Of a stretch of 64,000 nucleotides of DNA, positions 1-64,000 are shown piece by piece. The notes beneath the pieces are model-generated. The model did not search any database, had not been told where the DNA came from, and saw only the letters and a program-made list of their open reading frames with translations. Both the position numbers and the translations under genes were made by a program. The DNA is from Candidatus Pelagisphaera phototrophica. Its GTDB lineage: Bacteria; Verrucomicrobiota; Verrucomicrobiia; Opitutales; Opitutaceae. The stretch is from NCBI RefSeq assembly GCF_014529625.1, contig NZ_CP076039.1:3286001-3350000 (forward strand), read 5' to 3'. Position 1 is the stretch's first letter, and the number at the start of each line of letters is the position of its first letter.

Positions 1-479
1 GAACCCTTTTCATTGGTCTAATGATGACTGCTACTGGCCCCAAAGTGCTGGAGTATAACACCCGGTTTGGAGATCCTGAAACTCAAGTGTTGATCACTCG
101 CCTGGAGACCGACCCAGTCAAAATCATGCTGGCGGCCGCAAAGGGCAAGCTGGGAGAGATCAACGTGAAAGTAAAAGACGAATACGCCATGGTTGTTGTC
201 CTTGCCGCAGAGGGCTACCCCAATCGCTATCGGAAAGGCGACCCAATTTCTTTCCCGGATTCGATGGGAGACAACCAATTCATATTCCACGCGGGAACAA
301 AGGCCGACGACGCTGGAAATATAGTTACAAACGGAGGCCGAGTTCTTGGAGTTACCGCTCTAGGAGCCAATCTTCCCGAGGCTCGCGACAAAGCCTACAA
401 GCTATCCGATAGAGTTGACTACAAGTCCAAGTACTTGCGACGTGACATCGGAGCCAAAGAGCTAGCACGAACGGAATGA
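1..479 (+). CDS. purD: Phosphoribosylamine-glycine ligase, C-terminal part (cut by window start)
   Basis: Only the last 150 or so codons are present; the reading frame is open back to base 3, so the gene begins outside the window. PurD is the cytosolic ATP-grasp ligase that joins glycine to 5-phosphoribosylamine, the second step of purine synthesis. The visible part has the family's late ATP-grasp motif (EYNTRFGDPETQ, about bases 51-86), whose Glu and Asn bind metal and ATP, followed by the C-terminal domain with VVLAAEGYP. The gene stops with TGA at 477-479. Other purine genes (purK, purE, guaB, purA) are in the window but not adjacent, so the pathway is scattered. Recognition is firm despite truncation. 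Confidence 0.95.
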   Translation, partial: TLFIGLMMTATGPKVLEYNTRFGDPETQVLITRLETDPVKIMLAAAKGKLGEINVKVKDEYAMVVVLAAEGYPNRYRKGDPISFPDSMGDNQFIFHAGTKADDAGNIVTNGGRVLGVTALGANLPEARDKAYKLSDRVDYKSKYLRRDIGAKELARTE

Positions 480-552
480 TTCCTCCGCGAAGCGATTAGT
501 ACCTTATAAATCGGGATGCGGCAAACAGCCGCCACGATCGAGTGGCGAGACC

Positions 553-1377
553 TTACGGTTGCAGTTGGAACAGAAAGAATTCGTATTTTTTGACCGCACA
601 AAATTTGTCCGCGTCAATCAATACTCTTTGCGACAGTGCTTTCTCGTACTTGCTGCGACCAAACCACTTAACAATCTTCCAGAGGAAAGGGTTCCGTTCG
701 CGAAACTTCTCGGTCAAAATGTCCGCACCCAGCAAAATCTTTTCTGCCCAATCATCGGCAATTTCAAGGGTCTTGCGAATGTCCGGTGTTATATCCCTGC
801 GAATGACAATTCCAAAGGCACTTTCTTCTGCCTTTTTCAGAAACTCATTATAGTCGTGCCCGCTCTTGGACAATTCACCCGCATTCTGATCTAGGACAAA
901 ATAGTCGCACACCATTAAATAGCCCTTTGGGTTCAAGGCCTGTTGAGCCACTTCAAATAACTTGTCCAGGGGAATATACTGGCAAGACTCACTCATAATA
1001 ATGAGATCGTATCCACCTTCCAATTGCGAATCTTCGAATTTTGTGAAATGGAAGAGAGCTTCTACTTTTTCGGCAAAGACCTTTTTCTGATTGATGTCGG
1101 GTGAAAGCCCTTCGACCTCATACCCTTGAGCTTTCAAATGCAGGCAAAGTTCCCCCGTGCCACAACCGACATCAAGTACCCTGCGGGTTCCTTCAGGAAT
1201 ACTGTCGATCAGAAAATCTTCATAACGCTTCTGAGCTGCCTTGAGCGCTTCCATCGTCAGCTCGTCATCCGGCAACCACATTCCGTAATGGAGCCGCTCT
1301 AGGCCGAGGGCATCACGATAAAAGCGCAAGGCCCGATCATTTTTCGCTTTTTCAGTTGTTGGAGCTGAGGAACTCAT
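553..1377 (-). CDS. Class I SAM-dependent methyltransferase
   Basis: About 274 residues. The SAM-binding motif I reads LDVGCGTGEL at about residues 68-77, and an HYGMW stretch near residue 30 resembles the substrate-side segment of sterol/quinone-type methyltransferases that act on small lipophilic molecules. The frame stays open to 1494, but the ATG at 1377 (protein starting MSSSAPTTEK) is preferred because the upstream 39 codons look non-conserved; neither start has a strong ribosome site. It lies alone between purD and the topoisomerase genes and is transcribed against both. The substrate cannot be read from sequence. Confidence 0.8.
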   Translation of the reverse strand: MSSSAPTTEKAKNDRALRFYRDALGLERLHYGMWLPDDELTMEALKAAQKRYEDFLIDSIPEGTRRVLDVGCGTGELCLHLKAQGYEVEGLSPDINQKKVFAEKVEALFHFTKFEDSQLEGGYDLIIMSESCQYIPLDKLFEVAQQALNPKGYLMVCDYFVLDQNAGELSKSGHDYNEFLKKAEESAFGIVIRRDITPDIRKTLEIADDWAEKILLGADILTEKFRERNPFLWKIVKWFGRSKYEKALSQRVLIDADKFCAVKKYEFFLFQLQP

Positions 1378-1556
1378 AGTCGAGGGGTAAGGAAAACCGT
1401 TTTCGTTTGAGGTGATCGCAACCCAACTATCAGATAAAATATTGTAAAGAGAAAACGCTATCCCGCGATTCCTCGGTGTATACCCTTTTTCCAAGGCTCA
1501 ACTGCAACATTACCGCTTGATTTCGACGCTCGGTCTTATTGCTATCGAGCCAAGAA

Positions 1557-3404
1557 ATGGCAGAATCGAATTATACCGAATCGAGCATTAAATCCTTAAG
1601 CCCGCGTGAGCATATCCGGCTCAGGCCGGGAATGTACATCGGGAAACTGGGAAATGGAGCATCCGCTGACGATGGGATTTATGTTCTGCTGAAGGAAATC
1701 ATCGACAACTCGATCGACGAGCATTCGAGCGGGCACGGAAAGCGAATCGACATAACGGTTGGCGATGAGGTAGTGGCGATCAGGGACTTTGGACGTGGAA
1801 TCCCCCTCGGCAAAGTGGTAGACTGTGTTTCCAAGATCAATACAGGTGCCAAATACGATAGTGAAACTTTCCAAAAGAGCGTAGGACTGAACGGCGTCGG
1901 CACCAAAGCGGTCAATGCCTTGTCCAGCTATTTTCTCGCCGAGTCCTATCGGGACTCGAAAATGAAACAGGCGATCTTTTCCCAAGGCGAATTGGAATCC
2001 GAAAGTCGCCAAATCAAGACCGCCGATAAAGATGGCACCTACGTCGAGTTCACCCCCGACAAAGCGATATTCAAATCATTTGAGTATCATCTCGATTTCG
2101 TCGAGACAATGCTCTGGAACTACGCCTATCTGAACACGGGCTTGACCCTTTCCCTCAATGGAAAGACTTTTCGATCAGAGAACGGACTCAAGGATCTTCT
2201 CGAGAACAATCTCACCGGCGATATCCTTTATCCCATTATCCATCTCAAGGGAGAGGATATCGAGGTAGCCATGACGCATGGCACCCACTACGGCGAAGAT
2301 TACTTTTCTTTCGTCAACGGGCAGCATACTACGATGGGAGGCACACACCAAGCCGCTTTCCGTGAAGCAATCGTCAAAACCATTCGAGAGTTCTTCAAAA
2401 AGGACTACGATGCTTCAGACATCCGGACATCGATCGTATCCTCGATATCGTTACGTGTGCAGGAACCCGTTTTCGAGAGCCAGACGAAGACCAAGTTAGG
2501 CTCCCAGAATATGGGTCCTAAGAGCCCAACGATTCGCAATTTCGTCAACAATTTCATTAAAAAGGAACTGGATCTCCATCTACACCAATTTCCAGAAACG
2601 GCTAAAGGGATTCAAGAAAAGATCGTAGCCAGCGAAAAGGAGCGGAAAGAACTTTCCGGGATTCGAAAGCTCGCCCGAGAAAAGGCCAAGAAGGTCAATC
2701 TTCACAACAAGAAGCTTCGGGACTGTCGGGCCCACTTTAACACCAAGCACAAACAGGCAAATGATTCGACCCTCTTTATTGTTGAGGGCGACTCTGCGGG
2801 GGGATCAATCACAAAGACGCGGGACGTCAATACTCAGGCAGTATTCAGTCTTAAAGGAAAACCGCTCAACGCCTTTGGACTAAGCAAAAAAATCGTCTAT
2901 CAGAATGACGAGTTCAATTGCCTCCAAAGCGCTCTGGATATTGAAGATGGTCTCGATACCCTGCGTTACAACAAGGTTGTAATCGCCACGGATGCCGACG
3001 TTGATGGCATGCATATCCGTCTCCTGCTTCTCACCTTTTTTCTACAGTTCTTTCCCGACCTCGTCCGACAAGGGCACCTCTATATTCTTCAGACCCCCCT
3101 ATTCCGAGTGCGAACTAAGAAGAAGACGGAATATTGCTATACTGAGGCACAAAAAAACCGTGCCGTGGAAAAGCTGGGGAAAGGGGTCGAGATTACTCGA
3201 TTCAAAGGTCTTGGAGAAGCATCCCCAGAAGAATTCGCAACATTCATCGGCCCGAAGATCAAACTGGATCCCGTCACCATGAGTCAGCTCCACAACATTG
3301 ACGAACTCCTCTCTTTTTACATGGGTAAGAACACTCCTGAGAGACAGGGATTCATAATAGAAAACCTTCAGGTCGAGAAAGACCTAATTGAAGGCACCTC
3401 TTAA
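1557..3404 (+). CDS. parE: Type IIA topoisomerase B subunit (topoisomerase IV/ParE-like)
   Basis: About 615 residues, the usual size for ParE. This is the ATPase subunit of a type II topoisomerase that passes DNA duplexes through each other. The N-terminal GHKL ATPase has EIIDNSIDE (catalytic Glu and Mg-binding Asn) and the [14 protein letters not shown] lid. The C-terminal TOPRIM domain has VEGDSAGGS and [10 protein letters not shown]. The N-terminal wording ([15 protein letters not shown]) is that of Bacteroidota/PVC ParE rather than GyrB. A TTG at 1539 could also start it; ATG 1557 is preferred, with a weak AAGAA before it. The A subunit follows after 20 bases, so the two form an operon. 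It could function as an additional gyrase-like enzyme. Confidence 0.93.
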
Positions 3405-3424
3405 ACGATCCGGCATTCCAGAAA

Positions 3425-5482
3425 ATGAGCCCTCGAAAAAAGAACAAAGGCAACCAGCAAGAGTCCTTCGATTTCGAAGAAAGCGAAGGTGAAAACGTGC
3501 CTGATAAAGAGAATCTAGGCGAGGCTGGTGATGGAAAAGCTCCTCTCGCCCAGTCTTACCAGAACTGGTTCCTTGAATACGCTTCTTACGTCATTCTTGA
3601 CCGCGCAGTTCCTGCTCTCGAAGACGGGCTCAAACCTGTTCAGCGTCGAATTCTCCATGCACTTAAAGAGCTAGATGACGGCCGGTACAACAAAGTGGCA
3701 AACGTCATCGGGCACTCCATGCGGTACCACCCACATGGGGACTCAAGCATCTATTCTGCTATGGTGGGGATGGGCCAGCGGAATCTCTTAATTGATACAC
3801 AAGGGAATTGGGGTAACACGCTAACGGGCGATGGAGCGGCCGCTGCCCGGTACATCGAAGCACGCCTCTCGCCCTTCGCGAGAGAAGTTGTCTTCAATCC
3901 CAAGACGACCGTTTGGCAAGCATCCTACGATGGGCGCAATAAGGAGCCCGTAAACTTGCCGGTCAAATTTCCCCTCCTTCTCGCCGAAGGATGCGAAGGC
4001 ATTGCTGTCGGTCTAGCCTGCAAAATCCTGCCACATAATTTCATCGAAATTCTCGAAGCTTCCATCGCCTATCTCCAGAAAGAGGAATTCGAACTGTACC
4101 CGGATTTCGCTACCGGCGGAGTTATGGATGCGTCGAATTACAATGACGGAGTTCGTGGAGGCAGAATTCTGGTTAGGGCAGTCTTCGATATTCGGAGCAA
4201 ATACCAGATCGCAATCACCGAGATTCCCTCCGGAGTCACAACATCATCGCTCATCGACTCGATTCTCTTAGCCAACAGCAAAGGGAAGGTGAAAATCAAG
4301 AAAATCGAAGACAACACCTCTGAAAACGCCGAGATTGTCATTACCCTTCCCACTGGTGCCGATGCGACCGCAACGATTGACGCCCTTTACGTGTTCTCTG
4401 ACTGCCAAGTTTCAGTTTCGCCAAACTCATGTTCCATCGCGAATGACCAGCCCACATTCATCGGTGTCAGTGAAATCCTTAGGCAGTCAACTGATAGAAT
4501 TAGAGGACTCCTTAAAAAGGAACTCGAGATCAAGCTAAGAGAACTCGAGGAGAAATGGCATTTCGATTCTCTCGAGCGTATTTTTATAGAGGAGCGAATC
4601 TACCGACGTATTGAAGAATGTGAGACCTGGGAGTCCGTTATCGAAGAGATTCACCTCGGCTTAGAGCCTTTCAAAAAGCTGCTTAAACGAGAGGTGACCG
4701 ACGACGACGTTGCCCGTTTAACGGAAATTCGAATCAAGCGCATCTCGAAGTACAATTCGTTCAAGGCCAACGAAGTCATCAAAACGACGGAAAAGGAAAT
4801 TCGAGCAACCAAGCGGTCCCTACGCAAACTCACTGAGTTCACTATTTCCTATCTTCAAGGACTCATCGACAAGTATGGCAAAGGGCGTGAGCGCCGCACG
4901 CGTATCGACAGCTTTGTCACAATCAAGGCCACAGAAGTGGCGCTTCCAACCGAGAAGCTCTACGTCAATCGGGAAGACGGCTTTATCGGAACTGGTCTCA
5001 AGAGAGATGAGTTCGTGGAAGAGTGCACTCAACTCGACAACATTATTTGCTTTTGTGGAGATGGCACTTTCCGCGTCTCACGGGTGGCCGAAAAAGTCTA
5101 CATGGGACAAGACATTATCCATGTCGCCGTTTGGAGAAAAGGTGACGAAGAGACGATCTACGACATGGTCTATCGAGATGGATCTAGGGGTGATTCCTAC
5201 GTGAAGCGATTCATGGTCAGCGGTGTCACCCGAGATAAAGTCTATGATTTGACCAAGGGGAACAAAGGATCGAAAGTCCACTATTTCAGAGCTAATTTGG
5301 ATGGCGCCACGCGTCCGATCATCGTTCGACTTACGCAAACATCAAAAGCGCGTACTAAGGAATTCGAATACGATTTTGGAGAGCTTGCGATCAAAGGTCG
5401 CGGATCAAACGGGAATCGGCTGACCAAGTACGCGATCAAGTCAGTTCGCTCCCTTTTCGATACCGAAATGAAGCGTCGCTAG
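3425..5482 (+). CDS. parC: Type IIA topoisomerase A subunit (ParC-like, short C-terminal domain)
   Basis: 685 residues. The breakage-reunion subunit that partners the preceding B subunit. After a charged N-terminal extension of about 35 residues it has the family core: DGLKPVQRRIL, then HSMRYHPHGD, then AARYIEARL, whose Tyr is the expected active-site residue that bonds to DNA. The C-terminal region after about residue 515 is only about 170 residues, too short for a full six-bladed beta-pinwheel as in GyrA, which fits decatenating ParC-type enzymes. It follows parE by 20 bases on the same strand. Confidence 0.92.
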   Translation: MSPRKKNKGNQQESFDFEESEGENVPDKENLGEAGDGKAPLAQSYQNWFLEYASYVILDRAVPALEDGLKPVQRRILHALKELDDGRYNKVANVIGHSMRYHPHGDSSIYSAMVGMGQRNLLIDTQGNWGNTLTGDGAAAARYIEARLSPFAREVVFNPKTTVWQASYDGRNKEPVNLPVKFPLLLAEGCEGIAVGLACKILPHNFIEILEASIAYLQKEEFELYPDFATGGVMDASNYNDGVRGGRILVRAVFDIRSKYQIAITEIPSGVTTSSLIDSILLANSKGKVKIKKIEDNTSENAEIVITLPTGADATATIDALYVFSDCQVSVSPNSCSIANDQPTFIGVSEILRQSTDRIRGLLKKELEIKLRELEEKWHFDSLERIFIEERIYRRIEECETWESVIEEIHLGLEPFKKLLKREVTDDDVARLTEIRIKRISKYNSFKANEVIKTTEKEIRATKRSLRKLTEFTISYLQGLIDKYGKGRERRTRIDSFVTIKATEVALPTEKLYVNREDGFIGTGLKRDEFVEECTQLDNIICFCGDGTFRVSRVAEKVYMGQDIIHVAVWRKGDEETIYDMVYRDGSRGDSYVKRFMVSGVTRDKVYDLTKGNKGSKVHYFRANLDGATRPIIVRLTQTSKARTKEFEYDFGELAIKGRGSNGNRLTKYAIKSVRSLFDTEMKRR

Positions 5483-5677
5483 CGCGTTTATTGCTAACTC
5501 TCGCGGGACACAGCTATCCCTCGCTCTAACCCAAAATCAGTCGCTTTAAAAATATTTGCTCGATCAAGGCGAACTTCACCTTTCTTTAACTGTCATAAGA
5601 CTAACGGGTTTGGCCGTTCTACCGATTAAAGATGTAGCCCACAAGCTCTCGCTCGGCAACTTCAGAAAGGAGGAACC

Positions 5678-5914
5678 ATGACAACGTGCATAGACAAGCA
5701 ACTAACAATCAAGGGCCTTGAATCCTACATCAAGGATCAGTTGGAGGACTCTCGCTACTCTGGAATCAGAGTAGATCCGATTCTAGACATCATACTACAC
5801 TGTCAAAGACGACTAGCTAACGGCGACTATATGCCGCGTGTCGTTTCTGAAGCCATGGTCTGCCTCGACGAATACTTGCTCGACTATGCAGGTTTTGAAA
5901 CCTGCATCCTTTAA
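5678..5914 (+). CDS. Small conserved-looking protein of unknown function
   Basis: 78 residues, not recognised. It is supported by an excellent Shine-Dalgarno sequence (AGAAAGGAGG, 6 bases before the ATG), one of the strongest in the window. The protein is soluble, acidic and rich in predicted helix, with four Cys scattered and no membrane segment or signal peptide. The 195 bases before it hold no other gene and should contain its promoter. It is transcribed alone, converging with the metallopeptidase gene 46 bases downstream. Confidence 0.7.
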   Translation: MTTCIDKQLTIKGLESYIKDQLEDSRYSGIRVDPILDIILHCQRRLANGDYMPRVVSEAMVCLDEYLLDYAGFETCIL

Positions 5915-5960
5915 AACATAGGGAAAGCTTAGACGTTTGCCTAGCGTCACCTGCGACACT

Positions 5961-6695
5961 CTAACCCCAGCTCAATTCCGACTGGTACTCGTTTAACCAG
6001 CGCTCGTGCAGTTTATATTGAGGGCATGCTTCACGTACTAACCTCCAAAACAAGTGCGAATGATTCATCTCCCGCAAATGCATGAGTTCGTGTATCACGA
6101 TATAGTCTGACACTTCGGGAGGGGTCATCACAAGCCGCCAGTTTAGGGAAATACGGCCGCTTGAAGAACAGGAGCCCCAACGGGTTTTCTGATTGCGGAT
6201 ACTGACCCCTGAATACTTCAGGTTGAATTTTTTGGCAAAACTAGCGACTCGTTCAGGGAATTCCGCTTTAGCGAGCGATTGCAGCTTTTTTCCCAGCGGT
6301 CGCGCTAGATCGATATCTTCGTCTGCTATAAACAACCTTTCCTCGGAAAAACGTAAAACGGGACGCCCCCAATCCTTGGATACTTTCAACTCAACCCGTG
6401 AACCTCGAAACCAAATCCAGTCTCCATTCCGAAGGGGATTCCGTTCTTTTCGACTCGCGGCCAGCCGCTGCTGCTCTCTGAGCCATGCGGTATGCTCTCG
6501 GGCAAAAGCGACCGCCCCTTTCCGGCTTCCCCTCTTCGGAATCGTGACCACGATATTTCCCTCCCCATCAACCCTCGCAATATAGCGCTTCGCGTTGTGA
6601 CGAGGCACTAGCAAAATCTCGTCCACCGCAATTGGCTGATTTAACTGAATAACCTCACCATCCATAGGAACTTCAACAGGATCTAGGCTCGACAC
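5961..6695 (-). CDS. YgjP/DUF45-type zinc metallopeptidase-like protein
   Basis: 244 residues. The C-terminal half carries the YgjP signature: TRWGSCSSSGRISLNWRL, then the zinc motif HELMHLREMNHS (HExxH plus a third His), followed by FW and a basic tail, all within the last 80 residues. This matches the WLM/DUF45 group of M48-like peptidases, intracellular because no signal peptide is visible. The N-terminal half is a beta-rich region typical for the family. Substrates are not known for most members. It stands alone, divergent from the FKBP lipoprotein gene. Confidence 0.88.
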   Translation of the reverse strand: MSSLDPVEVPMDGEVIQLNQPIAVDEILLVPRHNAKRYIARVDGEGNIVVTIPKRGSRKGAVAFAREHTAWLREQQRLAASRKERNPLRNGDWIWFRGSRVELKVSKDWGRPVLRFSEERLFIADEDIDLARPLGKKLQSLAKAEFPERVASFAKKFNLKYSGVSIRNQKTRWGSCSSSGRISLNWRLVMTPPEVSDYIVIHELMHLREMNHSHLFWRLVREACPQYKLHERWLNEYQSELSWG

Positions 6696-6762
6696 ATCTT
6701 AGGCAAGATCTAGGTTTCCCATTTGAAAAACTTACCTTTGTATCAAAGTACTATCGCTAAAC

Positions 6763-7302
6763 ATGAAGACCATTCTAACCCTATCCCTAAGTATCGCCGC
6801 CCTCTTAATTCTGGCAAGTTGCTCCAAACAACCTGCAGAGACAGCTTCCAGTACCGAGGACAACAGCGAGCTGGAGACCAGAGTTTCAGCACTTGAGACA
6901 ACGGTCGACCTCATGCTCGACAACCCGGAAATCGCTAAAATCAAAAAGAAGTATCCGGACGCGTTGAGCACCGAATCTGGACTTCACTATACGGTTACCA
7001 AGGAGGGTACCGGCGATTCGACCCCAAAGGTGGGTGACTCTGTGACGGCCCATTACAAAGGCACTCTCCTGAACGGCGTCAAATTTGACAGCTCGTACGA
7101 TCGAGGAGAGCCCTTTGTCTTTGAGGTGGGACTCGGGCGCGTGATTAAAGGCTGGGATGAGGCATTTTTGGCCATGAAAAAAGGGGAAAAGCGCACGCTG
7201 ATTATCCCTTCAGATCTCGGGTACGGTCCACGTGGAGCCGGAGGTTCGATTCCCGCAAACGCCACGTTGCTGTTCGACGTGGAACTAATCGCCTTCGAGT
7301 AG
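6763..7302 (+). CDS. FKBP-type peptidyl-prolyl isomerase lipoprotein
   Basis: 179 residues. A lipoprotein signal peptide ends at the lipobox LASC near residue 20, so the mature protein should be lipid-anchored in the cell envelope; Lgt, encoded at 12.7 kb, would modify this Cys. A short low-complexity, coiled-coil-like linker (about residues 25-55) is followed by one complete FKBP domain (about 75-179) with VTAHYKGTLLNG, FDSSYDRGEPF, VIKGWDEA and GYGPRGAGGSIPANATL. It should catalyse proline cis-trans isomerisation during folding of exported proteins. It converges with slyD. Confidence 0.93.
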   Translation: MKTILTLSLSIAALLILASCSKQPAETASSTEDNSELETRVSALETTVDLMLDNPEIAKIKKKYPDALSTESGLHYTVTKEGTGDSTPKVGDSVTAHYKGTLLNGVKFDSSYDRGEPFVFEVGLGRVIKGWDEAFLAMKKGEKRTLIIPSDLGYGPRGAGGSIPANATLLFDVELIAFE

Positions 7303-7349
7303 ATTTTTCTTTGAGGTAGAGGAGCCATCTCCCGACCCCCTGCAAATCA

Positions 7350-7381
7350 TGGAAAGATAAAGAGGAGGGCTTTCCGCTCTC
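7350..7381 (-). terminator. Probable intrinsic terminator of slyD
   Basis: Arms at 7363-7369 (GGAGGGC) and 7375-7381 (GCTCTCC) form a 7-bp stem with one G-U pair and a 5-base loop. Read on the minus strand the stem is followed by a T-rich tract (TCTTTATCTTT). It begins 12 bases after the slyD stop codon. Confidence 0.6.
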
Positions 7382-7392
7382 CCCTAACTTTC

Positions 7393-7899
7393 TTAGTCGG
7401 AGCAGCAACTGGCACCACCGCTCCCGCCACAGCAGCCACCCTGGTCCGCTTGGTGAACATGACCATGAGAAATTTCCTCTTCCGTTGCCGGCCTCTTCTC
7501 CACTACTTCCACATCGAAGAACAAGTCCTGTCCCGCCAAGGGATGATTTGCATCTAGCTTAACATCGTCGCCATCCACTTCAACCACTTGGACAATGGGA
7601 GCGTGTCGGTCGCCGCCGGCTTGAAAAAAGTCACCTAAATTTACCTCGTCAGCCGGAAGAGCCGCCTTGGAGACGACGTTTATCTGAGACTCATCGCGAA
7701 ACCCGTAGCCCTTCTCCGGACGCACGATAACCTCGCTCGATTCCCCTTCCGACATATTTGCAAGGCTCTCCTCGAGTCCTTCGATAATCGCTCCTGATCC
7801 TTCGAGATACGACAATGGACTCTCCGGATTCGAACGGTCGAGCACCTCGCCCGCTTTGTTTTTTAAAGTATAGTGAAATCCGATCACGTTCTTAGACAT
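7393..7899 (-). CDS. slyD: SlyD-type FKBP peptidyl-prolyl isomerase and metal-binding chaperone
   Basis: About 168 residues. One FKBP domain with an inserted chaperone flap (IF domain), as in SlyD: IGFHYTLKNKAGEVLDRS at the start and NHPLAGQDLFFDVEV near residue 125. The tail is the SlyD metal-binding type, with HGHVH and then two Cys pairs (GGCCGG, ASCCSD), so nickel or other soft-metal binding is likely. Cytosolic, no signal peptide. The frame is open to an ATG at 7941, but 7899 gives the family's usual N-terminus. It probably aids folding and metal delivery to enzymes. Confidence 0.9.
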   Translation of the reverse strand: MSKNVIGFHYTLKNKAGEVLDRSNPESPLSYLEGSGAIIEGLEESLANMSEGESSEVIVRPEKGYGFRDESQINVVSKAALPADEVNLGDFFQAGGDRHAPIVQVVEVDGDDVKLDANHPLAGQDLFFDVEVVEKRPATEEEISHGHVHQADQGGCCGGSGGASCCSD

Positions 7900-8000
7900 C
7901 GCCGCGTTATCGAGGCTTTCTTCAGGAAACGCAATCTTCATGTAAACCAGAAGACTGATTCCGGGCTATCCAACGCGAAAAACGCGGTAGTCCCCAAACC

Positions 8001-9479
8001 CTAACCTCGCACTCGAGCAACGTTCTTACGCCAGCCCAACATCTTTGACTTCCGATCCTCGGAATTCGAAGCGGGTTCAAATCTACGACTCTCGGACCAT
8101 CCTTCCTCTAGTTCCTTCTTCGATCCCCAGTAACTAACAGCCAATCCCGCCAAATAGGCAGCCCCTAGGGCCGTAGTTTCGGCAATCCGGGCACAGAGCA
8201 CGGGAACGCCCAGCAAGTCAGCTTGGGTTTGCATCAGAATTCCATTTGCTGAGGCACCTCCGTCCGCCTGCAATGTTTCCAGCTTTCGACCGGAATCTTC
8301 TTCCATCGCCGATGCTACATCTGCCACCTGAAAGGCGATTCCCTCCAACGCCGCGCGGGCGATGTGAGCCCGTGAGGTTCCTCGAGTCAGGCCCATTATC
8401 GCCCCTCTCGCATGCGGATCCCAGTAAGGCGCTCCCAACCCCGAAAACGCGGGTATAATCGTAACGCCCCCAGAATCTTTCACCTCAGCGGCAAGCGACT
8501 CTACCTCGAGCGCTGAATCGATGATCCTGAGCTCATCACGCAACCATTGAATCAAGGCTCCTCCGATGAACACACTCCCCTCAAGCGCATACTCGGTCAC
8601 ACCTCCGATTCTCCAAGCAACTGTAGCGAGTAGCTTGTTCGCAGAATAAACTGGCTCTGTTCCCACATTCATTAGCAAAAAGCAGCCCGTTCCGTATGTA
8701 TTCTTGACCATACCTGAACTGAAACAGACTTGCCCAAACAAGGCTGCCTGCTGATCTCCAGCGATTCCAGTAATAGGAATTGGCTGAGTCGTCACGCAGG
8801 AAGAAGACTCCGCTAAAGATCCACTCGAATCAACAATATCAGCTAAAGCGGAACGAGGAACTTGAAACAAATCCAGAAGCTCTTGGTCCCAGTCTAACGT
8901 CTCGAGATTCATTAATAACGTGCGACTGGCATTGGATACATCTGTGATATGGGCCTTTCCGCCTGAGAGATTCCAAATGAGCCAGGTATCAATTGTCCCA
9001 ATCGCCAATTGAGCCGCCTTCGCTAATTCAATCGCTTCTGGGTTCTCCTCCATCAGCCATTTGATTTTGGTCGCGGAAAAATAGGGATCCAAAAGTAGCC
9101 CTGTCTTCTTCTGTATCCAAGATTCCCGATCATCTTGTTTCAGTTGATCGCAGTATTCAGCCGTGCGCCTATCCTGCCAAACGATAGCATTCGCTACTGG
9201 CTTGCCCGAACGCTTGTCCCATAAAACAATGGTTTCACGCTGGTTCGTAATTCCAATAGCTGCGACATCCGACCATGAGGCAGAAGCGGACGCCAACGCA
9301 TCTTCCGCAGATTTAAGCTGAGTTTCCCAAATGACCAATGCATCATGCTCCACCCAACCGGGCTGGGGGAAAATCTGTTTAAACTCGTGTTGGCCGACAC
9401 CGACAATTTTCGATTCTTTATCAAAAAGGATGGCACGAGAACTCGTGGTTCCTTGATCGAGAGACAGGATATAACTCAC
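8001..9479 (-). CDS. glpK: Glycerol kinase
   Basis: 492 residues, normal length for GlpK. It phosphorylates glycerol to glycerol-3-phosphate with ATP in the cytosol. The FGGY-family start is [15 protein letters not shown]; further marks are [13 protein letters not shown], the sugar-alcohol segment [10 protein letters not shown], and the late FGGY signature [18 protein letters not shown]. No glycerol facilitator or glpD is adjacent, so the gene is isolated. Its product feeds the phospholipid route encoded by pgsA and pgpA elsewhere in the window. Confidence 0.97.
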
Positions 9480-9693
9480 TCCTAAAACTTATGTGGTGCC
9501 TGCTAAGGATTCAAGAAGAGAGATTTAATTCATCAAGAAGCGTCTTGAATTGATTCCGATCAGACGACTCAGCCGGTTTTTCTCCTTTGTGTGTCAGGCT
9601 AAAAAGGTTGGACATGGATGACTGGCGGATACATTCCCTTTTCACATGCCGTTCGTGACCAACAACCGCAGAATTCCTCTCATCTACTGAGCC

Positions 9694-10860
9694 ATGGGAG
9701 AACTAGTCACTTCGCAATTCAAGTTGGGAATCATAGCTGGTGGGCAGCTCGGAAAAATGCTCTCACTCGCGGCGAGCAATTGGGATGTTAAAACCTACAT
9801 CCTCGATAAGGATCTTCATTGTCCTGCAGCACCCTGCAGTACAGAGGTCATTGCAGGAGACCCGCTGAACTTCGACGACGTCTATCAATTTGGCCAGCGG
9901 GTTGACATGGTAACCTACGAATTAGAGGCGATAAACACCGATGCTCTCAAAAAACTGGTTCTCGAGGGCCGGCCTGTGTTGCCCGAACCAGAAGCGCTTG
10001 AAGTTATACAGGACAAGGGGCTCCAGAAGTCGTTCTTTTCGGATCACGACATCCCCACTTCCAACTATACTCTATTTTCCAACAAGACCGAAATCGAAGC
10101 GGCAATTACCGCAGGGTCACTTTCGTTTCCATTCGTACAGAAATTGAGGAAGGGAGGGTACGATGGTCGGGGGGTTTCGATTATCAGTTCTCAGGCAGAT
10201 CTCGAAAGGATTTTTGATGCTCCCTCCATCGTAGAAGACCCCGTGCCAATTCAATCGGAAATATCGGTTATCGCGGCCCGCAATCCGCACGGCGAGGTGA
10301 AATGTTTCCCCGTTGCGGAAATGGAGTTCAACGAACAAGCCAATCTGGTAGAACTGCTGGTTTGCCCGTCCACGATCGATTCGAGCATCCAGGATGAAGC
10401 GGTCGCCATCGCCTCTCACCTCATAGACTCGCTAAAACTGACAGGGCTGCTGGCTATAGAAATGTTTCTAGACACCAGCAATAAACTTTGGGTCAACGAA
10501 GTCGCTCCTCGTCCGCATAACAGTGGGCACCATACGATCGAAAGCATAGTCACCTCTCAATACGAACAGCTCCTTCGAGCCATCTTTGGATTTCCGCTGG
10601 GAAGTACCCACATAAAAATGCCCTCTGCCATGATTAATCTTCTTGGAGAACCCGGAGTGGAAGGTCCTGTAAAATACGAAGGACTCTCACAATGTATGGA
10701 AGAAGAGGGAGTAAAAGTTCACCTCTACGGGAAAAAGACGACAAAGCCCTTTCGAAAAATGGGCCACATAACGATCCTTGCCCCGACTCTGGAAGAGGCA
10801 AAAGCGAAAGCGAAATCCGTTAAAAGCAAACTGAAAGTAACATCATGGAAGAGCCACTAG
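9694..10860 (+). CDS. purK: N5-carboxyaminoimidazole ribonucleotide synthase
   Basis: 388 residues. PurK is an ATP-grasp enzyme that carboxylates AIR to N5-CAIR with ATP and bicarbonate. It opens with [17 protein letters not shown], has [11 protein letters not shown] near residue 80, and the ATP-grasp metal site [15 protein letters not shown] near residue 268. Its last 16 bases overlap the start of purE, which performs the next step, so the two are translationally coupled. Confidence 0.97.
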
Positions 10861-11339
10861 TAAGCATCATAATGGGTTCAGACTCCGATCTGAATGTAAT
10901 GCAACAGGCCGCAGATATTCTGGAATCCTTCGGGATACCCTTTGAAATGACGATAGTGTCCGCCCACCGAACCCCTGATAGGCTCTATTCGTATTCAAAG
11001 TCTGCCCACGAAAGGGGGATAAAAGTCATTATCGCTGGCGCTGGAGGAGCGGCTCACCTTCCGGGCATGGCCGCTGCAATTTCGCCGCTACCCGTTATCG
11101 GCGTGCCAGTAAAGTCTTCGAATTCTATCGATGGCTGGGATTCCGTACTCTCGATCCTACAAATGCCGGGTGGCGTTCCCGTAGCTACTGTAGCCCTCAA
11201 CGGCGCGAAGAATGCGGGCCTTCTCGCGGTTCAAATCCTTTCCACTGCCAACGATACGCTCCGCGACCAATTCATTGAGTATAAAGAAGGCCTCAGCGCT
11301 GAAATTCATAGGAAATTGGAAAATCTCAAGAAACCGTAG
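10845..11339 (+). CDS. purE: N5-carboxyaminoimidazole ribonucleotide mutase (class I PurE)
   Basis: 164 residues. It converts N5-CAIR to CAIR in purine synthesis. The class I signature is clear: [12 protein letters not shown] near the start, [10 protein letters not shown] with the catalytic His, and [12 protein letters not shown]. Bacteria that carry purK use this mutase rather than the carboxylase form. It starts inside the 3-prime end of purK. The following 258 bases contain no gene and no clear terminator. Confidence 0.97.
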
Positions 11340-11597
11340 CCCAGGCCAGTATCAGCGGCGAGGCTCGATGCTTCGTCAACGATTGCTTAAGATCGAGATA
11401 GGTCCAAAGCGGGGCAGTTCGGCCAAGAAATGCTGAACGGAGTTGGATGCTTGCCTTTTTTTGATGCATCAATTTTATTCGCATACGACAAATCTTAATG
11501 AGCTTATCTTATACCGTTAGAAATCCGATCATTCCTGTATTGCAGCCCACCAAGACATCTGGGTTGTCAGCGACCCAAACAAGATGCCTTTAAACCA

Positions 11598-12653
11598 ATG
11601 CTATTAGCATTTATCGGCGCTGTCGCCTTCACAATAGGAGCATCGTTCTATTGCTCTTTGATGGAATCCCTCATTCTGAGCACAACCGTCGCCGAGATTG
11701 AAGGTTTAAAGAAAAGCAGACCTCGCAAGGGCGCAAAACTCGAGCACTTGAAGATCGACCTTCCAAATACGATCTCTGCAATTCTCACTCTCAATACAAT
11801 CGCCAATACTGCAGGTACCGCGTTAGTGGGAGGACTCGCTGTCATAATGTGGGGAAATGCAGTCATCGGGATCATCACGGGGGCAATGACTTTGGGGGTT
11901 CTTATTTTTTCCGAGATCATTCCCAAGAATCTCGGGGTTGTCTACCGGACACAGCTTCATCCCTGGATCGTGGACTCGCTCGTCATATTGCGAATCTTGA
12001 TGACGCCGATCACCTATATGACCAATGCGTCAATCAAACTAGTCGTAAAAGGCGACATCGAAACTGATCCAGACGCGGATGAGAAAGAGATCATTCTCTT
12101 AGCCGAAAAGGGTGCAAAGGAAGGAAGCCTCACCTCGGATGAGTCGGACATGGTCGCCAACGCCCTCAAACTTGACGAGGTGCAGGTGAGTGAAATCATG
12201 ACTCCCCGAGTCGTGGTCACCGCTTTAGATAAGTCTCTTACCGTTGAGGAGGTATTCAAAAAGACCCCTCACTTGCACTTTGCCCGGATACCCGTTTTCG
12301 ACGAAGAGCTCGACAACATCGTGGGTATCGTTCGGAGACGCGACCTACTCACGCAAATAGCAGACGACAACGACGACGTAAGACTTGTTGACATAATGGA
12401 CGATGTTCGATTCGTACCCGAAACCGTAACCGCTTATTCCGCGTTACAGTCGATGCTGAAGTCTCACCAACAACTGCTGGCCGTGGTCGACGAGTTTGGA
12501 TCACTCGCAGGAGTCGTCGCTATGGAGGATATAATGGAGTCCATTCTAGGCAGAGAGATTTTTGAAAAGGATGACGTCGCCATCGACATGCGCGAACTAG
12601 CACGGAATGAAAACAGTGAGGCCAACGATCCGCTCACTCATAAGGAATCCTAA
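11598..12653 (+). CDS. CNNM/CorC-family membrane protein with CBS pair
   Basis: 351 residues. The N-terminal CNNM (DUF21) transmembrane domain spans about residues 1-150 with several hydrophobic helices and the family motif FSEIIPKNLG. It is followed by a cytosolic pair of CBS domains (about 185-310; VSEIMTPRVVV and VDEFGSLAGVVAMEDIMESILG). The C-terminal CorC/HlyC domain seen in longer relatives is absent. Homologues export or regulate magnesium and other divalent cations; the name haemolysin is historical. The gene lies 11 bases before lgt and is probably co-transcribed with it. Confidence 0.9.
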   Translation: MLLAFIGAVAFTIGASFYCSLMESLILSTTVAEIEGLKKSRPRKGAKLEHLKIDLPNTISAILTLNTIANTAGTALVGGLAVIMWGNAVIGIITGAMTLGVLIFSEIIPKNLGVVYRTQLHPWIVDSLVILRILMTPITYMTNASIKLVVKGDIETDPDADEKEIILLAEKGAKEGSLTSDESDMVANALKLDEVQVSEIMTPRVVVTALDKSLTVEEVFKKTPHLHFARIPVFDEELDNIVGIVRRRDLLTQIADDNDDVRLVDIMDDVRFVPETVTAYSALQSMLKSHQQLLAVVDEFGSLAGVVAMEDIMESILGREIFEKDDVAIDMRELARNENSEANDPLTHKES

Positions 12654-12664
12654 ATACACCTGTC

Positions 12665-13501
12665 ATGGAGCTTTTAAGGGTCTTCGCCTATCACGTACAT
12701 CAGCCTCGCCCCTTTCTGATACAGTTCACTGAGACTTTTGGGATTCGATACTATGGTCTAGCCTACATTCTCGGATTCCTCGTAGGGGCCTGGCTTTTGA
12801 GCCGATATTATAGAAAAGGCCTGTCACCCTACAACTCGGAACAACAAACTGATCTTTTTGTAGCACTCATCGTCGCAGTGGTTGCAGGCGGTAGGGTTGG
12901 GTATTTTCTTTTTTATACTCCGGAACTCATTTTGTCCGAACCTTGGAAAGTTTTTTTCGTTTGGGAGGGAGGTATGGCCAGCCATGGGGGTTTCACCGGA
13001 GTCGCAGTCGCTACGCTGTACATTGCCCGGAAACACAGGCAGTCGTTTTGGCTGACCGCGGATCTCGTCTGCTCCTTGGCGCCCGCTGGATTGCTTTTCG
13101 GGCGGATTGCAAACTACCTTAACGGCGAACTCTGGGGGAAGGTAACTGACGTTTCATGGGCTGTTCTTTTCTCAACTGCCCCCGACAGAGGTACTCTACC
13201 TCGCCATCCTTCTCAACTGTATGAGGCTGCCCTCGAGGGTCTTTTCATGCTGCTGTATTCCCAGTACCGTATCTGGAAAACCCCTACTCTAAAAAAGCAT
13301 CCTGGATCGCTCGTAGGAGAATTCTTGCTGATCTACTCCATTTTACGTGTCGTTGGTGAGCAGTTTAGAGAGCCGGACGCCGCTCTCACGCTCGGCCTCA
13401 GCCGTGGGACCACCCTCTCAATTCTTATGGGTCTAGCGGGGCTTGTTATCGCTGTCAGCACCCGTGAGCGAACCAACGATTCGCGTAAACAATCCTCCTG
13501 A
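12665..13501 (+). CDS. lgt: Phosphatidylglycerol-prolipoprotein diacylglyceryl transferase
   Basis: 278 residues with about seven membrane helices. Lgt attaches diacylglycerol from phosphatidylglycerol to the lipobox Cys of prolipoproteins at the inner membrane. The signature region GRIANYLNGELWG (about residues 147-159) and RHPSQLYEA (about 180-188) are present, as is IRYYGLAYILGF at the first helix. The nearby pgsA and pgpA on the opposite strand make its lipid donor, phosphatidylglycerol, and the FKBP at 6.8 kb is a likely client. Confidence 0.96.
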   Translation: MELLRVFAYHVHQPRPFLIQFTETFGIRYYGLAYILGFLVGAWLLSRYYRKGLSPYNSEQQTDLFVALIVAVVAGGRVGYFLFYTPELILSEPWKVFFVWEGGMASHGGFTGVAVATLYIARKHRQSFWLTADLVCSLAPAGLLFGRIANYLNGELWGKVTDVSWAVLFSTAPDRGTLPRHPSQLYEAALEGLFMLLYSQYRIWKTPTLKKHPGSLVGEFLLIYSILRVVGEQFREPDAALTLGLSRGTTLSILMGLAGLVIAVSTRERTNDSRKQSS

Positions 13502-13509
13502 GAGGGCTT

Positions 13510-14016
13510 TCAAAATCCGAGCCACAAACGAAGCCCTAGATTCATCACCACGCAGGTGGCGAGGGAGGCTACAACATCGTCGATAACAACTCCAAATCCA
13601 CCGTAGTAACGCTGCAGTTTCTTTATTCCTAGTGGTTTGAGAATATCGAAAAGCCGAAATACAAGAAACGTTCCCAAAAGAACAACAGCGCCGTGACCCT
13701 CGGCGATGAAAGGCTTGAGCCCAATAAAGCAGATTGGCATTGCGACCACTTCGTCTATGATCACTTCCCCTGGATCCACTTTCTTAAGTCGCTTCTCCGC
13801 CTCTCCACATATTCCAACCGCAAAGTAGCAGCTCGCCAACATGAGGAGGGCTCCAACAAAATGGTTTGTAGGGTAAAAGACCACCAGGTACAGCAAGACT
13901 CCCGCGGCAGAACCCCAAGTTCCAGGAGCCTTAAAGTCACCCAGACTCCCTAATGTTGCTACCCTGAGAACAACGTGCGTCGGCCAATAACGGGCCCATC
14001 TCGGATTCCGCATCAT
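13510..14016 (-). CDS. pgpA: Phosphatidylglycerophosphatase A
   Basis: 168 residues with several membrane helices. It removes the phosphate from phosphatidylglycerol phosphate to give phosphatidylglycerol. The PgpA fingerprint is present: KAPGTWGSAAG near residue 32 and DPGEVIIDEVVAMP near residue 81, supplying acidic metal ligands. It follows pgsA by 5 bases on the same strand, so the two successive enzymes form an operon. It converges with lgt, only 8 bases away. Confidence 0.94.
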   Translation of the reverse strand: MMRNPRWARYWPTHVVLRVATLGSLGDFKAPGTWGSAAGVLLYLVVFYPTNHFVGALLMLASCYFAVGICGEAEKRLKKVDPGEVIIDEVVAMPICFIGLKPFIAEGHGAVVLLGTFLVFRLFDILKPLGIKKLQRYYGGFGVVIDDVVASLATCVVMNLGLRLWLGF

Positions 14017-14021
14017 AAAGC

Positions 14022-14612
14022 CTATCTATCGCCTTCTAGAAATACGAGTTCACCATACTTCTTGAAGTAATTGGCACCCGAATACAGCGTCATGAATACG
14101 CATAGTCCAAAAAGTATCAACCCAATCCAATTCAGAGTTTCGGCAGTTTGCACCGCCCACCCACCAGTGCCAGAGCCAAAGTCTTTTCTAAAGACGGCCT
14201 CGAGCAAGAAGGCGCCTACCGCCAAAATTTGTGTAACCGTTTTTTGTTTACCTGAACTCTCAGCCGACACAACGACCCCTTTGGTTGCCGCCACTAAACG
14301 CATGCCCGTGATCATAAACTCTCGACCAAGGATTAAGAGAACAAGGAAAATATGCACTTGCCCAATATCCACCAGGGCAATCATCAAACCGAGCATCAGA
14401 ATTTTGTCAGTCAACGCATCCATGAGAATACCAAAGTTCGACACGATCCCTTGCTTGCGAGCAACGTACCCATCTAGCCAATCAGTCAACCCAGCGATCA
14501 CGAACATTACAAAAGCGCCGGTCGCCGCCCACATAAAGTCCTCCCGCATGAGCCACACAATCAGGAACATCAATGGGATCCGCGAAAGTGTTAGAATGTT
14601 AGGTAGATTCAT
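14022..14612 (-). CDS. pgsA: CDP-diacylglycerol-glycerol-3-phosphate 3-phosphatidyltransferase
   Basis: 196 residues, membrane-embedded. It makes phosphatidylglycerol phosphate from CDP-diacylglycerol and glycerol-3-phosphate. The CDP-alcohol phosphatidyltransferase motif (DGxxAR, then G, then DxxxD) is complete: DGYVARKQGIVSNFGILMD with the last Asp in DALTD, near residues 48-70. The protein starts MNLPNILTLSRIPLM, normal for the family. It is the first gene of the pgsA-pgpA operon. Confidence 0.95.
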   Translation of the reverse strand: MNLPNILTLSRIPLMFLIVWLMREDFMWAATGAFVMFVIAGLTDWLDGYVARKQGIVSNFGILMDALTDKILMLGLMIALVDIGQVHIFLVLLILGREFMITGMRLVAATKGVVVSAESSGKQKTVTQILAVGAFLLEAVFRKDFGSGTGGWAVQTAETLNWIGLILFGLCVFMTLYSGANYFKKYGELVFLEGDR

Positions 14613-14728
14613 TAAACCGCACTCAAAAGCTATCTATCGTCAAAGTAAAGCTTGAGAGACAGCGAATCCGGTAGATGTAAACATTTCGTTGCAAAAAACT
14701 TACCTATAGATTCCCATCGAGGCGGTTT

Positions 14729-15205
14729 ATGAAAGTCTGCATTTACCCAGGTACCTTTGATCCCATTACACACGGCCATTTAGACGTTCTCGAGAGAGCG
14801 TGTCGCCTCTTTGACAGTGTGATCATTGCGATTGCCGAAAACCGTGACAAAAAGCCGTTTTTCACAGCGGAGGAACGTCTAAACCTTGTAAACCAAAACA
14901 TAGAGCAATTCCCAAACGCCTCCGCTATGGTTTTTAGCGGTTTGCTTATCGATTTTGCCAAGGCTCAAAACGCATCTGTCATTATTCGCGGACTAAGAGC
15001 CGTATCCGATTTTGAATTTGAGTTTCAAATGGCAAACATGAACCGGCACCTCGGACCTGGAATCGAGACGATTCTAGTAATGACCAAAGAGGGCTATAAC
15101 TACACCAGCTCTTCCTTGGTTAAGCAAGTGGCCGAGTACGGAGCAGACGTAAGCGAATTTGTTCCGAGTAATGTGGTCAAAGCCCTCAAGGCAAAGCTAG
15201 GATAG
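14729..15205 (+). CDS. coaD: Phosphopantetheine adenylyltransferase
   Basis: 158 residues, standard length. It adenylylates 4-phosphopantetheine to dephospho-CoA, the penultimate step of CoA synthesis. It begins with the nucleotidyltransferase motif YPGTFDPITHGHLDVLERA (TxGH type) and has the later motif YTSSSLVKQVAEYG. A GAGGCGG sequence precedes the ATG at a good distance. It is a single gene, divergent from pgsA. Confidence 0.97.
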   Translation: MKVCIYPGTFDPITHGHLDVLERACRLFDSVIIAIAENRDKKPFFTAEERLNLVNQNIEQFPNASAMVFSGLLIDFAKAQNASVIIRGLRAVSDFEFEFQMANMNRHLGPGIETILVMTKEGYNYTSSSLVKQVAEYGADVSEFVPSNVVKALKAKLG

Positions 15206-15270
15206 CATTTCGCAGGCTGGCAACGTCACCGCGGGACCAGAGCAACCGTCCGGCGAGAGGAATACCCGGA

Positions 15271-16057
15271 ATGCCCTTCGTATCCTAATTGCATTTATAC
15301 CCAATGAAGTCATGCCACCCAGTTGACGTGGGTTCGTTTTCGCTCGATCCGCTCGGACCGAAGGTGGATGGTCGTCGCGAACAATAAGTCGAGAACGTTT
15401 CTCAGTCAGTGAACCCATCCACGACTCGCTTTGATCGATGTTAAAATCATCCACGAAGGGACTATTGAGCTCAGTCTCCCAAACTGCTCAACCATCCAAG
15501 CCACCATTCAACAGGCCTCCCCTACCCAAAAGACAGCAACCGTATGGGGTAGCCAAGTCGTCGCCCAAGATGCAGGAGATGCGGTTTTTAAATGGCTAAG
15601 CCGATTCCTAAAAGAGGATGTTCGCCTCTTAGGAATCGATCGCAGCTACCAGAGGTTCACCAGGAATTCTGATATTGATCAAACGAGCTTGGCCGACGGC
15701 TACCCCCTCCTGATTATATCAGGACCCTCTATGGATGACTTAAACGAACGCCTCGACTTTCCTATCGGGATATCCCGTTTTCGTCCCAATATTGTTGTAG
15801 ATGGCTGCGACCCCTTTGACGAGGACTGCTGGTCTCATATCAAAATCGGCGATTGCCTCCTTAGGGCTTCAGGTCCCCGCACCCGATGCGTGATCACGAC
15901 ACTCGACCCTCAGACTGGACAAGGCCATGGGAAAGAGCCACTCCACACTTTAGCTCAATATCCAAAGACAGAACAAGGTGTCATTTTCGGCCAAAACTTT
16001 ACCAACGAGTCTAAATCGGGGCAAATTGAAATTGGTATGGAAACCCAGATTCTTTAG
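15271..16057 (+). pseudogene. Broken MOSC-domain protein (YcbX/mARC-like)
   Basis: The intact frame from a TTG at 15431 encodes the C-terminal part of a MOSC molybdenum-cofactor protein (RPNIVVDGCDPFDEDCW, RCVITTLDPQTG). The missing MOSC N-terminal barrel is upstream but damaged. From ATG 15271 one reads MPFVS, a TAA (15286), then LHLYPMKSCHPVDVGSFSLD; the frame then shifts near 15350-15358 to DRRWMVVANNKSRTFLSQ, meets TGA at 15410 where relatives have Arg (CGA to TGA would do it), and continues THPRLALIDVKI into the intact part. These pieces align in order with the family N-terminus (LYIYPIKSC, DRRWM, SQR-P). Two stops plus a frameshift in 140 bases suggest true decay rather than one sequencing error. 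Intact relatives oxidise or reduce N-hydroxylated compounds. Confidence 0.82.
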
Positions 16058-16888
16058 CTAGGAGTTATCCCCGGCAAGAATCGACATCATTTCATCGTAT
16101 AGATGGGGATTGGTTGCCAGATTAGCGTATCCACGTATCTCAGGCAATTCATCCCTTTTGTTTTCGTCGAAAAAGCCATATTTGGCCCCCGCTTCAATCG
16201 CGATCAATTTCCCAGCACTCAGGTCCCAAGCTTTGAGATCCTCTTCGTAATAACCGTCGATACGACCACATGCTACCCAACAAAGGTCAAACGCGCAAGA
16301 ACCGGACCTCCTTATGTCTCTACATCTTTTCCGTATATCTCCTAGTCTTGCGACCAACCGGTCAATTCCTCCCCACCCATGCGGAAATCCGGTCGCGACA
16401 AGAGAATTCTCAAGATGATCCGTATCACTCACGTGTATGCATTCATCGTTTAAGAACGCGCCATCATTCTTAATACTCACAAAAATCTCTCCAAGCGCGG
16501 GGCAATTCACAACCCCTACCTGAATCTGGCCCTTCATGCAAAACGCTATCGAAATGCAAAACTGAAAGTGACCTCGGGCATAACCGACGGTGCCGTCAAT
16601 CGGATCGATAATCCAGGTTGGACTTAACAAGTTAGGGCGGGCCGCGGCTGCCCCTTCTGACTCTTCGGTCAAAAAGACGTGTTCGGGATAGGCTTCGCGA
16701 ATCCCATCTCTAATCAAGTCATTCACTTCCAAGTCTGCAGATGTGACGAGTTCAACGCTTTGCTTATAGCTTTGCGTCAATCCACCATCGCGCATCTCCA
16801 TAGCTCGATCACCGGCTTTGAGGGCGAGTTTTTTAGCGAAATCCCGTATCTCTCGTAAATACTCTTTCGTTGGAGGCGATTTTATCAT
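16058..16888 (-). CDS. Inositol monophosphatase family protein
   Basis: 276 residues. A Mg-dependent, Li-sensitive type phosphatase fold: TEESEG near residue 77 supplies the first metal-binding Glu, IDPIDGTVGYARG (about 95-107) is the signature metal site, and KAWDLSAGKLIAIEAG near residue 220 is the second. Family members act on inositol phosphates, 3-phosphoadenosine phosphate (CysQ) or histidinol phosphate; sequence alone does not decide among these. It ends next to the broken MOSC gene, convergent with it. Confidence 0.9.
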   Translation of the reverse strand: MIKSPPTKEYLREIRDFAKKLALKAGDRAMEMRDGGLTQSYKQSVELVTSADLEVNDLIRDGIREAYPEHVFLTEESEGAAAARPNLLSPTWIIDPIDGTVGYARGHFQFCISIAFCMKGQIQVGVVNCPALGEIFVSIKNDGAFLNDECIHVSDTDHLENSLVATGFPHGWGGIDRLVARLGDIRKRCRDIRRSGSCAFDLCWVACGRIDGYYEEDLKAWDLSAGKLIAIEAGAKYGFFDENKRDELPEIRGYANLATNPHLYDEMMSILAGDNS

Positions 16889-16951
16889 GATGCCAATGTT
16901 GGAGCGACTAGGGTTTCCAATGAAACAGCGAACATGCGAGCGAATTCGCCC

Positions 16952-16970
16952 AAAGGAGTGCCACTCCTTT
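16952..16970. other. Short perfect hairpin between the phosphatase gene and groEL
   Basis: AAAGGAGT and ACTCCTTT with a 3-base loop make an 8-bp stem. There is no T-tract on either side, so a terminator role is doubtful; its role is unknown. Confidence 0.35.
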
Positions 16971-17056
16971 CGATTAACTCTGCTTTTCCTTACTAGACGA
17001 CTTCTTGCTGGGTGGAAGCAGATTCAAGATTTCCTGCTGCTGCTGATCAAATATAG

Positions 17057-17362
17057 ATAACGAAGACTAACTTCATTCTGTTTTGCATTCAGACACCGTT
17101 CTCCGCCCAAAGCTCCCTTTCGCAAGATTCTGACGCACAATCGCCTGAACCAACACTAAATGTTAGCACGCAGCTGTTCACCTTGGAGCAGCAAGACCTA
17201 GTATATCAATCTGTTCCTGTTGAGTGCTCACTCTGGTTCCTTGAAGTAAGATACATCATTTCAATGAGGGTACACGCATCATTCAATCAAACCAATAGCT
17301 TCGTTTCAAAGAACTACCAAATCGTACAAAAAAAGCGACTCCCTCATGGGAGTCGCTCGTAA
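17057..17362 (+). pseudogene. Possible remnant of an exported-protein gene without a start codon
   Basis: This is the only feature seen in the 497-base stretch 16889-17385 besides a hairpin and the groEL terminator. Between TAG (17054) and TAA (17360) runs an open frame of 101 codons. It starts ITKTNFILFC and reaches FSAQSSLSQD, resembling a signal peptide with a cleavage site, then continues with a protein-like composition (LFTLEQQDLVYQSVPVEC). No ATG, GTG or TTG is available at the 5-prime end; the codon where a start would be expected is ATA. The last 35 bases run through the groEL terminator. It may be a gene that lost its start, or chance; no family was recognised. Confidence 0.3.
17328..17357 (-). 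terminator. Intrinsic terminator of groEL
   Basis: A 9-bp perfect stem (GCGACTCCC at 17335-17343 and GGGAGTCGC at 17348-17356, extended by one A-T pair, 4-base loop) is followed on the minus strand by seven T residues (17328-17334 on plus are A). It lies 30 bases after the groEL stop. This is the clearest terminator in the window. Confidence 0.95.
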
Positions 17363-17385
17363 ATTGTCCTTAATCTGAGCGTTGA

Positions 17386-19035
<1,650 letters not shown>

Positions 19036-19071
19036 TTAGATACTATTGGTTAATTGGTTAGTTATTTTCTC

Positions 19072-19380
19072 TTAGGACTCAATGACTCCGAGGATATCAT
19101 CTTCGCGAACCAAGAGGTAAGTTTCGCCGTCGATTTTGACTTCAGTTCCACCGTACTTGCTGGTGAGAACGCGATCGCCAACTTTCACGTTGAACGGGAC
19201 TAGTTTACCGTCACCGTCTTTGGCTCCGGTGCCAAGGGCGATCACTTCCGCCTCCTGTGGCTTTTCTTTAGCAGAGTCCGGAATGATGATACCACCACGA
19301 ACTTGCTCGTCTTCATCAACGTGCTTGATTAGCACGCGATCTCCTAGAGGTTTTACTTTTACTGATGTTGATGCGCTCAT
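19072..19380 (-). CDS. groES: 10 kDa co-chaperonin GroES
   Basis: 102 residues. The heptameric lid of Gro[18 protein letters not shown] at the N-terminus, the mobile loop [11 protein letters not shown], and [15 protein letters not shown]. It is immediately upstream of groEL. The 110 bases before it contain no CIRCE-like element (TTAGCACTC repeat) that I can see, but do contain a stem-loop after dnaK, so it may be expressed both from its own promoter and by read-through. Confidence 0.99.
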
Positions 19381-19440
19381 ATTGAGTTGTTTCTTATGTT
19401 AGATTAGTTGTTTTAGATATATATATTTATCACAAGGAAA

Positions 19441-19476
19441 CGAGTAACCGGTTCGGTTAATCGAACCCGCTACTCG
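19441..19476 (-). terminator. Stem-loop between dnaK and groES (weak terminator or processing site)
   Basis: The arms CGAGTA and TACTCG at the base and GGTTCG and CGAACC above (6-base loop GTTAAT) fold into a long imperfect hairpin starting 14 bases after the dnaK stop. On the minus strand it is followed by TTTCCTTG, a poor T-tract, so termination may be partial, giving a step in expression between dnaK and groES. Confidence 0.55.
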
Positions 19477-19490
19477 AAATTCATTTTTGG

Positions 19491-21440
19491 CTACTTCTTC
19501 TCGTCGTCATCAACGACTTCGAAATCCGCGTCCACGACATCCGCTGGTTTTGGTTCGCCTTTCGGAGCCTCGCCACCTTCAGGAGGAGGACCACCCGCTG
19601 CGCCCGCCATGTCATTCATGTCAGGCATACCGCCTTCGGCTGCCGCCGCTTGATAGAGATCAGCGCCGAGCTTGCTCAAGTCTTCCAAAGCTTTCTTGAT
19701 TTGGTCAGGATCTTCCGACTCGAGGGCTTTTTTCGCATCTGCGATTCCTGCTTCTATCGGGCCTTTCTTGTCGGCTGGCAACTTGTCCCCAGCCTCGCTC
19801 ATTGTCTTTTCCATCTGGTAGATAGTGCTATCAAGCTGGTTCCGGTTTTCTACACGCTCCCTGAGGTTTTTGTCCTCTTCCGCATGAAGCTCCGCATCCT
19901 TGGTCATCTTTTCGATGTCGTCCTCCGAAAGTCCACCCGATCCTGTAATCGTGATGTGCTGGTCCTTACCGGTACCCTTGTCTTTCGCTGAAACATTTAG
20001 GATGCCATTCGCGTCGATATCAAAGGTAACTTCAACCTGAGGAGTACCACGAGGCGCTGGTGGGATTCCATCCAAGTGGAAAGTCCCCAAAACCTTGTTG
20101 TCGGTCGCCATGGGTCGTTCCCCTTGAAGCACCTTGATTTCAACCGAGGGCTGGTTATCTGCGTAAGTTGAAAATGTCTGAGATTTTTTAGCTGGGATCG
20201 TAGTGTTGCGTGGTATCATCGCAGTCGATACGCCTCCGGCAGTCTCAATTCCCAAAGTCAATGGAGTGACGTCAAGCAGCAAGACGTCGCGAACATCTCC
20301 CTTGAGAACCGCTCCCTGAATTCCTGCGCCAATAGCAACAACTTCGTCCGGGTTCACACCTTGGTGGGGTTTCTTTCCGGCAAGCTCTTCCGCTATTTCG
20401 ACAACCTTTGGCATTCGGGTCATGCCACCCACGAGAACGAGCTCGTTGATCTCCGATGCCGAAAGATCCGCATCGCGCAAACAGTTTTGGAATGGCACCC
20501 GGCAGCGAGAAAACAAGTCATCCGTGATCTGCTCCAGTTTCGCTCGAGTCAATTGGATGTTGAGGTGCTTTGGTCCGGACGCATCTGCCGTGATAAAAGG
20601 TAGGTTTACATCGTAGGTGGTCGCAGATGACAGAGCGATCTTCGCCTTTTCACCTTCTTCTTTAAGGCGCTGTAGGGCCATCGGATCGCCTTTGAGGTCG
20701 ATACCATTTTCTTTTTTAAATTCATCGACCATCCAGTCTATAATCGACTGATCCCAGTTGTCGCCGCCCAACATGGTATCGCCATTGGTCGCTTTCACTT
20801 CGAAAACGCCATCACCGATTTCCAGAATCGATACGTCAAAGGTACCTCCACCCAAGTCGAAGACCGAAATTTTCTCGTCGCTCTTCTTGTCGAGACCATA
20901 AGCCAGCGAGGCCGCGGTTGGTTCGTTGATGATACGGAGAACATCGAGACCCGCAATCTTGCCAGCGTCTTTAGTCGCCTGACGTTGACTATCATTAAAG
21001 TAGGCCGGGACCGTAATGACCGCTTCGGTCATCGACTCACCCAAATAGGCTTCTGCATCCGACTTAAGCTTCGCCAAAACGAAGGAAGCAATTTGCTCAG
21101 GAGCGAACTGCTCCGTCTTGTCGCCCACTTGACATTCGATAAAGGCGTCACCGTTGTCAGCCTCAACAATCTTAAAAGGAATACCCTCCGCTTCCGAAGC
21201 GACTTCAGCAAACTTACGGCCAATCAGCCGCTTTGCCGAAAATATTGTATTCTTTGGATTGGTAACTGCTTGGCGCTTTGCAGCTTGGCCGACTAGCCTT
21301 TCGCCAGCCTTTGTAAACGCAACGATCGAGGGAGTCGTGCGTGCACCTTCTGCATTCGGCACAACGACTGGCTCATCGCCATCCATAACTGCCATGCAAG
21401 AATTCGTAGTACCTAAATCGATTCCGAGTACGCGTCCCAT
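19491..21440 (-). CDS. dnaK: Chaperone protein DnaK (Hsp70)
   Basis: 649 residues. The ATPase domain begins [16 protein letters not shown], with [27 protein letters not shown]-like [15 protein letters not shown], and [11 protein letters not shown]. The substrate-binding domain starts near residue 390 ([14 protein letters not shown]), and a Gly/Pro-rich tail ends in an acidic stretch ([10 protein letters not shown]). AAGGGG precedes the ATG closely. No dnaJ, grpE or hrcA lies next to it, unlike many genomes; instead groES-groEL follow on the same strand. Confidence 0.99.
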
Positions 21441-21575
21441 TCATACCCCTTAGCAAAGCCCGTACCACTGCTCATTATTAAAACTTTAGACACTGTAAAT
21501 CAGTAACTTATGACTCATATCCGTTATTCCCAACTCGACTGGATCCGCCTGCTTTCAGCCAAGATGTCTCACTTT

Positions 21576-21603
21576 GTGTCACACTTCCCCAGAACTGTGA
21601 CAC
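21576..21603. promoter_or_regulatory. Perfect inverted repeat upstream of dnaK
   Basis: GTGTCACA (21576-21583) and TGTGACAC (21596-21603) form an 8-bp dyad with 12 bases between. It lies 136 bases before the dnaK start and 34 bases after the polX stop. It lacks a T-tract, so an operator for a dimeric regulator is at least as likely as a terminator for polX. It does not match CIRCE. Confidence 0.4.
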
Positions 21604-21636
21604 TTAGAATGGCACACAATTGCGGATAATCCGCTT

Positions 21637-23385
21637 CTAGCAGGTAAGATGCAGGCGCTTGCCAGCGAGTATCTTCACAACCTCTGTTAGAGGCTTGGTG
21701 TTGATTACATTGTCTTCCGTCAGCCAGCCTTTGCGCGCTACATTGACTCCTGACTCGACAAAGGCGAAGTGATCCGTCGAGTGGGCGTCGGGATTAATGC
21801 TAGTTAGAAGCCCCTTCTCTGCCGCTTTCCTCCAAAAGCGCCAGTCCATGTCGAGTCGATAGGGGTTCGCGTTTAATTCGATGACCACCCCATTCGCAAT
21901 CGCAGCGTCAATTACCTTATGTGTATCTAACTTGTAAGCCTCTCGCTTCAGGAGAAGCCGCCCTGACAAGTGACCCAGCATCGTCGTTGCCGGATTTTCA
22001 ATTGCTTTGATTATCCGCGCCGTCATCTCCGCTTCCGATTGAGAAAAAGAGGAATGAACCGAGGCCACAACGTAGTCCAACTTCATCAGTACCTCTGAGT
22101 CCAGGTCGAGGGAACCGTCCGGAAGGATATCGCATTCATTTCCCGAGAAAACGTGAGTGCTAAATTTGTTCGATGCATTGAGATCCTTGATACGGCTAAT
22201 CTGGTTCAGAAGTCGCTCCTCATCCAATCCGTTTGCCTGAAAGCTCGCTTTCGAGTGATCCGCAACCCCCCAATACTCCCAACCAAGATCCTGAGCGGCA
22301 GAGGTCATTTCCTCAAGAGTCGCACTACCATCGCTGGCCGTCGTGTGATTATGAAACACGCCGCACAATTGTTCGACCTCCAAAAGCGGTGGAAAGCCTT
22401 TCCCCTCCGCCGCTTCAATTTCCCCCAAACCCTCTCTCAGCTCAGCAGGCACAAACTTCAAATCGAGGAGCATAAACAGATCCGATTCGCTTTCTGCCTC
22501 AAGACTGCCCTCGAAGGACTCAGCCTCAACCGGCTTCAACCCCCACTCGCTCAAACTGAGGCCGCGGGCGAGGGCTCTCTGCCGCATCTGGACGTTGTGA
22601 TCCTTAGAACCCGTGAAATGATGCAAAGCGAAACAATATTGCTTAGACGGAACTACTCGGAGGTCTGCCTGCAGCCCACTCTCAAATCGCACACTCGCCT
22701 TCGTTTCCCCTTTTGCTGTAACTTCCTTAACATGGCTTTGGGAAACAAACCAATCCATAACGGGGCCCGGATTGGATGAGGCCACAATGAAATCCAAGTC
22801 ACCAACGTGTTCACGCCTTCTTCGAAAACTACCGGCATGCGATGCCTTTTCCACATCTTCCAAAGCCAGCAATCCATCTAAGATCGGTGCTGTAATTTCC
22901 CGAGCGCGCCACCACAAGTGCCGTTTCCCATAGGCCTCCCGATTCTTGATACCTTCGACGATTTTATCCTGAGATTTCTTGCCAAATCCCTTCAGTTCCG
23001 CTACTCGATTATCGTCACAGGCCTTCTGCAGTTCTTCAATCGAGGAAACACCGATCGACTCGTTCAGGACCTTGATCTTTTTCGCGCCTAGCCCCGGTAT
23101 CTCTAGCATGGATACTATACTTGGCTCGACTGAGGCCTTGAGCTTCTCGTAGAATTCGAGCTTCCCATCCGCGTGGAGCGTTTCTATTTTCTCGACCAAC
23201 GCTTTACCAAAACCCTGAATGTCCGCTAGCTTGCCCTCAGCGATTAGCTCATCCAAGTCTTCTTCAAGCGTCTCCAACTTCCGCGCTCCATTAGAATAAG
23301 CACGAATTTTGAAAGGATTCTCACCCCTCAACTCCAACAAGGTAGAAATGTCGTTCAGCACATCTGCGATTTCCCTTTTTGTCAT
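21637..23385 (-). CDS. polX: DNA polymerase X with PHP domain
   Basis: 582 residues. Helix-hairpin-helix segments near residues 50-70 ([13 protein letters not shown]) and 95-110 ([12 protein letters not shown]) lead into the family X nucleotidyltransferase site [19 protein letters not shown], whose DxD pair binds catalytic metal. The C-terminal PHP domain begins [12 protein letters not shown] and has DHSKAS; in bacterial PolX it gives 3-prime to 5-prime exonuclease and AP-site repair functions. This enzyme fills gaps in base-excision repair. It precedes dnaK by 196 bases on the same strand. Confidence 0.96.
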
Positions 23386-23473
23386 CCATCGACGTTAGTG
23401 GAGCACTTTAAAATAGCACGTTGAAAATTTCGAATTCATATCCCGAGTCAGGTAATGAACCACACCATCTTCT

Positions 23474-24874
23474 TCATTCGTTAACCTGCCTGAGTCGTTC
23501 CACAATAGAATCCAACAGGATTTTGCCTGCCTCGTTCCGCGGCAAAGCGCTTAGCCTTAACCAGGATTTCGGGAGCTTAACCTTGGGCAAATGTCTCGCC
23601 ATGCGATCAAGAAATTCCTCCTCCCCCAAGTCCTTGTCCTTGGGCACGTACGCCACGCACAGTCTACTTCCCCATTCCGGGTCCTCAATACCAAACGCAA
23701 CGACATCTTGAAGTAGATCCGATTCCCAAAAGGCTTTTTCGACTTCAATAAGACTAATATTCTCACCCCCAGAGATTATAACGCGATCCAGACGCCCATG
23801 AACGAGCAACTCGCCACTGGGTCCCATTGTTCCCAAATCATTGGTCAAGTATCTCTCACCAGTCTTTTCGTCTTCATTATAATAACCCAAGAACAAGGAA
23901 GCAGACTTGATTAGAATACGCCCGACTTCAGGTCTAGACTCGACCCGCTGGTCTAGGGGAATGATTCCTAGTTGAGCATGGGGCAGAGGAAAGCCCTGGC
24001 CCGACTTTCCCATTAAAAATGAATCTGGCATCAAGGTCGCCACCATAGACGCAGTCTCCGTCATCCCATAAGTTGGCGCCAAATGCAGCTTGTGGGTTCG
24101 ACTCAATTCCAATAAGCCTTTCGAAATAGCTCCACCCCCTACAAAAATAGCTCGATAGTTTCTTAGAGCATCTATTCCTGACCCGCTCTTTAGCAATCGA
24201 TGCAATTGCGTAGGCACTAGAGAGACAAAGCAGCCGCTCTTAGACTCTGCACTGAGCGATGAGTAACTCTTGTGGAAATTCGAAATCGATCCAAATACGA
24301 TTTCCCCTCCGCTCACCATAACGCGAACTAATTGCATGAATCCACTCACGTGATACAATGGGAGAACACAATGGGTGCAAATGCGCTCCACTCCAAAGAA
24401 GTCTTGAAACGCTCTTACCGATGCTAACAGGGTTGCATCAGAATGGATAGCAAATCGGACCTTTCCTGAAGTTCCCCCAGTCGGAATCATCATTCGAAAT
24501 CCACTCTCGAGATCATCGTTCCCCTTTTTATCGAATGTCTCCGTGATTACTTCAATAGTTCCATCGCTTCTATTACCGACGACCCACTGAGGGAGAGCAA
24601 TTTTTCTAGCTATTTCATTCTCACTCTGACTCCAGCTTGGATTAAACAAAAAGAGGTCAGTTTCGCGACTAGCCAATGCGGAAAAAACCGCGCAAAACGT
24701 TTGTGGATCAGCAGTTTGCAAAGCCACGCTAAAACGACTTTCTTTCGCCTCCTCCCTCAATTTATTCACTAGGGAAATAGCTCCTTCCGAGACATCTTCC
24801 CATGTACCCAAAAACTGGGGTAAAGAGTGTTTGCTAAAGCTAAAATCTGCTAATTCTTCTATATTTGATTCCAC
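23474..24874 (-). CDS. menE: o-Succinylbenzoate-CoA ligase (MenE-like)
   Basis: 466 residues of the AMP-forming acyl-CoA synthetase family. The P-loop-like motif is MIPTGGTSGK near residue 130; TYGMTETASMVA near 272 and the hinge DLGTMGPSGELLVHGRLDRVIISGGENI are typical adenylate-forming motifs (the latter near 335-365). Its start overlaps the 3-prime end of menC by 16 bases. That coupling and the short length point to MenE, which activates o-succinylbenzoate on the menaquinone pathway. The remaining men genes are not in the window. Confidence 0.88.
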   Translation of the reverse strand: MESNIEELADFSFSKHSLPQFLGTWEDVSEGAISLVNKLREEAKESRFSVALQTADPQTFCAVFSALASRETDLFLFNPSWSQSENEIARKIALPQWVVGNRSDGTIEVITETFDKKGNDDLESGFRMMIPTGGTSGKVRFAIHSDATLLASVRAFQDFFGVERICTHCVLPLYHVSGFMQLVRVMVSGGEIVFGSISNFHKSYSSLSAESKSGCFVSLVPTQLHRLLKSGSGIDALRNYRAIFVGGGAISKGLLELSRTHKLHLAPTYGMTETASMVATLMPDSFLMGKSGQGFPLPHAQLGIIPLDQRVESRPEVGRILIKSASLFLGYYNEDEKTGERYLTNDLGTMGPSGELLVHGRLDRVIISGGENISLIEVEKAFWESDLLQDVVAFGIEDPEWGSRLCVAYVPKDKDLGEEEFLDRMARHLPKVKLPKSWLRLSALPRNEAGKILLDSIVERLRQVNE

Positions 24875-25860
24875 AACTCTTCGAGTTCTTCCAATTCAGG
24901 GAATCCATTCGAATCCAAGCAAGGTCCGAGATCGATCGAAATTCCTTCATCCGCAAACAAACCACCTACTCCAAAACCCAAAGCCCTTTTGAGGGGGCCC
25001 GATTCGAGTGCAATTGACAAAGCGTGCGACATTCCAATTTTAGTTTCCAGTGAACTAGAAAAGACGAGCGAACTGGGATCTTCCGTTTTCAGTTCATCAA
25101 CGAGCGATGCATAGGATCCCGCTAACGACGGTTTAACAACGAGCAAACCCGGCCAATGTTCGTCTTTCCAACGCTTTAAGTCATCCACCCGCACTACAGA
25201 TTCGTCCAACGCGATGGTGGTGGGATAATCGTTTCCTAGCTTAAGCATCGTCAATTCCTCACCTTTCGACATCGGTTGCTCGAAGAATTCTACAGGTAAA
25301 CCTTCCAAGCTTTCAAGCCACGTCCTGGTCAACTTCAAATTAAAGCCCCCATTCGCATCGAGTCGCAAACGAATAGAGCCCTCCGTCAATTCAACGATCT
25401 CCTCCAATGCCCGCCTCTCTAGGGTGAAGTCTTGCTTGCCTAATTTGAGCTTCAAGCACGAATAACCATCCCCTACTAGTTTTTCGATTCTCCCCCTATC
25501 TCCGATATCTGGCAAAAGTCCGGAAACTTCTATTCGTTCAGAGAACTCCGGCCAAAGCGGATCCCTCCCTATCATTGCTAGCGCTGCCTCCAGTCCGAAT
25601 CGGACACAAGGATAGTCAATGACTTGATCCGAGACTTTCTCGTATTCAATTTCTCCCTCTAATTGAGAGCACACTGCCAAAGCTGAGACCAGCGATTCCG
25701 ACCCAAACGACTCTATTGGAGCGATCTCCCCAAAACCAGTTTGCCCGTCCTTATCTCGCAACCGAATGAGAATCCCCGCCCGTTTCGGCAAAGAGTCCGT
25801 CGCCGTAGAGTATGGATCGGCAAATGATCTCCGGTATGCCTTGAACTCAAAATCAACCAT
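24859..25860 (-). CDS. menC: o-Succinylbenzoate synthase (MenC-like)
   Basis: 333 residues of the enolase superfamily. KLKLGKQDF supplies the catalytic KxK, LRLDANGGF, EFFEQPMSKGEEL and ALDESVV give the three metal ligands, and VVKPSLAG the second-side Lys. This set fits the dehydratase that makes o-succinylbenzoate for menaquinone. Some homologues have N-succinylamino-acid racemase activity, but the overlap with menE supports the menaquinone role. It is the first gene of the pair and is divergent from guaB. Confidence 0.9.
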   Translation of the reverse strand: MVDFEFKAYRRSFADPYSTATDSLPKRAGILIRLRDKDGQTGFGEIAPIESFGSESLVSALAVCSQLEGEIEYEKVSDQVIDYPCVRFGLEAALAMIGRDPLWPEFSERIEVSGLLPDIGDRGRIEKLVGDGYSCLKLKLGKQDFTLERRALEEIVELTEGSIRLRLDANGGFNLKLTRTWLESLEGLPVEFFEQPMSKGEELTMLKLGNDYPTTIALDESVVRVDDLKRWKDEHWPGLLVVKPSLAGSYASLVDELKTEDPSSLVFSSSLETKIGMSHALSIALESGPLKRALGFGVGGLFADEGISIDLGPCLDSNGFPELEELEELWNQI

Positions 25861-25960
25861 GGGTTGCGACTCAATCCATCGGTTCGCTATTACGCCACCT
25901 TTTTTCTTTTAATGAACGCAAAATACTTGATTCCCCAATTCAGTCTCTCTAAGAGGGACT

Positions 25961-27529
25961 ATGACCAGCCCGAGCAAAGAAATCTTTGACGAAAACCTTT
26001 TCTACAAAAGCGCCTCTGCGTTTTTCAACGAGCAAAAAGAAACCGCACTCACGTACGACGATATTTCACTCGCCACCAACTACAGTGAGGTTCTCCCAAG
26101 GGACACGAAATTAGAGACGAGCCTATCGGACCAAATCAAGCTAAACATCCCGATCATCTCATCTGACATGGACACGGTCACCGAATACCGGATGGCAATC
26201 GCTATGGCAACCAGCGGCGGCATGGGGATCATCCATTACAATATGCCTTATCGGGAACAAGTCTCTCAGGTAACAAGGGTCAAGTACCACATCAACGGTC
26301 TGCTTCCCAATCCCATAACGGTCCAGCCCGAGCAATACATCGGCGACGTAATCGAAATGATCGATGAAAAGGGCTACAAGTTTCGCACGTTTCCCGTCAC
26401 CGAAAAGGACGGTAAGCTCGTTGGCCTACTTGGCAGCCGCGTTGTCAAAGCTCGGTACGGGCATATAAAAGTGGCTGAAGCCATGGATCCCGCCTCGACG
26501 GTGCTGACTCTTCATGAGAACGATATCAAGCCGAATCCTATCGATGTAGCCGACAAATTTTTCAGCAAACACCTTGGCATCAACAAGCTTCTCGTTGTCG
26601 ACGATGCCCATCACCTAAAAGGGCTCGTTAGTATTTCAGACATCGAGCGGATCAATGCAGAAAAGCAGAGCGTTCTAAAGCCCGCCCGCGATTCGGACTT
26701 CCGCCTGTTGGTAGGCGCTGCGATTTCTACCGTCTGGAAAAAAGACGGCTCGCTAGACAAAGATGCCATCCTTGAGCACGTCACCAATCTCTGTAACGAA
26801 AGAGTGGATGCAGTCGCTGTCTCTGCAGCGCACGGCCACAGCACGGGCATCGGGCAAGTGGTCAAATTGCTGCGAAGCGAATTTCCAGATCTTACCATCA
26901 TCGCCGGCAATGTAACCTCTGGTAGCGGCGTAGAGTACTTAGCCGACTGCGGCGCGGATGCGATCAAAGTCGGCCAAGGGCCAGGCTCCATTTGCACGAC
27001 GCGAGTCGTGGCCGGCGTTGGCATTCCTCAACTCTCCGCCCTTTACAATGCTTCCCGGGGCGCAGAAAAGAAAGGCGTTCGTATAATCGCGGACGGGGGA
27101 ATCACCAAGTCAGGCGATATCGTTAAAGCCATGACTCTTGCAGATTCGGTAATGCTCGGAGGACTCCTCGCCGGAAGCCCAGAGGCACCCGGGGAAATTA
27201 TCGAGATAAACAACAAGCTCTATAAGGAATATCGAGGAATGGGTAGCCTGAGCGCGATGAAAAAAGGCTCAGCTGCTCGCTACGGACATCTCAAAAAAGA
27301 CACAGCACGAAAACTGACCGCAGAAGGGGTTGAAGGAATGAAAGAGGTTCGCGGATCCGTGTTGAACATTTTGGCAGAGATGTCGGGAGGGCTTCAGGCT
27401 GGGATGGGTTACAATGGTGCCAAAAACCTAGAAGAACTAAGGGATAAAGCCCGCTTCGTTAGAATTAGTTCTGCCGGGATGAAGGAGTCCGCTCCGCATG
27501 ATGTGATCGAGGTAGCAAAGCGCAGCTAG
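25961..27529 (+). CDS. guaB: IMP dehydrogenase with CBS domains
   Basis: 522 residues, about 30 longer than E. coli GuaB. It oxidises IMP to XMP with NAD, the first step towards GMP. Two CBS domains (about residues 115-235) are inserted in the barrel. The catalytic loop is GPGSICTTR with Cys345, and the flap RYG (GSAARYGH) is present. Odd: the motif normally reading IDTAHGHS is VSAAHGHS here, so the widely conserved Asp that contacts the cofactor is Ser288. The sequence around it is otherwise intact. AGAGGG precedes the ATG. A likely purA follows 178 bases downstream on the same strand. Confidence 0.94.
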
Positions 27530-27536
27530 TTTGCCT

Positions 27537-27551
27537 CTCCCGCAAAGGGAG
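27537..27551 (+). terminator. Small hairpin after guaB
   Basis: CTCCC and GGGAG with a 5-base loop, starting 8 bases after the guaB stop. The stem is only 5 bp and no T-tract follows, so it would be weak. Confidence 0.3.
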
Positions 27552-27707
27552 CGATTGACGCCCCTCTAAACTTCAACCGTTACTTGCGCCGATCTCAACT
27601 ATTCAGATGTCGGATCGGCAAAGGCTGGAATCGAGTCAACATCGGTGGCACCTTATACCGTTTGGCGAGAGGAGAGGATTAAGGCACCTCCAAATCTAAA
27701 ATCTACA

Positions 27708-29276
27708 ATGGCACTCACAAAATTTAAGAGCAGATTAATAGCGGATTGCGGCATAAGCATGGGTGATGAAGGCAAGGGCCGCCTCATATCCGAAGTCATC
27801 GAAGAACTTCGCATCGACACAGGTGAATCGTCGCCCGTGGAGGTTGTCATCAAAATCAACGGGGGAGCCAATTCGGGACACACTGCTGGTGGATTGAAAC
27901 TCAATCTTCTTCCCGCAGGGGTTGTCGACCAATCGGTGACGTTCCTGGCCATCGGAGCAGGAGTCGTCGCAGATCCTCGCAAGTTTTTGTGGGAATTAAA
28001 ACCGGTCGACGCCAATGGCTACCGGGTCACAGAGCGACTGGTCATCGATGAGCGAACAATGGTTTCGGATCTCACTCATCGACTACTCGATCTCGCATGG
28101 GAATGGTACCGGGTGAATCTGATAAATGAAGAACCCCGCGGAAGCACAGGAAGAGGAATTACGCCATCCTACGTCGATGAAGTTAGCCAATTCCAAATTT
28201 TCTACTGCGACTTTCTTTGTGGAAAAGACCGCTATCATTCAAAGCTTTCCCAAAAGGCGTTGCGCGCTTGCTCGACAATACAGCATGTTTGCCAGGCATC
28301 GGAAGAAGCATGGAATGGATTCTTTGATTCGTTAACCCAAGCCGAGACTCGAGCAAATGCCGATGCGATTGAAGCAGGTCTGTTCGAGAAAAGGGAATTT
28401 GATTTTAGCCGCTTCAAGGGGAGCGCCCCCTTCACGCTCAATATGGATGAATTAATCAATGTCTACTGGGATGCCGGACAATCGCTGAAAGACAACATCG
28501 CAGACGTACGAGAGATAGTCAGAAAGGCCGAAGTGTCTGGGAAGTACGTCATCGGAGAATACGGCCAAGCTTACTGGCTCGATAAACGGCAAGGGTTTTC
28601 ACCCAACGTCTCGGCCTCGCACACCTACGCTCCCGAGTTCTTTAACTCCGCCTGTATTCCCGTTCAACCGCTACATGTTTTTGGAGTGGCAAAAGCTTAT
28701 GACACCAAAGTGGGCACCCACGTTTTCATCACACAAGTAGATGAGCCCCACCCCCTGTTCGACCGGCTAAAACGAATTGAATTCGGAACCTCAACGGGAC
28801 GTCAACGAAAGGTGGGTTGGTACGATGCCGTGGAAAAAGCGGACACCTTGCGATACGGCGGATACGATGACCTCATGATCAACAAGATAGACGCTCTGGG
28901 TCATGACTCCAACTGGAAGGGCAACCTGAAGATCTGCATCGCCTACCAAGACGAAAACGGAAATCGCGTCAATAGAGTCCCGCGCGACGAGACTTTTAGA
29001 AGAACGCTCGTACCGGTCTATCAAGAATATGCTGGCTGGGATTCCGACATCTCGAAAGCTCGAACATTTGCGGAGCTGCCCACTGAAGCGAAGGCCTACG
29101 TCGCAGGGATGGTTCGAAGTGTACTCGACTCTGCCTTTTTGGGCCAAGATTGGCCCCCTTCTTTACCTAATCTCCGCTATTTAGGGGTCGGTCCGATGCC
29201 GAGCCAGATCATTAAAGATATTCCAGATACGGTTTCCCTGCTAAAACACGATCGACCGATAGCCGCCACAGTTTGA
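27708..29276 (+). CDS. purA: Adenylosuccinate synthetase, divergent long form
   Basis: 522 residues from ATG 27708, about 90 longer than usual PurA; a GTG at 27645 would add 21 residues and is less likely. The enzyme joins IMP and aspartate with GTP, the first step towards AMP. Key motifs are kept in altered form: GDEGKGR with the catalytic Asp, GGANSGHTAG with the catalytic His, STGRGITPSY, GEYGQAYWLD, VGTHVFIT and KVGWYDAVEKADTLRYGG. The segments between them are poorly conserved and longer. With guaB upstream this is the IMP branch point: GMP one way, AMP the other. It is not a phage PurZ, because the motif Asp is present and the protein is long. Confidence 0.85.
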   Translation: MALTKFKSRLIADCGISMGDEGKGRLISEVIEELRIDTGESSPVEVVIKINGGANSGHTAGGLKLNLLPAGVVDQSVTFLAIGAGVVADPRKFLWELKPVDANGYRVTERLVIDERTMVSDLTHRLLDLAWEWYRVNLINEEPRGSTGRGITPSYVDEVSQFQIFYCDFLCGKDRYHSKLSQKALRACSTIQHVCQASEEAWNGFFDSLTQAETRANADAIEAGLFEKREFDFSRFKGSAPFTLNMDELINVYWDAGQSLKDNIADVREIVRKAEVSGKYVIGEYGQAYWLDKRQGFSPNVSASHTYAPEFFNSACIPVQPLHVFGVAKAYDTKVGTHVFITQVDEPHPLFDRLKRIEFGTSTGRQRKVGWYDAVEKADTLRYGGYDDLMINKIDALGHDSNWKGNLKICIAYQDENGNRVNRVPRDETFRRTLVPVYQEYAGWDSDISKARTFAELPTEAKAYVAGMVRSVLDSAFLGQDWPPSLPNLRYLGVGPMPSQIIKDIPDTVSLLKHDRPIAATV

Positions 29277-29287
29277 ATCCGCAGGGA

Positions 29288-30205
29288 TTAGAATTGTTGG
29301 TCGCAGCAGGTAATTCGCAGCAGACGATAAAGCGTCTCCAGCTTTGGCATGTCTTGACCGACCTTTAAGCCCTGCCGTAGGGGCTCTCCCCAGATCGCCT
29401 CCACTTCCACGCTTCTGCCGGCGAGAAAGTCTAACAAGCTTGACGGACTGTATTCACCCAACGACTTCGTAATTTCGAATTGTCGCTCAACAAGTTTACG
29501 ATCGATGCTCAAACCCAAGGCGGAAGATGCTCCCAATAATTCTTCCATAAGACCTCTCGCCAATCGATTGAGTCCCTCGTCCGCAAGAATCAAATCAGTG
29601 GTAATTTTTCCCGCGACGATGGACAATCCATTGAATGGCACGATCCAGAGCAGCTTTTCCCATCGCATCTGGTCAATGTTGGGGGAAATCCGACAATTTA
29701 GTCGTGCCCTATTCAGCATTTCACCGATTGTCTTCAACTTACTTGAACTCGCCTTTCCCTCTTGTGAGAGGACGATGGACCCTAACAGGAAATTTTCCAC
29801 AACACCTGGCTCTACTCTATTAAGGCAAATATAGCAGGTTCCGCAAAAGAGTGGATTGTCCGGGAAGTACTTTCTGAGAAACTCGATGTTCCCAAGCCCA
29901 TTTTGCAGACTCAGAATCGCCGTCTCCGGTGCGAGAATGGGTCGAAGCAGTTCTGGCAGGAACCTGTTCGATACCGCTTTCACCGCCACAATCACTAGGT
30001 CCACCTTTCCGATATCCTGTGAGTTCCGATAAGCTTTTACATCGTTCAACTGAAAATGACTGTCACGAGCTCTAGTTCTGATTCCATTTCGCTGTACCGC
30101 GTCATAGTCACTTCGTAAAAGATAGCGTATGTCTTCACCCGCCTTTTGCAGTCGACTTCCATAATATAGCCCAACGGCCCCAGATCCCACGACCGCGATT
30201 CTCAT
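29288..30205 (-). CDS. panE: 2-Dehydropantoate 2-reductase family protein
   Basis: About 305 residues from ATG 30205; an ATG at 30235 adds 10 residues. The Rossmann motif RIAVVGSGAVGLYYGSRL binds NADPH, LVIVAVKA follows near residue 75, LQNGLGN near 105 and the catalytic Lys is probably in RWEKLLW near 180. It reduces ketopantoate to pantoate for CoA synthesis, linking it to coaD at 14.7 kb. Several PanE-like paralogues act on other 2-oxoacids, so the exact substrate is inferred. Confidence 0.85.
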   Translation of the reverse strand: MRIAVVGSGAVGLYYGSRLQKAGEDIRYLLRSDYDAVQRNGIRTRARDSHFQLNDVKAYRNSQDIGKVDLVIVAVKAVSNRFLPELLRPILAPETAILSLQNGLGNIEFLRKYFPDNPLFCGTCYICLNRVEPGVVENFLLGSIVLSQEGKASSSKLKTIGEMLNRARLNCRISPNIDQMRWEKLLWIVPFNGLSIVAGKITTDLILADEGLNRLARGLMEELLGASSALGLSIDRKLVERQFEITKSLGEYSPSSLLDFLAGRSVEVEAIWGEPLRQGLKVGQDMPKLETLYRLLRITCCDQQF

Positions 30206-30235
30206 CGATTCTAAAGACCCGTTTTCGTGGTCCAT

Positions 30236-30936
30236 AACCCGTAAATACCTGCTACAAATCCCCTTTTGCTAGGTTTCTTCACAATTTCTCCAGCCCGTTG
30301 CTGATTTATAGGATATTCAGCACAAATCCGAAGGTATGGAAGCGATATTATGCCTAAATATGTAAAAAATCGGCCTTAACTCGCTTTTTGAGGCTAAATT
30401 TCAGAGGTCAAAGTACCAGAAAGAGAGATATATTCAAAATTAACAAGTCAGTGGTACAGTTCTTCTGTATCGAAACAGGTTCTTTCAATCTATTACTAAT
30501 ATATGACTTACAAACACTTACAAAATTCAAAATAAGTATCTGGCTCAATTCTCCAATCTCTGCTTCATCTTGATATTCTTCTGTCTCCAAATAGTCCAAA
30601 TTTCTCCCTGAAAAACAGCGTCGCCCATCTCTGATTCTACTTTTTACAATTCTCAATCGGCTGCTTTGGCACAATCAGGTAACACCGATGCCACTAAACC
30701 CCTTGCTAGAGCGGAATTTACTTAGTTACTCTCGAGTTATTCACATCCAACCAGGAACACATGGAAACAAGGGCTTTTCAAAATCCGTCTGTCGCTATTT
30801 TCAGCAAAGTTCCTCATGGAAAGCTCAATATTCCCGTGTCAAGAGAGCAACACTTCTGGATATGGAAATAAAGATTGAATTGGTTTGCCAAGCCACTGTC
30901 ACTGGCAAATGCAGATTCTCCCAACCCACGATCTGA
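30236..30936. other. 701-base gene-poor, A+T-rich gap
   Basis: Visibly richer in A and T than the flanking genes. Short open frames exist on both strands (for example 30408-30674 minus) but lack ribosome sites and recognisable domains. No tRNA, riboswitch or terminator was recognised. The only structured element is a 7-bp inverted repeat (TTTGCCA at 30884-30890 and TGGCAAA at 30903-30909) 28 bases before the HAD phosphatase start, a possible operator. Confidence 0.5.
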
Positions 30937-31599
30937 ATGGCAAATAACACTAGTTTACGCGATCTGCAGGCGGTTCTCTTTGATATGGACGGTACCCTTG
31001 TTGATCATTTCGAGACCATCTATCGCTGCTACAAGTATGCTGCAGAGAAACTGGGGAGACCAGCTCCGACCTATGATGCTGTTAAAAGAGCGGTTGGAGG
31101 TTCAATGCCCGTTACCATTCGCAGTTTCTTCGCCGACACTGAATTGGAAGCGGCCATGAAATTGTGGAAAGAAAAGTTCGACGAGATTCACCTGGAAGGA
31201 GTCGTTCTGCTACCAGGTGCGAGGGATCTGATTCAGGCCGTTAACCAGCACGACATTAAAGCTGCGGTGTTTACCAACAAGAGCGGAATACATACGAGGA
31301 ATATAATCGAATCGCTCGGCTTGTCCGATTCGTTTTCATTAATTCTCGGAGCCCACGATACCCATTACAGAAAACCTGAGCCAGAACTATCGAGTATTGC
31401 TCTCGATCGCCTCGACGCAAAGCCCGAAAAGGCGATTTTGATCGGTGACTCGCCCTTTGATATTGAATCGGCTCATTGCATCGGGATGACAAGCTACTGC
31501 GTTTCAACCGGATCTCACTCCAGTCAAGAGTTAATCGATGCGGGAGCCGATAAAGTATTCGAGAGCTTGCAAGAAATTGCAGATAGTCACTTTAGTTAG
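30937..31599 (+). CDS. HAD-family phosphatase (phosphoglycolate phosphatase-like)
   Basis: 220 residues. HAD motif I is FDMDGTLVDH with the nucleophile Asp and the acid/base Asp, motif II is VFTNKSG, the Lys of motif III is in RKPEPE, and motif IV is IGDSPFDIESA. The helical cap between residues 20 and 85 places it with Gph-like enzymes that hydrolyse phosphoglycolate or small sugar phosphates. It ends three bases before recD2, so the two are co-transcribed; a link to DNA repair, removing phosphoglycolate from damaged DNA ends, is possible but unproven. Confidence 0.9.
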   Translation: MANNTSLRDLQAVLFDMDGTLVDHFETIYRCYKYAAEKLGRPAPTYDAVKRAVGGSMPVTIRSFFADTELEAAMKLWKEKFDEIHLEGVVLLPGARDLIQAVNQHDIKAAVFTNKSGIHTRNIIESLGLSDSFSLILGAHDTHYRKPEPELSSIALDRLDAKPEKAILIGDSPFDIESAHCIGMTSYCVSTGSHSSQELIDAGADKVFESLQEIADSHFS

Positions 31600-31602
31600 T
31601 TT

Positions 31603-33789
31603 GTGTCTCAATCAACATCCAGTGAAACCCTCAAGGGTGTACTCGAGCGCATCAAGTATTCGAATGATGAAGACGGCTACTTGATTGCTAATCTTAGACC
31701 TGAAAACGCAAAGAACGCGGTCACGATCGTCGGCAAATTTCCAGGCGTGCAATGTGGCGAAACCTTAAAGGTTACAGGAGATTGGTCCCGGCACCCTGCC
31801 CATGGTCCTCAATTCAAAGCAACTCAGTTTGAATCCGAACTCCCGGCCAGCGTTTTTGGAATTCGCAAGTACCTTGGAAGCGGCCTAGTAAAGGGAATAT
31901 CCAAAGGCCTAGCAGAGAGAATCGTAGACCGATTCGGTGAATCTACGCTCAAGGTTATTTCCGAAGAATCCGCCCGACTACAAGAGGTGGATGGGATTGG
32001 AAAACAAAGAGCTAGTTCAATTAAAGAAGCTTGGGACGAGCAGAGCCATATCAGGGACCTTTCCCTTTTCCTCACTCCTTATGGGGTATCGCCGTCTCAA
32101 ATACTTAAGATCTATAACGAATTTGGTTTTGTTGCAGCCGATCAAATAAAGGAAAACCCATATAAGCTTGCTCGAGAAATTCGAGGTATTGGCTTCAAAA
32201 CCTGCGATCGCATCGCTATCAATATGGGGATTGGCAACGACAGTCCGCAGCGCGTAGACGCGGGCTTAGAATTTGTCATGCAAGAGCTGCAAGACGAAGG
32301 CAACACTGCATTTCCAGAGAACGAACTCATCGAGACCGCAGTCGAGAAATTGGAAATTGACAAAGCGGTAGCCAAAGCAGGACTGGAACGTGTATTTACC
32401 AATCGTATACTTTCTAAATTTGAGCCCGAGGGCTTAACCACCTACTGGCAGCTTCCGTTCAATCATCGAGCTGAGGAACAAATTGCCCAATCCGTTATCC
32501 GTATTCAGAGCCAACCCAGCTGCCTTCCTCCTATCAAACGCCAGAAAGCAGTTGAGTGGGTGCAGGATAAAGCCGGTTTTGAATTTGGAGAACGCCAAGG
32601 GGAAGCCATATCCATGGTATTGTCTCACAAACTCTCAATATTAACCGGTGGACCTGGAACCGGAAAAACAACGATTCTTCGCGCTGTTGTAAGTATTCTC
32701 AAAGCAAAGAAGGTTCGGGTGCTTCTGGCTGCCCCTACCGGGCGAGCGGCCCAACGCTTGTCGGAAACGACGGGAGCTTTCGGACAAACCATCCATCGTT
32801 TATTAAAGTTCGACCCCGCGGAAGGTTCTTTTACGGTCAACGAGTCGAAACCACTCAGTGCCGACTTCGTAATCGTCGACGAGGCGTCCATGTTGGATAC
32901 ACGACTTGCCGCTAGCCTTTTCCAAGCCATTCAAACGGATAGCCATCTGGTTCTTGTCGGAGACATAGACCAGCTTCCCTCTGTCGGAGCGGGAAACGTG
33001 CTCAAAGACCTGATCGGTTCAAATCGAATTCCTGTGACTCGCCTAGATCAAGTTTTTCGGCAAGCTGAGCGGAGCAGTATCGTACATTACGCCCACGCTA
33101 TCAACCAGGGGCAGGTTTCAATACCTGCAACTGTAGAATCCGCTCGCGATCTCGTGGAAAATAAAGACTTCCAGTTCTTAGCCGCTTCAAACCAATCAGA
33201 GTGCTCCGAGAAGATCCTCAAGGTATTCACCCACTTCGTCAGAGGTACGCTAGGCTTAGATCCCATAAACGACGCCCAGACTCTGGCCCCCATGCATAAA
33301 GGAGAAGCGGGAGTTGGGAATTTGAATACCCTCTTGCAAGCGTCCCTGAATTCCGAAACCGAGTCTATGCCTTTTGGTTTTTTAACGTACAAACGGGGTG
33401 ACAAGGTCATTCAAACTCGAAACAACTACGACAAGAGCATATTCAACGGTGATATCGGAATCATCAGATCCATCGATGGAATTAATGGAATTGTAAAGGT
33501 AGACTTTGACGGCAATGTAGTGGACTACGAAAAGCCGGACCTCATCGATCTATCGCTCGCCTATGCAGTGAGTATCCATAAGTCTCAAGGCAGTGAATAT
33601 CCTGTAGTTATTATTCCTTTACTAAAGGCTCACTTCATGATGCTTCAACGAAATCTAATCTATACAGCTATAACACGCGGAAAGAAAAAAGTCATAATCG
33701 TGGGGGACCCGGCAGCTTATGCCATGGCGACAAACAATGCGGATTCAAAGTCTCGAAGCACTAGACTAAAGGAGAGGCTCACCCTCTAG
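31603..33789 (+). CDS. recD2: RecD-like DNA helicase (RecD2/TraA family)
   Basis: 728 residues, GTG start. An N-terminal OB-like and HhH region (about residues 1-200, with VDGIGKQRASSIKEAW) precedes a superfamily 1B helicase core: Walker A GGPGTGKTT near 350, APTGRAAQRL, Walker B VDEASMLD, GDIDQLPSVGAGNVL, and the terminal motif YAVSIHKSQGSEYPVVIIPL. This architecture is RecD2, a 5-prime to 3-prime helicase that works without RecBC. It is coupled to the HAD phosphatase gene. Confidence 0.94.
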   Translation: MSQSTSSETLKGVLERIKYSNDEDGYLIANLRPENAKNAVTIVGKFPGVQCGETLKVTGDWSRHPAHGPQFKATQFESELPASVFGIRKYLGSGLVKGISKGLAERIVDRFGESTLKVISEESARLQEVDGIGKQRASSIKEAWDEQSHIRDLSLFLTPYGVSPSQILKIYNEFGFVAADQIKENPYKLAREIRGIGFKTCDRIAINMGIGNDSPQRVDAGLEFVMQELQDEGNTAFPENELIETAVEKLEIDKAVAKAGLERVFTNRILSKFEPEGLTTYWQLPFNHRAEEQIAQSVIRIQSQPSCLPPIKRQKAVEWVQDKAGFEFGERQGEAISMVLSHKLSILTGGPGTGKTTILRAVVSILKAKKVRVLLAAPTGRAAQRLSETTGAFGQTIHRLLKFDPAEGSFTVNESKPLSADFVIVDEASMLDTRLAASLFQAIQTDSHLVLVGDIDQLPSVGAGNVLKDLIGSNRIPVTRLDQVFRQAERSSIVHYAHAINQGQVSIPATVESARDLVENKDFQFLAASNQSECSEKILKVFTHFVRGTLGLDPINDAQTLAPMHKGEAGVGNLNTLLQASLNSETESMPFGFLTYKRGDKVIQTRNNYDKSIFNGDIGIIRSIDGINGIVKVDFDGNVVDYEKPDLIDLSLAYAVSIHKSQGSEYPVVIIPLLKAHFMMLQRNLIYTAITRGKKKVIIVGDPAAYAMATNNADSKSRSTRLKERLTL

Positions 33790-33822
33790 CCTATTTTTCA
33801 TTTGGTAAGTCGTAAAGGTAGG

Positions 33823-33876
33823 GCACGACGACCCGACCTGCCGGTCAATCCGCTCAACAAACGCGGCTCGTCGTGC
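33823..33876. repeat. Inverted repeat, REP-like
   Basis: GCACGACGA (33823-33831) and TCGTCGTGC (33868-33876) are perfect 9-base arms around a 36-base spacer that is itself partly palindromic (CGACCTGCCGGTCAATCCGC). It lies between recD2 and the convergent ketosynthase gene. It resembles the G+C-rich palindromic intergenic repeats of many bacteria, but no second copy was found in this window. Confidence 0.4.
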
Positions 33877-33962
33877 ACTAACTGCGGTGCCAGAGCTTTC
33901 TCACCCACATACGCGCAGAGAAGCGACCGACTAATTGAAATTCTATACCGAACCAGACTTAC

Positions 33963-35240
33963 TCAAGGTTTCTTGAGAATCAGCACCACATTAGAGCCTC
34001 CAAAACCGCTGCTATTGCTCAGCGCAATATTCGGGGCCACTGTCTCGGTCCTACGAATAACGTTCAACGCCTCAAACTTAGGATCCAAGTTTTTGATATG
34101 GGCGGAACCCGGAGTGAAGCCCTCTTTTATGGCAATGCTGACGAGAACTGTTTCCAGGGCACTGGCGAGACTGAGCCCATGTCCTGTAATCGCTTTTGTA
34201 CTACTAATTCTTGGGCTTAAGCGCTTGGACGAAAATATGGCATCCAAAGCTTTCCCTTCGCTAGCGTCCCCAATAAGCGTTGAGGTTGCGTGGGCATTAA
34301 CATAGTCAATCTCGCTTGCTGTGATCCCGGCCGTTCGGAGAGCGTTCTCAATCGCCCTAACCAAGCCTACGCCTCCAGGATGCGAGATTGCGACATTGTG
34401 GCCATCGCTTGCCTGTCCCCATCCGAGCAACTCTGCGTAAGGTTTGACGCCCCTACGCCCAACTTCGTCTTCACTTTCAAGAACAAGGACCGCTCCACCT
34501 CCAGCGCTAACAAAGCCATTTCGCTCTTGGTCAAACGGACAAGACGCCCTCTCGGGTTTACTCTCCAAAGACAACGCCCTCATACCGGTAAAAGGCACGA
34601 CACTTTCGTAGTTTACGTCCTCACCCGCAGCAACAAACATTCGATTTTGCCTTCCAGAAGCGATGTCATCAAAGGCGTATCCCAGAGCGTGCCCAGAAGA
34701 GGCGCAGGCAGATGAAAACCCACACGAATTGCCCATAATCTTAAAGCAGGCGACCAGGTTGAAACTCAAGGTCCCGGAGATGGAAGAAACGATTCCTGTG
34801 GGAGAACAGCGCATGGGACCCACTTCCCGCATACGCTTCATGTTGTTGTAAACCATCCGCGTCGAACCCGCCGATGCCGTATAGATCCCAGTTTCGCTAT
34901 TTGATACGTCTAAATCAGAAAGAGACGCATCTTCAATGGCCTGCTTCATTGCACAATAGACGTAGACACCATGCGGCGCTAGACCACGTAATTCTTCTCT
35001 CCGAATCTTATATCGATCGGGATAGGTCCAATCTTCAGAGTCTAACGAATCAACTTCAAATCCTTTTGGAGCCGAAATCAGTTTTACAGCGTTCCGCGGA
35101 TCGTCTTCAAAAGGGGGATACACAGGAAATGAGCTAAATCCATGCTTAAGCTTTCTAAGATTTTCAGAGACAATCTCCACGTCATTGCCGATGCCACTGA
35201 TTACCCCAACCCCTGTTATGAATACTCGCTTTAGTTCCAT
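33963..35240 (-). CDS. Beta-ketoacyl-ACP synthase (FabF-like)
   Basis: 425 residues. A condensing enzyme that extends acyl chains on ACP with malonyl units. The catalytic triad is complete: Cys179 in SSACASSGHALG, His317 in NAHATSTLIGD, His354 in KAITGHGLSLAS. The C-terminal SGFGGSNVVLIL closes the thiolase fold. It lies downstream of the ACP-dehydratase fusion on the same strand (160-base gap), so the two probably act on the same chain. The chromosome's ordinary fab genes are not next to it, which suggests a special fatty acid or polyene-type product rather than bulk synthesis. Confidence 0.9.
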   Translation of the reverse strand: MELKRVFITGVGVISGIGNDVEIVSENLRKLKHGFSSFPVYPPFEDDPRNAVKLISAPKGFEVDSLDSEDWTYPDRYKIRREELRGLAPHGVYVYCAMKQAIEDASLSDLDVSNSETGIYTASAGSTRMVYNNMKRMREVGPMRCSPTGIVSSISGTLSFNLVACFKIMGNSCGFSSACASSGHALGYAFDDIASGRQNRMFVAAGEDVNYESVVPFTGMRALSLESKPERASCPFDQERNGFVSAGGGAVLVLESEDEVGRRGVKPYAELLGWGQASDGHNVAISHPGGVGLVRAIENALRTAGITASEIDYVNAHATSTLIGDASEGKALDAIFSSKRLSPRISSTKAITGHGLSLASALETVLVSIAIKEGFTPGSAHIKNLDPKFEALNVIRRTETVAPNIALSNSSGFGGSNVVLILKKP

Positions 35241-35400
35241 CCGTAAGTAGCCTCGCTTAATCTTCAGATCAAAAATAAAACAGGCCCAAGCGGCAATGAA
35301 GTCCAGACTTTAAACAAAGCCCTCTCATACGAGACAGCCAATCCGGTCTTCCAAAAAAACCGGGGTGGGGCAAAAGTCCCTTGGAACATTGGACTAACCT

Positions 35401-36339
35401 TTAATGGGTTCCGTTACTTGAGTAAGCGTTGCCGTTCAATTCTGATGACGGGGTAGCTCCATTGCCCGAGCCGTTTGCCGTTAGCTCCAAAGGCTTGAAC
35501 GCCAAAGTAATTTCCTCTGCGACAACCGTTTTTTCCCCATTTACCGTAATTTGCCCCGAAAAAACCGCCAAGGGAGTTCTTGCCCGTTTCAATTTGACGC
35601 TTAGATCGAGTATGTCACCCGGTTTGCACACCCGATAGCAACGGACGCCGTCCGCTCCGGTAAAGTAAACTTCTGTAGAATCAATGGCAGACTGAATTTC
35701 TTCTGGAGCCTTCTTTAATAACGAAAAGACGGCGAGCTGTCCTAAAGACTCTAGCATTATGGAAGCAGGAAATACGGGGTTCCCTTTGAAGTGTCCCTCA
35801 AGAAATTGCTCTCGACCCGAAATTGTATACCGTCCAACCGCATCTCGATCTGACAAGTTTACCTGCTCCAAAAACAAAAAGGGCTCTTGCTGCGGCATCA
35901 CTGCCGCCACCTGCTCGATCGAATAGAACTCACTCTTGCCTCCCTTTGAAATTCCCGTTAACTTCTCCTCTATGAACGATTTCAAATCACCAATCGATCT
36001 CAGATTCATCAGCTCGTCATTTTTGACCGATACACCAAGGGACTCTTCTACCATCATTATGGCTTCTATCATGGTCAACGAATCCATCCCCAAATCTTCC
36101 ATAAATTGGATTGAATCGTCGCCGCTTCTGAGCTTACCCACGGCTTCAGGATCAAGAAATCGCTCCACGATCCCCAAAACGATCACAGGTACAAAGGCAC
36201 TGTCTTTCGTGGTTCGGTAATTCAAAGCGGCCTCCAACGTAGCCGAAGAGCACCGTTTTAAAGTCTCCCTCAGCAACGCCTCGCTCCCGGAAGTTGGCGA
36301 TCCTGCGATTTTTTCCCTAGTAATTGTCTGGTCTGACAT
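35401..36339 (-). CDS. Fusion of acyl carrier protein and FabZ/FabA-like hotdog domain
   Basis: 312 residues from ATG 36339 (an ATG at 36354 adds five). An N-terminal segment is followed by an ACP domain with LGMDSLTMIEA (phosphopantetheine Ser about residue 87), then a hotdog dehydratase-like domain (about 140-290) with GHFKGNPVFPASIMLESLGQ, including the usual Glu. The FabZ motif PHRYPF is replaced by PQQEPF (about 149-154), so the catalytic His is missing. The C-terminal 20 residues are Gly/Asn/Ser-rich. With the ketosynthase downstream it probably belongs to a specialised acyl-chain system. Possible roles: inactive scaffold, altered chemistry, or a chain-binding protein. Confidence 0.85.
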   Translation of the reverse strand: MSDQTITREKIAGSPTSGSEALLRETLKRCSSATLEAALNYRTTKDSAFVPVIVLGIVERFLDPEAVGKLRSGDDSIQFMEDLGMDSLTMIEAIMMVEESLGVSVKNDELMNLRSIGDLKSFIEEKLTGISKGGKSEFYSIEQVAAVMPQQEPFLFLEQVNLSDRDAVGRYTISGREQFLEGHFKGNPVFPASIMLESLGQLAVFSLLKKAPEEIQSAIDSTEVYFTGADGVRCYRVCKPGDILDLSVKLKRARTPLAVFSGQITVNGEKTVVAEEITLAFKPLELTANGSGNGATPSSELNGNAYSSNGTH

Positions 36340-36409
36340 TGTTAAGGATAGCAAAGGTCGCAGTGGCAGGTTTGTAAATCCTAAACATGGCTCTTTAAAA
36401 TAGAAATTG

Positions 36410-36441
36410 GCCCAGCCATACCTTGCCTTGGGGTATTGGGC
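36410..36441. promoter_or_regulatory. Hairpin in the divergent promoter region
   Basis: GCCCA and ATACC (3-base bulge between) pair with GGTAT and TGGGC around a 9-base loop, 10 bp in all. It lies in the 231 bases between the divergent ACP-dehydratase and glycosyltransferase genes. It may be an operator or leader structure. Confidence 0.35.
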
Positions 36442-36570
36442 TCATACCGCACATGGAGGCAGTCCACCTGAGCTAGGGCCTACCAGCTAGACTGTTCTAT
36501 TTAGGTCTTGTGAACCGCTTATCCCTTCAATTGCTTCCTTAATGGTTGTTCGAATCCGCCTCACTGGCCT

Positions 36571-37707
36571 ATGAGTATCGCTTCCAGTCCTCCCATCCTT
36601 CTTATTTCACACGAGTTTTTCCCAAAAAGGGGTGGAATCGCTACATACTCTGAAGAAATCGCGCGAGGGGCTGCAAGCAACGGGCGAGAAATTGAAGTCT
36701 GGGCTCCGAAGTCTGAATCAATCGCCAACCACAACTTCCCGTTCCACGTAAGACAACTGGATTTAAAAGGATCGCAAGACTTGCTCTGCCAGTTAAAGCT
36801 CGCCCGAGAGTGGCAAAGAAACCGTGGAGCGATTAGAAACTCGATCGTCCATCTGACCGACCCTGGACCCATTCTAGCAACGCGCTACATCCAGTATTTC
36901 AGATCCTTGAAGCCCCACCGACTTGTACTCACCTTTCATGGTTCGGAAATCATCCGATTTGCAGGGAAGCCTTTCACTAAGGCACTGATAAACAAAATTA
37001 TAAAGAGGTGCGACCGCATTCATGTATTGTCCAGATATTCGAGATCCCTTCTCGAGCGATACTTTCCCGAATCGATACCCAAAATACTTGTAATCCCCGG
37101 AGCCCTGAAGTCCGACTTTCGCGTCCCCGAAATTAAGGAAAGCAATATCACTGGCCCTCTCATCATACTAACAGTGGGTCGCCTCCATCCCCGAAAGGGG
37201 CAAGCTGATACCATAGATGCCCTCAAGAGGTTACCCGAATCGACACGTCAGATAATCGAATTCTGGGTCGTCGGTTCGGGAGGCAAATTCAGATATGGTG
37301 AAGAACTGAAGCACAAAGCAAAAGAAGCGGGATTCCGAGTTAAGTTTTTTGGCGACGTTTCCGGCGAGAAACTGCAAGAGCTTTATGCAAAAGCCGACAT
37401 TTTCGCACTAAACAGCGTATATTTCCGGAAAAGCGTCGAGGGCTATGGTCTGGTCTACTTGGAAGCCGCTGCTTTCGGCCTTCCTATTGTTGCCCATCGC
37501 GTTGGGGGCGTTTCCGAAGCTGTATCCCATATGAATAACGGCATTCTGGTGAAACCGCATGATCAAGAAGCCTTAACAGAGGCCTTCAATCGATTGGTTC
37601 AAGATCCGGCTCTTCGGGAAAACATGGGAAATCACGGAAGGATTTGGTCACAACGCTTCAGTTGGAATCAAATTGCAAATGAGCTCTACAACGACATCGT
37701 TATGTAG
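36571..37707 (+). CDS. GT4-family glycosyltransferase
   Basis: 378 residues with a GT-B fold. The N-terminal acceptor domain begins ILLISHEFFPKRGGIATYSEEI; the C-terminal nucleotide-sugar domain has ILTVGRLHPRKGQ near residue 205 and the EX7E-like region SVEGYGLVYLEAAAFGLPIVAHRVGGVSE near 288. It transfers a sugar from an NDP-sugar to lipid, cell-surface polysaccharide or another acceptor; which one is not readable. It is the first of two plus-strand genes with the thioesterase. Confidence 0.92.
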   Translation: MSIASSPPILLISHEFFPKRGGIATYSEEIARGAASNGREIEVWAPKSESIANHNFPFHVRQLDLKGSQDLLCQLKLAREWQRNRGAIRNSIVHLTDPGPILATRYIQYFRSLKPHRLVLTFHGSEIIRFAGKPFTKALINKIIKRCDRIHVLSRYSRSLLERYFPESIPKILVIPGALKSDFRVPEIKESNITGPLIILTVGRLHPRKGQADTIDALKRLPESTRQIIEFWVVGSGGKFRYGEELKHKAKEAGFRVKFFGDVSGEKLQELYAKADIFALNSVYFRKSVEGYGLVYLEAAAFGLPIVAHRVGGVSEAVSHMNNGILVKPHDQEALTEAFNRLVQDPALRENMGNHGRIWSQRFSWNQIANELYNDIVM

Positions 37708-37755
37708 GGCCAATTCCTAAATTCTCTAATACGCACGAAATAAAAACCCTATCCA

Positions 37756-38154
37756 ATGATAACCAGTGTATCCACGATTGAAGTTCGCTACTCGGAAACC
37801 GATATGATGGGGATTGTATACCACGCAAGCTACCTACCCTGGCTTGAGCTTGGAAGAACGAACCTCTTGAAAGAAACTGGCGTTTCCTACTCATCGATCG
37901 AACAATCCGGTTTTTTCCTCCCCGTAGTCGAGATCCAAATGAAGTATCGGCGTCCCGCAAAGTATGACGATACCATCACAATAAAGACGACTATGAAAGA
38001 AAAGCCGTTCGCCAAAATCCGTCTAGACTACGAACTGTACAAAAACAACGAACTGATCGCTACTGGCTACAGCATTCACGCTTTCACAAATAAGTCAGGA
38101 CAACCAATCAAGGCCCCGCGGCAATTTACAGAAGCTTTTAACCAGGCTTTTTAA
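37756..38154 (+). CDS. Acyl-CoA thioesterase, YbgC/FadM type
   Basis: 132 residues, a single 4-hydroxybenzoyl-CoA-thioesterase hotdog domain. The active-site region is VRYSETDMMGIVYHASYLPWLELGR, with the Asp of the ETD motif and a following His/Tyr pair. Such enzymes hydrolyse short or medium acyl-CoA or acyl-ACP. Its nearness to the ketosynthase and ACP-dehydratase genes is suggestive of a role in releasing their product, though strands differ. It converges with queG. Confidence 0.9.
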   Translation: MITSVSTIEVRYSETDMMGIVYHASYLPWLELGRTNLLKETGVSYSSIEQSGFFLPVVEIQMKYRRPAKYDDTITIKTTMKEKPFAKIRLDYELYKNNELIATGYSIHAFTNKSGQPIKAPRQFTEAFNQAF

Positions 38155-38199
38155 GGATAACGGGCGAAGAGCCGAAACGGTCACTTGATTAAACCTTTA

Positions 38200-39405
38200 T
38201 CAGCTGGTTAAAGCTAGCTTCTCTTCCCACCACGAATATTCCTCCAGCGTCGCTTCATCGTCTTCTGATCGCCGCGACTCGTCTAGAATCTTGCTAGCTC
38301 GCTCGCTAAAAAGGCGATATAAAGCCCACACGGCATGCGGCCTGACTATAGCCTCCTCACATTGAGCGAGCGACTGCAATGCCATCTTCACTCGATTTAG
38401 CCAGTCTGGATCATCTACTTCGCCCCATTCGTTCGGCTCGTGCAAATTCCCCGCGACAATACACGCATTCCTCAGAAGCCCTCTCAATTTCAGTCTCTTA
38501 ATTGGAGTCTTTCTAAAAACTGTACGAAACATTTCCCTATCCATATTAAGGATATCCAGTAATCCCAGTTCCCCGATATCGTAGCGACTGCTCAACAAGA
38601 ATTGTTTCCCGGACTTCGCAAATCGATTCCAGGGACAGACATCGAGACAAATGTCGCACCCGAATATTTGGCTCCCGATTCCAGAACGTATTTCTCTAGG
38701 AATGATACCCTTATTCTCGATCGTTTGATAGGAAATGCATCTATTGGCATCAAGCAATCCCGGCTCTACAATCGCATCGGTAGGACAGGAGTCTATGCAG
38801 CGCCGGCATTTCCCACACAGCAGCCCCATCTCAATATCGTGAGCAGATTCACTTTGTCGTTTCTTCAGAGGCTGATCTGGTTCTATTTCAAGTTTGGTGA
38901 TTAATGTAGCAAGCAGAAGCCAATTACCATGCGTCTTGGATATCAGCATTCCATTCTTTCCTTGCCAGCCCATACCAGAAGCTGCCGCCCAACCTCTTTC
39001 CATCACAGGACCAGTATCAACATAGTAACGATAATCACTGGAACTAAGCTCGTAGCGCTCCTCCAGAAATACCCCCATTTTTTTCAATCCTTTCAAGACA
39101 GTGTCGTGATAATCATCATACAAACTATATTTTCCCCAACGCTTTTGACTCCGTGCTTCCAGCTCGGTCGGCAAGTAATTAACACCTAGCATAATCACAG
39201 AACATGCATCTTTTAGAACCAACTGCGGATCGAGGCGTTTCTCAATTGAGTTCTGCAGCCACTTCATGTCCGCGTGATACCCAAGCTCAATCCACTCCTC
39301 TAGCCGATTGGGAGCAATCGGGCTCAGATCGGTAAAGCGCACTTCATCAAAGCCAAGCTCCTCAAGTTCTCCCCTGAGACCTTCTTTCTCCACTTCTCCA
39401 ATCAT
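38200..39405 (-). CDS. queG: Epoxyqueuosine reductase
   Basis: 401 residues. Cobalamin-dependent reductase that makes queuosine from epoxyqueuosine in tRNA. Two ferredoxin-type 4Fe-4S motifs are visible: CGKCRRCIDSCPTDAI and CDICLDVCPWNRF (about residues 195-265). The N-terminal domain has the QueG-type segment VIMLGVNYLP, and the C-terminal HEAT-like part has VRPHAVWAL. It overlaps aroK by 4 bases on the same strand. Together with the fusion at 40 kb, it is the second tRNA-modification gene within 2 kb. Confidence 0.95.
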   Translation of the reverse strand: MIGEVEKEGLRGELEELGFDEVRFTDLSPIAPNRLEEWIELGYHADMKWLQNSIEKRLDPQLVLKDACSVIMLGVNYLPTELEARSQKRWGKYSLYDDYHDTVLKGLKKMGVFLEERYELSSSDYRYYVDTGPVMERGWAAASGMGWQGKNGMLISKTHGNWLLLATLITKLEIEPDQPLKKRQSESAHDIEMGLLCGKCRRCIDSCPTDAIVEPGLLDANRCISYQTIENKGIIPREIRSGIGSQIFGCDICLDVCPWNRFAKSGKQFLLSSRYDIGELGLLDILNMDREMFRTVFRKTPIKRLKLRGLLRNACIVAGNLHEPNEWGEVDDPDWLNRVKMALQSLAQCEEAIVRPHAVWALYRLFSERASKILDESRRSEDDEATLEEYSWWEEKLALTS

Positions 39406-39956
39406 GAATCTGCTTTCCAGAATCGAGCTTCGCTTCGGTAAATACGAATAACGTGGGAAGCTATATCAGAGATAGTGCGTCCATCCGTCAGAACTTCAGT
39501 GCCCGCTTTTTTGTAGATCGGTTCACGTTCACTCAGTAGTTCACAAATTCTGGACATCGGATCCTCGACATTCAGCAAAGGGCGTTTCTTATTTCCCTTA
39601 ATTCGTTCGTACACCGTCTCAGGCGAAGCTAGCAAGCAAACGACCGGACCCAGACTACGTATCTTCTTCAGCATTCCTTGCTGGGCGATGAGTCCCCCAC
39701 CGCAAGACACGACACAAGACGCTTTCGGGTGGCCACTTTCAACGAAAGACTTTTCCAACTTACGAAAAAAAGCCTCACCCTCAGTATCGAAAATCTGTCT
39801 GATTTCCCGCCCCTCCTTTTCTTCGATCGCACGATCGCTATCAAGGAAGCGATACTTTAGACGCTCCGCAACCGACCTTCCAACCGCACTCTTACCGGTC
39901 CCCATAAATCCTACTAGGTATAAATTTGGTTTTGCTTGATTACGATTGCTTATCAT
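39402..39956 (-). CDS. aroK: Shikimate kinase
   Basis: About 184 residues from ATG 39956; an upstream in-frame ATG at 39977 is possible. It phosphorylates shikimate in aromatic amino-acid synthesis. The Walker A motif LVGFMGTGKSAVGR, the shikimate-binding FLDSDRAIEE, FRKLEKSF and the substrate motif VVSCGGGLI are present. It begins the aroK-queG operon (4-base overlap). Confidence 0.95.
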   Translation of the reverse strand: MISNRNQAKPNLYLVGFMGTGKSAVGRSVAERLKYRFLDSDRAIEEKEGREIRQIFDTEGEAFFRKLEKSFVESGHPKASCVVSCGGGLIAQQGMLKKIRSLGPVVCLLASPETVYERIKGNKKRPLLNVEDPMSRICELLSEREPIYKKAGTEVLTDGRTISDIASHVIRIYRSEARFWKADS

Positions 39957-40045
39957 GGGATTGCGCCAACTTTTCACGAAAGGCTTGTTTCTTTATATCA
40001 CCTGGAAAGATAGTCTAGGCGATTTATTAAACGAAGAAACCCGTT

Positions 40046-41692
40046 ATGGTCACCAATACAGGAGAATACGATTGCCTCATATTTGGAGGGGGGTTGGCAG
40101 GGTCTGTTCTCGCGTGGACCTTGATAGAGGAAGGTAAACGGCCCCTCCTCATTGGCAATACCGGAAAATCCCGATGCTCCCATGTGGCTGCAGGACTCAT
40201 CAATCCGATCGGAGGCAAGCGGTTAAACCTAGTTTGGGAAGCAGAGAGACATATTCTCTATGCTCGAAATTTTTACCTCCGACTCCAATCGAAATTCGAT
40301 CGCCAATATTACGCGGAACGAAGAATCGCCCGGATTTTTTCCGGCGACAAGGAGCAAAAGCTGTGGGATGCGAAGAAAAAAATAGTCGCGTACAAAAAAT
40401 GGACCTCACCACTTACCAAAGAGGATATTCCAGATGCTTGTAGTACGAAAGAGCTTTTTGGATTTGCCATAAAAGGGGCTGGAATTGTTAAGATTTCAGA
40501 ACTAATTGGAGACGTACACGAGGAGCTCGCTCAAAGAGACGCTATCGAAAATACTGACTTTGACTACCAGGATATCGGGTTTAAAAATGATCGTGTAACC
40601 TGGAGAAGTTCCAATGCTCCCATCGCTGTATTTACGGAAGGCCACCTCGCTACAGACAATCCTTGGTTTAAGTTCGTACCATACCGACCAGCCAAAGGAG
40701 TCATCGGCCGCATTAAGACCAATGTTCAGCTATCGGATACCATTATCATTCAAGGAAAGTTCCTCATTCCCAGGCAAGATGGATCAGCGATTGTTGGAGC
40801 TACATACAATTGGGAAGACAGGAGCGACGAACCCGACAGGAATGGAATAGCCGAAATCGAATCTTTCCTGAGAAAGCTCATGGGCAACCATTGGAGCTGG
40901 TTGGAGATTTTCGCTGGCGTACGACCTACAATTCCGGGGGCGATGCCGGCAGTTGGCCCACACCCAGAACAACGAAATTTATTTTCATTCAACGGATTCG
41001 GTAGTAAAGGTGCCACTCAAATTCCCATCCTCGCAGACGGACTTTATAGATTCATATGGGAAGGTAAGCCACTTCCTAAAGAGATCTTGCCCGCCCGATT
41101 CAAAAAAGAGCCAAATCCACTTTCCAAAAGGTGGATTGCAGTGGAGATCGCCCGTGATCGCGTAATGCGGCACCTTAAACCAGGTGACACTGCCATAGAT
41201 GCAACAACAGGGAATGGTCACGACACACTCTGGCTTGCCCAATCAGTAGGTCCTAATGGAGATGTATATGCATTCGACATACAAGAGTGCGCGATCGATA
41301 TTGCTAGAAAAAAAATCGACAATTTAAGTATCGAAACCCAAACTACATTTCTAAAGGCCTGCCATTCTCGAATGATGAGCCAACTACCCTTAAACATCAA
41401 GGCCAAGGCAATACTCTTCAACCTCGGCTACCTGCCCAAAGGAGACAAGTCAATCGTCACGAGAATTGACACCACCATTTCAGCCTTGGACCAGTCCCTT
41501 ACGATTCTTCATCCCAATGGAATCATCAGTATCGTCATCTATCCTGGACATCAAGGTGGCACTTCAGAAGCTGACGGAATATTGAATTGGACCCAATCAA
41601 TCGACGACAGCTCATATGAAACGGAATTCGTATCCAACCCCTCAGGAAATCCGAAATCCCCCCATCTCCTTTTTATTCAAAAACGTGCCTAG
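40046..41692 (+). CDS. Fusion of FAD-dependent amine oxidoreductase and MnmM-type tRNA methyltransferase
   Basis: 548 residues, two domains. Residues 1-350 are a DAAO-type FAD oxidoreductase: LIFGGGLAGSVLAWTL binds FAD, AAGLINPIGGKRLN follows, and the late FAD/substrate motif GVRPTIPGAMPAVG is near 291-304. Residues 360-548 match B. subtilis MnmM (YtqB) motif by motif: AIDATTGNGHDTLWLA (384-399), FNLGYLPKGDKS, VIYPGHQGG and the end SPHLLFI. MnmM methylates 5-aminomethyluridine at the wobble base of tRNA; the FAD domain of MnmC removes the carboxymethyl group that precedes this. Joined, the two would perform both steps, as MnmC does in Gammaproteobacteria but with a non-homologous methyltransferase and reversed domain order. 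Domain calls are firm; the combined function is inference. Confidence 0.9.
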   Translation: MVTNTGEYDCLIFGGGLAGSVLAWTLIEEGKRPLLIGNTGKSRCSHVAAGLINPIGGKRLNLVWEAERHILYARNFYLRLQSKFDRQYYAERRIARIFSGDKEQKLWDAKKKIVAYKKWTSPLTKEDIPDACSTKELFGFAIKGAGIVKISELIGDVHEELAQRDAIENTDFDYQDIGFKNDRVTWRSSNAPIAVFTEGHLATDNPWFKFVPYRPAKGVIGRIKTNVQLSDTIIIQGKFLIPRQDGSAIVGATYNWEDRSDEPDRNGIAEIESFLRKLMGNHWSWLEIFAGVRPTIPGAMPAVGPHPEQRNLFSFNGFGSKGATQIPILADGLYRFIWEGKPLPKEILPARFKKEPNPLSKRWIAVEIARDRVMRHLKPGDTAIDATTGNGHDTLWLAQSVGPNGDVYAFDIQECAIDIARKKIDNLSIETQTTFLKACHSRMMSQLPLNIKAKAILFNLGYLPKGDKSIVTRIDTTISALDQSLTILHPNGIISIVIYPGHQGGTSEADGILNWTQSIDDSSYETEFVSNPSGNPKSPHLLFIQKRA

Positions 41693-41703
41693 CCGTCCAT
41701 TTC

Positions 41704-43902
41704 CTATTCAAACAGTTCTTTCTGATCTGTGTTCTTCACCAAATCTGGGTGAAAAGGAGCGTAGCGTTTCCTCCAGTCATCCATTTTTTTAATGTAGTAC
41801 TTCGGATCATACGGAGCTGTTTCTACATCGAAAAACTCCACTGGATTAGCCCGTTGCCAGTCTGTGGTTTGACCTTTTTCCTTAGGAGAAATATAGTAGG
41901 ATATACGATCTCCCATCCGAGCATTCTCTCCCAATTTCAACGCGACCTCCGCTGAAGCGCGCCTTGGTTTCCCTCCGGAATCGATCTTCTTTCTATACGC
42001 TTCTGGATTCTGGCTCAAAATCTCGGATTTCGCGAGACTCTTGACAGGGAAATCACTCTTTTCAATTTTGGACTCTATCTCAAGTGCGAGCGTTACTGGA
42101 TCTTCCTCAGAAGCCCCTAGTAGAAAACGAATCAGCTTTTGCGTGAGTGATCTTAAGAAAGGCTCTACACCGCGAGATCTCATTGCCGAGCCTCGGATGA
42201 TGACTTTGGCACCATCGTAAAGCGCGTAATTCTTCGCTTTGTAGCAAAACATCGCCTCGTAGCGACCGTCATATTCCAACTCTATTCCTTCAGGTAAAAC
42301 TTCTTGCGCCTGGCGAAGCAACCTTCCCGGATCGTCAAAGTATTCATTCGCCTCGACGTAAATACCATCTGTATCCGCTTCCAGAGGAGAGCACCCTACT
42401 CCTTCAAAAAAGGTTATGAGAGACAGGAGGATCTCCCGACCTTTTGCCGTCACTTCAGCGGCAAGGTTCGCATCGCCAAACCGAGCTCCCGCAAAACCCA
42501 GATAGCCATAAAACGAGTTTATGAGAACCTTGAAGCTAGTCTGCCGCGCATTGTATTCTGATGCCAATACCGAATCCTTCGATTCCTGAGCCAGCTTTTT
42601 AAACTTCATTCGATACTCACGCAACTGTCGTAACATGGGAATAAAGACCCCCTCTGTGTCTGGCTCGGGATTACGGCCAATCAAAAGCAACAAACTAGGA
42701 TAAAGAGAGGCGACATCGAAATGCAGCACTCGTTTGAAAACGCCATCCTTGAAACTCGCCGTATACCCTCCGGCAAATGTATGTGACTCGCTCGGGAATG
42801 GGCACGCTGCTTCCAAATGGAAGTACTTCTCCTGAAAAACGAGATCAACCTTACTTGCCGTACCCCTTAAACAAGCCTCCTGCAAGGTGGTGGGAAATGC
42901 TTTCGTTTGCTCGAAGTAAGTCGGGAGCAAACGGTCCGCGACCCCTTTGGTCTCCCTGAGATCGTCCCGCAAATAGCCCAAGAAACGATCACGATCATCC
43001 TCAAACATGTACTGAATATCTGAACCCTCAATGTAGACTCGATCTCCTCCATCATCAGGAGTCACTCCCATATATCGGGCTACGTCTTTCAGTCCGTACG
43101 ACATCAGTTCTCTCTTTGTGATGTCATGTATTTGAATAAGGATAAACGTATCCACAACTTCTCGACCGGGAAGGTCGCAGCGCGGATAGTCAATCCAACG
43201 TTCCGCCACCCTTAATCTACTGTTTCTAAAAGCCGCCTTCTGCCCAAACCGACCCCATTGCATAGGGACCTTCAATTTCTGACACCTACGTCTCAGATAC
43301 TCAAAATCGAATTTGAATATATTATGCCCCTCGACCACATCGGGATCCCAATCCTGGAACCGTTCGTTCAACTGGCACAACAAATTCCGTTCCGCCTCGT
43401 CCGTTCTTTCTGCAAGAACGAATGTTTCGAGTTTCTCCCCACATTGAACTCCAATCGCGAGTACCCGATCCTCTTTTCGTTTCGGATCACTGAAACCTCC
43501 CTTTTCTGAACAAGCAGTCTCGATATCCAGCTGCATTCGCCGCAATTCCAAAAACGGCATTTCTTCAAAAAGCCGTGTCTGATGGGAGAGCAAATACTGC
43601 TGCTCCAATTGACGTATCCAGTCTATGGAACCTGTTCGCCTCTTCTCTTTTACAAACTCGCGGTAATCCTCGATATCCTCGAACGCTACCAGATGATTAT
43701 AAGCCGCGCTTCCGGACAACGAAGTAACGGACGCACCGACAACAAGATCGCCGAGGGCGTTATCCATCGCCCACACGAAAGGTGAGAATCCGACAATTTC
43801 CGTTTTTCGAGCTCCCTCTCCGTCATCCCAAGCAAGATGAGTCTGTCCTTCAGGACTAATCCAAACGCCGCAAAACGCAGGTCCTGAATCCCCAACCGAC
43901 AT
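41704..43902 (-). CDS. Family B DNA polymerase
   Basis: 732 residues from ATG 43902, whose A overlaps the TGA of the preceding gene (TGATG), so translation is coupled. Exonuclease motifs are intact: LDIET (125-129), GHNIFKFD (192-199), YLRDD (311-315). Polymerase motifs are DVASLYPS (396-403), KVLINSFYG (459-466) and ADTDG (509-513, the metal-binding DTD). So proofreading and polymerisation should both be possible. Like E. coli Pol II, bacterial family B enzymes often serve in damage tolerance; this one is in an unusual setting. A frame extends upstream to 44046, but that part overlaps the membrane-protein gene. The C-terminal 130 residues are not a family I recognised. Confidence 0.9.
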   Translation of the reverse strand: MSVGDSGPAFCGVWISPEGQTHLAWDDGEGARKTEIVGFSPFVWAMDNALGDLVVGASVTSLSGSAAYNHLVAFEDIEDYREFVKEKRRTGSIDWIRQLEQQYLLSHQTRLFEEMPFLELRRMQLDIETACSEKGGFSDPKRKEDRVLAIGVQCGEKLETFVLAERTDEAERNLLCQLNERFQDWDPDVVEGHNIFKFDFEYLRRRCQKLKVPMQWGRFGQKAAFRNSRLRVAERWIDYPRCDLPGREVVDTFILIQIHDITKRELMSYGLKDVARYMGVTPDDGGDRVYIEGSDIQYMFEDDRDRFLGYLRDDLRETKGVADRLLPTYFEQTKAFPTTLQEACLRGTASKVDLVFQEKYFHLEAACPFPSESHTFAGGYTASFKDGVFKRVLHFDVASLYPSLLLLIGRNPEPDTEGVFIPMLRQLREYRMKFKKLAQESKDSVLASEYNARQTSFKVLINSFYGYLGFAGARFGDANLAAEVTAKGREILLSLITFFEGVGCSPLEADTDGIYVEANEYFDDPGRLLRQAQEVLPEGIELEYDGRYEAMFCYKAKNYALYDGAKVIIRGSAMRSRGVEPFLRSLTQKLIRFLLGASEEDPVTLALEIESKIEKSDFPVKSLAKSEILSQNPEAYRKKIDSGGKPRRASAEVALKLGENARMGDRISYYISPKEKGQTTDWQRANPVEFFDVETAPYDPKYYIKKMDDWRKRYAPFHPDLVKNTDQKELFE

Positions 43903-44243
43903 CAGAAAGGTCGAAAGTAGACCATGAACACCGCTATTCCAACCGAGACTACTAGGCCTGCTTGAATGAAGGATTTCGACTTCTTGTACGCCATTCCACC
44001 TAGACCCGAGACAAACAGCCAAGCCAAAATCTTCACAATGACCCAACCTTGCCCGAAATTGTTATTGTGCAACTTCGCCATTAACCCAAAACCTCCGACA
44101 AAGGCGATCAGGGCAAGGATCCCCGTAACGATCGCCATGATCTTCTTCTTGTGCTTTTGCGGGTTCGCTGCAATCGCAAAAGTTAATCCAGTCAGAAGGA
44201 TAATTGAAAAAACGTGTAAGAAATAATAGATCTTTGGATCCAT
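43902..44243 (-). CDS. Small membrane protein coupled to the polymerase gene
   Basis: 113 residues with about three or four hydrophobic helices (about 7-26, 35-55, 68-83, 93-110). No family was recognised with certainty. Short charged loops contain HKKK and KKSK. Its stop codon shares a base with the polymerase start, and the 336-base gap upstream has no other gene. It may simply be a neighbour, but the coupling implies equal dosage. Confidence 0.75.
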   Translation of the reverse strand: MDPKIYYFLHVFSIILLTGLTFAIAANPQKHKKKIMAIVTGILALIAFVGGFGLMAKLHNNNFGQGWVIVKILAWLFVSGLGGMAYKKSKSFIQAGLVVSVGIAVFMVYFRPF

Positions 44244-44337
44244 ACTACTACTAGTGGGTGTGTTTTCCGTGCGGTGGCAAACGTTAAAAATACCGGTTAA
44301 TCGGCATTTTTTCTCTGAGCAGTTTTAGAAGAAAAAA

Positions 44338-44524
44338 TCACGCGCCCCACCACAGTGCCGTACGCCAAAAGGCTCTCTGTCCTTGGTAAGTCCAAGTGGG
44401 CAACATCAGAACAAACTCTGCGGTCCGGTTTACGGCTGAGCATCCTTCATCCCTCACGTCTCCCGTCAAATTAAGGTCGGCAAAGAGCAGTTGATCAACG
44501 CCTCGAACACGGCCGGGCGCGTGA
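44338..44524. ncRNA. Candidate structured RNA closed by a 10-bp stem
   Basis: In the gene-free stretch 44244-44579, TCACGCGCCC (44338-44347) pairs perfectly with GGGCGCGTGA (44515-44524). Inside are a 5-bp hairpin CTTGG/CCAAG (44382-44396) and further partly paired arms (for example GCCGT with ACGGC). The total length, about 187 bases, is that of 6S-type RNAs, but no 6S, tmRNA, RNase P or SRP signature was found. On the minus strand the same region has a 65-codon open frame without a start codon (44338-44535), so a protein-gene remnant is an alternative. Strand is not established. Confidence 0.4.
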
Positions 44525-44579
44525 ACCTTGGGAAACTAGGGAACCCACCTCCGTGGTCAATAGGAATGCCTGTAAATCT

Positions 44580-45092
44580 TTACTTTTCTTTCTTTTTTGA
44601 CGCTGCCCATAGGTAATACACCCCACGATACAAGTATATGGAAATCAATAAGTTAACAATTACCACCCGTAATGTATAGCCAACCGCCATTTCCAATTCC
44701 GGCGACGGGACTACCAGAATAAGAAATCCAGCTATTCCAACCACGAAGTCCCAGAAGCGCTTAGGGGAATGCGTTGCCAACGCTGTTAACGCAAAGAACA
44801 GCCACGCAATGCCCACCACCAGAGAAGCCGTCATAAATCTATCTCCAGCCCCAATCGTTTCTCGATTAGACTTAATCAACCCGGCAACCAAAAGCAGAGC
44901 CTGATTAAAGAGGACAAAGCAGGAAACCAGTAAAACGGAAAGCTGCCATGAGGCGGGAAGAGCATCCTTCCCCATTGGGATCTTCGCAGCCAGCGCACAT
45001 CCTGCAGAACAATGGCGATGTTCCAGTATTAGAGCAGCCCCGCAAATCAGGCAGACTTTTTTCTCTTTCGATCTCTCGGACTTCTCCTTCAT
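44580..45092 (-). CDS. Membrane protein with N-terminal zinc-ribbon-like motif
   Basis: 170 residues. A highly charged start is followed by CLICGAAL and HCSAGC (about residues 14-32), a CxxC...CxxxC pattern likely to bind zinc. Four membrane helices follow (about 50-70, 85-105, 115-130, 140-160), ending in a Lys-rich tail. It begins inside the end of the DUF2017-like gene (ATGA, 4-base overlap) and is the last gene of the proS-clpS operon. Function unknown. Confidence 0.75.
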   Translation of the reverse strand: MKEKSERSKEKKVCLICGAALILEHRHCSAGCALAAKIPMGKDALPASWQLSVLLVSCFVLFNQALLLVAGLIKSNRETIGAGDRFMTASLVVGIAWLFFALTALATHSPKRFWDFVVGIAGFLILVVPSPELEMAVGYTLRVVIVNLLISIYLYRGVYYLWAASKKKEK

Positions 45093-45538
45093 GGGTCCAT
45101 TCGCGAAATTATCAGCTCTTGCAGACTCGCAAATAAAACATAGGCTCCGTATCCACTTTCCTGTTCATTGGTTAACTCGGACAGTCTCAATTCACCACTC
45201 TCAAGTAGCTCATCATCTATACTCGCTAGGGTCGACTCCCGCAGCTTTAAACGGATTACGGTGCATCCTTTTAAAACCAAGTCCACATCTTCCTCATCGA
45301 CAGTAGCTCTACCGGTTTCCATGAAATCGTCGTCAAAAAGTTCTGCTATCGCTGTAATGTCTTTTCTTTGAGAATTGAGAAGATCCCTCGACCAAAAGTC
45401 GGTCATGATTTCATCATCCCCCGGGGCCCCGTTTGGCGTTGCCAGTTCTTCTCCCAGTTCAAGCAAAAAACCTCGCACATACTGAACAATCGGGCGAATC
45501 GCATCGGCATCTATTCTAAATTCAAGCTGACGACTCAT
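45089..45538 (-). CDS. DUF2017-like acidic protein downstream of clpS
   Basis: 149 residues, strongly acidic, mostly helical by composition, no membrane segment. It starts 17 bases before the clpS stop and overlaps the next gene by 4 bases. In Actinomycetota, DUF2017 proteins are typically encoded directly after clpS; the position, size and composition fit that family, but the assignment rests on context more than on motifs. A likely role is control of ClpS-dependent proteolysis. Confidence 0.55.
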   Translation of the reverse strand: MSRQLEFRIDADAIRPIVQYVRGFLLELGEELATPNGAPGDDEIMTDFWSRDLLNSQRKDITAIAELFDDDFMETGRATVDEEDVDLVLKGCTVIRLKLRESTLASIDDELLESGELRLSELTNEQESGYGAYVLFASLQELIISRMDP

Positions 45539-45833
45539 TCTTCTCCAGGATCGCGGTTAAATGCCATTCTTGCAATTGATACAAATAGGTTTCCGCCTTT
45601 TCCCGCTCCCCTGTCCAGACGACTGAACGGCCAAGCTCGTGCACTTCCATCATATGCGCTTCAGCATCACCACGGGACATTCCCAACACCTTTTTGAACA
45701 CCATCGTTACATATGACATCAAGTTGACTGGATCATTTAAGACGATTACATTCCAAACACCCGATAGTTCCGTTGTACTATCAATGCTAGTTTCAGGGGC
45801 GAAGGAACCGCCACCACCAATGAGAGACACCAT
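45522..45833 (-). CDS. clpS: ClpS adaptor protein
   Basis: 103 residues. ClpS delivers N-degron substrates to the ClpAP or ClpCP protease. The core motif is VIVLNDPVNLMSYVTMVFKKVLG, followed by AHMMEVHELGRSVVWTG with the substrate-pocket residues and AETYLYQL at the ClpA-binding side. The N-terminal tail is Gly/Ser-rich, as usual. It begins two bases after the proS stop codon, so expression follows proS. Confidence 0.92.
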   Translation of the reverse strand: MVSLIGGGGSFAPETSIDSTTELSGVWNVIVLNDPVNLMSYVTMVFKKVLGMSRGDAEAHMMEVHELGRSVVWTGEREKAETYLYQLQEWHLTAILEKNESSA

Positions 45834-45835
45834 CT

Positions 45836-47605
45836 TTATGAAGAATTCTTCTCACGTATCGCTGAAGCCACTACTTCTACGACCTCATCAATCGCTACTT
45901 TCCGGATATCATCTTCAATTCTCCATTTCAATTCGACAATGCCTTCTTTCAATCCACGCCCGCCAATCGTGACCCTCAACGGAATCCCAATTAGATCGGC
46001 ATCCTTAAATTTAACTCCCGGACGTTCGTCCCTATCGTCCACCAAAACATCGGCTCCTTCCGACTCGGCCGCGACACCAATCTTTTCCGCCAAGTCTGCA
46101 GCCTCTTCCATTCCTGGATCAAGGACCGTGATAACAACCTGATAAGGAGCCACACTCCAAGGCCAAACGATACCCCATTTATCGCGAGACTGCTCGATTA
46201 CCGCCTGAACCGTCCTAGAAACACCAATACCATAACACCCCATGACGGCTGGCTTTGTTTGCTTTTCAGAATCATGGAATTTCGCACCCCAAGATTCGCT
46301 CTCACTAAATTTGGTCCCCAGCTTGAAAATGTGCCCCACCTCAATAGCCCGAGCGATTTTTAGCGGTTTCCCCGACTTGGGGCAGGGCTCGCCGGGTTTT
46401 ACCTGGCGAAAGTCACCGAAGTTATCGATGTCCAAATCCCTCTCAACATTTACGTGCTTTAAGTGAAATCCATCTTTGTTCGCTCCCGTCACTCCATTGC
46501 CAATAAGACGGATCGCATCATCAGCGAATACTCCATCCAACTGATCGTGCTGCTTGATCGTCCCATTTACCACTCCAAGGCTTCCCGGCTTCGCACCCAT
46601 GACTGATTCAATTTCATCTGGGGTTGCCGGCCGGACAAACTCATACCCTAAACTCCCAAGCTTAGATTCCTGCAAGTCGTCACAACCACGAATCACAATC
46701 GCGAACAATTTGTCGTCACCCACATAGAGCAGCGTTTTGTACTGCCTTGCTGCGGCAACCTTATAAGGCTCCTTGGCGAGAGCATTAATCGTAGTCGCTC
46801 CAGGAGTTTCAAATTCTACTACCTCCCCTTCAGGAGCTTCGACAGAAAGACCGTCCGGCACAATCCCACTCGTCGCCTTCTCTACATTGGCAGCGTATCC
46901 ACTTTCCTCACAATAAACGACATCATCATCCCCCACTTCAGCCGGCACCATAAACTCGTGGGAAAATGCTCCACCCATGATACCCGTATCGGCTTCCACT
47001 GAGATGAATGTCAGTCCGCATCGAGCGAAGAACTTTTCGTAAGCCGCCGCCATTTGATGGTAGGTTTCCTCTGCCTTTTCATCACTCTCGTCGAAACTGT
47101 ACCCGTCCTTCATGATGAATTCACGAGCTCGCATCAATCCGTAGCGAGGGCGAATTTCATTTCGGTACTTAGTCTGGATTTGATAGAATGTTTTACCCAA
47201 ATCTCGATAACTTGAAATCTCCGATCCGATTAATGGAGTAATCACTTCTTCATGCGTCGGACCCAAAACGTATTGCGGGTCCTCAGAAATCTTCGCGTCA
47301 GCTCCAGCGCTGCTGACCGAGTACATCACTTCGCGAACCGCATTCCAGCGAGGCCCCGCCTTCCATTGCTCTGCGGGAAGTACCGCTGGCATAAGGAGTT
47401 CGATCGCCCCTGCAGCGTTCATTTCCTCGCGGCATATCTGCGAAACCTTATCCAAGACCCGCTTGCCGAGTGGAAGAAAAGCGTAGAGGCCCCCTCCAAT
47501 CTTGCGAACCAAACCCGCACGTAGCAGCAACTTATGCGATTCGATCTCCGCTTCGGCAGGACTTTCTTTAAGCGTGGGAATGTAGGCTTTGCTCCAATAT
47601 TGCAT
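45836..47605 (-). CDS. proS: Prolyl-tRNA synthetase
   Basis: 589 residues, the bacterial-type size with a YbaK-like editing insertion (about residues 240-390). Class II motif 1 is near LPLGKRVLDKV; motif 2 has RYRNEIRPRYGLMRAREFIMKDGYSFD-type residues (TKYRNEIRPR near 140, FIMKDGYSFD); motif 3 is MGCYGIGVSRTVQAV. The anticodon-binding domain occupies the C-terminal 100 residues. It charges tRNA-Pro. First gene of the proS-clpS-DUF2017-membrane protein operon. Confidence 0.98.
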   Translation of the reverse strand: MQYWSKAYIPTLKESPAEAEIESHKLLLRAGLVRKIGGGLYAFLPLGKRVLDKVSQICREEMNAAGAIELLMPAVLPAEQWKAGPRWNAVREVMYSVSSAGADAKISEDPQYVLGPTHEEVITPLIGSEISSYRDLGKTFYQIQTKYRNEIRPRYGLMRAREFIMKDGYSFDESDEKAEETYHQMAAAYEKFFARCGLTFISVEADTGIMGGAFSHEFMVPAEVGDDDVVYCEESGYAANVEKATSGIVPDGLSVEAPEGEVVEFETPGATTINALAKEPYKVAAARQYKTLLYVGDDKLFAIVIRGCDDLQESKLGSLGYEFVRPATPDEIESVMGAKPGSLGVVNGTIKQHDQLDGVFADDAIRLIGNGVTGANKDGFHLKHVNVERDLDIDNFGDFRQVKPGEPCPKSGKPLKIARAIEVGHIFKLGTKFSESESWGAKFHDSEKQTKPAVMGCYGIGVSRTVQAVIEQSRDKWGIVWPWSVAPYQVVITVLDPGMEEAADLAEKIGVAAESEGADVLVDDRDERPGVKFKDADLIGIPLRVTIGGRGLKEGIVELKWRIEDDIRKVAIDEVVEVVASAIREKNSS

Positions 47606-47654
47606 CTTTCAAAACCTACCAAATGACCCCGCGTATTTCGACGCGCAATGAAAA

Positions 47655-48413
47655 ATGACCGCTATTTCAACCGATCGTGCTTTATCTCGGGCTCAATTAG
47701 GTTTGGCTAGCCCCCTAATGAATAACGAGAGCCAAACGCCAGACTCGAAAAGATCACCAGTCGATCGCAAGCCTTGGCCGATGTGGCCGATCGCAGTTTC
47801 GATTCTTTCATTCATGGTCTTTTACACTTGGTTCCAGTTCACCTTCCGCAAAACGGAAAAACCGTACGAGCCTAGCAGGGCGATGCAGGAAAGGGTCATA
47901 CAAGCCGCAAAAAAGAATCTATACGACTGGTACAGCCTGGCCGTAACCCAAATTTCTCCCATTTCAATTTCAGGAAGCGCCACAATCATCCCCAAAGTCC
48001 GGGGAGAGCCATTGGAGAATGAACTACCCTCTCAGATCGTTTACTACCTTCCGAGAAAGCCGATTCTAATTCCCAAGACTACAGGATTGAATTCCGATTT
48101 GGCTTTTAGAACAGCCGAACCCCTTACCATCGCATTGGAAATGCCGGAAGCATTTGCCGATAGCCCACTCTTTCGTCTTACGGCGCTTTACAAGGAGGGG
48201 GATCTTATTCTCCTCGCGGAAATGCGGGTCGAAAATGAAGCGAGCCTAGCGCAATTAAGCTCCGAGGGGGGGCTGAAGACGCTCCATCTTTCAATAGACA
48301 CACAACCGATCGCTACGGAAAAAATAGCCGTACAACTTTTCACTACAGAAAAAACCTATCACTGGCAGGTAGAGCAATTGAGAGAGGGTATCCCCCTTTC
48401 TTCCGAATCTTAA
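47655..48413 (+). CDS. Membrane-anchored protein of unknown function
   Basis: 252 residues (231 if the ATG at 47718 is used). One membrane helix near residues 43-60 (WPIAVSILSFMVFYTWF) follows a Pro/basic stretch, so the N-terminus is cytosolic and about 190 residues are outside the cytosol. The exported part is beta-rich with no Cys and no recognised domain. It is divergent from proS and precedes argA by 126 bases. Confidence 0.7.
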   Translation: MTAISTDRALSRAQLGLASPLMNNESQTPDSKRSPVDRKPWPMWPIAVSILSFMVFYTWFQFTFRKTEKPYEPSRAMQERVIQAAKKNLYDWYSLAVTQISPISISGSATIIPKVRGEPLENELPSQIVYYLPRKPILIPKTTGLNSDLAFRTAEPLTIALEMPEAFADSPLFRLTALYKEGDLILLAEMRVENEASLAQLSSEGGLKTLHLSIDTQPIATEKIAVQLFTTEKTYHWQVEQLREGIPLSSES

Positions 48414-48495
48414 AAAGTGACGCCATTGGCCCAATCTTTCTTAGGCATTGTCATTATTGATTTCACTCTCATAACCAATGATATCTAAAAGGTCA

Positions 48496-48526
48496 CTATC
48501 GGTGCTTATACGTCCTTAACCGATAG
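48496..48526 (+). promoter_or_regulatory. Perfect inverted repeat just before argA
   Basis: CTATCGGT (48496-48503) and ACCGATAG (48519-48526) are 8-base arms separated by 15 bases, ending 13 bases before the argA start. The position over the ribosome site suggests an operator or a leader hairpin. It does not match the ARG box consensus. Confidence 0.45.
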
Positions 48527-48539
48527 CGATTAACGTAAC

Positions 48540-49859
48540 ATGGAACAAAGAATATCCAATATCAACCCAACCGATTTGCGCGGCATTCTCAATTATGTCC
48601 CAAGATTCCTGGGACAAACCTTTGTTATCTCCTTAGACGGCGCAATTATCGACAATGACAATCTACCCAACCTCCTCCTAGACATAGCGGTTCTGCGAAG
48701 CTTGCAAATCAATGTCGTCATCGCGCACGGCATAAGCAAGCAACTGTCCAAGTTGTCTTCAAGTCGCGGCATCGCAATCACCAATGCAGATGGATCATCC
48801 GTAACTGACCAAGCCACATTGGATCTTGCTATTCGAGCATCGTCGCGAGCATCCCACCAGATATTGGAAGCCCTCACTCAATCAGGCTTGAAATGCGCTA
48901 TCACCAATTCAGTACGATCGACTCCTATGGGAATCATCAAAGGGGTCGATTTTCAAAGAAGTGGAAAGGTGGACCGAATTGATGCTGAATTCCTCACACA
49001 CCTAATATCAAAAAGCATCATACCCATTATTCAGCCGATTGGTTTCGATCGGAACGGACATACTTTTCGAATAAACAGTGACCTTCTCGCCATCGAGGTT
49101 GCTTTCGCCCTGAAGGCCACTAAAACGATTTTTATAACCGAAAGAGACGGTCTCGAAATAGAAAACGGGTTCGCGCGCCAACTTTCTGTAGACAGACTCG
49201 AGGCGAGCCTTGGAAGTAATTCTATCAAGGAGCCCTTTCTCAGTAAAGCGGAGCAAGCCCTTGCCGGAGTTAAGGGGGGCATCGCTCGTATCCACATTTT
49301 GAATGGCAATATTCACGATGGACTTATCCGTGAGGTCTTTTCCAATGAAGGCGTCGGAACACTAGTACACGGAAACGAGTATCAGCAGATCAGGCAAGCG
49401 ACTCGATCCGACGTTCCCAGAATTTTCAATCTAACGAGCGGCTCTGTGGAAAAGGAAGAGCTCACTCGCCGCTCCATTGAGTCGATCGAAAAGGACATCA
49501 ACAACTTCTATGTTTACGAGATCGATGGCAACTTAGTCGGATGCGTTCTCATAACTCGATTTGAGGAGGAATCTACCACCGCGGAAATAAACACTCTGTT
49601 CGTTCACCCCTTACACCAGCGGCAGGGTGTAGGCTCAAAACTTACGAGCTTCGCCTGCCTCAAACTTAAAGATCTCGGTGTCGAACGCGTATTGGCCCTC
49701 ACAACGCAAAGCGTTGGCTTTTTCGAAACCGTTGATGGGTTCACCGAAACAAGTTCCGACATTCTACCGAAAGGTCGGCGAGTCCGCTACGATTCTCACA
49801 ACCGTAATTCGAAGGTTTTCCTAAAAACCCTACAAACTCCATCTGAGAAACAGATGTAG
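48540..49859 (+). CDS. argA: N-acetylglutamate synthase (amino-acid N-acetyltransferase)
   Basis: 439 residues. An amino-acid-kinase-like domain (about 1-285; FVISLDGAIIDN, VIAHGISKQL) precedes a GNAT domain (about 285-430) with the CoA-binding HPLHQRQGVGSKL. This bipartite build is ArgA, which makes N-acetylglutamate from glutamate and acetyl-CoA, the first and feedback-inhibited step of arginine synthesis. The kinase part normally binds the inhibitor arginine. No other arg gene is adjacent. Confidence 0.93.
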   Translation: MEQRISNINPTDLRGILNYVPRFLGQTFVISLDGAIIDNDNLPNLLLDIAVLRSLQINVVIAHGISKQLSKLSSSRGIAITNADGSSVTDQATLDLAIRASSRASHQILEALTQSGLKCAITNSVRSTPMGIIKGVDFQRSGKVDRIDAEFLTHLISKSIIPIIQPIGFDRNGHTFRINSDLLAIEVAFALKATKTIFITERDGLEIENGFARQLSVDRLEASLGSNSIKEPFLSKAEQALAGVKGGIARIHILNGNIHDGLIREVFSNEGVGTLVHGNEYQQIRQATRSDVPRIFNLTSGSVEKEELTRRSIESIEKDINNFYVYEIDGNLVGCVLITRFEEESTTAEINTLFVHPLHQRQGVGSKLTSFACLKLKDLGVERVLALTTQSVGFFETVDGFTETSSDILPKGRRVRYDSHNRNSKVFLKTLQTPSEKQM

Positions 49860-49861
49860 AT

Positions 49862-50068
49862 CTAGTCTAAATAGGAACTTCCTTCAGCCGCGTTCTTGAT
49901 CCGGTGCAACTTTTCAAGCCCGCCTTGGTTCATTGGATCCAGCTCTTCGAGGAGATCCTCCAAGCACCTTTTCGGCCGAGCCGACCTTGAAGCGCATGAA
50001 CCGATACTATGAATGGCATCACGACTCTGACCTCCTGAACATGAGGTCCCTCTTATCATCATTTGCAT
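49862..50068 (-). CDS. Possible small protein, 66-68 residues
   Basis: Not recognised. The C-terminal half (RCLEDLLEELDPMNQGGLEK) is helix-like with plausible codon use; the first half is Cys/Ser-rich. AGGA is adjacent to the ATG at 50068, and a further ATG at 50059 has it at a better distance. It lies wholly in the 366-base gap between argA and the phosphoesterase gene, and may be chance. The rest of that gap holds nothing recognised. Confidence 0.4.
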   Translation of the reverse strand: MQMMIRGTSCSGGQSRDAIHSIGSCASRSARPKRCLEDLLEELDPMNQGGLEKLHRIKNAAEGSSYLD

Positions 50069-50225
50069 TTCCTGTGACGAGGCCCTCCCTTAACCGTCGG
50101 TGATTCTCCCATATTCTTAAGATACAAGGACTTTCTCCGATCTATTATTCAAACTCGTTTTGCGATTTCTCCAAATAGGGAGATAATCTCTCTATATTTC
50201 CGAAATCCACACCGCGCCAATTTAA

Positions 50226-51119
50226 GTGATTAGAATTTTTTCAGACCTCCACTGGGGACACAAGGCAAGCCGCGTCAAAGAGTTAGACGTGCTGGAAAGC
50301 CTCGTTTCCGGAGTAGACACTGTGATTTTTAACGGTGACACGGTTGAACAGAAATTCGAGGATTCACCTGCTCACGTTGATCATCCGCTACCTTCCATCG
50401 GGCGTTTAAAGGATAAAATTGAAAGCCTTGATTCGAAGGCCATCTTCCTCACTGGAAACCACGATCCGGAAGTCTCCCAGGCCCATTACTGCACAATCGA
50501 CAATGGGTCCGTGCTGATCACCCACGGCGATGCCATATTTGACGCGATTGCTCCCTGGAGTGCAAACGCCAGAATACTCAAAAAGTTGGTCGAACAAGGG
50601 CTGGGAAAGTACCATGCAGATGGATCCAATCCTTTCTACGACCACCTTCAGGTGTTCAAGGAAGCTTCAATCAAAGAGCACGCCATTCTGAAGGACTACG
50701 ATCCCACTGTCTGGGGAAAGATCGAAGTTTTCGTTCGTCAAGCCTGGCCCCCCAATCGGCCACTAAAAATTTTAGAATGCTGGGAAAACGCTCCGAAAAA
50801 GGCTACGGGTCTAATGACTCAATTCGGGATGTCACCCGATTTCCTGATAATCGGGCACACCCATAAGCCAGATATTTCGGTTATTGGCGGAACCACTGTC
50901 ATTAATACCGGTGCTTTCCTTCCTTGGCCCGGTGCAACTGCCGTCGATATTGATTCAACGGGCATCACCGTTCGAAAAGTCATGCACCGAAAAGGAGAGT
51001 TTTCGCTCGGTGAAACCGTGAAGCGATTCAAAAAGGAGATTGATCTTCAATCGCTTGAAACACCCGTTCCCAAGAACAATAAAATTCGCTCTAGAGCCGA
51101 TTCACAGGTATTTGCATAA
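50226..51119 (+). CDS. Calcineurin-like metallophosphoesterase
   Basis: 297 residues, GTG start. All metal-binding motifs of the family are present in order: SDLHWG (6-11), FNGDTVE, LTGNHDP, ITHGD and IGHTHKP. There is no signal peptide, so it is cytosolic. The last 50 residues are basic and beyond the domain. Such enzymes act on UDP-diacylglucosamine, cyclic nucleotides or other phosphodiesters; length and motifs do not match LpxH closely. Function is left open. Confidence 0.88.
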   Translation: MIRIFSDLHWGHKASRVKELDVLESLVSGVDTVIFNGDTVEQKFEDSPAHVDHPLPSIGRLKDKIESLDSKAIFLTGNHDPEVSQAHYCTIDNGSVLITHGDAIFDAIAPWSANARILKKLVEQGLGKYHADGSNPFYDHLQVFKEASIKEHAILKDYDPTVWGKIEVFVRQAWPPNRPLKILECWENAPKKATGLMTQFGMSPDFLIIGHTHKPDISVIGGTTVINTGAFLPWPGATAVDIDSTGITVRKVMHRKGEFSLGETVKRFKKEIDLQSLETPVPKNNKIRSRADSQVFA

Positions 51120-51344
51120 GGACGTTCGCAAAAAGCAGCCTGATTAGGCACTCCCCTGACCTAGATCTCTCTCTATTAGAAGACCCGGATTGAGGTATTT
51201 CCCCAACCCCCATTAGGCATATCCGTTCATCTCCTATTTTAATTATGTGAAATAGCTCTCTAACAGTACATTTCAGGTGAGATAGAGCCGTATGGTAGGT
51301 AGTTCGCACAAATCGCATTCGCCAATTTAGACTCGACTACGTTC

Positions 51345-53297
51345 ATGAGCCTAGAAATCCACTTCAAACAAGACTCAAACTTATCTCCTCAACACCTTTA
51401 CCTTCAGGATGGGGAAAGCCTCCAGGTTTTTTCCGGAGAAATCTTCCAAATTCAAAACCCGCAGGTGGTCGCTCAACTAGTGCCACAAGCGAATGACCTC
51501 CAGGTGGTTTGCCAAGATGGTTCAAGCTACATACTGAAAAGCTTTCTCGACACTCTCTTCTCCCAAGAACCTGTGCTGGAGATAAAAGAGGGAACGAGTA
51601 TCACCTGGCACGATTTCGTTCAGCAAACCGATGGTGTGGATTTGGCTGACCTACCGGATGACCAGTCCAGCCAAAGCCTCCGTTTCGCTCCTCTTCAAGT
51701 TATTACAATGACTTCTGAGTCCCAAAAATGGTCCCTGTCCCAATTCCCCCCAGAAAGTGGCGATAGGGCGAAAGATTCCGGTATCGTATCAAACGAGCCT
51801 TCCTTCGTTCCTCCAGCCACAGAAGAAGAATCCCAAGAAGACTCCAGAGCAAAGACTGCCCTAATCTCAAAAGATCCTCAACTGGATACCGGCATTGAGG
51901 GCGGAACTCCAGAGGCTAAAGATTCGAGAAATGCTGAGTCTAGCCCCGCGGGCTCGGACAATGTTAGTCCGATTCACTACACCACATCAACCTCCCACAA
52001 TGGGATCGATATAGATATTCGCGATTTCATCCCTCAGCTGCGTGAGCAAAACCTATCGGATGATCTCACGATCACCGCAAAGGCAGTAGGAAGAGACCCA
52101 ATTGAAATCGAAATCGACCCGGGGTCGGGCATTCTCCGACTTGCCGACGATATCTTCGAAGATGACAATCAAAAGAAGTTCATCATTTCCATTAAAGACA
52201 ACGGAAATGAGACAGATACGGACATCACAGTAACGCAAACGAAAGACGGTGGTGGCGAAGCATTTCATCTCATACTAAGTCACAATCGAGTAACTGAAAA
52301 TAACGAAGGGGCATTAATCGGGAAACTGGATACATATGACTCCGGTCAAGACCACACCTATGGGTACTCCATCGTCAGCGATAATTCAGGCGTTTTCGAA
52401 ATCGTTGGAAACGTTCTCAAGCTAAAAGACGGCGTTAGCATAGACTACGAGGCTCAACCCGATCGGTATGCCCTTGCAATCGCGTCAATCGACGAGAACG
52501 GCAACCGAATCGAACAAACGATGTCTGTATGGCCCGAAGATGTGAACGAAGCAGCATCCGTTTCATCTGTAGGAGTTTCATCTCTAGAGGACGTCGCAGT
52601 AGCGTTCAATCCAGAAGATTTCGAAAACTCATTCGAGGACGGAGACAGCGACTACTTGGAGATGATCCGAATCGATTCCTTGCCAGATAACGGCGTCCTT
52701 TTGATTGAGGGCAAAAAGGTAACCAACGGTCAGTCAATCGATATCGATCAAGTTGAAGACCTCGAATTTCATCCTGATGAAAACTGGAATGGGGAATCCG
52801 AATTCACCTGGTCTGGCTTTGACGGTCAAAAGTGGTCAGGCGAAAGCTCTCCCGTGAAAATCGCGATCGACTACGGAGTAGGTGGAAAAGGTGGATCGGG
52901 TTCGGAAAAAGGCACTGGCTCAGGTTTCGGCGGAGGTGAGTTTGGCCTCTTTGACAGGGGAGACAGCGAAGATGCACTCGTTTTTGAAGGGAGTGGACTT
53001 GAGATCGATTTAACCTTTCTCAACAACGGAGCCATAACCAACATTGAGCGTCTTGATATATCTGGTGACGGAGACAATAATCTGAGACTCAGTGCCGAAG
53101 ACGTTTTAGATATGACTAATGGAGACAATAAACTCTTCATAGATGGTAAATCCGGAGATAGTGTTGAAATGCCGGACAATTTCGTTAGCCGCGGCACTGA
53201 GAATGTCGATGGCGTGTACTACACCCACTTTTATAACGCAGGGGCTGACGCACATATATACGTCAACCATGAAATAAATGATCTAGGAACTTTCTAA
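51345..53297 (+). CDS. Large secreted adhesin-like protein with cadherin/Ig-like domains
   Basis: 650 residues, very acidic. The N-terminal 75 residues resemble the retention module of giant type I secretion adhesins. An acidic linker follows, then a cadherin-like domain (about 300-395; VTENNEGALIGKLDTYD), a tandem-95/Ig-like repeat (about 398-495; LEDVAVAFNPEDF, NWNGESEFTWSGFDG), a Gly-rich linker, and a C-terminal domain (about 540-650) with LRLSAEDVLDMTNGDNKLFIDG, a recurrent end of such proteins. No N-terminal signal peptide is visible, in line with type I secretion, but no ABC transporter, membrane-fusion protein or TolC gene is in the window. Confidence 0.82.
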   Translation: MSLEIHFKQDSNLSPQHLYLQDGESLQVFSGEIFQIQNPQVVAQLVPQANDLQVVCQDGSSYILKSFLDTLFSQEPVLEIKEGTSITWHDFVQQTDGVDLADLPDDQSSQSLRFAPLQVITMTSESQKWSLSQFPPESGDRAKDSGIVSNEPSFVPPATEEESQEDSRAKTALISKDPQLDTGIEGGTPEAKDSRNAESSPAGSDNVSPIHYTTSTSHNGIDIDIRDFIPQLREQNLSDDLTITAKAVGRDPIEIEIDPGSGILRLADDIFEDDNQKKFIISIKDNGNETDTDITVTQTKDGGGEAFHLILSHNRVTENNEGALIGKLDTYDSGQDHTYGYSIVSDNSGVFEIVGNVLKLKDGVSIDYEAQPDRYALAIASIDENGNRIEQTMSVWPEDVNEAASVSSVGVSSLEDVAVAFNPEDFENSFEDGDSDYLEMIRIDSLPDNGVLLIEGKKVTNGQSIDIDQVEDLEFHPDENWNGESEFTWSGFDGQKWSGESSPVKIAIDYGVGGKGGSGSEKGTGSGFGGGEFGLFDRGDSEDALVFEGSGLEIDLTFLNNGAITNIERLDISGDGDNNLRLSAEDVLDMTNGDNKLFIDGKSGDSVEMPDNFVSRGTENVDGVYYTHFYNAGADAHIYVNHEINDLGTF

Positions 53298-53429
53298 TTT
53301 TTATTTAGCTCGATCCTGCTATGAGAAAAATCGACTGCTACTCACTAGGTCCCTGATCCCAACAATCTCCTTTCGCAATTGCTATCCTCATTCAGCTTTG
53401 GAGAGGATTCCGGATGCTTATACTACGAG

Positions 53430-53621
53430 ATGAGCAGTAGCGATCTATATAGAATATACACCAGTCGAGGAAACTATTTTGTACGCCTTACCCATGCGGG
53501 GACGCGATCTCAAGCGAACACAGATGCGGAAACCGATTTCCTCATATTCTGCAACTTCAATGGAGCATTGGTATCAACTCCAATTTGCAATATTGAAGGC
53601 GTCATTGTACAACAAAACTAA
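53430..53621 (+). CDS. Possible small protein or remnant, 63 residues
   Basis: The frame is open from a TTG at 53379; an ATG at 53430 gives 63 residues with coding-like composition (DFLIFCNFNGALVSTPICNI). The middle vaguely resembles the C-terminal beta strands of some restriction-endonuclease-like proteins, but no catalytic motif is present. Part of the 743-base stretch 53298-54040, which holds only such fragments. Confidence 0.3.
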   Translation: MSSSDLYRIYTSRGNYFVRLTHAGTRSQANTDAETDFLIFCNFNGALVSTPICNIEGVIVQQN

Positions 53622-53639
53622 ACTCCTGAGGAAGCCCGA

Positions 53640-53942
53640 CCAGCAACAATCTTCCCGGAGATCGCTGGGAATTCCATTTCAAAGCAGCTTCCTAAACAAT
53701 TGTAGAACTTCGGACGGCAAGTGGCCTTTCTTGCGAGATTATGAATCGATTTTAGCACTTTCTGAATCTGAAAAGTCGGCCCTGCCACTGCTTTACCAGA
53801 TGCAACGGATATGAATGAAAGCGAGTGTTGCGAACGATTTATAGATTGGAGAAGTTCCTTTATCAACATGTCGTATTGCGGCCAGAGTGTTCGAAGACAC
53901 AAAGCTTGGGCTAGAATTCTCTTCAAAATGGATGGATTTTAA
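53640..53942 (+). pseudogene. Fragmentary coding remnant, possibly a kinase/phosphotransferase end
   Basis: In one frame the segment FLRDYESILALSESEKSALP (about 53735-53794) has the helix pattern seen near the C-terminus of homoserine-kinase-II/APH-like phosphotransferases; it stops at TGA 53812. An overlapping frame starts at ATG 53811 and runs 43 codons to 53942 with the coding-like end KAWARILFKMDGF. No single frame covers both, which suggests a frameshifted gene. The family link is a guess. Confidence 0.3.
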
Positions 53943-54040
53943 AGCACCTCATCAATTTCGGTCTTAAAACTGAATCCAGTCCCATTCAAGGGAACGCTAT
54001 TAACCTTGAGTTACGATCAGGTTTTTAATCACCTCTACAC

Positions 54041-54904
54041 ATGTCTCTCACCATTAATGGATTCAAAGTTGGAAAGGACGCGATTTTGCAGGAAGCACAA
54101 CGCTTAACCGAGGAAGTAAATCTGCAATTTCCATGGTTGGATCCGATTGCCAGGAAACTCCAGGCTGAGGACATGGCTAAAGATCGGATTATCGAGCACC
54201 GACTTTTATTCGAAGAGTCCCGAAAACAAATCCAGGAACTCACTACAGATGAGGTTGAATCCGAGTTCAATCAGATCGCCAAAAAGCACGGGGGAGAAAA
54301 AGGTTTCCTAAAAAAATTCAGCATCAGCCGAAGTGATTTGCCCAATGTCAAGCTGGAGATCGCTGACGATGTCAGGTTTCAGCGTTACATGGATGCTCTA
54401 AACCAGCAGGCACCTTCTGTCTCTGACGAGGAAATTGCCGCCATATTCCAGCACAACGAGCAAAACTATCGAGCTGCCGATCAGTTCAAAGCATCTCACA
54501 TCGTTTACCACACAAACAACGGACAGGATCGCAACGAAGCGAAGAAAAAGGCTCAGGACGCTCTCGTTCGATTACAATCTGGTGAAGCATTGGAGAAAAT
54601 AGCCGACGAGGATTCCGACTGTCCCGGCCAAGGAGGAGATCTCGGTTGGTTCGCAGAGGGCTATATGGTTCAGGAGTTTGAAGATGTTTTAAACCAGCTC
54701 GAGATCGGGGCAACGAGCAAAGTTTTCGAGACGCCTTTCGGCTTTCACATCGCCAGACTGGATGACAAAAAGACGGGTGAACTTCAGTCGTTAGCAGTGG
54801 TAGGCCCTACGATCCGAAAGGAACTTGAAAAACAGAAACGAGACGCCTTTTTTCGAGAAACGATTGCGACATTAAAGAAATCCGCTGATATCCAGTACAC
54901 TTAG
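54041..54904 (+). CDS. Parvulin-type peptidyl-prolyl isomerase
   Basis: 287 residues. A helical N-terminal domain (about 1-125) precedes one parvulin domain (about 138-245) with FKASHIVYHT, EKIADEDSDCPGQGGDLGWF and FETPFGFHIARL, followed by a helical tail. This matches SurA/PpiC/NifM-type proteins in layout, but no signal peptide or membrane helix is visible at the N-terminus, so it may be cytosolic. If so it would be the third proline isomerase in the window after FKBP and SlyD. Confidence 0.9.
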   Translation: MSLTINGFKVGKDAILQEAQRLTEEVNLQFPWLDPIARKLQAEDMAKDRIIEHRLLFEESRKQIQELTTDEVESEFNQIAKKHGGEKGFLKKFSISRSDLPNVKLEIADDVRFQRYMDALNQQAPSVSDEEIAAIFQHNEQNYRAADQFKASHIVYHTNNGQDRNEAKKKAQDALVRLQSGEALEKIADEDSDCPGQGGDLGWFAEGYMVQEFEDVLNQLEIGATSKVFETPFGFHIARLDDKKTGELQSLAVVGPTIRKELEKQKRDAFFRETIATLKKSADIQYT

Positions 54905-55124
54905 CCAATCTGAGGGGACGCTTCCCTTGATTGTAACTACTTCTTACTGGTGATGTCATTCGCAGGAAAGGAATGCTAAACCCAATTGATTATCTCCTTT
55001 AAGATCGAATGTCTTCTTCGCTTCAATAGTTTGGCTGCTTTTGACTTATCAATAATCGGAGCGGAATCATACGTTGCTTTTCTGGCCTTAAAACAGCGAC
55101 ATTATTTTTAGCCGCATTCTTTGA

Positions 55125-55304
55125 ATGCCCCTACTTTCCGAGGTCCAGATCAGCCACGATCTGGAGAGCTAGGATACTTGGATCGTGCCGGGTAATCCTC
55201 CGCAGTCAGACCCTATCGAAGAAATACAAGCAGATATAGAAGGGCTCCTCCCTGAAAGCGCCAACAATAGGTTTCTCAGCATCCAAATATCCTCGGAACC
55301 GTAA
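55125..55304 (+). pseudogene. Possible small gene interrupted by one stop
   Basis: From ATG 55125 the frame reads MPLLSEVQISHDLES, a TAG at 55170, then 43 codons with clearly protein-like composition (DPIEEIQADIEGLLPESANN) to TAA 55302. The stretch 54905-55476 has no other gene; a minus-strand frame from a TTG at 55390 was judged chance. No family was recognised. It could also be a shorter gene starting at GTG 55185. Confidence 0.25.
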
Positions 55305-55476
55305 AACTTGCAGAGATCCGCGTTCTTTACAGAATCTAATTTTGGTAAGTTATTAAAAACTAGTATCTTATGAATTTTCAAGGAATCCAAAAATTTATTG
55401 AATTTCGAGTGAATAATCGACGCGATCCCAACGTCTTAATTGGCACAAAACAATTCGAATGGAAAGGACGTTGAAC

Positions 55477-55911
55477 ATGAAGAATATACTCATTATCCCG
55501 CTGATCGCTATACTGGTAGGTTCAATAACTGCCCCAAATGCAAAGGCTGACCGAGAGGGACGTGCCCTGATCGGAGGTCTCATCGGAGGCCTGATTATAG
55601 GATCGATATTAGATGACGACCATCATCATCGACGGACAACAGTCCACCACCGTTCCAGCCACCGATACGATAGTTGCGGATGCAACGGGCACCACGACTA
55701 CATTTCAGTGAAAACATGGATCAATGGCCGCTGGTCGGTTCACTACGATAACTGTGGAAATAGACTTCGCGACTGGCATCCAGGTTACTATTCTTATACA
55801 AAAAGGCGGGTTTGGGTACCTCACAATAGAGGCTGTCACTACTACAATGGTCCAATTCATGGCCGCTATGACCATGACTATAGAAGTGATCGTCACCACG
55901 GAAGACGTTAG
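55477..55911 (+). CDS. Exported His-rich small protein with glycine zipper
   Basis: 144 residues from ATG 55477, which has AAGGA at a good distance; an ATG at 55459 has none. A signal peptide (IPLIAILVGSITAPNAKA) is followed by a glycine-zipper-like hydrophobic segment (RALIGGLIGGLIIGSIL), then a His/Arg-rich part (DDDHHHRR, HHRSSHRYD) with CGC and CG pairs, ending HHGRR. It resembles small envelope proteins that bind metals or nucleate at surfaces. It precedes the anti-sigma-like gene by 87 bases. Confidence 0.8.
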   Translation: MKNILIIPLIAILVGSITAPNAKADREGRALIGGLIGGLIIGSILDDDHHHRRTTVHHRSSHRYDSCGCNGHHDYISVKTWINGRWSVHYDNCGNRLRDWHPGYYSYTKRRVWVPHNRGCHYYNGPIHGRYDHDYRSDRHHGRR

Positions 55912-55931
55912 GGAAAAGGGAAACAGGTAAA

Positions 55932-55953
55932 CCTCTTGGCTCCGGTCAAGAGG
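55932..55953 (+). terminator. Hairpin between the His-rich and anti-sigma-like genes
   Basis: CCTCTTG (55932-55938) and CAAGAGG (55947-55953) form a perfect 7-bp stem with an 8-base loop, 21 bases after the stop codon. No T-tract follows, so it may be a weak terminator or an mRNA-stability element. Confidence 0.45.
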
Positions 55954-55998
55954 CTTGCCTCGTGTCGGGATTCATCCAATCATTGAACACAAGTCAAA

Positions 55999-56517
55999 AT
56001 GGAATCTAAAATAACAGATCTCACCGAATCAGAAGCTCGATTGTTAATGAGTTGTCTGATGGATGGAGAGCTACCTGCGGATGATGCCGATCGACTCTAT
56101 CAGTTTCTAGAGGCAAATCCAGATGCGATCGACTGGATGGAGTCCAATCACGCGATTGCAGATTCCAATAAAGGGTCTGAGTATGCTGAGTCTAACACTT
56201 CCTGGGGGAAAATTCAAACTGCAATTAGTAAAGATACCGGGGGGAAGATAGCCTCTTCGAAGTTAATTCAGTTCCCTGCATTATTTCGAGTTTTGGGAAT
56301 CGCCGCAGCGATCGCCCTGGTAGCTTCTATCGTTTGGAAGAATTTACCTTCAACCCAGAAAGAAGTTACAGAGCGCTATGCCGCTAGCCAATCCGTGGTA
56401 GAATTTGTCGACACAGATATTCCGGATGTGAGCCCAGTAGTTTACACAGACGAGATATCAGGGTGGACCGTTGTCTGGGTTGCCGAAATGGATCCGATAG
56501 GCGACGAAACGGGATAA
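55999..56517 (+). CDS. Anti-sigma-factor-like membrane protein
   Basis: 172 residues. The N-terminal part (LMSCLMDGELPADDADRLYQFL, about 14-35) matches the anti-sigma (RseA/zinc-less ASD-like) motif in which DGEL is typical. One membrane helix follows (about 95-112; VLGIAAAIALVASIVW), and the C-terminal 60 residues face outside. No sigma-factor gene is adjacent, so its partner is elsewhere or it has another role. It may respond to envelope stress. Confidence 0.72.
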   Translation: MESKITDLTESEARLLMSCLMDGELPADDADRLYQFLEANPDAIDWMESNHAIADSNKGSEYAESNTSWGKIQTAISKDTGGKIASSKLIQFPALFRVLGIAAAIALVASIVWKNLPSTQKEVTERYAASQSVVEFVDTDIPDVSPVVYTDEISGWTVVWVAEMDPIGDETG

Positions 56518-56540
56518 GTTCATTTTTCCTGAAAACAATA

Positions 56541-56562
56541 GACGAATACAGGGTGATTCGTC
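56541..56562 (+). terminator. Hairpin after the anti-sigma-like gene
   Basis: GACGAAT (56541-56547) and ATTCGTC (56556-56562), perfect 7-bp stem, 8-base loop, 23 bases after the stop codon, followed by GTTTGC. A plausible but weak terminator. Confidence 0.45.
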
Positions 56563-56614
56563 GTTTGCAAAATGTGCACAAGATTGCTCCAGCGATCACC
56601 GACCCAACTCTCCC

Positions 56615-57024
56615 ATGAAATCTATGGGACCCCTCTTTCTATACACCTTTGTACTTGTAGTTGCTTCCCAAGGTCACGAGGAATCTGGACCCAGTGAAGC
56701 CCTTGTCTTCGACAAGCCAGCCGCTGTAGAAATGGCGATCCGATTTTAAATCGAAGAAGACTTATACCCCACTCTCAGTTCCTTTGAAATCCTCGATTTC
56801 GCATTTCTTAGCGATGAAACTGGATAACGGTGGGTGCTTGCAGCAGTCTGCAACAATGTTCAGGAGCCACGCATATTTACCGAATGGTTCTTTTGCATCC
56901 GGAGATGTATCGTGATCCTTAGAAACTAGCGACAAGAATCGAGGGTGGAAAATCCGAAACCATCATGATCCCGTTTGGGAAATCGAAAATGCCTCTGGAC
57001 AAACTAATAAAACGTGGACTTTAA
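56615..57024 (+). pseudogene. Decayed gene for an exported protein
   Basis: From ATG 56615 the frame gives a signal peptide (LFLYTFVLVVASQG) and runs FDKPAAVEMAIRF to TAA 56747, then continues coding-like (IEEDLYPTLSSFEILDFAFL) to TAA 56825, and on (RWVLAAVCNNVQEPRIFTEW) to about 56890. The sense then moves one frame over (SFASGDVS, with a TGA) and finally to the third frame, EGGKSETIMIPFGKSKMPLD, ending at TAA 57022. So at least three stops and two frameshifts break one ORF of about 135 codons. It overlaps the end of the convergent cytochrome gene. No family was recognised. Confidence 0.75.
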
Positions 57025-57971
57025 CGCTGAGGACTACGGCCTCTATTGGGGGGCAGTATTGAAGTTCCCATTTTAACGGCTAATCCCTCAATCCGCTTTT
57101 CCAGCCGTGTGGCGCCCGTGGATGTCACCAAGGTTCCCCAAACGTATAAGCGCTCGAGTTGCTTTAGATTCGCGAGTTTCAGGAGTCCTCCGTCCGTTAC
57201 TTTGGTATCACGTAAATTAAGCGTTCTGAGATTAACCATTTGAGAAACGAAATCCAAAGCACGATCATCCACCTCAGTCCTGCTAAGATCCAAATGTTCG
57301 ATACTTGCCAGCTCTAAAAGCGAACTAAGATCTTCATTGGTAATTCTCGTTCTCGCTAAGGTCAGTTTTTTCAGGGATTGGCTCAAGGGTGCTAACGAAG
57401 TCAGTTCGAATTCACCCGGTCCCCGATCTGCATGGGTGTAGCTTACTTCAAACAGACTCGAATCATGATTAACGGTATCAATTAGCAGATCAGACGCTCG
57501 AAGGTTTTCAACAATCTCCAACGCATCACCCATAATCATATATTTTCGTGCCGAGTCTGGATCTGCCTCCGTAAATTTGGATTTGGCCCTGGGATTGGGG
57601 TCATGGACAAAATCTTCACCAAACGACGCACCCTCTTCTATCCATGCCTTCAGCAAATTTTGCTCTGGTTTGGACAGACCTTCTCCTTTTTGAGGCATGT
57701 AATCAGGGTCATCTTTAGGATAGGTTGTCAGGATAAAAAAAGAGCTTTCATTCGGTTCGCCTGGAACCAAAACAATACCTCCTTTTCCACCTGCCAGTAT
57801 TCCCTCAGGATAATCAAGCCTGAGATCCCCTTTCACCTTTTCATCGTCGTGGCACCGATAGCACTTTTCTTCCAAAATAGGCTTTATTTGCCGGTCAAAA
57901 TCAACCGCTGCATTCGCAGGAAAACCTAGCCAAACCAACGAATAGAAACACAAACGCAATTGAGCATTCAT
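57021..57971 (-). CDS. Planctomycete-type cytochrome c domain plus leucine-rich repeats
   Basis: About 316 residues from ATG 57971 (57992 adds seven). A signal peptide (LCFYSLVWLGFPANAA) is followed by the PSCyt1 haem-binding domain with CYRCHDDEKVKGDLRLD near residue 36, EWIE-like ending KAWIEEGASFG, a spacer, and three or four leucine-rich repeats (about 205-300; LKKLTLARTRITN, IEHLDLSRTEVDD, LRTLNLRDTKVTD). Last gene of the operon with DUF1501 and DUF1549/1553 proteins, a grouping typical of PVC bacteria. Confidence 0.88.
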   Translation of the reverse strand: MNAQLRLCFYSLVWLGFPANAAVDFDRQIKPILEEKCYRCHDDEKVKGDLRLDYPEGILAGGKGGIVLVPGEPNESSFFILTTYPKDDPDYMPQKGEGLSKPEQNLLKAWIEEGASFGEDFVHDPNPRAKSKFTEADPDSARKYMIMGDALEIVENLRASDLLIDTVNHDSSLFEVSYTHADRGPGEFELTSLAPLSQSLKKLTLARTRITNEDLSSLLELASIEHLDLSRTEVDDRALDFVSQMVNLRTLNLRDTKVTDGGLLKLANLKQLERLYVWGTLVTSTGATRLEKRIEGLAVKMGTSILPPNRGRSPQR

Positions 57972-57993
57972 TTCTTCAAAGCGAGGGAGCACC

Positions 57994-59283
57994 TCAACCG
58001 AAAAGGCTCAAAATAGGTTTTCCTTTGTCCGCGACACGGAAAGGGCGACCACTAGATGAATAGACGGTTTTCTCCAGTGGTATCCCAAGAGCGTAGGCAA
58101 TAGTTGCATTGAAATCAGGTACGTCGACCTTCTCGCCTTTCACAAATTTTCCCGTCGAATCCGTTTCCCCGTATACCTGGCCTCCTCGAACCCCTCCGCC
58201 CGCAAGCGCACAAGAGAAGGCAGTCGGAGAATGGTCTCGCCCATCGTTATCGTTTATTTTTGGAGTGCGACCAAACTCAGTAGCCAAAACAACCATGGTT
58301 TCCTCAAGCATCCCGCGGTTTTCCAGATCAGCTAAAAGGGTGCCCAGCGCCTGATCAAGAACTTGCCCATTTTCCGACACTCTCTCGAAATTATTGGTAT
58401 GCGTATCCCACCCTCCCAAGGTGACCTCGACGAAACGAACATCGTGCTCTACGAGCCTTCTCGCCAAAAGACAGCCCTGGCCGAATGGATTCGTCCCATA
58501 AGCTTCGCGGATGTGCTTTAATTCCTGATCGAGTTCGAACGCTGCTAAATCACGGCTCTTCATCAACTTAATCGCATCGTCGTACATGTCGGTATACGCA
58601 CGCGTTTTTTTCTGGTTATATTTCCGATGAAACTCCGAATCAAACGCGTTGGTCAGCATCACCGTATCTTCAAACTCCTTCTCAGTCGTTCCCTTGCGAA
58701 TTTTACTATTTTGCAAACCCGCTTCGGGATTCCCAATTACCAAAGGTGCGAACTTTTGTTCAAAGAAGCCATTTCCCCCACCAGGATTAGGACTCCCTAC
58801 ATGGATCACACCAGGCAAATTCGGGTTACGAGGGCCATCCATTTTCACCAACCAAGAACCCATTCCCGGATGAACAATTGTTCCACGTTTTGTGTAACTT
58901 GAATGCATGAAGTATCTGCCTTCCTCATGTGCACCTTGGGTTGAGCTCAATGAACGGATAAGCGCTAGCTTATCCATCTGGCTAGCGATTGTAGGAAGAT
59001 ACTCACTTATTTGAATACCTGCCTCTTTGGTTCCAATCGCTTCAACAGGTCCTTTAACACTCCTATCTGACTTTGGATCTAGTGTATCCAAATGACTCAT
59101 CCCTCCTGCCATGTACAAATAGATGACATTCTTCGCAGTTGACATACGCTCAAGTGTCGCACTGGCAAACGCACTCGATCTTACGGCAAGTGGCATGAGC
59201 CCCACTCCTAAAAATGCCTTTGCCGAATACGCTAGAAATTCTCTACGGTCCTGATCTGGAAACTTCTTTAGAATATCTTTCAT
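57994..59283 (-). CDS. DUF1501-family exported protein
   Basis: 429 residues. A twin-arginine-like N-terminus (DRREFLAYSAKAFLGVGLMPLAV) suggests Tat export. The DUF1501 fold is alkaline-phosphatase/sulfatase-like; YLYMAGGMSHLDTLDPK, GGWDTHTNN and EFGRTPKINDNDGRDHSP are family landmarks that may hold metal ligands. Function is not known experimentally for most members; they occur with DUF1549/1553 proteins in PVC bacteria. Middle gene of the operon, 22 bases before the cytochrome gene. Confidence 0.9.
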   Translation of the reverse strand: MKDILKKFPDQDRREFLAYSAKAFLGVGLMPLAVRSSAFASATLERMSTAKNVIYLYMAGGMSHLDTLDPKSDRSVKGPVEAIGTKEAGIQISEYLPTIASQMDKLALIRSLSSTQGAHEEGRYFMHSSYTKRGTIVHPGMGSWLVKMDGPRNPNLPGVIHVGSPNPGGGNGFFEQKFAPLVIGNPEAGLQNSKIRKGTTEKEFEDTVMLTNAFDSEFHRKYNQKKTRAYTDMYDDAIKLMKSRDLAAFELDQELKHIREAYGTNPFGQGCLLARRLVEHDVRFVEVTLGGWDTHTNNFERVSENGQVLDQALGTLLADLENRGMLEETMVVLATEFGRTPKINDNDGRDHSPTAFSCALAGGGVRGGQVYGETDSTGKFVKGEKVDVPDFNATIAYALGIPLEKTVYSSSGRPFRVADKGKPILSLFG

Positions 59284-59329
59284 CTTACCTCTTCTCTTTC
59301 TCTAAATCCAATAGACCATTAGACAGAGT

Positions 59330-61489
59330 CTATTGTATGAAACGAAACTCCTGGGTATTCACAAGAGCAGCCAATAGTTGCTGATAGCCGCGATTCCGCC
59401 CACTTGATTGAAACTGATCACCCATTAGCTCGTGCTCCCTCGCCGTTGGTAATCGAGAGAAAAAACTTCGGAATATAACGTCCATTCGAGCACGGCCGTT
59501 CGATTCTTTCCGTAGTTCCACATTCAGAGCAGAATTGGGTCTCATCAGCCAGTTTAGAGCTTCACCGTTAAGTAGCCTAAGTGCCTGCGAAATCGACGCT
59601 TCTTCCTCGGAACTTTCGATAATTTCCCGATCCGATTGACCGAATTGTCTTAGAAAGTGACCTGGAGGAGCGGGTGATACGACTTCTGAAGCGCGAACCA
59701 TATTGGCGGGCACACCCCGCCAGCGCTGATCCCGTCTCATCTCTTTAAGTCGCTCGAAGTCTTCGTCGTCATTCGCGACAAAACCAGGACTCATCGAACC
59801 AGACTCCATCTGGTAGAACGCCTGAGTCATTTCGTTCGTGTCTTCGCCATTCAGCTTCGCCAACATAATCTCCGTCGCCTGGTTTTTCTGTGAACGAGTT
59901 TTTCGATACTCTTTACGAAGTTCGTTTTTCTCTTTTTCCGTAACAGCATTTTGGAGGTTTTTGCGGTAATTTTTTTCGTATTCAAGAAATCGAGCCTCAA
60001 GCTCTGTAAGATGTTTCGCTAAACCGTAAGCTGTCATACTATCTAACTTTTCAAGACGCTCCACCCGATCTTGCATCTGTTTTTCCCCATTTCGAGCTCT
60101 AAGGAGCTGAGGTTCTATCCCGATGCGCTCGTCTATGTCGACAACCGCCAGAGTTAGAATTGAGTCCCACAATTGCTCCGCCGTCATTCGACGAAGAATC
60201 GGACCTTGGAATTGATACATTTCGTCAGGTTGAGGAGATTCCGCTGAAACCTCGCTTTGATAAGTCCGTGTGTTAAAAACAACACTTAAGTAGCGCTTCA
60301 TGTCGTATCCGCTATCAACCATTACGGATACCAAGTATCCCATAAGTTCGGGGTTCGAGGGAATCGTATCGTCTGTCAAATTGTCGACGGGTTCGATAAG
60401 TCCAGCGCCCATCGCTTTCTTCCACAGCCGATTCGCAATTACTTTCGTAAAACGAGGGTTTTCAGCTGATGTCAACCATTCTGCATAGACTTCTCTAGTA
60501 TCGTCATTCTTCCCAATAATCGCCTCTTCTCCGAAGGGTGTCTTTGGCGCTATTTTCTGTTTCGGACGACCGTTACGATACTGGTAGTCGTCAGGCAATT
60601 TCAATTCCCGCTCAATTTCGGCAGCTTGTGCCGTCATCGGGAGCAACAAATCTCTAACCACTCTCCTTTGGGCACCCGAGGGTTGAGCCATTTTACGGGC
60701 TTCTTCTCTAGTGTATCCCTCTTTCAAGGACTTCTGCACCATGCCTCTTTGTATCTTTTGGAAGTCTTGAGAAAGAGGCACCTTACCATAGGGCAGCTGC
60801 GATTGCAGGCCAAATGTATAGGCCGCCATATGGTAGTACTCCTTTTGTGTCCATTTATCGAACGGATGATCGTGGCATTGTGCACATTGCATTCGTGTAC
60901 CCAGAAATACTTGTGCCGTATTCGACATGTTGTCTAATGGCATTCCAGCATCCCTTAAATAATAACCAACCGCAGGGTCATCCCAGACGTATCCCTCAGA
61001 TGTAATCAAGTCCCTGACAAATTTATCATAGGGCAAATTCTCGCGCAAACTGTCCTTAATCCATTCCTGGTACGATACCATGATGGTTCGACGCCCTCTG
61101 GACTTAACTCTCAAAATGTCAGCCCAGAAGTTGTAGTAGGAACTTACATAGCCTTCTGACTCCAATAGCTCATCTATGAGCTGAGCCCTTTTGTCTTCGT
61201 TTTCCGATTCAAGAAATTGGCTCAGTTCGGAAAAAGTTGGAATCCGACCAGCTATATCCAAGTAAATCCTCCGAGCGAATATGTCATCTGAAATAGGAGG
61301 GTTACGTTTAAGACCATTCGCTTCCAAGTTCGCTTCGACCAGACCATCGATTCGACTAATGGCTTGAAGCAATTCTTCCGAAAGGTGGTTGGCAGGACGG
61401 TCGAAAGGTTCAGCGAGTGAGAACCTCGACACGAATACAGTAGCCGCTACCAAAATAATTAAACAGGCAAATAGGTTACTTAATCTCAT
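59330..61489 (-). CDS. DUF1549/DUF1553 (PSD1-type) cytochrome-like exported protein
   Basis: About 719 residues from ATG 61489; an upstream ATG at 61591 would put 34 unlikely residues before the signal peptide (FACLIILVAATVFVSRFSLA). DUF1549 begins with RRIYLDIAGRIPT and ends near CAQCHDHPFDKWTQKEYY, a haem c site. DUF1553 holds NRLWKKAMGAGLI and PNPELM-like segments, with a coiled-coil insertion (about 480-560). First gene of the three-gene operon, 46 bases before DUF1501. The set probably forms a periplasmic redox or polysaccharide-processing complex, which is not established. Confidence 0.9.
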   Translation of the reverse strand: MRLSNLFACLIILVAATVFVSRFSLAEPFDRPANHLSEELLQAISRIDGLVEANLEANGLKRNPPISDDIFARRIYLDIAGRIPTFSELSQFLESENEDKRAQLIDELLESEGYVSSYYNFWADILRVKSRGRRTIMVSYQEWIKDSLRENLPYDKFVRDLITSEGYVWDDPAVGYYLRDAGMPLDNMSNTAQVFLGTRMQCAQCHDHPFDKWTQKEYYHMAAYTFGLQSQLPYGKVPLSQDFQKIQRGMVQKSLKEGYTREEARKMAQPSGAQRRVVRDLLLPMTAQAAEIERELKLPDDYQYRNGRPKQKIAPKTPFGEEAIIGKNDDTREVYAEWLTSAENPRFTKVIANRLWKKAMGAGLIEPVDNLTDDTIPSNPELMGYLVSVMVDSGYDMKRYLSVVFNTRTYQSEVSAESPQPDEMYQFQGPILRRMTAEQLWDSILTLAVVDIDERIGIEPQLLRARNGEKQMQDRVERLEKLDSMTAYGLAKHLTELEARFLEYEKNYRKNLQNAVTEKEKNELRKEYRKTRSQKNQATEIMLAKLNGEDTNEMTQAFYQMESGSMSPGFVANDDEDFERLKEMRRDQRWRGVPANMVRASEVVSPAPPGHFLRQFGQSDREIIESSEEEASISQALRLLNGEALNWLMRPNSALNVELRKESNGRARMDVIFRSFFSRLPTAREHELMGDQFQSSGRNRGYQQLLAALVNTQEFRFIQ

Positions 61490-61714
61490 CGTCCTTGGGG
61501 TTAAACCGGTGAATCTGAAAATTGTCTGACTTGTGACCGCTATGACTATGTAACGATAACGGGACGTGACAAGTTTCGATTTTTCAACCACCCCAATTAT
61601 GTCGCAGGGTTGCCCCCGGAATCAAATGCCCATCTCACCAATATCGGGTGCGAACTTCTAGTCACCCTGAGCAGTAGATCCCATCCAGAGCTCTTAAATC
61701 AGATTTCGCCGTAA

Positions 61715-62557
<843 letters not shown>

Positions 62558-62762
62558 TCACCCTTCTTTCACCTAGTAAGACTTCGTGCAAAATAAAAAT
62601 CCTTCAGGTACGAGCGCGTTTAAAGAAAGGAGAAATACGCTCCATTTTTGTTGCTGTCATTTCTGTGATTTCTCTGGTTGAGTACCTCTCGAATTATGGA
62701 CTTCCCAATAACAATATTCTCGATCCCCTTAAACGGGAGAGACATTAAGAAAGCAAATCCCT

Positions 62763-63350
62763 ATGTCTAAACGCCGATTTTACTGGATAGATCTGGAAAT
62801 GACAGGGCTGGATCCGGTTAACGACCTAATCCTTGAAGCTGCGGTCATTGTGACGAACAAGCAACTCGAGCCCGTATTCGAATGGGAGACCCCCGTTTTT
62901 CAGACTCCTGAGGTCCTCGAAAAAATGAACGACTGGTGCAAGCATCATCATGCCGTTAGCGGACTGATCGATCGTGTTCCGAACGGGATCACGGAAGCAT
63001 CGCTCGACGAAAGGCTGTGCCAAATCACGAAAGCACATTTCAAGAAAAAGAACCCTGTTGTCATCTGTGGGAATTCGATTTCCCAAGACCGCAAATTTAT
63101 TGATGCTTATCTGCCTCTTTTTGCTTCGAGACTTCACTATCGAATGCTCGATGTTTCCAGTTTCAAAATCGTATTCCGAGAAATGCTGGGAAGGGAGTTC
63201 AAGAAAAATAATACGCATCGCGCGCTAGACGACATCCGGGAGTCAATCGCCGAGCTCAAATATTACATGAGTTCCATCGACCCATCAGACTTGGCATTGA
63301 TAAACAACGAACCCGAAGGACTCGTCACGGATTCGACGGAGGATTCGTAG
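62763..63350 (+). CDS. orn: Oligoribonuclease
   Basis: 195 residues. A DEDDh 3-prime to 5-prime exonuclease that degrades short RNAs, including pGpG. Motif I is WIDLEMTGLDP, motif II is GNSISQDRKFIDAYLP and motif III is HRALDDIRESI with the His, all as in Orn. The last 25 residues are acidic. Its 3-prime end overlaps the convergent TPR gene by 26 bases. Confidence 0.95.
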   Translation: MSKRRFYWIDLEMTGLDPVNDLILEAAVIVTNKQLEPVFEWETPVFQTPEVLEKMNDWCKHHHAVSGLIDRVPNGITEASLDERLCQITKAHFKKKNPVVICGNSISQDRKFIDAYLPLFASRLHYRMLDVSSFKIVFREMLGREFKKNNTHRALDDIRESIAELKYYMSSIDPSDLALINNEPEGLVTDSTEDS

Positions 63351-63999
63351 CACTTCCCGTCGATTCCTTGCCGTAAAACTTGTTGATCTTCTGAGAAACG
63401 TCACGGTACCCGATATCGTTGGAGTAAATCGCTTTATACTGCTGAATGGCATCTTCCTGCCTGTCTAGGCGATCATAGCATTGAGCTAGCAAGTAAAGGA
63501 CCTCCTTTTTCAATTCGTCGACCACTGTCAAACTTTCGGCAGGCTGCTTCAGCTGTTCCAACGCAAGATCAAATAGCTCCTTAGCCATAAAGCAGCGGCC
63601 GAGTAAGACCAATGACTTGATCCTCAAACTAGGGCTTCTTTGCGAAATCTGAAACTGCTGGATTGCGGCATCTATGTTGCCACTATCAAAAAGGTATTCC
63701 CCGTACTTGCACCGCTGACTGTAGTCGTTGGGAAACTGCTCTACCAGTTTACGGCTTTCTCCGAGCTTCAGCTCCAATAGCTCCGCCTCTAGAGCCTTTA
63801 GCTGCTCGTCGGAACCTCCATTTTCAGCTATTTCCCGTCTCAGGTCGAACAGTTCTCGCTCCACGCGATTCACTTTTAATTCGCTTCTAAGTTGGCGAAG
63901 TGGGGCATCTGCCTCCGCCTCGGGCAAAGCAAATGCTTTGTCGAGCCACTCCATCGCTTCTGAATATCGTTCCTGATTAATCAGCGACCTGACAAGCAA
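63325..63999 (-). CDS. TPR-repeat protein, C-terminal part (cut by window end)
   Basis: The frame is open to the last base, so the start is outside. About 220 residues are seen. Tetratricopeptide-like helical pairs recur (for example RYSEAMEWLDKAFALPEA, GNIDAAIQQFQISQRS, DRQEDAIQQYKAIYSN), with a Glu/Leu/Arg-rich coiled-coil segment about residues 35-85. It is a protein-interaction scaffold of unknown partner. It converges on orn. Confidence 0.78.
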   Translation of the reverse strand: MLVRSLINQERYSEAMEWLDKAFALPEAEADAPLRQLRSELKVNRVERELFDLRREIAENGGSDEQLKALEAELLELKLGESRKLVEQFPNDYSQRCKYGEYLFDSGNIDAAIQQFQISQRSPSLRIKSLVLLGRCFMAKELFDLALEQLKQPAESLTVVDELKKEVLYLLAQCYDRLDRQEDAIQQYKAIYSNDIGYRDVSQKINKFYGKESTGSATNPPSNP

Positions 64000-64000
64000 C

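Follow-up and report, generated by a model that had tools for sequence, protein, structure and literature searches.

A fused FAD oxidase and MnmM methyltransferase of Opitutales as a probable analogue of MnmC in wobble uridine modification

How are the last two steps leading to mnm5(s2)U34 in tRNA carried out in a bacterium where no MnmC can be found? The question is raised by a gene of Candidatus Pelagisphaera phototrophica, located in a stretch of 64,000 nucleotides of its chromosome (named here the window), which associates in a single frame a FAD-dependent oxidase of the DAAO/glycine-oxidase fold and an MnmM methyltransferase. MnmM, MnmC and MnmL are each already known, and a fused oxidoreductase-methyltransferase had been expected, yet not found, in a comparison of three Gram-positive genomes (PMC9976899). 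We give a probability of about 0.82 to the view that the protein is a bifunctional enzyme that converts cmnm5(s2)U34 into mnm5(s2)U34, a non-orthologous analogue of MnmC built in the reverse order; its activities, their sequence and its substrates are what we infer from the comparisons below. It would probably complete, in this way, a key modification of the tRNA anticodon. Fusion proteins are reportedly mentioned in the abstract of the work that Jaroch et al. 2024 devoted to alternative pathways for mnm5s2U, so that the FAD-MnmM or the MnmL-MnmC(m) architecture may already be listed there.

The gene and its two halves

The features that matter for the argument are as follows.

40046..41692, + strand: fused gene, FAD-dependent oxidase (DAAO/glycine-oxidase fold) followed by MnmM methyltransferase, 548 aa
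40046..41095, + strand: FAD oxidase half, residues 1-350, with GGGLAG at 14-19, VGATY containing G251, AGVRP containing R293, and NGFGSKG at 316-322
41096..41140, + strand: linker, residues 351-365, the interior stretch of lowest confidence in the structural model (mean pLDDT 63 at 351-360)
41141..41689, + strand: MnmM half, residues 366-548, with R370, D393, N459, Y462, K468, Y499 and H502
39402..39977, - strand: aroK (shikimate kinase), divergent from the fusion
38200..39405, - strand: queG (epoxyqueuosine reductase), overlapping aroK

The frame begins with ATG and is free of internal stops over its 548 codons. Pfam recognizes the DAO family (PF01266) at residues 9-331 with 76.6 bits and the YtqB family (PF06962) at residues 407-542 with 132 bits, both above the gathering score, and the methyltransferase region, taken as residues 366-547, comes after the FAD domain. 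A sequence-only reading of this DNA had proposed one protein of 548 residues with a DAAO-type FAD domain and a methyltransferase, and the intact frame with its two matches bears it out; the methyltransferase motifs that it quoted, VIYPGHQGG and SPHLLF among them, are indeed present. The AlphaFold2 model of the whole protein has a mean pLDDT of 93.7, with a pTM of 0.72 that leaves the relative placement of the domains unfixed.

The second half matches the MnmM equivalog of NCBIfam (NF053511) at residues 366-547 with 188.7 bits for a cut-off of 135, so that its assignment to YtqB/MnmM, advanced from the motifs, stands, and by this curated sequence standard the protein ends in a complete MnmM. 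In the PDB this half is best matched by 3eey and by the MnmM/YtqB structures of Bacillus subtilis and Staphylococcus aureus, onto which the modelled half superposes within about 1.7-2.5 Å (TM 0.85-0.93 of target); the model thus has the class I methyltransferase fold of MnmM. In the B. subtilis enzyme, mutation of K11, D34, N101, Y104, K110, Y141 or H144 abolishes activity (PMC9976899). Six of these seven residues are identical in the fusion, from D34 onwards corresponding to D393, N459, Y462, K468, Y499 and H502, and K11 is replaced by another basic residue, R370, at a position where 3eey and 3lby have a histidine.

The first half reaches 71.7 bits with the MnmC1 model (TIGR03197, cut-off 174.2) and 69.0 bits with that of the glycine oxidase ThiO (TIGR02352, cut-off 250.8), and those of its relatives that were scanned likewise remain below both cut-offs; with two scores so similar and so far under their thresholds, its substrate could be an N-substituted glycine other than cmnm5U. 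A tree places this oxidase family and the FAD domains of classical MnmC in separate clades, with SH-aLRT values of 99 and 100, and, its root being weak, does not settle how the two are related. As far as sequence comparison goes, the FAD half is a distinct DAAO clade and not an orthologue of MnmC1. Its AlphaFold2 model (pLDDT 93.5, pTM 0.92) retrieves glycine oxidases as the top Foldseek matches, MnmC appearing from rank 16, and the closest PDB sequences are glycine oxidases too.

Among 140 MnmCs, six positions of the FAD domain are conserved in more than 98% (PMC3648344); these residues, G271, G273, G518, R567, G578 and G619 of the Escherichia coli enzyme, align with G14, G16, G251, R293, G304 and G322, while no counterpart of E. 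coli R653 was identified in the FAD half. A motif G-x-G-[SA]-[KR]-G is found as GSKG in the FAD half and as GSRG or GARG in MnmC1, and is absent from the ThiO sequence examined. MnmC1 itself resembles glycine oxidase in structure (PMC3648344), and as cmnm5U is an N-substituted glycine, the chemistry of its oxidation would fit the FAD half.

Origin of the fusion and the company of its parts

Could the fusion be an artefact of assembly or annotation that merged two neighbouring genes? Such an accident is conceivable to the extent that, in relatives, the separate genes overlap by 4-23 bases (some of them by just 4) or nearly touch, so that a small error would be enough to join them. We nevertheless hold it to be extremely improbable. 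The genome of the organism is a single contig of 4.09 Mb, and the fused frame is found in seven Opitutales assemblies, that of the window and six others (G308/L040 with 93% identity, G287/L041, G337/L038, L042, L043 and L055) that share 35-93% identity; the named records among them are metagenome-assembled genomes of Opitutales or Opitutaceae. The order FabZ/ACP, glycosyltransferase, thioesterase, queG, aroK, fusion, polB, proS is conserved in the loci that extend far enough. Trees built for each half, as had been suggested beforehand, recover the fusions as one clade, with 91 SH-aLRT for the FAD half and 98/93 for the MnmM half, which fits a single fusion event. Between the window and L040 the dN/dS ratio is 0.15 in the FAD half and 0.26 in the MnmM half, which indicates purifying selection on both. 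Longer open frames noticed around MnmM in some other genomes (L010, L027) showed no fusion to a recognized domain.

The vicinity of queG, a gene that had been invoked because its product also modifies position 34, is in our opinion of little help: it lies on the opposite strand, overlaps aroK, and these Opitutales are the only genomes where the linkage was seen to be kept, so that we treat it as uninformative. On the other side, the fusion adjoins a gene for a chromosomal family-B DNA polymerase with an exonuclease domain (41704-44046, - strand; PF00136, PF03104), and does so in Opitutales relatives as well. Farther away, at 35401-36354 (- strand), an acyl-carrier domain is fused to a FabA/FabZ-like domain (PF00550 and PF07977).

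The fusion derives from a widespread gene pair, where an oxidase gene of the same family lies directly upstream of, or overlaps, a stand-alone mnmM. This is the arrangement of other Verrucomicrobiota and of gamma-, beta- and zetaproteobacteria. A survey of 388 Verrucomicrobiota genomes, where MnmM was counted when above its cut-off, found the oxidase family in 62 of the 62 genomes that encode MnmM and in 23 of the 326 others (Fisher p 6e-53, uncorrected for the relatedness of the genomes). By gene coordinates, the two are fused in four of the 62 genomes, adjacent in 17, and located elsewhere in the rest. MnmL is missing from 57 of these genomes, the five remaining ones having it as well, and PF05430, the methyltransferase family of MnmC, is met in only two, both times as a fusion with Tgt and not as MnmC. 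Six of the 23 genomes that have the oxidase family without MnmM, all from one family (f28), pair it with a stand-alone MnmC(m); five of these six also have TIGR01212. Twelve genomes from the family to which the window's organism belongs have a divergent clade of the oxidase (L174-L185) and no MnmM; seven of them encode a PF05430 protein of the size class of the Tgt fusions, and five have no evident partner.

Beyond the phylum, 36 genomes were picked from a search for the oxidase. The presence of MnmM in 22 of them, with the oxidase beside it or fused to it, results from this selection, whereas the other entries are independent results: PF05430 occurs in none of the 22, and MnmL is absent from 20. 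The other 14 are Bacteroidota with the oxidase alone. None has MnmM, 13 have a stand-alone PF05430 protein (open frames of 227-275 aa), and MnmL is above its cut-off in none of the 14. In these loci (L044-L119), which come from Pontibacter and its relatives, the oxidase stands alone, and the neighbourhood of these Bacteroidota oxidases has no evident link to tRNA-related genes. In a plasmid collection, no relative of the FAD half was found.

Proposed activity and its rivals

The genome of the window encodes adjacent mnmE and mnmG as well as mnmA, all above their cut-offs. No match to PF05430 was found in the fused protein or in the genome, nor any match in the genome to the radical SAM first-step partner MnmL (TIGR01212), so that no candidate other than the fusion was found for these two final steps; the expectation that mnmE and mnmG would be present in the absence of mnmC was thus correct. 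We may picture the process as follows. MnmEG would first install cmnm5 on (s2)U34. In a second step the FAD domain at the N-terminus would bind the N-substituted glycine of this group, with R293 as the anchor of the carboxylate, and oxidize it to an imine, the hydrolysis of which would release glyoxylate and leave nm5(s2)U34. The C-terminal MnmM domain, using SAM, would finally N-methylate this intermediate to mnm5(s2)U34. MnmM follows a U33-U34-U35 rule (PMC9976899), which makes the tRNAs for Lys, Glu and Gln the most likely substrates. The gene itself would go back to one event, in which an oxidase gene and an mnmM gene that were adjacent or overlapping became fused.

It is possible to understand the FAD half otherwise, as a small-molecule oxidase of the glycine or sarcosine type, for example ThiO-like, that an operon fusion happened to join to an MnmM half which alone acts on tRNA. 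The proximity of glycine oxidases, both in PDB sequence and in fold, speaks for such a view, as does a ThiO score about as high as that of MnmC1. That score of 69 bits is nonetheless far from the ThiO cut-off of 250.8, the motif G-x-G-[SA]-[KR]-G is missing from the ThiO examined, and no thi genes are seen beside the fusion. An oxidase of small molecules would, moreover, have to account for its presence in every genome of the phylum that has MnmM (62 of 62), for the position of the oxidase gene beside mnmM in several lineages, and for the way the family follows stand-alone MnmC(m) in Bacteroidota. We consider this explanation unlikely. Somewhat less likely still is that the FAD half acts on another intermediate of the wobble uridine, MnmM methylating nm5U that MnmEG makes directly with ammonium. 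Such a direct synthesis is described for E. coli (PMC3936742), and on that account an oxidase would not be strictly needed to feed MnmM. Fold and arginine position, considered together with the MnmC structural work (PMC3648344), rather point to an N-substituted glycine as substrate, which is what cmnm5U is, and the coupling of the oxidase to two unrelated nm5U methyltransferases suggests that it supplies the substrate of both.

The reading of the fusion as a cmnm5(s2)U34-to-mnm5(s2)U34 enzyme invites a broader one, to which we give slightly better than even odds: the FAD half would represent a third family of cmnm5U34 oxidases, orthologous neither to MnmC1 nor to MnmL, pairing interchangeably with MnmM, in Verrucomicrobiota and several Pseudomonadota, and with stand-alone MnmC(m), in Bacteroidota, and fused by Opitutales into an MnmC of reverse order. 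An MnmC(o)-like enzyme still to be recognized is to be expected, according to PMC9976899, in organisms such as Bacteroides whose mnmC(m) is an orphan, and the oxidase family is a strong candidate for it. If this is true, the gap left by that study would be filled, and an unnamed family of oxidases would be the partner that MnmM and the orphan MnmC methyltransferases have been lacking in several phyla. The fusion would play here the role of a Rosetta stone, hinting at what a DAAO family that is widespread but unnamed may do, and it makes testable what supplies nm5U in organisms that have MnmM or an orphan MnmC(m) without MnmC1 or MnmL.

Other assemblies of the same steps

MnmC (E. coli b2324; PDB 3awi, 3ps9, 3pvc, 3sgl) likewise holds in one protein an FAD fold of the cmnm5U-oxidase type, with conserved residues that the fusion shares, and an nm5U methyltransferase. 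Its methyltransferase is a PF05430 domain at the N-terminus (residues 1-245 in E. coli, locus L039) that precedes the FAD domain, whereas that of the fusion is a PF06962 domain at the C-terminus, so that the statement that MnmC uses another family in the opposite order proves accurate; its FAD domain is TIGR03197, that of the fusion a separate clade below this cut-off. MnmM/YtqB of B. subtilis, S. aureus and plants (PDB 8h0s, 8h1b) has catalytic residues in common with the C-terminal half, but stands alone, not behind an oxidase. In Gram-positive bacteria the first step is attributed to the radical SAM protein MnmL (PMC12548931), in agreement with the NCBIfam naming of TIGR01212, so that MnmM has there, in the MnmL/YtqA-MnmM pathway, a partner other than the FAD oxidase of the fusion, for the same two chemical steps. 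ThiO (PDB 1ng3, 1ryi, 4ysh) shares with the FAD half its fold, the position of the arginine and the chemistry of N-substituted glycines, and differs by the missed TIGR02352 cut-off, the lack of the GSKG motif and another gene context.

The opposite choice of families is also met in the phylum. At L200:1123-2955 (+ strand), MnmL (TIGR01212, 296.5 bits) is fused to MnmC(m) (PF05430, 93.9 bits), again uniting first-step and second-step enzymes, and frames of about 555-670 aa of this kind, mostly judged from shared open frames, are present in about 70 more Verrucomicrobiota genomes. The last two steps towards mnm5(s2)U34 would thus have at least three one-protein assemblies made of interchangeable, unrelated parts: MnmC, the oxidase-MnmM of Opitutales, and the MnmL-MnmC(m) met elsewhere in the phylum. 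The PF05430 matches of the window's family were considered as possible classical MnmC and rejected, those checked being fusions of the queuine tRNA-ribosyltransferase Tgt (about 460-480 bits) with a divergent MnmC2-like methyltransferase (PF05430, 44-53 bits), of which the one that was scanned does not reach the MnmC2 cut-off (NF033855). These Tgt fusions are found in relatives of the window's organism, at L193:1344-3371 (-), L194:4-1998 (+), L196:1466-3640 (-), L198:155-2200 (+) and L199:1316-3361 (-).
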